From assembly GCA_017883585.1 (NCBI GenBank), contig JADGNG010000042.1:1-32455 (forward strand): a DNA stretch of 32,455 nt, in the 5' to 3' direction. The first letter of the stretch is position 1. Each line of letters starts with the position of its first letter. Below the pieces are notes generated by a model that was not told the origin of the DNA, did no database searches, and saw nothing but the letters and a program-made list of their open reading frames with translations. The translations under genes were made by a program, and so were the position numbers. This document shows, one piece after another, positions 1 to 32,455 of the stretch. Source of the stretch: Candidatus Bathyarchaeota archaeon (GTDB lineage Archaea; Thermoproteota; Bathyarchaeia; TCS64).

Positions 1-88
1 CCACCATGTAGGTGAAGGTGAAGCCCACGCAGAGGATTATCACAACCCCAGTCTGTACCAGGGTACCCACTACGAGGGTTGAGAGCAT
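1..88 (-). CDS. branched-chain amino acid ABC transporter permease (LivH-like), N-terminal end only, runs off left edge
   Basis: Reverse strand from CAT at 86-88 reads MLSTLVVGTLVQTGVVIILCVGFTFTYMV, a hydrophobic N-terminus resembling LivH permeases; only about 29 codons visible. Confidence 0.45.
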   Translation of the reverse strand, partial: MLSTLVVGTLVQTGVVIILCVGFTFTYMV

Positions 89-188
89 CTTACCCTCCTA
101 GGCTCGGGGGCTTAAAAAATGTCGCAGGTTTGATCCCAGCTTACGCTAGGAGTTGAAATGAAAAAAAATAAAAAAGATAGGGATTTGC

Positions 189-2732
189 TTACGCGATCTT
201 GCGACTGATCTGCATTAGAGCTACGATTGCGGCTAGTGCGGCTACCAAGCTTGCGCCGATCGCTGCGTAGACCAGGGTTGTCAGACCGCTTGTTCCAGCT
301 GCGGCGTTGTCGGCTGAGGTCTTTGCGGCGTTGGCTGCAGTGACTGCGGCGGTGGCTGCAGTTGTTGCAGCGTCTGCCGAGGTCTTAGCGGCGTCAGCCG
401 AGGTCTGGGCTGCGGTTGCGGTATTCTGAGCTGCTGTTGCGGCGGTCTGGATGCTCGTAATTTGCGTTGTGATGCCTGTGACCTGGGTCTTCAGGTCATT
501 GAGCTGCTTGCTTAGGGCAGTGATGTCAGTTGTACCAGGTGTAACAGTCGTAGAGTTAACAACGGCGAAGGTTCCTGACGTGATGAGGTCGTTGCCGTTA
601 TCGTACCACTTGTATTTCCACGTCCCGATTTGGGCGTCGGTAGCGAGAGTCATCTCATTGCCGCCTGCTGTCTGTGCTGAGTATGGGAGAGAGTAGTAGT
701 CGCCTGTCTTGATCCACTTTGTATAGGTCATGGGGTCGCCGTTGAATACGAGAGAAGTATTTGTGTCGTAAATCCTCAGGTAGCTACCATCGGCTGCTGA
801 TCCAGATACACCACCGAACGAGTGTTGGATGGTGAAGGTGATTATTTCACCCTGCTGGAAGCTGACCTTGCGAGGCGTGGCGACTGCATGTACGGAGCCG
901 ACGATGAAAGTTGTCTGTGCGAAGTAGGCGTTACTGCTCTGGTCTGTTGCGTTGACGTAGTAGGTGCCCTTGCTGAGAATAGTTGAATCGGGAACTTTCC
1001 AGTAGGCCCTCACTATACCTGTACCGTTAACTAGTGCGTTTACAGGAGTGCCAGAGTAGTGCGTCAAAACCGTCATTGGCCAGGACCTATCGTAGGAACC
1101 TGTGCTGGTCTTGTTGTAGAGCACAAAGTTGATGCCCGTAGCCGTTAGAGCCTGAGAGAATCCCAAGCCCGCGACTGATACGTTGAATCCGTTAGGGGCA
1201 GTTGAGGGCGTCAGTGTAATCTTCGTATTGGAGGTCACCGTGAAGGTTGTGGTCAGTTTAATGTCAGCTGTGATGTCCCAGATCGTCACCGTATAGGTGC
1301 CTGGAGCCATCGAGGGAATGTATGCGACCTTATTAATGAGTCCCTGTGCAGAAATTAGACCTGCGTCAGATGTTGAGAGTAGGGTTTCACTTCCAATGGT
1401 GGCGTTCCAAGAGCTGGAAAGGGTGAAACCATTACCGGTGATGGTAATGGCCTTACCGGCTGGGCCACTTGAAGAGGACAACTGGAAGTAAATGGTTCCG
1501 ATCCTGAAGCTTGTAGAGTTTGCAATGTTGGAAGCTGTACTGGCGTGTATCTTGTAATTATTGTCGGTTACAGCAGGAACGTTAAAGACCTTCGTGAATG
1601 TGCCGTCACCCGCTGTGTCTACTGTTCCGATGTTCACAGTAGGACTTAGAGGTGCATTAGCTGCATTGTAAAGGTCGATTGTGACCGTATTTCCAGAGGT
1701 CTGGTCGAACCCAGTACCTGTGACAGTCAAAGACGTGCCCTGTGGTCCGTAGGAGGGTGTTACTTTTACATTGGTCAGTTTTGTTATCTGGAAGCTGGCA
1801 TGTGCGGCGTCCCCGGTGTGGGAGCTTCTGACGGAAATGAAGTAGGTATCACTTATATCGATTCCTCCCGGAACGAAGATACTAAGTGAAAATCGTCCTG
1901 ACCCGTCTACAACTACGCCACCAGTCGGCATGTTCCTGATTACTGCATTGTGGACTAGTACTGCGGTACTAAAGGAGGCGCCCTCCCATAGCTGGACATT
2001 CGTCACCACCCCACCGATTGTGGCAGTAGGGAAGAATCCTCGGCCGTTCACTGTGACGGCCTGACCGACCACTGCGACGGTTGGGTTGACTGTGATGACT
2101 GGCCCAACGACGAATGCAGTCGTGGCAAAGGGCTGCACTGCCGGCCCAGTTGAGTTGTAGGCCACAATATTGTATGACTGGGTTAGTGCTGTTGTCGGAA
2201 CCTTGAAAGTTGAACTGACTGAACCTAAGGCGTTGGCGGTTGGAGAAGCAATAACTAGGGAGAGCGTGCCGAAATCAATTCTGATTTTGGCATCCTTGGG
2301 GAAACCGTTCATAGTGGCAGTGATAGTGTCGCTTTGGAGTCCCGCGCTGGGGCTCAACGTCAGCGATGGTACCATGGTGAAGAGTTGGGAAACGACATTT
2401 TGGTTGGCATCTTTCAACCAAAGGTAGTGGGCTCCAGTGACTGCCTCAGGAACGTTAAACCAGATCTCATAGCTTCCACTCGCAGCGGCGGTAGTGGAGT
2501 TCAAGAGGCCGTTTATGCCGTTCCATGCATGTGTCACGTCGTCCCAGTAGAGTTGTACGACTGTACCAGCGGATACACCGGTTCCTAGAACCTTTATGGT
2601 GTCACCCTTCTGGCCAGAACCAGGTGTAACAGATGTTAGACCAATAGCTGCGTGAGCGAACATTATTGAAGGTAGAAGTGATAGCATTAGAGTAGCAATT
2701 ACTAACAATGGTATAGTTTTCTTACCATTCAT
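189..2732 (-). CDS. secreted S-layer-like protein: signal peptide, repeated Ig/TIG-like beta domains, Ala-rich heptad stalk, C-terminal TM anchor
   Basis: 847 aa; N-terminal hydrophobic signal (MNGKKTIPLLVIATLMLSLLPSIMFAHA); recurring 'P..G..G....V.G.GF' motifs; C-terminal xAAxTxA heptads then a hydrophobic helix with RK tail. Confidence 0.75.
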   Translation of the reverse strand: MNGKKTIPLLVIATLMLSLLPSIMFAHAAIGLTSVTPGSGQKGDTIKVLGTGVSAGTVVQLYWDDVTHAWNGINGLLNSTTAAASGSYEIWFNVPEAVTGAHYLWLKDANQNVVSQLFTMVPSLTLSPSAGLQSDTITATMNGFPKDAKIRIDFGTLSLVIASPTANALGSVSSTFKVPTTALTQSYNIVAYNSTGPAVQPFATTAFVVGPVITVNPTVAVVGQAVTVNGRGFFPTATIGGVVTNVQLWEGASFSTAVLVHNAVIRNMPTGGVVVDGSGRFSLSIFVPGGIDISDTYFISVRSSHTGDAAHASFQITKLTNVKVTPSYGPQGTSLTVTGTGFDQTSGNTVTIDLYNAANAPLSPTVNIGTVDTAGDGTFTKVFNVPAVTDNNYKIHASTASNIANSTSFRIGTIYFQLSSSSGPAGKAITITGNGFTLSSSWNATIGSETLLSTSDAGLISAQGLINKVAYIPSMAPGTYTVTIWDITADIKLTTTFTVTSNTKITLTPSTAPNGFNVSVAGLGFSQALTATGINFVLYNKTSTGSYDRSWPMTVLTHYSGTPVNALVNGTGIVRAYWKVPDSTILSKGTYYVNATDQSSNAYFAQTTFIVGSVHAVATPRKVSFQQGEIITFTIQHSFGGVSGSAADGSYLRIYDTNTSLVFNGDPMTYTKWIKTGDYYSLPYSAQTAGGNEMTLATDAQIGTWKYKWYDNGNDLITSGTFAVVNSTTVTPGTTDITALSKQLNDLKTQVTGITTQITSIQTAATAAQNTATAAQTSADAAKTSADAATTAATAAVTAANAAKTSADNAAAGTSGLTTLVYAAIGASLVAALAAIVALMQISRKIA
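294..437 (-). repeat. 21-nt (7-aa) tandem degenerate repeats encoding the Ala-rich stalk
   Basis: TAAQNTA TAAQTSA DAAKTSA DAATTAA TAAVTAA NAAKTSA DNAAAG read in frame. Confidence 0.75.
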
Positions 2733-3081
2733 TTTTTCTTTTTCACCTTGATTTATCGTCTCGGTAAACGGATCTGAGTAGACTCAAACCTATCTACCAT
2801 GACGATTGACAAATCCAGTTCATGATCCTACTTAAGCGTATGTCTACACCACCCCGCTGTTGTATACATAAGTAGGACAATGTATACAGAAAAGTGGATT
2901 GTCTCATAAATAATGAATAAGAATCTGGGTGTTTTAGGTCGTTTTTTTAAAGATTTAAAGCAGCACTGAATATTAGGAAAATAGCATGAAATATCCCTTA
3001 AAAACAGGGTAAAATCAAAATATCAATATAGAGATTAAAAACGTCTAAAAATAACTTTACGATGTTAAAATTGGTAACTTT

Positions 3082-3663
3082 TTATCGGATATACTTGATT
3101 GTAGCCATGCCTCGTAGGCTATCTTTCTCCGTCTCACGGTATCCAAGAGACTCCATTAAGCCATGAACATAGCTTAGGAGAAGTTTAGTGAATTCTTCCG
3201 ACATTCCAAAACCCGTGAACCTCAGAACAGCATCGTCGCCATCAGCTATCTCAACTTCGTCTAGGTTCCAACTTGCCAACAGGTCTCTTCGGAGGAACGG
3301 GATTATTTCTTCTTTCTCTAGCTTCCCAGCTAGGTATCGGCCATACCACCTACCCGCCTCCTCCCATACTGTGGGGAGATCTTCATCTCGCCGATTTCGT
3401 AGGTCATCCATTAATTGGCCCAAGCTGCTTCTAGGAACAACCATTGCGCCCGCTCCTTTGTGTATGTCAACCATTCTGTAGGCCTCGACCGCTTCCTTCA
3501 GAGTTGCAGCCCCTAATTTCTCAGCTCGCAACGCTTCCTCTAAGACCTCCACGGCGTACCCGGAGAGGCTTGTTCCCTTCTTATTTGAAACATCTTTTAG
3601 TCGGTTAACTAGTTCGCTCGGGAGCATCAAAAGCTTCGTATCTTCGGGTTGCTTCTTAGTCAA
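3082..3663 (-). CDS. RHH-like N-terminal region fused to an uncharacterised C-terminal domain (paralog A)
   Basis: 193 aa; N-term 'LMLPSELVNRLKDVSNKKGTSLSGYAVEVLEEALRAEKLG'; shares C-term WYGrY and SLGYRETEKDSLRGMATIKYIR blocks with the adjacent ORF. Confidence 0.65.
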   Translation of the reverse strand: MTKKQPEDTKLLMLPSELVNRLKDVSNKKGTSLSGYAVEVLEEALRAEKLGAATLKEAVEAYRMVDIHKGAGAMVVPRSSLGQLMDDLRNRRDEDLPTVWEEAGRWYGRYLAGKLEKEEIIPFLRRDLLASWNLDEVEIADGDDAVLRFTGFGMSEEFTKLLLSYVHGLMESLGYRETEKDSLRGMATIKYIR

Positions 3664-3667
3664 TTCA

Positions 3668-4234
3668 TCACTCCTTTGCGAGTCGTAATCTTATGATCCC
3701 TCGGCTTGCCTCATTTTCCAACGTTTTATAGCCGAGGACCTGAAAAGCCGCCTCTATGAAGGTCGCGAATACTTCAGTATAGCCCTTCGTGTAGCGTTCA
3801 TTTATGCAACTAACTGTAAGTTCGTCTCCCCTTCCCTTCTCAGCATTAAACTGGCTACCATGGGTTAGGAAGCCGATTGCCTCGGTCAGATCCTTGACGG
3901 GTTCCTTACTCCTGTTCTTGAAGTATTTGCCATACCAGAACCCCATGTCGCGCCAGAGGTCACGCATCTTTTCCTTATCCTTTACAAATGCAGCATCTAC
4001 TACCTGGTAGTATAGGTGCTCGACTGTAAAGGTGAGACCCATCTCGCGGGCGCGTTCCATGTCACCTCGACGATCAACTGCCTCTTTTAGGTTGAGACCT
4101 TGTTCCTCGGCACGTATCGCCTGCTCAAGGATGTCGTTTACAGTCTGGTAGACCGTGAGGCCACGCTTTTCTGCTAGCTCGGCGACCCTATTCGCAAGGT
4201 CCTCTTCCGCAGCCAGCATCTTTCGCTTAGACAA
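3668..4234 (-). CDS. RHH-like N-terminal region fused to an uncharacterised C-terminal domain (paralog B)
   Basis: 188 aa; 'DLANRVAELAEKRGLTVYQTVNDILEQAIRAEEQG' and 'GFWYGKY...VLGYKTLENEASRGIIRLRL' match paralog A block by block; 4-nt gap to it. Confidence 0.65.
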   Translation of the reverse strand: MSKRKMLAAEEDLANRVAELAEKRGLTVYQTVNDILEQAIRAEEQGLNLKEAVDRRGDMERAREMGLTFTVEHLYYQVVDAAFVKDKEKMRDLWRDMGFWYGKYFKNRSKEPVKDLTEAIGFLTHGSQFNAEKGRGDELTVSCINERYTKGYTEVFATFIEAAFQVLGYKTLENEASRGIIRLRLAKE

Positions 4235-4397
4235 CTTCCGCCTCCCAGTCCGAAGTTTCCATTTGGATTAATACTCCTACGGGTCTAAAACCTTTACCAA
4301 GTTCCCATGTTCCGCTGTAATGGAAGGTGGTCAGATCATTTAAAGAGAGGGTTTAGAACGGCCGTTCTAAAGCTTCGAACGACGGAGAAACGCTCAA

Positions 4398-4886
4398 CTA
4401 CCAGGGCTCTTTTTTCCAGCTTAGACCCCAAGCGAAGAGGTTTGAGACGTAATGAACGGGAATTGTAGTCAGGATCATGGCTACATCCTGCTGCCACGTA
4501 GGGCGTGGCACAACTATACTGCCCAATAATATTGCGATGATAATGAATCCTACCTGATCCCAAAGGGGGAGGGGTTTACCAGGCTTCAGGCCGAGACGGC
4601 GCTTTATGAATGCGAATAATAAGTCTCCGCCTATGGCGCCGACGGCGAAGAGCGTCCCCTGTAGCGCGTTTCCCTGGACAACCGCGAATAGGGCTCCGAC
4701 AGCGATGCCCGCTGCTGTGCCGTAGACTGTCTTATGGTCGCCTAGGATGCGTTTGCCGTCGCTCCAGCTCCGACCACCGTCGAGGGAGCCACCACCATGT
4801 AGGAGGACAGGGGCGGCATTAGCGAAGTAAGCAGGTAGAAAGAGCCAGATGGTTCCGAGGAACCAGTTGATCTCATCAATCACCAA
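4398..4886 (-). CDS. carS: CDP-archaeol synthase (CarS, DUF46 family)
   Basis: 162 aa multi-TM protein with 'FANAAPVLLHGGG...DGKRILGDHKTVYG...GGDLLFAFIKRRLGLKPGKPLPLWDQ'. Confidence 0.9.
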   Translation of the reverse strand: MVIDEINWFLGTIWLFLPAYFANAAPVLLHGGGSLDGGRSWSDGKRILGDHKTVYGTAAGIAVGALFAVVQGNALQGTLFAVGAIGGDLLFAFIKRRLGLKPGKPLPLWDQVGFIIIAILLGSIVVPRPTWQQDVAMILTTIPVHYVSNLFAWGLSWKKEPW

Positions 4887-5593
4887 TTTGGCTCTTCTCC
4901 GATCCCAGTCTGAGTTATCGCGAACCTAGTCGCGCCTCTTAGGCTCTCCGGCTTCTCGACGGTAGCCTGTTTCACTCCCTGCGTGGCTGTGTTCTCGAGC
5001 CTTATGACTGTGTCGCTCCAATATCGGAGTAAGCGATGGGCTACGGGTTCGACGTCTGGCACCGGTGAGTCGATTACGCTTCTTACCTGACCGGTAAGGA
5101 GAAATGAAACACTCATAGTGGTAGCGGTTTCCTTAATTGAGCCGAGCTGCCTGTTAAGTTCCTTGTTTTCAGAGAATGTTTTCTGTGAATTTCCCGTCTC
5201 GATTCTATATAACCCTGTAACTGAGTCGACACAGACCATATCTCCCCCGTTTAGTTTGTCTGGGAGATTATCAATTGCTTCAGCCTGCTCTTCGAACGTT
5301 GTTGGACGGAGGTATCTTAGCCTCAACAGATACGACTCGTCCCCTGTCATCTGAATGAAGCGATTAGGGGTAAACTTCGCGTCGGAGTCTATGTATAATA
5401 TCTTTGATGCATGATCTAAGCGGAGGAGATTAATCGCGGTGCTTAAGGCTAAGGTAGTTTTCCCTGATGCAGGCTCTCCGTAGACAAGGGTAACTGAGCC
5501 TCTTGCTAACCCGCCTTGTAAAAGGACGTCCAGGCCCCCCGAATCCAAGGGAATCCTTCGACCTGCATCAGTCATTTGGGCTCCCCTAATCAT
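4880..5593 (-). CDS. radB: RadB-like RecA-family ATPase
   Basis: 237 aa; Walker A GEPASGKTTLA, Walker B DMVCVDSV, 'GGLDVLLQGGLARGSVTLVYG'; overlaps both neighbours. Confidence 0.85.
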   Translation of the reverse strand: MIRGAQMTDAGRRIPLDSGGLDVLLQGGLARGSVTLVYGEPASGKTTLALSTAINLLRLDHASKILYIDSDAKFTPNRFIQMTGDESYLLRLRYLRPTTFEEQAEAIDNLPDKLNGGDMVCVDSVTGLYRIETGNSQKTFSENKELNRQLGSIKETATTMSVSFLLTGQVRSVIDSPVPDVEPVAHRLLRYWSDTVIRLENTATQGVKQATVEKPESLRGATRFAITQTGIGEEPNW

Positions 5594-6575
5594 TTGTACG
5601 GTGTATCAATGATGCACTAAGAATAGAATTCCCCTGTCCTTTAAGCAGAGCCTTGACTTCCCTCGCCTTTACAGCAGTCGTCGCACCTGGAGCCGAGACA
5701 CATGCCGCGCCAGCTGCCTGTCCCTCAAGTAATGCATTTATGAATTCATCTTCGGAAGGTGCTGAGGGGTTCCCGGTTTTCATTAGACTGTAGATGAGCC
5801 CAGCGCACAGAGCGTCTCCGGCTCCGGTTGTATCTACTTCCTCCACCTTGAAACTGGGCATAATGATCTCAGTTTCATCGCGAAGGGAGATTAATCCAGA
5901 TTGGCCTGTTGTTACTATTATTGTATTAGCTCCTTCACTGCGTAGCTTCCTTGCTGCAGATAGGGGGTCGTTGATGCCTGTTACTCGTCTTGCCTCATCC
6001 TCGTTGAGGTGCAGGATATCTATTGCCTTAAGAGCCTTTATGAGGTGGTTCCAATTGGGCTCGGTTGGGGGTATTACATCCACGAGGGCAATCGTGCCTT
6101 GGGTATGGGCTGCGGTGAGGAGTCTCTCGAGGTTCGCATCTATGTATTTCAAGCCCCCAATCGTGCCAAGAAAGAGCATGCGTGGCCCTTCAGTTAGTAG
6201 ATTCTCAATATACTCTGTTCTAAGGAGTGTATTGGCCGCTAATTCGGCTATGAATCGCCTATCCTCCCCCTCCACTGTTAGAGCTATATTCTTAGCAGTT
6301 GGTATCGTTTTAAGCACCTGAGGTCGGGCTTCGACTCCTCTGCTTTCTAAGGTCTCGCAAATGTACCTTCCAAGAATGTCGTCCCCCACACAACCAGCCG
6401 ATGCGACTCCTTTTTGCCCTAACTGAGCTAAATCCACGCCAACATTGGCGGCGTGGCCGCCTATGTTTAGTGTTATTCCCTTCGGGGCATAGATGAGGCC
6501 ACCAGGGGGGGTTATTGCTGGTAAGTGTGGGGCTACTATATCGATCATGAAGCTACCGGCGCAGAGGACATCCAC
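5586..6575 (-). CDS. PfkB-family carbohydrate/nucleoside kinase
   Basis: 329 aa; 'GGHAANVGVDLAQLG' and the PfkB signature 'DTTGAGDALCAGLIY'. Confidence 0.88.
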   Translation of the reverse strand: MDVLCAGSFMIDIVAPHLPAITPPGGLIYAPKGITLNIGGHAANVGVDLAQLGQKGVASAGCVGDDILGRYICETLESRGVEARPQVLKTIPTAKNIALTVEGEDRRFIAELAANTLLRTEYIENLLTEGPRMLFLGTIGGLKYIDANLERLLTAAHTQGTIALVDVIPPTEPNWNHLIKALKAIDILHLNEDEARRVTGINDPLSAARKLRSEGANTIIVTTGQSGLISLRDETEIIMPSFKVEEVDTTGAGDALCAGLIYSLMKTGNPSAPSEDEFINALLEGQAAGAACVSAPGATTAVKAREVKALLKGQGNSILSASLIHRTND

Positions 6576-6717
6576 TGGAGGTCGGGTTTGATTTGCACCC
6601 CGGATGTTTAATTGTTGTGGGGTCCACCACTTTGTTACTTGTTGAATAAATGCTCATTAATTCGTACTATGTAACTTCGACACAAGTTGATGTATCGGAA
6701 GCTCCAGGGAGGATCGC

Positions 6718-6936
6718 TTAGGATATAGTTATTGCTGTGACTGGGCAGGAGTCAGCCGCACGCTGGGCGTCAGTCTTGGCACCATCATCAAAGGAACCGA
6801 TAGATTTGCCATTGCCTTTGCCGCCTATGACTTGTGACTTGCTCTCTGAATCTCCCTCGTAGTGAGCTGGGTCTGTTCCGTAACATACGCCGCAGGCTAT
6901 GCAGGCCTCTCTATCGACCTCGATCTTGTAGGACAT
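6718..6936 (-). CDS. ferredoxin
   Basis: 72 aa; 'CIACGVCYGTDPAHY...AADSCPVTAITI' cluster-binding cysteines. Confidence 0.85.
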   Translation of the reverse strand: MSYKIEVDREACIACGVCYGTDPAHYEGDSESKSQVIGGKGNGKSIGSFDDGAKTDAQRAADSCPVTAITIS

Positions 6937-7012
6937 GGGATTTTCACTAGGTTTCGGTTGGGAACGTTTGTATTTAAATGTTGAAAACCGGTTTTCGGGG
7001 GTTCTCGGAGTG

Positions 7013-7965
7013 TCAGGGCTTCTCCACGAGCAGCGTTACGGTGAATGTGGTCCCCTTCCCCGTCTCGGTCTCGAATGAAATAGTATCGCCGTGTGCCTCA
7101 ACCGCGCGCTTGTAGTATGTGAGACCGAGCCCCATGCCCCCCGCTTTCGTCGTGTAGAGGGGGCGAAGATGCGCTCCCTTACCTCCTCGGGGATTCCAAT
7201 TCCCACATCGCTGACGGAAATGACTGTGCCGGCGCTGCACTTCTTAGCCTCGATTGTAAGCTTCCGGCTATGGGGCATCGAATCGACGGCGGTCTCAACG
7301 AGGTTGTCAATGACCCTGTGCATGATGTCCGGGTCGAGGCTGACGGAGTCAAGCTCCTCCCCTATTGTGCTGGTTACCTCGGTGCTAGATGGGATCGTCG
7401 TGCCTTCGAGGACATGCTTGATGAGTGAGCCCAAATTGGTCTTCACAGGTTGGGGGACGATCTCCCGTGTGCTCGATCTCCAGTCAGCGATCATCTTCAG
7501 AGACCTGGTGGCGCTTTCCTCGATGAGCTTGAGTATCCGGGATGTCAGAGTGGGGTTCCACTTCACCATCTGTATCGACTGGACGATCTGGCCCAGGGGA
7601 CCTCGCAGGTCGTGAGCGACGGTAGCGCCTATTTGCTCCACCGCAGCGATCACCTCAGTCCTGCGTAGCCTCTCCTCGAGTTCTATGCTCTCGGTCATGT
7701 TTCTCGATATGGTGCCCATGCCATCGCCGACCCTGAAGACGGACAACGCCAGAATGAAACGATTGGAGTCCCCGATGCTGCGTAGCCTATCAGCATGTCA
7801 TGGCTTGCCGGTCCTCAGCACCTCCAAGTACGCGGGGTACCACTCCGTCGACTCAACGCTGGGATAGAGTTCCTTGATGTTCTTCCCGATCAGGTCCTCC
7901 TTCCTCTTGGCGTTATGGAACCTTGCAAGTACGACGTTGTTCACGTCGATGAGGTTAAGGCGCGC
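7013..7965 (-). pseudogene. PAS-histidine kinase remnant: 5'-truncated, one in-frame TGA, one frameshift
   Basis: PAS fragment LNLIDVNNVVLARFHNAKRKEDLIGKNIKELYP..., TGA at 7798-7800, H-box VAHDLRGPLGQ, N-box HRVIDNLVETAVDSMP, then a frame change at IFAP|LYTTKAGGMGLGLTYYKRAVEAHGDTISFETETGKGTTFTVTL (C-run near 7156-7161). Confidence 0.8.
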
Positions 7966-7986
7966 GTGTCATTGTCATAAATAGAT

Positions 7987-8157
7987 TTAGACGAGATATC
8001 CAAGTTCCCTTAGGTATCTACGTACAGCGCTCTTTACGAAGTCTGGGACGCTGGTGTATCCATGATTACCATTAACAATAACCTCCTCAATTTTGGCGGC
8101 TAGATTCTCGGGGAGGTTGACGGTGTGGTATTTGTATTTTTTTTCGTCATCGGACAT
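7987..8157 (-). CDS. small RHH-family protein (56 aa)
   Basis: Reverse strand ATG at 8155-8157: MSDDEKKYKYHTVNLPENLAAKIEEVIVNGNHGYTSVPDFVKSAVRRYLRELGYLV; below the ORF-track cutoff. Confidence 0.65.
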   Translation of the reverse strand: MSDDEKKYKYHTVNLPENLAAKIEEVIVNGNHGYTSVPDFVKSAVRRYLRELGYLV

Positions 8158-8278
8158 TTCTAGGTTTTTTTAGCCGTTCTTTATTTAAAAACTTTTTTAA
8201 ATGGTGTGATTACGTTAATTTTAAATAAGATAATACAGATTGAAATTCTCATCAATTAACTAGTATGATATTATAAGA

Positions 8279-8989
8279 CTATGATCGGCCGAAAACAGGG
8301 ATAGTGGCTCCTGTCACCGCCTTTGAAGAATCCGAAGAGAGAAATAGTATGACCTCGGCGATGTCCTCGGGTTTTACCCACTTGGAGGTGTCTGCCTTTG
8401 GCATCTTCTCTCGGTTCTTAGAGGTGTCGATGGTGGCCGGCATGACGCAATTGACATTGACCTCAACCTTTGACAATTCCTCTGCGAGTGCTTCGGTGAG
8501 GGTGATTATCCCACCCTTCGAGATGGCGTAGGCGATGTTCCCTGCCCTCCGTCCACTAGGGGTCGCGTTCTTAGCCGAGACGCTCACAATTCTCCCCCAA
8601 TTCCTCTCGATCATCCCAGGGAGGACCGCTCGGCTGCACAGCCACGCTGACCTCGTGTTTAGGGTTACCATCTCGTCAAGCATTACCTCCTCAGACTCCT
8701 GCAATGGTGTCCCACCTGCATAGCCCCCAACGATGTTGAGTAGTACATCGACCCGTCCCAGCTTCTTCGTGACCTCAGCTATTAGGGTGGAGACGCTAGC
8801 GGGGTCGGTGACGTCTGCCTTGAACCCATTGACCTTTCCTTCCCCAACGTATTCGATGAGTTCCTTGAGCTTGTCCTCACTCCGGTACACGGCGGCCACA
8901 ACTGCTCCTTCGGCGAGGAACCTCTTCGTGACGACCCTGCCGAGCCCACCGGTTGCGCCGGTGATGAGAACCACCCTGTTGCTATGCAT
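8279..8989 (-). CDS. short-chain dehydrogenase/reductase (SDR)
   Basis: 236 aa; 'VLITGATGGLGRVV', 'NIVGGYAG', 'YAISKGGI' motifs. Confidence 0.9.
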   Translation of the reverse strand: MHSNRVVLITGATGGLGRVVTKRFLAEGAVVAAVYRSEDKLKELIEYVGEGKVNGFKADVTDPASVSTLIAEVTKKLGRVDVLLNIVGGYAGGTPLQESEEVMLDEMVTLNTRSAWLCSRAVLPGMIERNWGRIVSVSAKNATPSGRRAGNIAYAISKGGIITLTEALAEELSKVEVNVNCVMPATIDTSKNREKMPKADTSKWVKPEDIAEVILFLSSDSSKAVTGATIPVFGRS

Positions 8990-9104
8990 CTTTGAACCGG
9001 TTTTATCGTCGGAACGGGTCTTAATAGAGGATACCTGGCGCTAGTACGAGAAGTGGTCCGGGTTACCCCATGTTAATAAGGATAAAAATCGAAAGGAAGA
9101 CACC

Positions 9105-9524
9105 ATGTCAAGTCCGATTAAGCAGAGGATCAAGCCATCGCTCATGTTCACGGGCAAACACGCGGGGAAGACGGAGGAGGCGATCCACTTCTACACTTCC
9201 CTCTTCAAGGGTTCCAGAATCCTCGTGGTGGAGCGTTATGGCCCTGATGAAAGGGACATCGTGGGCACTGTCAAGTTCTCTTCCTTCACCCTTGGTGACC
9301 AAGTCTTCAACGCCATGGACAGCAGCCTCCCGCACGCCTACACTTTCACCCCCGCCGTCTCACTCTTCGTCAGCTGTGATTCAGAGGAGGAGATCGATAG
9401 GCTCCACGGTAAGCTCTCCGAGGGCGGAGTTCTCATTCCCCTGGGAAAGTACCCTTACGCCGACAAGTACTGCTGGGTGAACGACAGGTACGGTGTCTCC
9501 TGGCAGCTATTCTTCAAAAAATGA
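9105..9524 (+). CDS. VOC/PhnB-like (3-demethylubiquinone-9 3-methyltransferase domain) protein
   Basis: 139 aa; 'MFTGKHAGKTEEAIHFYTSLF...GGVLIPLGKYPYADKYCWVNDRYGVSWQLFF'. Confidence 0.85.
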   Translation: MSSPIKQRIKPSLMFTGKHAGKTEEAIHFYTSLFKGSRILVVERYGPDERDIVGTVKFSSFTLGDQVFNAMDSSLPHAYTFTPAVSLFVSCDSEEEIDRLHGKLSEGGVLIPLGKYPYADKYCWVNDRYGVSWQLFFKK

Positions 9525-10422
9525 TCGGGAACCTGAACCACCGAGGTCCGGTTTTTTATTGGGTATTGACTCAAGGATCACTGTGGGGAATTGCGAAGGA
9601 GACGCCGTCAGGCTCCGAGTTAGAGATAACGAGATCGTGATCACCGGAGAGCCGTGGCCGCGTAGGCTGCGGTCTAACGGACTCCAGAAAGGGGCGATCC
9701 TGACTATAGCAGGCGCCGACATAGCAGGTGAGGGAGTCGGTTTCGGCGTCCCAGTGGCTTTCATCGGCGGGAACTTCGTCTACTCCACACACGCCAAGGT
9801 CGAGCAGATCGATAAAGGCGCGAGGAAGACCTTCGAGATGAACGCTATCTCGACAAAGATATGGAGGAGCCGGCTTCTCTCCGGCCTTCCTGGGCCAGAC
9901 GCGCTCTTCGACGGCTGGCTTATGGGGAACCTATCACCCCTGTACCGCTCATGGGGTTTCGCTCAGATCGTGGCTAACGGATTCTGGAGGCTCGAACGCT
10001 CGACGCAGGCTATCGAACATGGTTTCTCACCCACACAATCGAGGGGGAGCGTCTCCATGGACTACGAGGTGGAAGACGACGTCATCAGGGTAACGATGGA
10101 CCCTACGGGTCTGGTCCCCGGTTGCACGAGGCTGAGTGTGATGAACGAGCTCGATGCTCGGGTCTTCGACTCCTATGAGGACTCGAGCGGGTTGACTCTT
10201 CATGGTTGGCGCGTGGGGGCGTGGAGCCCCGTCGAGGCGGAGTGGGCGAGATTCAGCGCGAGTGATGGTTCAAGCTCATTCAGGCTTTGGGGGGTCGAAG
10301 GCGCGCGGCTTTTCAGGGGGAGGGAGGTCGTGCCAGGCCACCTCTCATGGGCGGGTTTGGCGTATGAGTTGAGGAAGCCCTTATGCCTATTCACTTACAT
10401 CGTAGAGATTGGGGGTAGCTAG
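9493..10422 (+). CDS. uncharacterised protein (true start probably downstream of 9524)
   Basis: Long ORF; high G/C third-position bias matches neighbours; no family recognised. Confidence 0.6.
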   Translation: MSPGSYSSKNDREPEPPRSGFLLGIDSRITVGNCEGDAVRLRVRDNEIVITGEPWPRRLRSNGLQKGAILTIAGADIAGEGVGFGVPVAFIGGNFVYSTHAKVEQIDKGARKTFEMNAISTKIWRSRLLSGLPGPDALFDGWLMGNLSPLYRSWGFAQIVANGFWRLERSTQAIEHGFSPTQSRGSVSMDYEVEDDVIRVTMDPTGLVPGCTRLSVMNELDARVFDSYEDSSGLTLHGWRVGAWSPVEAEWARFSASDGSSSFRLWGVEGARLFRGREVVPGHLSWAGLAYELRKPLCLFTYIVEIGGS

Positions 10423-11810
10423 CCCCCGCGGAGAACATGGTTATAGAGAGCGTAGACCCCTTCGCGGAGTTCTTCGGGGATGGCCGGGTAAGGTTGGGGG
10501 GTCATGTAAAACTCGTAGTCATGGCGGAATCTCTCGTTCCCCGCTCCTCCCTCACCGGATATACCGTTGTAGATGCTCGTTTCCATGTACCTCTGCAGGA
10601 ACCTATTGTTAGGCTCCCTCTGCGCCGCCATATAGAGGGCAAGCTCCTGCTCCTCCCTACCCAGTCCCGAGCGGTCGAAGCCGAAGGTCTTCTCACCGTT
10701 CAGCGCTGAGAAGAGGTTGGCGTGCTCCTCCGTGAACATGTCCTCCCAAAACCCGACTCTCCTCGGGTCGTAGCCGAGGCCCCGGATAAAGGCGTTTGTG
10801 CGGGCGCACTTACTACAGGCGCAGCACCACCTATGTTCCTCCGCGGGGGGGTCCTCGCAGAAGCAACTCATCTGGTACTTCGCGAGGTCGGGGTACGCCT
10901 CGTGGAGGACCTTTGTCACCGCGATCTCATTAAGGGGCCCGACGAGACTCCCTACTCTAGCTGAGCCATTGGTGAGTATACGGGCGACGCTGTCGAGCTG
11001 CTGGGTCCAGCCACTGCTCTGGTCGAAGCAGTAGTTGGTCCGGAAACCTTCGGGGTGTGGTGCCTCTTTGTCGCAGCTGTTCTCGTTACCGAAGAAGACG
11101 TACCGTGCCCTGGAGTGGATCATGAAGGGGAGGAAGAGGACGAGGTAGTAGAGAAGCTGGCTCCCCCAGCCTAGGCTCGAGGGCTTGTACCCCATCCTGC
11201 GCCCGTCGTGGAAGACACCGGGCTCGTGGCGTATCATGTGGTACTCGACACCGAACTCGGCGGCCATCCTCTTGAGGAGGCCCCGCCTGTGTTTTTCCTC
11301 CCAAATATTCGATGGCTCGACGACGTTGACGAGGATTGGCTCTATGCCGAGTTCCATGCAGACTGCGAGGGTGAGGAGACTCTCCTTGCCACTGGTGAAG
11401 CTGATTATCGCACGGTTCCTCGGCTTGTACCCCTTCCCCCAGACGACTGTTTCGCCTCCCTCGTAGATGAAGTCTGTGTTATAGTAGCGCCGAATGTACT
11501 CGACGGCGGAGTGGCCGTCTAGGAGGGCGGTGCTTGGGAGGTCGTAGACGGTGCTCTTGAAAGAAAAGCTATCGAGCATGGGCTGCCTCGTGCCGTAGAT
11601 GATGCCCCGTTTGCCTAGGACCATGGGGAGGTAGTTTGTGGAGAGGAAGGCGATGTGGTCGGTGATGAGCTTCTTCGCATCCTCGTCGAGGCCCCCCCAA
11701 ACGCCTGAGGGATAACCGACCCTATAGGGGTCACCATTCAGCCTAATCTCTAGGCCCCTGCCGTCATACTCGGCGTCCACCCGCAGATAATCTTCCCTGT
11801 TGAGTAACAT
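10419..11810 (-). CDS. PP-loop/HUP-type ATPase-like protein, MurL-like (adenine nucleotide alpha-hydrolase-like)
   Basis: 463 aa; 'AIISFTSGKESLLTLAVCMELGIEPILVNV' PP-loop-like motif and Cys cluster 'CFCEDPPAEEHRWCCACSKCART'. Confidence 0.55.
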   Translation of the reverse strand: MLLNREDYLRVDAEYDGRGLEIRLNGDPYRVGYPSGVWGGLDEDAKKLITDHIAFLSTNYLPMVLGKRGIIYGTRQPMLDSFSFKSTVYDLPSTALLDGHSAVEYIRRYYNTDFIYEGGETVVWGKGYKPRNRAIISFTSGKESLLTLAVCMELGIEPILVNVVEPSNIWEEKHRRGLLKRMAAEFGVEYHMIRHEPGVFHDGRRMGYKPSSLGWGSQLLYYLVLFLPFMIHSRARYVFFGNENSCDKEAPHPEGFRTNYCFDQSSGWTQQLDSVARILTNGSARVGSLVGPLNEIAVTKVLHEAYPDLAKYQMSCFCEDPPAEEHRWCCACSKCARTNAFIRGLGYDPRRVGFWEDMFTEEHANLFSALNGEKTFGFDRSGLGREEQELALYMAAQREPNNRFLQRYMETSIYNGISGEGGAGNERFRHDYEFYMTPQPYPAIPEELREGVYALYNHVLRGG

Positions 11811-11985
11811 CTCTTCCGGGGCGTATTTCGAGCAACAATTAGTGAGGGAGGGAATTTATTTAAATTTAACCCTTATAAAGAGGCGAAAGAAGTTTTCCTA
11901 TCAAAAATATCCCCTGTTGGGTAAAGGGGCTATATTTAGCATTTATTTACCTTTTTGAGCCCCAATTATACGTTCGATTCCGTGG

Positions 11986-12552
11986 CTACTCGGGCTGCTC
12001 CCACTGGTCTGGTGGGGCGTGGCCGTGCGTGAGGACGTCCCTGAAGAGCTGGTTCCACATGTCCTTCTCAAGGATGACCTCCTTCTTCGCCACCATCTTA
12101 GTCAGGTTCTCGATGAGGAGGTGATGCCTAATCTCGTCGCTCTTGATGTGGTTGAGCATCATCCTGATGCGCTCGTCATTCGTCTTAGCGAGGAGGTCGT
12201 CGACCGTTTTTATCATGTTGCCCTCAACCGCTTCGTGCTTCTTGAGGCTGGCTACTAGCCCGTTGTACTCGTCCTCCCCGAGGCTGAGGCTGTCGCCGTT
12301 GCTGATGGCGGCGCACGCCTTGAAGAGGCCTGAGTGCTTCTTGCTGTCGACGGCTATGGAGCCGATTATATCCCTGAATATCTCGTTGCCATAGCCCCTG
12401 ACCTCGCCGTCGAGCTTCACGGCGTAATCGTTTTCCAACACAGATAGCTGCTTGAACTTCTCGGCCATCATCGGGTCCTTCTTGCTCATATAGAATTCAC
12501 CTATCTCCGGTTTGGGAAGGATTCTTGATAAACCTTGACTCAGTGCCCCCAT
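11986..12552 (-). CDS. ferritin-like / rubrerythrin-type protein
   Basis: 188 aa all-helical; carboxylate/His pattern 'E..Y', 'DSKKHSG', 'KKHEAVEGNM', 'DEIRHHLLIE'. Confidence 0.55.
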   Translation of the reverse strand: MGALSQGLSRILPKPEIGEFYMSKKDPMMAEKFKQLSVLENDYAVKLDGEVRGYGNEIFRDIIGSIAVDSKKHSGLFKACAAISNGDSLSLGEDEYNGLVASLKKHEAVEGNMIKTVDDLLAKTNDERIRMMLNHIKSDEIRHHLLIENLTKMVAKKEVILEKDMWNQLFRDVLTHGHAPPDQWEQPE

Positions 12553-12566
12553 AACCCTTTTCAGGG

Positions 12567-14330
12567 ATGCAGATTCAGTTACCTGAGCCCCACGCGGGTG
12601 AAGGTGTCGTTGTGGCCGAGGACGCTATACTTCTATTGGTCGTACCTCTGCTCGCTTCGAGCGTATTCGGCATCTTAGCGAGGCGCCTCGGCTTCTCAGC
12701 CGTCGCTGGCTACATTCTGGGCGGCGTGATAGTCGGCCCCATCCTACACCTCGTTGACACGCAGAGCCCCCTCCTCAGCTTCCTCAGCGAACTGGGTATT
12801 ATCCTCATCTCCTTCGAGATCGGGCTCGTTGTGAAGCTCGACTTCCTGAGCCGCAGCGGGCTGAAGTCGGGTGGCATCGTTGCGGTGGAGGTCGTGATCG
12901 TCTCCGCCTTGACGATGTTCTTCGGCACGGTCCTCCACCTTGCCTGGGGGGACGTTCTCGTCCTCGTCTTCATGGCGGTGAACACGAGCACCGCTATAAC
13001 CTTCAAGATGCTCGAGGAGAGGGGGATCAAGGACCCGGGGACCCGGTCGACGATACTCGGCGTCGGCGCATTCGAGGACATAATAGCAATCGTGGGCCTG
13101 AGCCTCTTCCCCGTCCTCGCCGCTGCGGGGAGGCCGAGTCCCCTCAGCCTATTCCAGCTACTTGCCAGCATCCTCCTAAGTGTCATCTTCATGATCTACC
13201 TCGGCCTCCGCGTCCTCGGCCGCCCTCTCAGGTGGGCCGCGGGGAAGGAGAGCGAGATATTCCTCGCCCTGAGCCTCGCCGTGGTGCTCTCATACGCCTA
13301 CGTCGGGGTCCTCACCGGGCTGAGCACGGCCTTCGGCGCCTTCATCGGAGGGCTAGTCGTCAGTAACCTCGGCGTTCAGGATGTCGTCGAGGAGAGAATG
13401 AAGAGCATCAGGGACCTTAGCAGCCTCATCTTCTTCTCAAGTATCGGAGCAAGTCTCCCACTACTCAATGACCCCACGCTAATCGCTGTCGCTATACTCG
13501 TCTCCCTCTTCGTCGTCCTCATTAAATACATCGGCTTCAGCCTGAGCAGCTGGGTGATGGGGATAAGACTGGAGGAGGGCTTCAGGCTTGGCCTCTACAT
13601 GCTAGCGATAAGCGAGTTCGGCGTAATCGTGGCGCGAAACGCCACTGACTCGGGTCTTGCGAGCCAGAGCCTCTACATGGTGAGCGTCATCGCCCTCGCG
13701 GGTTCCGCCATCATGTCGAGTGGACTTATAATGTTCGAGAAGACGCTGCCGGAGCGCCTCGCTTCACTCTTCCCGAAGCAGCTCAGGGAGAGGCTGGAGG
13801 GGACATTCAAAGTCGTGGGAGAGGCCCTAGGGAAGGAGTCGGCGGTCTTCGAGGAGATTCGCTCCGCCTTCTGGGAGTTGATAAGAAGGGTGGCTATAAT
13901 CTTGCTCGTCGTAGGTGCTGGGAACATAGTCATAACCTACGTGACGCCGGTGCTGATCCCCCAGTTGATCAGGGGCTACACGGATGCCGTCGTCGCCATC
14001 TTCACGATCTTCGTTGTCATATTAGTCAGCCTGAGGATGCGGCGTGTCTACAGGAGGCTGCTTAGCGGCGTCGCCTCCCGGATGGGGCGGCAGCGTGTCG
14101 CGAACGAACGCTTCGAGGGGTTCCTCTACATCGCCACCCTCGCCCTTGTTGCAACCACAATCCTCCTCGTCAGCTATCCCCTAATAGTAAGGGCCTTCGG
14201 TGGTGCCCTCGGCGAGCTTGGCAGCGGCCTAGCCGTCCTAATCGTTATCGTGGTGTTCTTCTTCTTCGCCTGGCGCGCTGCGCTCAAAGCGACCCAGAGG
14301 CTGGAGGAGACTTTCCAGATCAAGAGCTAG
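12567..14330 (+). CDS. CPA2-family monovalent cation:proton antiporter (KefB/Nha-like); start uncertain
   Basis: 587 aa; 'RRLGFSAVAGYILGGVIVGP', 'ELGIILISFEIGL', 'GLSTAFGAFIGGLVVSNL'; many TM helices. Confidence 0.85.
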   Translation: MQIQLPEPHAGEGVVVAEDAILLLVVPLLASSVFGILARRLGFSAVAGYILGGVIVGPILHLVDTQSPLLSFLSELGIILISFEIGLVVKLDFLSRSGLKSGGIVAVEVVIVSALTMFFGTVLHLAWGDVLVLVFMAVNTSTAITFKMLEERGIKDPGTRSTILGVGAFEDIIAIVGLSLFPVLAAAGRPSPLSLFQLLASILLSVIFMIYLGLRVLGRPLRWAAGKESEIFLALSLAVVLSYAYVGVLTGLSTAFGAFIGGLVVSNLGVQDVVEERMKSIRDLSSLIFFSSIGASLPLLNDPTLIAVAILVSLFVVLIKYIGFSLSSWVMGIRLEEGFRLGLYMLAISEFGVIVARNATDSGLASQSLYMVSVIALAGSAIMSSGLIMFEKTLPERLASLFPKQLRERLEGTFKVVGEALGKESAVFEEIRSAFWELIRRVAIILLVVGAGNIVITYVTPVLIPQLIRGYTDAVVAIFTIFVVILVSLRMRRVYRRLLSGVASRMGRQRVANERFEGFLYIATLALVATTILLVSYPLIVRAFGGALGELGSGLAVLIVIVVFFFFAWRAALKATQRLEETFQIKS

Positions 14331-14354
14331 CAACCGGGCGACGCTCTAAAGAGG

Positions 14355-14747
14355 CTATGCTTCTGAGCGGTTGACGACCCTCTTGTTGACGCGGGTGAGG
14401 CTGATCTTCTCGTGTAGGTAGCGTTCCACCTCGCCAGAGTCGAAAGGCTGGCAGCTGTAGACGTCTATACTTATGCGGTTGCCCTCGGTGAAGGTGTGGA
14501 TGACTATGTGGCTCTTGTCGATGACGACGAAGCCCGTCCACCCTGGGTTGCATTCGTTTCCCTCCACGATAACAGGGCCAGCGATTATCTTCATGCCTAT
14601 CCTGCCCGGTAGCTCGTTGAGGATGGACTCGACCGTCTCGCTGGCAACGGGGGAGCGCATAACGCCGTCGAGCATCAGGTGGAGACCGATCATTCCTGCT
14701 GGATGCAGGATATGTCCCGTATAAACCTTGGTAGCGCGCACCACCAC
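14355..14747 (-). CDS. speD: S-adenosylmethionine decarboxylase proenzyme-like (pyruvoyl, SpeD family)
   Basis: 130 aa; candidate cleavage Ser in 'DKSHIVIHTFTEGNRISIDVYSCQPFDSGEV'. Confidence 0.75.
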   Translation of the reverse strand: MVVRATKVYTGHILHPAGMIGLHLMLDGVMRSPVASETVESILNELPGRIGMKIIAGPVIVEGNECNPGWTGFVVIDKSHIVIHTFTEGNRISIDVYSCQPFDSGEVERYLHEKISLTRVNKRVVNRSEA

Positions 14748-14779
14748 GTCTTAAATCGGATGCCATCCGAATATCAGCC

Positions 14780-15298
14780 ATGGTCGACGAAGTTCTGGTG
14801 AAAGAGATCGGTAGGCGTGCCCTATTCTACGACAAGTACAGTGGCTGCAGCCAGTCGGTGCTGCTCGCCCTGCAGGAGGGGCTGGGCGTCGGTGACATCG
14901 AGTCTTTCAGGGCGGCGACTGTGCTGAGCGGCGGCGTCGCGAGGAGAGGTGAGACATGCGGTGCCCTGCTTGGAGCGCTTATGGCAGTGGGCATTGTGGA
15001 CGGGCGGAGCAGGATGCCCGACACCCCCGCATACGCGGCGGCCTGCGCCGAGGCGGACGCGGTCGCCACCGAGTTCCAGCGCCGAGTCGAGAAGGATTTC
15101 CACTTGAAGGAGCCGCTGAAGTCTACGATCTGCTGGGACATCCAGAGGGGCATCTACGGGCGCAGCTACGACCTCCGCGACATCGCCCAGAGGGAGGCCT
15201 TCTACGCGTGCGGTGGGCATGGGGACGAGGGGTGCCCCAAGGTCTGCGGCGTAGCCGCCGAGGTAGCGGCGGAGAGGCTCCTCCCCAAGATCAAGTAG
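14780..15298 (+). CDS. C_GCAxxG_C_C family protein (copy 1)
   Basis: 'SGCSQSVLLALQEGLG...GGVARRGETCGALLGALMAVG...ICWDIQ...GCPKVCG'. Confidence 0.85.
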   Translation: MVDEVLVKEIGRRALFYDKYSGCSQSVLLALQEGLGVGDIESFRAATVLSGGVARRGETCGALLGALMAVGIVDGRSRMPDTPAYAAACAEADAVATEFQRRVEKDFHLKEPLKSTICWDIQRGIYGRSYDLRDIAQREAFYACGGHGDEGCPKVCGVAAEVAAERLLPKIK

Positions 15299-15339
15299 CC
15301 GAAGTCATGGTTTAAATCGGTTGAAGCCAAGTTCCAGTT

Positions 15340-15861
15340 ATGGTAAATGCTGAGAAGGTCAAGGCGATTAGGGCGAAGGCTCACGCGAATGAGAATATGA
15401 GTGGCTGCAGCCAAGCAGTTATTTCAGCACTTCAGGAGGGACTCGGCATCGGCGATGTTCAGAGCCTCAGGGCGGCTACCGCTTTCGCCGGCGGTATGGC
15501 GAGAAGGGGAGAGTCGTGCGGCGCCCTCGTCGGCGCGCTTATGGCGCTCGGCCTCGAGGAGGGTAGGGAGAAGCTGGAGGACCTACCAAAGCTCCAGAGC
15601 ACAATCGCGGACGGGTACGCGCTGAGCAACGAGTTCATGCGCCGCCTCGAGAAGGAGTGGGGGCTGAAGAAGCCGCTCCCCTCTACGCTCTGCCGGGACA
15701 TCCAGCTTGCCCTATATGGGAGGAGTTGGAATCTTGCCGACGCTTCACAGAGGACTGACTTCATCAACTCCGGCGGCCACGGTGACAACGGGTGCCTCAA
15801 GGTCTGTGGTGTGGCGGCAGAGGTAGCGGCCGAGATGATCCTGAAGAAACGCGAGGGTTAA
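15340..15861 (+). CDS. C_GCAxxG_C_C family protein (copy 2)
   Basis: 'SGCSQAVISALQEGLG...GGMARRGESCGALVGALMALG...LCRDIQ...GCLKVCGVAAEVAAE', clearly paralogous to copy 1. Confidence 0.85.
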   Translation: MVNAEKVKAIRAKAHANENMSGCSQAVISALQEGLGIGDVQSLRAATAFAGGMARRGESCGALVGALMALGLEEGREKLEDLPKLQSTIADGYALSNEFMRRLEKEWGLKKPLPSTLCRDIQLALYGRSWNLADASQRTDFINSGGHGDNGCLKVCGVAAEVAAEMILKKREG

Positions 15862-15910
15862 CCCCATTATTTAGCTATTTTTGCCTTAAAAAAAGCGCGC
15901 GCGCAACAGC

Positions 15911-16570
15911 GTGAAGGCCTACACGAAGACCCTGAGCATGACGACGGGCACCCTAACCGCGTTCGCCGTCTTCATAACATTCTTCCAGGTCGCGGGCGTG
16001 AACAGCCTCAATCTCATGGTGCCGTGGAACTTCGCTGCACTCTTCCTCGGCGCCGCCCTCAGCTTCCTCGTCGCCAGCCTAACAATAGGTTCCACGGCGA
16101 AGACGGCTGAGAAGATGGTGGATGAGATCAGGAGGCAGTACCAGGAGAACCCCCTCATAATGGAGGGCAAGGAGGAGCCCGACTACGAGCGCTGCATAAA
16201 CATCAGCACCAAGAACGCCTTCAAGGAGATGGTGTAGCTCGGTGTACTCGCCGTCGTCCCACCCGTCGTTACGGGCATCCTCTTTGGGGCAGAAACCCTG
16301 GTCGCCCTCCTAATAGGTATCACCCTTACTAGCGTCTGCCTCGCCGTCTTCTTCAACAACGTCGGCGCGGCATGGGACAACGCGAAGAAGCTGATCGAGC
16401 GGGATAAGAGCAGGAAGGGGACCGAGGTGCACAAGGCTGCGGTGGTGGGCGACACCGTCGGCGACCCAATGAAGGACGTGGCGGGGCCGAGCCTAATCAT
16501 CTACATGTAGCTCGTCGGCATGACGGCGCTGCTGCTCCTCCCACTCCTCGTCGCGCGGGCAGCGGGGTAA
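15911..16570 (+). pseudogene. C-terminal remnant of membrane-bound proton/sodium pyrophosphatase, 5'-truncated, TAG at 16235-16237 and 16508-16510
   Basis: One frame 15911-16570 reads '...STKNAFKEMV*LGVLAVVPPVVTGILFG...NNVGAAWDNAKKLIERD...[39 protein letters not shown]'; the N-terminal catalytic half is absent. Confidence 0.85.
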
Positions 16571-16606
16571 GAGATTAATACCAGCCCCCAACATTTCTGG
16601 ATGCGC

Positions 16607-16682
16607 GCGGTTGTAGTCTAGCCTGGTAGGATACCTGCCTGCCACGCAGGAAACCCGGGTCCGAATCCCGGCGACCGCACCA
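16607..16682 (+). tRNA. tRNA-Gly (anticodon GCC), CCA encoded
   Basis: Acceptor GCGGTTG/CGACCGC, anticodon arm CCTGC-CTGCCAC-GCAGG, T arm CGGGTCCGAATCCCGG, then A-CCA. Confidence 0.93.
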
Positions 16683-16688
16683 ACCCTT

Positions 16689-17333
16689 CTAACCAGCCTT
16701 CTCTGCGATTAGGATCCAAGCTATGTGGTAGTGGGTCCTCGCCCCGGGGTGGGACTCCTCGTACTCGTGCTCATAGAGCTCCCTGACGTTGAGGGCGGAG
16801 AACTCGTGGCGCAGCTCCTCCTCAGTTGAGAGGTGTATGTACTTATCATCGACCCAGGTGTTTTCCTCCTCGCGGACGAGCGTGCCGACCCCATAGTGCT
16901 CCTTGTCGTGGACAGAGATGGCGTTCAGGAAGAGCGTGCCTTCGGGGGCGAGTAACCGAGCAGCGTGAACAGCGAGATCGCGTCTCCCCTGAGGGTCGAG
17001 GAGGTGGTAGAGGTTTGAGATTAGGACGGCGTCGAAGAGGCCGCGTAGGTCACGGAAGTCGGTGACCTTGAACTCCGCCTGCTTTGCAAATGCGTTCACT
17101 GAGTTCTCCTTGGAGAGGTCTATCGCCTTCTCGGAGACGTCGATGCCGAGTATCCTGAAGCCGAGGCTCTTCGCGATGTAGATGGTATCCCTGCCGTAGC
17201 CGCAGCCGATGTCGAGGACCCTGAAGGGCCTACCTTTGTGGCGTACGAGCCTCTTCGCTGCCTCGAGGGTGAGCTCGCTGGGCCTCTCCCCCCAGATCTG
17301 CCTGTTCTTAGAGTACTCGGCGTCCCAGGACAT
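16689..17333 (-). CDS. class I SAM-dependent methyltransferase (TehB-like)
   Basis: 214 aa; 'FRVLDIGCGYGRDTIYIAKSLGFRILGIDVSEKAI'. Confidence 0.88.
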   Translation of the reverse strand: MSWDAEYSKNRQIWGERPSELTLEAAKRLVRHKGRPFRVLDIGCGYGRDTIYIAKSLGFRILGIDVSEKAIDLSKENSVNAFAKQAEFKVTDFRDLRGLFDAVLISNLYHLLDPQGRRDLAVHAARLLAPEGTLFLNAISVHDKEHYGVGTLVREEENTWVDDKYIHLSTEEELRHEFSALNVRELYEHEYEESHPGARTHYHIAWILIAEKAG

Positions 17334-17373
17334 CGTCGTCGCCCACCCTCAACGGGTGCACGGATTAAAGTGT

Positions 17374-17625
17374 TTATCCGCTCTCCAGGAGGTGCGTATA
17401 CTGGCGGTAGAAGAGGAGCTTGACGCCTTCGACCACGGTGAGGTAGGCGGCGACTAGGCCGGCGAGTAGTAGGTAGAAGCTCGGCGTTGGCGGCGTGAAC
17501 CCGGAGACGGCGCCGACCTGCGTGTTTTGGAGTACATATGTGGACGCCAGTATGGCGAGGCACGTCGCCACTAGATAGGTGCTGGGCTTGCTCCTCCAGA
17601 ATGGGACAGATTGAGTCTTTATCAC
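17374..17625 (-). CDS. small membrane protein (about 2 TM)
   Basis: 83 aa with two hydrophobic stretches; no family recognised. Confidence 0.5.
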   Translation of the reverse strand: MIKTQSVPFWRSKPSTYLVATCLAILASTYVLQNTQVGAVSGFTPPTPSFYLLLAGLVAAYLTVVEGVKLLFYRQYTHLLESG

Positions 17626-17708
17626 GAAGACGACGAGGGTCTGCGTCGTGGGGACTCGAGGAACCGCACCTTAGCCTGTGACGGCTTGGTTTGGTCTATT
17701 TGTGATTA

Positions 17709-17972
17709 TTACCTATAATCATCCAGGTTTTCGTCTTTGTCCTCTTCGTCCTCTTCCTCGGTCTCTTCTTCTTCCGTCACCGTCTCAACCGCTTCGTGCT
17801 CCTTCTCGCGCTCTTCCTCGTGCTCGGCATCATGGTTTTCCTTGTCTTTCTCCGAGCAGTTGATGCATAGCTTCTCCTCAGGTGAGCCGTCGTCTTTGCA
17901 GAACTTGACGCCGCATTTACCGCATAGGTACAGCTTCTCAGCGTTTTCCCCGCAGATCCCGCATTCTGGCAT
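17709..17972 (-). CDS. zinc-ribbon/B-box-like protein with highly acidic C-terminal tail
   Basis: 87 aa; 'CGICGENAEKLYLCGKCGVKFCKDDGSPEEKLCINC' then a Glu/Asp-rich tail. Confidence 0.65.
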   Translation of the reverse strand: MPECGICGENAEKLYLCGKCGVKFCKDDGSPEEKLCINCSEKDKENHDAEHEEEREKEHEAVETVTEEEETEEEDEEDKDENLDDYR

Positions 17973-17982
17973 GTGTTAGCTA

Positions 17983-19458
17983 TTGGAATTCCTTCACTTT
18001 AACCATCCCAAGTGTGGGTTTTTAGTTACCATCTCCGACTGTTTTCGGTTCAGGCCACTGGTTGCGGGCAGGTTATATGCCCCCGTGCAGGGTAGGTTAT
18101 TGATTTTCTTGAGCTTGGCTTGGACCGCTGCCTTGGAGGCTCTCAGCTGGGTCGAGCTTCAGGGGATGAACGAGGACGCCGCCCTGAGGAAGACTCTGAA
18201 GCAGCTCAGGGTCGGGGACAGGGGGATCGCGGTTGAGGCGGGCGAACTCCTCTACGCCGTGTCGGCAAGGAGGAACGCCCTCGACTGTCTCATCAACGGG
18301 GTTCTCGATCCGGGGGAAGTCGACGGCCTCGACGTTGGTCTGAGGAGCTTCCTCAGGGTTTACGCCTACATGGTGCACTACGGCGGCGGCCCTGGCGCTG
18401 AGGCTCACAGGTTCTCCGAGCACGTCAGGGGGGTCCTCGGCAGGAAGGCGTTCAAAGCCGTGGAGGAGGCCATCGACCTCATCCCCCTCCAGAGGATTCC
18501 CTGGGGGAGCCTAAGCCGCGTGGAGGCCCTGGCACACGAGAACTTCCTGCCGACCTGGTTTGTGGAGTATGTCTGCGCCACGTTCGACGAGGGAATCGCT
18601 TCTGACCTGATGTCCCCCGTTGAGACACCGAAGTATGTTCGGGTCAACACCCTCCGGGGGGGCGAGTCGCCGATCCCTGGGTTGGAGGCACTGGACTTTA
18701 GGTTCGAGGCCGTGCCGGGTATTCGCCACGCCTACCGGGTCCTTGGAAGCTCTATGGGGCTGACCGACGCCGCGCCTTACAAGGAGGGGGGTTTCATCCT
18801 GCAGGATAAGGCGAGCATGCTCGTTGGGGAGGTCGCGGCGCCGGGTCCTGGGGACGTCGTTCTGGACATCTGCGCCGCTCCGGGCGTGAAGACGAGTCAC
18901 CTCGCCCAGCTCATGGGCAACCGGGGGAGGATAGTATCGGTGGACGTCAATGCGGGGAGACTCGCATCCTGGGAGCGGCTGATGGGGAGGTTGGGCGTGA
19001 CCATAGCGGAGCCCGTTCTCGGGGACGCGTCGAAGGCCGACGGGCTCCCGGATGTGGCAGCCGACCTGGTCCTGCTGGACCCACCGTGCTCGGGGACGGG
19101 CACATTCAACGGCATCCCATCTACGAAGTGGAGGGTGACGCGTGCCTCAATCGATGAGTACGCGGCCCTCCAGGGGAGGCTCATCGAGAACGCGGCGGCA
19201 CACGTGAAGCCGGGCGGGGCGCTCGTCTACAGCACCTGCAGCGTCACGGTGGAGGAGAACGAGGGGGTCGTGGTGGGCTTCCTCGGGGGGCACCCCGCGT
19301 TTAGGCTCGTAGAGGCGACGCCGAGGCTCGGGGCGCCGGGGCTGCGCGGCCTCGTCGAGGCGCAGAGGCTCATCCCGAAGAGGCACGCCTGCGAGGGCTT
19401 CTTCATAGCCAGGCTTGTGGCGGATTCCCCTACCAGTGGGGCTCCTCGTTCACCTTGA
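17983..19458 (+). CDS. NOL1/NOP2/Sun (RsmB/NSUN-type) RNA m5C methyltransferase; true start probably downstream of 17983
   Basis: 'DVVLDICAAPGVKTSHLAQLMGNRGRIVSVDVN', 'VLLDPPCSGTGTFN', 'LVYSTCSVTVEENE'. Confidence 0.9.
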   Translation: MEFLHFNHPKCGFLVTISDCFRFRPLVAGRLYAPVQGRLLIFLSLAWTAALEALSWVELQGMNEDAALRKTLKQLRVGDRGIAVEAGELLYAVSARRNALDCLINGVLDPGEVDGLDVGLRSFLRVYAYMVHYGGGPGAEAHRFSEHVRGVLGRKAFKAVEEAIDLIPLQRIPWGSLSRVEALAHENFLPTWFVEYVCATFDEGIASDLMSPVETPKYVRVNTLRGGESPIPGLEALDFRFEAVPGIRHAYRVLGSSMGLTDAAPYKEGGFILQDKASMLVGEVAAPGPGDVVLDICAAPGVKTSHLAQLMGNRGRIVSVDVNAGRLASWERLMGRLGVTIAEPVLGDASKADGLPDVAADLVLLDPPCSGTGTFNGIPSTKWRVTRASIDEYAALQGRLIENAAAHVKPGGALVYSTCSVTVEENEGVVVGFLGGHPAFRLVEATPRLGAPGLRGLVEAQRLIPKRHACEGFFIARLVADSPTSGAPRSP

Positions 19459-21877
19459 CGCCGCGGAGGTTGCCGTGGATCACCTCGACACTGTGGGTGA
19501 GGTTGCCGTTAGCGTCCCTCTTCTGGGTGTATGTACCCCAGGCGGTGCCGGTGCTCCAGAAGCAGCGGAAGTCGTCCCCGTTAATCCGGGGGGTGAAGCT
19601 GATCCTCTTCTCCGCCATGTCGCACTGGTAGCCGCTGAGGGCAAGTATAAGACCCCAGCTGGACATGCTTCGGGCGTAGTGGTGGCCGCACTCGAACTCG
19701 TCCCAAGGGTTTCGTCTCACCCCGTCATGGCGGTCCCGGACGGCCTTCACGATGGCCAGCCCCTCGTCGAGTAACCCTTCCCAGATGAGGTGGGCGGCGA
19801 CTTGGTACTCTATCCCCGTCCACACCTCGTGGCTGTATGGGAATGGTATCCTTGGCCTCCCCCCGTTGGGCCAGGTGCAGAGTAGGAGCCCCGCCTCATC
19901 GTTGAGGGCGTATGTTCGCTGGCAGTTGTCGTGGTGGGAGAAGTCTGTGAGTAGGTTGTGGGAGTAGACAGCGCCGATGGCTTTCTTCACCCTCCGGGGT
20001 GGGAGGAGGTAGCCGAGGCCGGCGAGGTGGGCGTTTAGCTGCCCGAGAAGCTGGTCGGCTAGGCAGCCGACGCCGTGCTGGTACTTGTGCGCGTTTACGT
20101 CTGGGAGGCGCTGCTCGTAGTACTCCCCGTTCCAGAGTGTCCTGTCGAGGCGCCTGCCCCCCTTACCGTAGAGCCTGCTGTAGCGGTCAGCGGCCTCGTA
20201 GTCACCCGCGGCCTCCGCCATCTTCGTTGCTGCCCTGAGGGCTGCGATGTAGATGACGCCGGAGAGGGGGTTGGGGCCGTAAAACTGTATGTCGTAGGTG
20301 TTATGCTGGCGCCCGTCTGTGACACCGTCCTCGTCGGGGTCCCACGTCCTTATAGAATAGTCCATCGAGAGCTTGACCCTGGGCCAGAGGCCCGCCATCC
20401 ACGCGGTGTCCCCGCTTAACTTCCACTCGCGGTAGACGCGGGTAATGCTGCCGAGTTGGCCGTCACTCGCGGCCTCCGTTGTGTCGGAGTTTATGGTGCC
20501 TGGGAAGGCGTTCCTGGCGCGAAAGTTCATCTCCCCATCTGGTTGGGTCTCGCTGCGGAACTCCACCTCCCTCATGCTCCTCTCAAGCGTGGGGAAGAGA
20601 TAGGCGAGTGTCTGCTCGTAGTTCCAGACGTGTGTGCAGCTGCCGCTACAGCAGCCGGCGTCGTCGAAGCAGCCCTCGTATGCGAGGAATGTACCGTCCT
20701 CGAGCCAGAAGCAGGTGTTGCTGCGGAGGGCAGTGATGTTTGCGGAGGCGGCGTCGAGAACGTGGGCGGGGAGTGTGCTGCCGAATAGGGCGTCGTGGAA
20801 GGCGTGGGTCATGCTCTCGAGGTGGTTCCAGGTGTCGACTACGTAGCGGGTGACCTCCCACGCGTCATCAAAGCGTGCCGCGTAGCGGTTGCGGACGGTA
20901 CCCTGCCCGCAGTCGCCGCCGCGGGCGCATAGGCGCTGATCCCAGTGTCGGACCCTGTTGGGGAAGTGCCATGAGAGTATGAATCGGAACCGCTTCTCCT
21001 CACCGGAGGCGATCTCCTCGGTGGCACCGATGCTGGCGACGTCCGTCTTGCCCTCCTCGCTTTGCTCCGAGTAGCAGTGTGGGGTGAGCCGTCCGTCTTG
21101 GAGGTCGTCCCAGTACTCGCGGAGGGGATCCCACCAGCCGCTTCGGAGCCAGTGAGGCTTAGCGGTGGTGCGCATATTGGTGGTTGCGAGGGCGAGGCTG
21201 CCGTGCAGGATGTCGTCCTCCGGGTGCTTCCGGGACCAGAAGTAGACGCCGGTTAAGCCGTTCTCGCTCCGCAGCTCGTCGACGTTGCCCCCGAATCCCT
21301 GCGTTTTCAGGGCGCCGAACTGGTCGACGCCGGTGAAGCCGACGGCGTTCGTGAGGCTGCCGACCACTGTGACCTCGATGGGTGTCGTTCCCGTGTTCCT
21401 GATGGTGTAGGTGAGGACAGCGGTGGGGAGACCGGAGTCGTCGGGCTCGTGGGGGATGAGCGGCGTATAAGCCTCGAGTGTCACCTTGAGGGGGAGCTCA
21501 TCATCCCAGAGGTCGACCCAGAGGAGGGGATACTCTCCACGCATCTCGCTATGGGCGAACCTGGGGAGACCCGCTGTGGTGCTGGGATGGAAGCCATGGC
21601 TCTCAGCGTAGGGGGGCTGCAGGCGGGACTCGAGCACACGTGTCTCCACCTTGTTCCCTTCCTTTATGGCGACGCTGAAGAAGCCGTAAGGCATCCTCTG
21701 TCCCTTCGCGGACCTGTTAAAGATCTCCCAGTCGCGCAGCTCACCGCGCGCCCCGACGCTGATGTTGCCGGTGCCTATGCCGCCGAGGAGGAACGCGGCC
21801 TGCGTTGCCTCGGGGTCGTAGCTGCGTTGGGGGCCGATCATCCTCAGCTTCTTCCTTGGATAAGGTAACCTCGCCAT
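19430..21877 (-). CDS. GH116-family glycosidase (GBA2/bile-acid beta-glucosidase-like)
   Basis: 815 aa; 'LLGGIGTGNISVGARGELRDWEIFNR', 'CFWLEDGTFLAYEGC', 'THVWNYEQTLAYLFPTLERSMREVEF', 'HNTYDIQFYGPNPLSGVIYIAALRA'. Confidence 0.88.
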   Translation of the reverse strand: MARLPYPRKKLRMIGPQRSYDPEATQAAFLLGGIGTGNISVGARGELRDWEIFNRSAKGQRMPYGFFSVAIKEGNKVETRVLESRLQPPYAESHGFHPSTTAGLPRFAHSEMRGEYPLLWVDLWDDELPLKVTLEAYTPLIPHEPDDSGLPTAVLTYTIRNTGTTPIEVTVVGSLTNAVGFTGVDQFGALKTQGFGGNVDELRSENGLTGVYFWSRKHPEDDILHGSLALATTNMRTTAKPHWLRSGWWDPLREYWDDLQDGRLTPHCYSEQSEEGKTDVASIGATEEIASGEEKRFRFILSWHFPNRVRHWDQRLCARGGDCGQGTVRNRYAARFDDAWEVTRYVVDTWNHLESMTHAFHDALFGSTLPAHVLDAASANITALRSNTCFWLEDGTFLAYEGCFDDAGCCSGSCTHVWNYEQTLAYLFPTLERSMREVEFRSETQPDGEMNFRARNAFPGTINSDTTEAASDGQLGSITRVYREWKLSGDTAWMAGLWPRVKLSMDYSIRTWDPDEDGVTDGRQHNTYDIQFYGPNPLSGVIYIAALRAATKMAEAAGDYEAADRYSRLYGKGGRRLDRTLWNGEYYEQRLPDVNAHKYQHGVGCLADQLLGQLNAHLAGLGYLLPPRRVKKAIGAVYSHNLLTDFSHHDNCQRTYALNDEAGLLLCTWPNGGRPRIPFPYSHEVWTGIEYQVAAHLIWEGLLDEGLAIVKAVRDRHDGVRRNPWDEFECGHHYARSMSSWGLILALSGYQCDMAEKRISFTPRINGDDFRCFWSTGTAWGTYTQKRDANGNLTHSVEVIHGNLRGVKVNEEPHW

Positions 21878-21962
21878 GGAACCACTGAGAAAAGCTCCGT
21901 TGAATGTTTAGAAAACACTTGCCGTGGTAACCGTTAAGACAAATGGTTACCCTCATTTAATT

Positions 21963-22904
21963 ATGGTCAAGCCTGATTGGGCTGGGGTCTACCCCGCCCT
22001 CTGCACCGTGACGGACACGAAGGGCGACCTCGACGTGGCGGGGATGCGCGCGCAGGTCGAGGCAAACATCGAGTGGGGGGCGGAAGGCGTCTGTCCGGGG
22101 ATAATCGCGGGGGAGTTCTTCAAGTTCAGCGAGGAGGAGCGGATGGACATCCTCGACGCAACGGTGGAGGCGGCGGACGGGCGCGTGCCAGTACTCTTCG
22201 GCGTGAGCCACAGTGGGACGGAGCTGGCGATCCGCCTTGCAAAGCATGCTGAGGACAGAGGCGCCGACGGCGTCATCGCCATGGTCCCCTACTTCAGCCA
22301 CACGCCGAGCAAGGCGATCGTGGTGAAGCACATAGGTGCCATCTGCGAGGCCACGAGCCTACCCGTCATGCTCCAGGACGCGGAGGACGCCACGGGAATA
22401 CACATCTGCCCCACAACCTATCTCGACCTCGCCGACGAGCACAGCAACCTCGCAAGTATAAAGCTGGAGGGGCCGGGGACGCTGGACAAGCTCCGGGACA
22501 TAAACCGTCTGATGCCGGGGCGCGTCTCCGTCTTCGGGGGGATGGCGGCGAAGCTCATCTTAAAGGAGGCGGAGCTGGGCGCCGACGGCACGATACCCAG
22601 CGGGTGCCTCACGGACCTCATAAAGCAGATCTGGACGCCGGCGAAGAAGGGCAACTGGAAGAGAGCGGAGGCAGCCTATGCGAAGTACAAGCCGTGGGTC
22701 GACCTATTCCACGGCAGCCCAGGGGCCACCGCCGAGATCGAGAAGGAAACCCTCAAGAGACGCGGCGTAATCCTCACGGCGACGAGCAGGAGCCCGAAGG
22801 TCCCTCTTAGTGAGGAGGGGAGGCAGCGCCTCGCCGAGATACTCGGGGAGCTGAAGATGCCTAGGGCAAGCCCGAGAGTCGAAGCGTGCCTTAGCGGGAA
22901 TTGA
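21963..22904 (+). CDS. DapA/NanA-family (dihydrodipicolinate synthase-like) aldolase
   Basis: 'GVYPALCTVTDTKGDLDVAGM...GAEGVCPGIIAGEFFKFSEEER...NLASIKLEG', with Schiff-base Lys context in SIKLEG. Confidence 0.85.
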   Translation: MVKPDWAGVYPALCTVTDTKGDLDVAGMRAQVEANIEWGAEGVCPGIIAGEFFKFSEEERMDILDATVEAADGRVPVLFGVSHSGTELAIRLAKHAEDRGADGVIAMVPYFSHTPSKAIVVKHIGAICEATSLPVMLQDAEDATGIHICPTTYLDLADEHSNLASIKLEGPGTLDKLRDINRLMPGRVSVFGGMAAKLILKEAELGADGTIPSGCLTDLIKQIWTPAKKGNWKRAEAAYAKYKPWVDLFHGSPGATAEIEKETLKRRGVILTATSRSPKVPLSEEGRQRLAEILGELKMPRASPRVEACLSGN

Positions 22905-22918
22905 TGTCGGCCAAGAAC

Positions 22919-22946
22919 GTTATTAAAAATAACCCTTTTTAATAAC
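22919..22946. promoter_or_regulatory. perfect 11-bp inverted repeat GTTATTAAAAA-(6)-TTTTTAATAAC upstream of the metal ABC operon; operator or terminator candidate
   Basis: Direct reading; followed by TTAATAAC (22952-22959) and TTAATAAG (22973-22980) before the ATG at 23003. Confidence 0.6.
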
Positions 22947-23002
22947 AATAATTAATAACATTATCCAAATCATTAATAAGTTGGGCTGCTGACCGCTTAA
23001 CC

Positions 23003-23935
23003 ATGAGGCTGAGGGTCGCCGCAATACTTCTTTTTGTTGTCATCGCCGTCGTCGCAGTCTCCGGGTACGCCCTCCTATCGGCAGAGCAGCCGCAGCCCCC
23101 GAAGAGTGGCCTCACTGTGCTGGCCACGTTCTACCCGCTCTACGACTTCGCCTCGAACGTGGCAGGGAACAGAGCGAGAGTGTCCATACTCGTCCCGGGC
23201 TCGGTTGACATTCATAACTTCGAGCCGACGCCGTCGGACATCGAGAAGGTGGCGACGGCAGACGTGCTCATAATAAACGGGGCGGGACTCGAGCCCTGGG
23301 TGCCCCAGCTTCTCGCCGCGATAGACAGGCCGAACTTGAAGGTTGCAGACACGAGTCAGGGCGTAGCTCTTCTCGATGTACCCTCCGATTTCCAGAGGCA
23401 GGGGAGGAGCATCGACCCCCACATATGGCTCGACCCGGCTCGAGCCAGGCAGCAGGTGGAGAATATAGTACAGGCCATGATGAGGGCTGACCCGGAGAAC
23501 GCAGCCTACTACCGGGCGAACGCTGACGCCTACGAAGTAAAGCTGAGCGCCCTCGACGCGGAGATAGGGGGGATGGTCGCCAAGGCGAAGACGAGGTACT
23601 TCGTCACCTTCCACGAGGCCTTCGCCTACTTCGCGGACCGCTACAACCTCACCCAGATACCCATCCAGGGCCCCTTCCAGGAGGAGCCGACGCCGAGCGA
23701 CATCCAGAGCGTCGTCTCAGCGATCAGGCAGTATCACCTCCGGTACGTTGGTTACGAGTCTCTGGAGAACCAGGCCATCCCCGAGGCGGTTAGCGGGCAG
23801 ACGAACGCTACCCTGATCATCATGGACCCCATTGAGGGGCTGACGCCCGCCGACCTCGCGGCGGGGAGGGGTTACATCGCCCTCATGCGAGAAGATGCAC
23901 AGAACATAGCGGTGGCACTAAACAATGTCGGATAA
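23003..23935 (+). CDS. metal (Zn/Mn) ABC transporter substrate-binding protein (ZnuA-like)
   Basis: Signal/TM N-term; 'VLATFYPLYDFASNVAGNRARVSILVPGSVDIHNFEPTPSDI...DPHIWLDPARAR'. Confidence 0.9.
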   Translation: MRLRVAAILLFVVIAVVAVSGYALLSAEQPQPPKSGLTVLATFYPLYDFASNVAGNRARVSILVPGSVDIHNFEPTPSDIEKVATADVLIINGAGLEPWVPQLLAAIDRPNLKVADTSQGVALLDVPSDFQRQGRSIDPHIWLDPARARQQVENIVQAMMRADPENAAYYRANADAYEVKLSALDAEIGGMVAKAKTRYFVTFHEAFAYFADRYNLTQIPIQGPFQEEPTPSDIQSVVSAIRQYHLRYVGYESLENQAIPEAVSGQTNATLIIMDPIEGLTPADLAAGRGYIALMREDAQNIAVALNNVG

Positions 23936-24722
23936 GAAGATCGTCGCCAGTTTCGTCGACGTCGGCGTCTCCTACGGTGGAGGCGTAGACGCGCTCAGCC
24001 ACGTCTCCCTCGATGTATACGAAGGGGACTTCCTCGGGGTCATCGGGCCGAACGGTGCCGGCAAGACGACGCTGCTCAACGTGCTACTAGGGCTGACACA
24101 ACCGAGCAGCGGCAAGGTGAGCCTCTTCGAGGCACCCATCACCCCAAAGGGACTGCGACGGGTCGGCTATGTCCCCCAGAAGACCGCCACCGCGGAGGCA
24201 AACTCCCCCTTCACTGTCTACGAGACCGTCCTCATGGGACGCGCTCCACGCGCCGGGCCCCTGCACAGGCTCGGGCACGAGGACCACGACAAGGCAGAGG
24301 AGACCCTCAGGCTCCTAGGGATACACGACCTGATGAAGCGGAAGATAGGCGAACTCTCGGGAGGACAGTCCCAGAGGGTCTTAATCGCGAAAGCCCTCGC
24401 GGGCGAGCCAGACCTTCTCGTCCTCGACGAGCCGACGAGCGGCGTCGACTCCCCCTCACGTATCGAGATATACAGGATACTCTCCGAGTTGAACAGGGAC
24501 AGGGGGATCACGATGATTCTCTCAACCCACGACATAGGCGTGGTGAAGAGACTCACAAACAGGGCCGCCTTCCTCCATGGCACCCTCCAATTCCAAGGCC
24601 CCACCTCCGAGCTAAACGACCAGGTCCTCTCTAAGATGTATGACTACCCGATCGAGGTGACTGAGGACTGCCAAGTATGCGACTACCCACTGGAGCATCT
24701 GACACACCATGACCACACTTAG
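23925..24722 (+). CDS. metal ABC transporter ATP-binding protein (ZnuC-like)
   Basis: Walker A GPNGAGKTTLL, signature LSGGQSQRVLIAKAL, Walker B LLVLDEPTSGVD. Confidence 0.93.
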   Translation: MSDKKIVASFVDVGVSYGGGVDALSHVSLDVYEGDFLGVIGPNGAGKTTLLNVLLGLTQPSSGKVSLFEAPITPKGLRRVGYVPQKTATAEANSPFTVYETVLMGRAPRAGPLHRLGHEDHDKAEETLRLLGIHDLMKRKIGELSGGQSQRVLIAKALAGEPDLLVLDEPTSGVDSPSRIEIYRILSELNRDRGITMILSTHDIGVVKRLTNRAAFLHGTLQFQGPTSELNDQVLSKMYDYPIEVTEDCQVCDYPLEHLTHHDHT

Positions 24723-25563
24723 TAGCCTCCTCAGCCTCCTCGCTGAGCCCTTCATCCAGAGGGCGTTTCTCGTAGGCATCATAATAGCCGTGGCGAGCAG
24801 CGTCCTCGGCGTCTTCATAGTTCTGAAGAAGATATCCCTCATCGGGGACGGCCTCGCCCACACGGCCTTCGGGGGTCTAGCCCTCGGCTACTACCTCGAC
24901 GTGGTGCCGCTCTGGGCGGCGGCTGTGGTCGTGGTCCTCGGCGCAATCGGAATAACGAAGACGACTCGGTCCAAGAGGATCTCGGGGGACGCCGCGGTGG
25001 CCGTCATACTCCAGCTGGGGCTCGCCTCCGGCATAGTGCTCCTCAGCCTCGCGCGGGGCTTCGGCGTCAACATAGACAGCCTACTCTTCGGCAGCATACT
25101 CCTAGTCGACTCCACCCAGATACTCATGGCTGTGGTCGTCCTCGCCCTCATCCTCGGGGTCGTCGTCGCTTTCTACAAGGAGATGCAGTACGCGACCTTC
25201 GACGAGGCGCAAGCACGCGCCGCGGGGATAAACACGAGCCTATTCGACTACCTCATCAGCGTCCTCGCGGGGATAGTCGTCATAGCCTCGATACCCATTG
25301 TGGGGGTGCTGCTAATCTCGGCTATGATAGTCCTCCCCGCACTGATGAGCCTACAAATCAGCGGTTCCTTCAGGCGCACCCTACTCCTCTCCCCAGTCTT
25401 CGGCACCATCAGCGTCGTAGCCGGCATGTTCCTCTCCATAGTCCTCGACACCGCCTCAGGTGCCACTATAGTCCTAACGGCGATTCTTGGGCTGATCCTT
25501 ATCCTCGGCTTCAAAAGGATAGGTTCAGCGACAAGGCAGCGAGCGCAGAGCCCGGGCATCTAA
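24709..25563 (+). CDS. metal ABC transporter permease (ZnuB-like)
   Basis: 'FIQRAFLVGIIIAVASSVLGVFIVLKKISLIGDGLAHTAFGGLALGY'; overlaps the ATPase gene. Confidence 0.93.
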   Translation: MTTLSSLLSLLAEPFIQRAFLVGIIIAVASSVLGVFIVLKKISLIGDGLAHTAFGGLALGYYLDVVPLWAAAVVVVLGAIGITKTTRSKRISGDAAVAVILQLGLASGIVLLSLARGFGVNIDSLLFGSILLVDSTQILMAVVVLALILGVVVAFYKEMQYATFDEAQARAAGINTSLFDYLISVLAGIVVIASIPIVGVLLISAMIVLPALMSLQISGSFRRTLLLSPVFGTISVVAGMFLSIVLDTASGATIVLTAILGLILILGFKRIGSATRQRAQSPGI

Positions 25564-25604
25564 CGGGGCTAGAGCTTATCCGCAGCCACGCGGACACAAC
25601 AACC

Positions 25605-26837
25605 ATGGATAAGCTAGGCATCGCCTGCATAGGTACCGGCTTCATCGCCCGCTTCATGGCCCAGAGCATGACAGCCGTCAGAGATGCAGATATAACCGCC
25701 GTCTACAACCCCCACGAGAACGGCGCAAAGAAACTCGCAGCATACATCCAATCACTCGGCCTACCCAAACCCAAGACATACACCGACCTACACGCGGCCC
25801 TACAGGACAAGTCAGTCAATGCCGCTTGGATCATGAATCCCAACTACGTCCGCCTTGAAACCACAAGAACCATCGCCGAAGAAGCAACCCAGGGACGCGG
25901 CAACCTAACCTCAGTCGCCTGCGAGAAGCCCCTCGGCAGAACCGCAGACGAGGCAGAGGAGATGCTGAAAGCCATCCAACGCACCGGCTTACTACACGGT
26001 TACCTCGAGAACCAGGTCTACTCCCCAAGCATTGTGAGGGGACGAGACGCCGCCTGGAGATACGGGGCAAGAACCGCCGGAAGACCCTATCTGGCAAGAG
26101 CAGCCGAGGAGCATGGCGGTCCCCACATGGCCTGGTTCTGGGACCCAAGAAGAAGCGGCGGAGGAGTCCTACTCGACATGGCCTGCCACAGCATAGAGGC
26201 CTCAAGATACCTGCTAACCGACCCCGACAAGCCGAAGACGAGCCTCAAACCCAAGACCATCCAGTGCACCACATGCAGCCTCAAGTGGACCCGAGAACCC
26301 GCCCTCACCCAACTCAGGAAGCAGCACAACGTCGACTACGCCAAGACCCCCGCCGAGGACTACGCCGCCGTCAACATCGCCTACGAGGAAGACGACAAAC
26401 CCGTCCTCTCCGAGACACGTGTAAGCTGGTGCTACACCGGCCCCGGCCTCCGCCTAAGCATGGAGTTGCTAGGCCCCGAGTACTCTGTCACCATGAACAG
26501 CCTACAGCAGGAACTCAACGTCTTCCTCAGCAGGAACATCAAATCCGAGCAGTCCGAGGACTTCGTCGAGAAGCAGGCAGCCGAGCAGGGACTCATGCCC
26601 ATAGTCCCCGACGAGGCAGCCGCATACGGCTACGTCGGAGAGACCAGGCACATGGTCGACAGCTTCAGGGCAGGCGCAATGCCCACCGAGGACTGGACGG
26701 ACGGACTCTTAGTCACCCAGCTCATGATGCACGCCTATAAGTCCGCGGATGAGGGCAGAACCATCAAGTTCAACTCAGAATCCGTCCGAGGCTACACCCC
26801 AAAGGTCGCCACCGGCGAGTGGCGTCCCCAGGAATAA
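25605..26837 (+). CDS. Gfo/Idh/MocA-family oxidoreductase
   Basis: 'GIACIGTGFIARFMAQSM', 'ACEKPLGRTADEAEEML', 'GGGVLLDMACHSIEASRYLL'. Confidence 0.88.
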   Translation: MDKLGIACIGTGFIARFMAQSMTAVRDADITAVYNPHENGAKKLAAYIQSLGLPKPKTYTDLHAALQDKSVNAAWIMNPNYVRLETTRTIAEEATQGRGNLTSVACEKPLGRTADEAEEMLKAIQRTGLLHGYLENQVYSPSIVRGRDAAWRYGARTAGRPYLARAAEEHGGPHMAWFWDPRRSGGGVLLDMACHSIEASRYLLTDPDKPKTSLKPKTIQCTTCSLKWTREPALTQLRKQHNVDYAKTPAEDYAAVNIAYEEDDKPVLSETRVSWCYTGPGLRLSMELLGPEYSVTMNSLQQELNVFLSRNIKSEQSEDFVEKQAAEQGLMPIVPDEAAAYGYVGETRHMVDSFRAGAMPTEDWTDGLLVTQLMMHAYKSADEGRTIKFNSESVRGYTPKVATGEWRPQE

Positions 26838-27035
26838 TCCATCTCAACAATCGATTAACCCTATATATCCTCCAAGTGCCGGGTCTCCAATGCAGTCTTG
26901 GTCTCAGTGATCCACCTACACCAGCTATACCGTTAAAAAACTCGGGAAACGCAGGCACTGATCGGATGAGGATGAGACGAAGTCCGAGGAGGGGCACATC
27001 CTCCGAGCCAAGGTCTAGGACGCATGCGACGTCCT

Positions 27036-28367
27036 CTAGCCGCCTATCCTGCTTATCACGGCCCTCTCCAGCTCCCAGCGTTGCCTCTCCCGAAGCTCGT
27101 ACTTCACCCGCATCGCTGGCTTGTTCAACTTCAGGTACCTCCTCAAGTCGGTTGGGGTACCGAGTAGGACGAGGTCGCAGGGCGTCGCATTGATGGCGTC
27201 TTCGAGCTCCTTCATCTGGTGGGGGCTATAGCCGACGGCGGGTAGGACCTTCTGGAGGTGGGGGTACTGCTCGTAGACGTGCTTGATGGTGCCCGTCGCG
27301 TATGGGCGGGGATCGACTATGGTCGCCTCCAATTCGCGGGCCTTGATAGTCGCCGCTCCGTAGCCCATGCCGCCGTGGGTGACCGTTGGTCCATCCTCCA
27401 CCACAAGCACACTCTTCCCGAGGAGCCGGGACTCGTCGTCAGCTGTTATCACCATGTCCGTCTCCACGATCTGCGCCCGGGGGTTAACCGACTGTATATT
27501 CTTTCTCACCTGCTCAACGCTCCCAGGCGGCGCTGTGTTCACTTTGCTTATGACGGCGATGTCCGCCATGCGGACGTTCACCTCACCCGGATAGTAGGTT
27601 AGCTCATTCCCCGCTCTATGGGGGTCGACGACGCAGATGCTAATCTTCGGCCAGTAGAATGGGTAGTCGTTGTTGCCCCCATCCCAGACGATTATATCTG
27701 CCTCCTCCTCGGCTCGCCTTACTATGTCAAGGTAGTCGACGCCCGCGTAGACTATGACACCGCGTTCGATGTGGGGCTCGTAGTCCTCCCTCTCCTCGAC
27801 GGTACAGTTCTGCTTATCCAAGTCCTCGAGGGTGGCGAACCTCTGCACCCGCTGCTTCACGAGGTCCCCGTAGGGCATCGGGTGGCGAATCACCACCACC
27901 TTCAGCCCCCTCCGCTTGAGGAGGTCGACGAGCCACCTGCTCGTCGGGCTCTTACCGCTCCCCGTCCTGCTGGCGCAAACGCTGATCACTGGCTTCTTCG
28001 ACCTGATCATCGTCTCCTTCGGGCCGAGGAGTGTGAAGCTCGCCCCAGATGCGAGGGCTCGGCTCCCCTCGTTCATCAGGTACTGGTGGCTCACGTCACT
28101 GTAGCTGAAGAAGACCTCCTCAACGTTCAGGTCTTGTATAAGCTGCTCGAGCTGGGACTCGGGGTGGATCGGTATCCCGTCTGGGTAACGCTTCCCCGCG
28201 AGCTCATGCGGGTAGGTGCGCTTCTCTATTCCAGCCGTCGTGTCTAGGTCCGATATCTGGGCGGCGGTGAAGGCCACGACCTCGTACTCCGGGTTGTCCC
28301 GGAAGAAGACGTTGAAGTTGTGGAAGTCGCGGCCCGCGGCGCCCATGATTAACGCTTTTTTGATCAT
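27036..28367 (-). CDS. cyclic 2,3-diphosphoglycerate synthetase-like / GTPase
   Basis: 443 aa; 'KKALIMGAAGRDFHNFNVFFRDN', P-loop-like 'CASRTGSGKSPTSRW', 'IVWDGGNNDYPFYWP'. Confidence 0.85.
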   Translation of the reverse strand: MIKKALIMGAAGRDFHNFNVFFRDNPEYEVVAFTAAQISDLDTTAGIEKRTYPHELAGKRYPDGIPIHPESQLEQLIQDLNVEEVFFSYSDVSHQYLMNEGSRALASGASFTLLGPKETMIRSKKPVISVCASRTGSGKSPTSRWLVDLLKRRGLKVVVIRHPMPYGDLVKQRVQRFATLEDLDKQNCTVEEREDYEPHIERGVIVYAGVDYLDIVRRAEEEADIIVWDGGNNDYPFYWPKISICVVDPHRAGNELTYYPGEVNVRMADIAVISKVNTAPPGSVEQVRKNIQSVNPRAQIVETDMVITADDESRLLGKSVLVVEDGPTVTHGGMGYGAATIKARELEATIVDPRPYATGTIKHVYEQYPHLQKVLPAVGYSPHQMKELEDAINATPCDLVLLGTPTDLRRYLKLNKPAMRVKYELRERQRWELERAVISRIGG

Positions 28368-28502
28368 AACATTTGATCGAAGGTTTGGGTGGGATATAAA
28401 CTGGTTCCACGTGGAGCAGAATCCGATGCGGATGCGTCAAATAGGTCAATTCTAAATTGAGGATAGTCTATACCCGATCTTCACGACCTCCCCACGATGT
28501 AA

Positions 28503-28694
28503 GATAGGTCATCGGAACGGGCGCGCGCGGTCCTCGAATCCCACTACACGGACGGGGAGTGGGACATGCTCATCAGGGTCCAGGCAGCTGACCCGGCTGG
28601 GCTGATGGCTCTGCTCCAGAGGCTTAACGCCGTACCGGGGATAACTAACAACAGGACGATAATCAGCCTTGCGAACCCGATCAGGTCAGTGTGA
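28503..28694 (+). pseudogene. remnant of an Lrp/AsnC ligand-binding (RAM) domain
   Basis: ORF without upstream start (ATG 28497-28499 is directly followed by in-frame TAA): RARAVLESHYTDGEWDMLIRVQAADPAGLMALLQRLNAVPGITNNRTIISLANPIRSV. Confidence 0.55.
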
Positions 28695-29090
28695 AGGCGC
28701 GGATTCTAGTTCATTCAGAAGGGCCTTCACTCTTGTGAGGATGTCGTCCCTGATCACCCGGATCTGCTCTATGGGCTTGCCGTGTGGGTCCTCTATCTCC
28801 CACTCCCTCATCTCGCCTCCGGCGACTGGGCAGGTGTCGGGGCCGCATCCCATCGTTATTGCCAGATCAGCCCCCAACGCCATCTCGCCGGTGAGCTTCT
28901 TCGGCTTGTTGCCGCTTATGTCTATCTCGATCTCCTTCATAGCCTGAACAACGACGGGGTTCACCTGGGTGGAGGGTTGGCTTCCCGCGCTGATGGCGTG
29001 GTGACGGCCTCCGGAGAGGCTGTTGAATATGCCCTCTGCCATCTGGCTCCTCCCTGCGTTGTGGACGCAGATGAATAGGACGGTGACCAT
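28686..29090 (-). CDS. arsC: arsenate reductase / low-MW phosphatase family (ArsC)
   Basis: 'VLFICVHNAGRSQMAEGIFN...DLAITMGCG...EWEIEDPHGKPIEQIRVIRDDI'; start likely Met at 29090. Confidence 0.9.
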   Translation of the reverse strand: MVTVLFICVHNAGRSQMAEGIFNSLSGGRHHAISAGSQPSTQVNPVVVQAMKEIEIDISGNKPKKLTGEMALGADLAITMGCGPDTCPVAGGEMREWEIEDPHGKPIEQIRVIRDDILTRVKALLNELESAPSH

Positions 29091-29121
29091 CAATAACATA
29101 TATTTAAATTATTGAATATAA

Positions 29122-29274
29122 ATGGATCAGGGAACGGCGTGGAAAAACGTGACCGAGAGAAAGGCGAACCTTGGCTGGATCGAGAAGCTACTCGCCCTTT
29201 GGATAGGGCTATGCATAGTCATCGGCCTCGCCTTGGGGAAAATATCTCCCGGACCTGAGTAAGAACCTCGAGAT
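29122..29274 (+). pseudogene. N-terminal remnant of ACR3-type arsenite efflux permease
   Basis: MDQGTAWKNVTERKANLGWIEKLLALWIGLCIVIGLALGKISPG then a +1 frame change to LSKNLEM; the remaining ~300 codons are missing. Confidence 0.7.
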
Positions 29275-29282
29275 GCGCGCGC

Positions 29283-29435
29283 GCCGCGGGCGTCGACGTG
29301 GAGGCACTGATCAAGGAGTGGGGCATCGAGGCGCCAAAAGGAAGGAGGACACTCGAAGGCGACGGACTGAAGGTAGCGCTCCGCTTGGCCGAGCTGCTCG
29401 CCGTAAAGATCGACGAGATACAAGAGGTGGTGTAG
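29283..29435 (+). pseudogene. 3' fragment of an unidentified gene fused after a GC tract
   Basis: Open frame AAGVDVEALIKEWGIEAPKGRRTLEGDGLKVALRLAELLAVKIDEIQEVV then TAG 29433-29435; no start codon on its 5' side. Confidence 0.5.
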
Positions 29436-29489
29436 ACGGCAACCTACAAGACCACCGCGGAGTGGAGGGGCGGCCACAGCGGCGAGGTC

Positions 29490-29858
29490 GTGCTGAGCAA
29501 CGGTCCCGTTCTACCATTCTCTGCACCGGCTGATATAAAGGGCGAAAAAGGCATGCTCACACCCGAGGACGCGTTCGTCGCCGCCCTCAACACTTGCTAC
29601 GCACTCATGTTCATCTGGAGCATCGAACGCCTCAAGATCGACCTCGTCAGCTACACATGCGAGGCGGAAGGGCACGTCGAGGAGTTCCTCGACAGAACCT
29701 CAACTTTCGACAAGATGACGCTGAAGCCGAGGATAGTGGCGCGGGGCTGCACCGAGGATAGGATCAGGCGCGCCCTCGAGCTCGCGGAGAAATACAGCCT
29801 CATCTGGCAGTCGATCAAGGCCGAGGTAAACCTCGAGCCGTTGATAAGAATCATCTAG
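29490..29858 (+). CDS. OsmC-family protein; homology appears to start at 29436, directly after a TAG
   Basis: 'TYKTTAEWRGGHSGEVVLSNGPVLPFSAPADIKGEKGMLTPEDAFVAALNTCYALMFIWSIE'. Confidence 0.75.
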   Translation: MLSNGPVLPFSAPADIKGEKGMLTPEDAFVAALNTCYALMFIWSIERLKIDLVSYTCEAEGHVEEFLDRTSTFDKMTLKPRIVARGCTEDRIRRALELAEKYSLIWQSIKAEVNLEPLIRII

Positions 29859-29880
29859 GAGACACACTGCGCGCGCGCTG

Positions 29881-29976
29881 ACCTACCTGGCTGACAGCCT
29901 GACCCGCCTGCTCAGGCTGCCTACCTGCCCGCTCAGGTCACCTGCTCAGCGGATTCGCTACCCGCTCACGCGGTGC
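29881..29976. repeat. degenerate ~20-nt direct repeats with small inverted repeats
   Basis: Units beginning ACC(T/C): ACCTACCTGGCTGACAGCCTG / ACCCGCCTGCTCAGGCTGCCT / ACCTGCCCGCTCAGGTC / ACCTGCTCAGCGGATTCGCT / ACCCGCTCACGCGGTGCG; internal pairings AGCCTG...CAGGCT, GGCT-gac-AGCC, CCGC-tcac-GCGG. Confidence 0.5.
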
Positions 29977-30022
29977 GCACGCACATCTCAATTTATCAAC
30001 CCGAGTATCGACCTACAAACCG

Positions 30023-30877
30023 ATGGAGAAACTCACGAAGGTCCAATTTTCGAACCTGGAGAAGGTCCTCTACCCGGCCACGGGGGTGAGGAAGCTCGAC
30101 GTCGTGAAGTACTACATCAAGATAGCCCCCCGCATGCTACCATTCCTAGAGGGGAGGGCGCTCGTCGTCACACGGTACCCAGACGGGGTAGAGGCGGAGG
30201 GCTTCTACGGCAAAGACGCCCCCCAGGGGACACCAGACTGGGTGAGGCTCCACCACACCTACTCCGAGGCCGCGGGGAGGGAACTCGACTACATCGTCTG
30301 CGACAACCTCGACACACTTATCTGGCTCGCCAACCTCGCCGCCCTCGAGCTACACATACCCCTAACGAGGATCGACAAACCCGATAAGCCGGACATCATC
30401 CTCTTCGACCTGGACCCACAGCCCCCCTCGGGGATGGCAGAGGCGGGGAGTGTAGCCAGATTGATCAGGGAGAAACTCAAAGCCAGAGGTCTCACGGCCT
30501 GGGTGAAGACTTCGGGTAAGAGGGGGCTGCATGTGGTAGCACCGACGGAGCGGAGGGAAACTTTCGACGAGACCCGGGCATTCGCGCATAGAGTCGGCAT
30601 CGAGCTCGCTAAGGAGACGGGCATCGTCTCCTCCGAGAAGGCGCAGAAGAGGCCGGGCACCGTCTACATCGACTACCCCCAGAACGGCCACGGACGCACG
30701 ATGGCCTGCCCGTACAGCCTCAGGGCGACGCCGACCGCGACGGTCTCAACACCAATAACTTGGGAGGAACTAGACGGACTCGACCCGGGTAAACTCACAA
30801 TAGACAATGTCCCCGGGAAGGCGGATGCATGGAAAGAGTTCTGTAAACCCAGTAAGCGCATTAAGGCGAAGACCTAG
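30023..30877 (+). CDS. LigD-type NHEJ polymerase (PolDom, archaeo-eukaryotic primase superfamily)
   Basis: 'ILFDLDPQPPSG', 'WVKTSGKRGLHVVAP', 'TVYIDYPQNGHGRTMACPYSLRATPTATVSTPITWEEL'. Confidence 0.93.
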   Translation: MEKLTKVQFSNLEKVLYPATGVRKLDVVKYYIKIAPRMLPFLEGRALVVTRYPDGVEAEGFYGKDAPQGTPDWVRLHHTYSEAAGRELDYIVCDNLDTLIWLANLAALELHIPLTRIDKPDKPDIILFDLDPQPPSGMAEAGSVARLIREKLKARGLTAWVKTSGKRGLHVVAPTERRETFDETRAFAHRVGIELAKETGIVSSEKAQKRPGTVYIDYPQNGHGRTMACPYSLRATPTATVSTPITWEELDGLDPGKLTIDNVPGKADAWKEFCKPSKRIKAKT

Positions 30878-31147
30878 CCCAGGGACCCTTAGGATCCTCT
30901 GGAAGGCTGTCTTGTTATAGCTGAGGCCCTGCATTACACCGAAGTAGTCCCCGGACACCAGCTTTAGGCCGCTGACGCAGGCCTTCTTCATCTCGGCTTC
31001 CTCAAACTTCCCCTCATCTTCCAGATGGGCTTTGGAACTGCGATAATTATTCACTTGATTTTCTCCCATGCGGGTTCGGGGGAGTCTCCAACAATATTCT
31101 GAAAGGGTTAAGACCACGAGTTCCAAGATTAAGACAGGGATTTAGGC

Positions 31148-31945
31148 TTGAGCGATGAGGAACAGGCTCCGCCAGGGCGGAGCTTCTGGAGCGGTACTAT
31201 AAGCATCGGGCTCGTAAACGTGCCCGTCAAGCTCTACACCATGATCCGTGACCAAAGTTACAGCTTCCACTTTCTACGCAAGAAGGACGGGTGCCCCCTC
31301 CGCTACCAGAGGGTCTGTACCTACGACAACGAGGTCGTAGAGTGGGCGGAAGTGTCCCGCGGATACGAGGTTCAGAAGGGGGAGTTCGTCACGTTCACGA
31401 AGGAGGAACTCGATGCCATCCGCCCCGAGTCGGACCGCAGGATAAAGGTGGACAAATTTGTTCAGGTCCTCGGCGTTGACCCCCTATACTTCCAGAGCAG
31501 CTACATCCTCGGCCCCGACAAGAGCGGGGACGCATACGGGCTCCTCTACTCGGCACTGGAGAAGAAGGGGATGGCAGGAGTGGGGCGCTACACGATGCGG
31601 ACAAAGGAGTACCCCGTCCTCATACACACCTACAGGGGCGCTCTCATACTCACCACCCTCCGCTACCCTAACGAGGTCATCGACCCCGGCTCTGTCAAGG
31701 ACATCAAGGAGCTCAAACAGCCCGGCAAGAAGGAGCTTGACCTCGCCTTCAAGATACTCGACAACCTCACCGGTGATTTCGACATCACCGAGTACAAGGA
31801 CACTTACAGGGAGAACGTGGAGAAGCTCATCAAGCAGAAGCTGAAGGGCGAAACCATCAAGATCGAAAAGCCCGAAAAGAAGGAGGAGGTCAAGGAGCTA
31901 ATGGTGGCCCTCGAAGAGACCCTCCAACAGATGAAGAAGGGATGA
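31148..31945 (+). CDS. ku: Ku protein (prokaryotic NHEJ)
   Basis: 'RSFWSGTISIGLVNVPVKLYTMIRDQSYSFHFLRKKDGCPLRYQRVC...VTFTKEELDAIRPESDRRIKVDKFV'. Confidence 0.95.
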   Translation: MSDEEQAPPGRSFWSGTISIGLVNVPVKLYTMIRDQSYSFHFLRKKDGCPLRYQRVCTYDNEVVEWAEVSRGYEVQKGEFVTFTKEELDAIRPESDRRIKVDKFVQVLGVDPLYFQSSYILGPDKSGDAYGLLYSALEKKGMAGVGRYTMRTKEYPVLIHTYRGALILTTLRYPNEVIDPGSVKDIKELKQPGKKELDLAFKILDNLTGDFDITEYKDTYRENVEKLIKQKLKGETIKIEKPEKKEEVKELMVALEETLQQMKKG

Positions 31946-32455
31946 GGTACCAGCCGATGCTCGCGGAGCCGGTCGACGCCCCGTTCAGCGGGGCGGGGTG
32001 GCTCTTCGAGGTAAAGTGGGACGGCATACGCGCCATAGCCCAAGTCGGGGATACACTCAGCATCCTGAGTAGAAATGACAACGACATCACTCGCAAGTTC
32101 CCCGAACTCGCCGAGCTATCGAAGCTGGCCTCAAACGTGGTCCTCGACGGGGAGATAATCGTCATGAAGGGGGGCAGGCCCGACTTCCAGGCTGTGGCAA
32201 AGCGGGTACAGGCATCGAAGCAGCAGGACATTGAACGTGAAGCCGGTGAGACGCCATGCACCTACGTTGTCTTTGACATCTTGGAGAAAGGCGGGAAGCC
32301 CCTCACAGGGAAACCGCTCAGCGAGAGGAAGACTATTCTGAGAACGTCGTTAAGGGACGGGGAGCACGTCGTCGTCTCCAGCTACGTCATAGGAGAGGGG
32401 GCGGCCTACTACGAGGCGGCCGCGGCGAAGGGCCTTGAGGGGGTCGTGGCGAAGA
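31942..32455 (+). CDS. ATP-dependent DNA ligase (LigD-type ligase domain), partial, runs off right edge
   Basis: ATG at 31942 overlaps the Ku stop (ATGA): MRYQPMLAEPVDAPFSGAGWLFEVKWDGIRAIAQVGD...VVLDGEIIVMKGGRPDFQ, with adenylation motif KWDG. Confidence 0.93.
   Translation, partial: MRYQPMLAEPVDAPFSGAGWLFEVKWDGIRAIAQVGDTLSILSRNDNDITRKFPELAELSKLASNVVLDGEIIVMKGGRPDFQAVAKRVQASKQQDIEREAGETPCTYVVFDILEKGGKPLTGKPLSERKTILRTSLRDGEHVVVSSYVIGEGAAYYEAAAAKGLEGVVAK

Follow-up and report, generated by a model that had tools for sequence, protein, structure and literature searches.

The window analysed here is the entire contig C77 (32,455 bp) of a Bathyarchaeota assembly that amounts to 1.6 Mb in 100 contigs, with 84.65% completeness and an estimated contamination of 5.86%. 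Positions 30023-32455 hold a set of genes for non-homologous end joining (NHEJ), all on the + strand: a LigD-type primase-polymerase (Pol), Ku, and the first part of an ATP-dependent ligase (Lig). The original prediction of a complete Pol, a complete Ku and a ligase overlapping Ku by ATGA is borne out by the family matches. Pol (30023..30877, +; 284 aa) matches the Pfam family LigD_Prim-Pol (PF21686) with 273 bits (E 2.8e-81), scores above the cut-off of TIGR02778 (ligD_pol), and has as its nearest solved structure 5dmu, an archaeal NHEJ polymerase (E 9.9e-59). It is encoded by a gene of its own, not fused to a ligase as in bacterial LigD, and carries Asp129, Asp131 and Asp217, which from family knowledge we take to be the metal-binding aspartates. 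Ku (31148..31945, +; 265 aa) consists of the core domain and a short C-terminal tail, and begins at a TTG, its relatives starting at the equivalent residue. It reaches 257.5 bits against TIGR02772 (Ku_bact; cut-off 150), matches the structures 9vnq (E 1.1e-46) and 9i91, and its tail can be aligned with bacterial Ku up to residue 261 of 265. The ligase overlaps Ku by four bases and Pol lies 270 bp upstream of Ku, an adjacency that is kept in relatives; with this spacing, "cluster" is safer wording than one tight operon. The ca. 50 bp ahead of Ku (31099..31147, +) look alike in the window and in a genome of the same genus, G003 (GAAAGGGTTAAG...GTTCC; compared by eye), and could be a separate promoter for Ku and the ligase. 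Three high-scoring, adjacent and functionally linked genes of this kind are not a product of chance.

The ligase ATG at 31942 shares its ATGA with the Ku stop codon, and the 171 codons present in the window (31942..32455, +) match Pfam DNA_ligase_A_M with 103 bits; the gene is incomplete because C77 ends inside it, a cut made by the assembly and not by biology. By sequence comparison, the end of the window (32329..32455) is identical over exactly 127 bases, an overlap of the assembly k-mer type, to the start of another contig of the host, C81. The original prediction had proposed that a LigD phosphoesterase (PE) gene be sought beyond 32455, and a search of the host genome for this family indeed returned one copy, on C81 (PF13298, 144 bits), in frame behind the ligase: the beginning of the PE frame also matches the ligase domain. 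Read from the window into the first 1002 bases of C81 (the remainder occupying C81 positions 128-1002), the ligase frame yields a protein of 462 aa with the ligase N-terminal and PE C-terminal (Lig-PE). A separate PE gene elsewhere in the host genome was rejected, the fused copy being the only one found. The expectation of separate proteins, as in Methanocella, holds for Pol and Ku and fails for the ligase, which forms a single frame with PE.

The ligase domain matches 1vs0, the ligase of Mycobacterium tuberculosis LigD (Rv0938), over residues 5-305 (E 2.3e-40). Lys25 within EVKWDG, presumably the catalytic lysine judging from the family, and the later ligase motifs are all kept. The best solved relatives of the PE domain are 3p43, 3p4h and 5dmp, with archaeal PE structures among them. 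Its residues H348, H354, D356, R358, H390 and Y394 have the same spacing as the six catalytic residues of Methanocella PE (H40, H46, D48, R50, H82 and Y86; PMC4797286), which marks it as a LigD-type 3'-phosphoesterase, while R323 and E330 correspond by spacing to Arg14 and Glu21, both needed for 3'-phosphatase activity (PMC8656161). Both PE motifs recur in the copies of every relative except a short fragment in L141; the insert between them varies in length in four entries of family f8, two of which are one record.

The host fusion is joined from two contigs, and two genomes of family f8 (G129 and G176) encode PE in an ORF of its own next to the ligase; one might therefore suspect that Lig and PE are separate genes brought together by an assembly artefact. 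We consider this highly improbable: the 127-base overlap is exact, the fusion reads as one unbroken ORF within a single contig in G003 (L020:8443-9831), G001, G021 and many genomes of families f8, f18 and f10, and two of the carriers, G102 and G183, are single-contig genomes. Moreover, G003 has on one contig the order oxidoreductase, 443-aa gene, Pol, Ku, Lig-PE, hydrolase, ilvC, ilvN and ilvB, of which the last four are C81 genes, with 69-94% protein identity between G003 and the host. This order spans both sides and so confirms the C77/C81 junction independently. The upstream block shared with G003 (25605..28367 in the window: oxidoreductase 25605-26837, +; 443-aa gene 27036-28367, -) encodes proteins 84% and 82% identical to their L020 counterparts, and anchors the NHEJ cluster to the host lineage. 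A further genome of the genus, G002, has the Ku C-terminus and Lig-PE at a contig edge, which brings those with at least part of the system to five out of six in the genus, against four from the Pfam Ku search by itself. The genes between the upstream block and Pol differ: the window has an LMWPc (arsenate-reductase-like) gene and OsmC at 28686-29858, and G003 (L020:4504-6463) has a permease-like gene, an Lrp-like regulator (both named by eye) and a 41-aa LMWPc remnant. An Lrp-like regulator, again recognised by eye, lies between Pol and Ku in G021 (L022:11322-11777).

In the Ku tree the window sequence falls within an archaeal clade (support 100/99, on a long stem) that comprises families f1, f8, f10 and f18 of the class Bathyarchaeia, one other genome of the phylum, and relatives of Methanoperedens, Methanoregula and Methanolinea; five f1 rows group together at 99/95. 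The window groups with these same archaea in the trees of Pol and of the ligase, whose inner branching is poorly settled. Two Ku loci from outside the class (family f61), which we guess to be of the Nitrososphaerales type, fall outside this clade. The estimated contamination and the name of TIGR02772, which refers to bacterial Ku, could raise the suspicion that the cluster came from a bacterium, as a contaminant or by recent transfer, and was binned with an archaeon. The nearest Ku proteins outside the class, however, are archaeal (56-60% identity, against at most 42% for bacteria), synteny with the same genus extends on both sides, and a CDP-archaeol synthase gene lies on C77 itself. Nothing in the trees of Ku, Pol and ligase points to a bacterial origin, and related archaeal genomes also have the genes; together with synteny the trees rule out contamination, a recent bacterial transfer is already refuted, and we leave this explanation next to no probability, so that the cluster is archaeal, as predicted. 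The archaeal clade as a whole may have come from bacteria long ago.

The class also contains a second Ku type, in family f19 (L023, L024 and L133-L136), in which Ku is followed by a ligase without PE. One origin for all Ku genes of the class was rejected (AU p 0.0002), which rules out a single Ku ancestry for the class as a whole: f19 Ku has an origin separate from that of the window Ku. The data are compatible with a single clade of the window-type Ku genes of the class (p 0.48), and likewise with one uniting the Halobacteriota rows (p 0.19). The genes have probably moved between archaeal phyla, and with these two values we claim no direction for the transfer.

Among 257 genomes of Bathyarchaeia, Ku was found in 54 (about a fifth), LigD-type Pol over the cut-off in 59, and PE in 188, mostly as short stand-alone frames. 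Of 398 genomes drawn evenly from the phylum, 25 had Ku, all but four of them from Bathyarchaeia; within the family of the window it was confined to genus g1 and one g5 genome. Ku and Lig-PE are adjacent across families f1, f8, f10 and f18 and in the Halobacteriota relatives, and Pol stands apart from Ku in some relatives (by ca. 3 kb in G021, and by more than 1 kb in G151 and G129). The first domain survey gave 24 entries with the Lig-PE order, all archaeal (one record counted twice), and G002 and G459 have it too. Fusions in the bacterial sample, which was assembled by Ku similarity, comprised PE-Lig-Pol (5), PE-Lig (3), PE-Pol (1) and Lig-Pol (12). None had the Lig-PE order, a result that should not be stretched to all bacteria. 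Two archaeal loci, L055 (Methanoperedens BLZ2) and L058 (Methanolinea UBA473), have a short PE gene without a ligase domain directly after Ku, a further way of arranging these components.

Archaeal NHEJ itself is already known, from Methanocella, from Nitrososphaerales and from Ku entries in OrthoDB, which holds 19 archaeal Ku sequences (PMC11936186). A 2021 review called the pathway very rare in archaea, with Methanocella as the sole complete case (PMC8708640); in a survey from 2020, 10 of the 243 archaea examined combined Ku with a LigD ligase domain (PMC7719229). Naming Methanocella as the known case, as the original prediction did, overlooks the published NHEJ set of Nitrososphaerales (PMC7554672). 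Methanocella paludicola is archaeal and has the same four activities as those predicted for the host (Ku, Pol, Lig and PE; PMC4797286); the window Pol matches the solved archaeal NHEJ polymerase, and the six catalytic PE residues are equally spaced. In Methanocella, however, PE stands alone as a protein encoded in an operon with Pol and Lig (PMC4797286), whereas in the host it makes up the C-terminal part of the ligase protein. Bacterial LigD (Pseudomonas aeruginosa, M. tuberculosis and Bacillus subtilis; PMC8656161) has the same Pol, PE and Lig domains and Ku as partner, but there Pol is fused with Lig; in the host Pol is separate and PE follows Lig, and in the bacterial loci sampled PE always precedes Lig where both are fused. 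The Nitrososphaerales complex resembles the window in being NHEJ of Thermoproteota-related soil archaea, but is reported as a bacterial acquisition (PMC7554672), and the f61 loci guessed to be of this type lie outside the clade of the window Ku. Within the class, the f19 type likewise has Ku beside Lig with Pol next door; its Pol is divergent, however, and its ligase lacks the PE that the window ligase carries. A literature search found no report tying Bathyarchaeia or Bathyarchaeota to NHEJ, and no description of an archaeal Lig-PE fusion in titles and abstracts, key subscription papers lying outside the search. We therefore regard the cluster as a known pathway in a new form, and wider in archaea than the reviews consulted say.

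With the catalytic residues and gene order conserved as described, Pol, Ku and Lig-PE very probably form a module for Ku-dependent end joining of double-strand breaks in Bathyarchaeia. The biochemistry we infer from Methanocella and bacterial LigD, where Ku binds the ends and recruits the other enzymes, Pol fills gaps with ribonucleotides, PE removes 3' ribonucleotides or phosphates, and Lig seals (PMC4797286, PMC8656161). By analogy, a Ku dimer would bind the broken ends and recruit Pol and Lig-PE; Pol would align the ends and fill gaps, probably with a preference for ribonucleotides; the PE domain would expose a 3'-OH by trimming 3' ribonucleotides or phosphates; and the attached ligase domain would seal the nick, trimming and sealing being coupled in one protein. 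We infer that the tether between PE and Lig favours sealing straight after trimming. Three observations count against the end-joining reading: the host fusion joins two contigs, though it is on single contigs in relatives; Pol is sometimes apart from Ku (G021, G151 and G129); and in family f23 of the class LigD-type Pol and PE occur although no Ku was detected. The last of these fits the alternative that the module serves mainly in gap or base-excision repair and makes only occasional use of Ku, in the manner of mycobacterial LigC and Prim-PolC, excision-repair proteins closely related to parts of LigD (PMC5663958). That alternative appears unlikely, though it deserves more weight than contamination or an assembly artefact, for Ku adjoins the ligase here and in nearly all fusion-bearing relatives, and no glycosylase or AP endonuclease family was found among the neighbours scanned with Pfam (OsmC, LMWPc, DUF72, CN_hydrolase and a hydrolase); the neighbour is Ku, where genes of the LigC/Prim-PolC kind would sit beside base-excision enzymes. 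A PADLOC scan for defence genes gave no match for Pol, Ku or Lig-PE, and their reading as defence genes was rejected.

The f23 genomes bear on end joining as the function of the module, since their retention of Pol and PE without a detected Ku implies that these enzymes can be kept for another use. In two of them Pol and PE form single proteins of 485 and 468 aa (L165:5410-6867 in G229 and L166:5273-6679 in G230); in two others the gene after Pol encodes a short ligase, of the nucleotidyltransferase part only (ca. 190 aa), fused to PE (L167:4645-6600 in G232 and L168:4846-6901 in G234). All four are single-contig genomes, 70-92% complete. We give an even chance to the broader proposition that Pol, Ku and Lig-PE constitute a distinct and widespread archaeal NHEJ architecture, found in a sizeable part of Bathyarchaeia and reaching Methanoperedens- and Methanoregula-type archaea by cross-phylum transfer, and that the Ku-less f23 rejoined its parts into Pol-PE or truncated Lig-PE, a hint that the same enzymes can work without Ku. 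That 54 of 257 genomes in a single uncultured class carry Ku, along with a fusion order that has no counterpart among the bacteria sampled, alters the picture of a pathway very rare in archaea. Lig-PE also offers a simple system in which to ask if end trimming and ligation are physically coupled, and the patchy spread, with two Ku types in one class, a comparative handle on why some archaea keep end joining.

Two minor observations concern other genes. Three ORFs of the window have no Pfam match at E 0.001: 3082-3663 (-; 193 aa), 9493-10422 (+; 309 aa) and 10419-11810 (-; 463 aa). In genome G000, a replicative-type DNA ligase lies at the ends of two contigs, C42 (L017:3965-5047) and C95 (L016:1-975), that overlap over 459 bp with 98.7% identity; the motif I lysine is replaced by Thr in the C42 copy (EYTFDGAR) and present as Lys in the C95 copy (EYKFDGAR), a difference that is probably strain variation or a sequence error.
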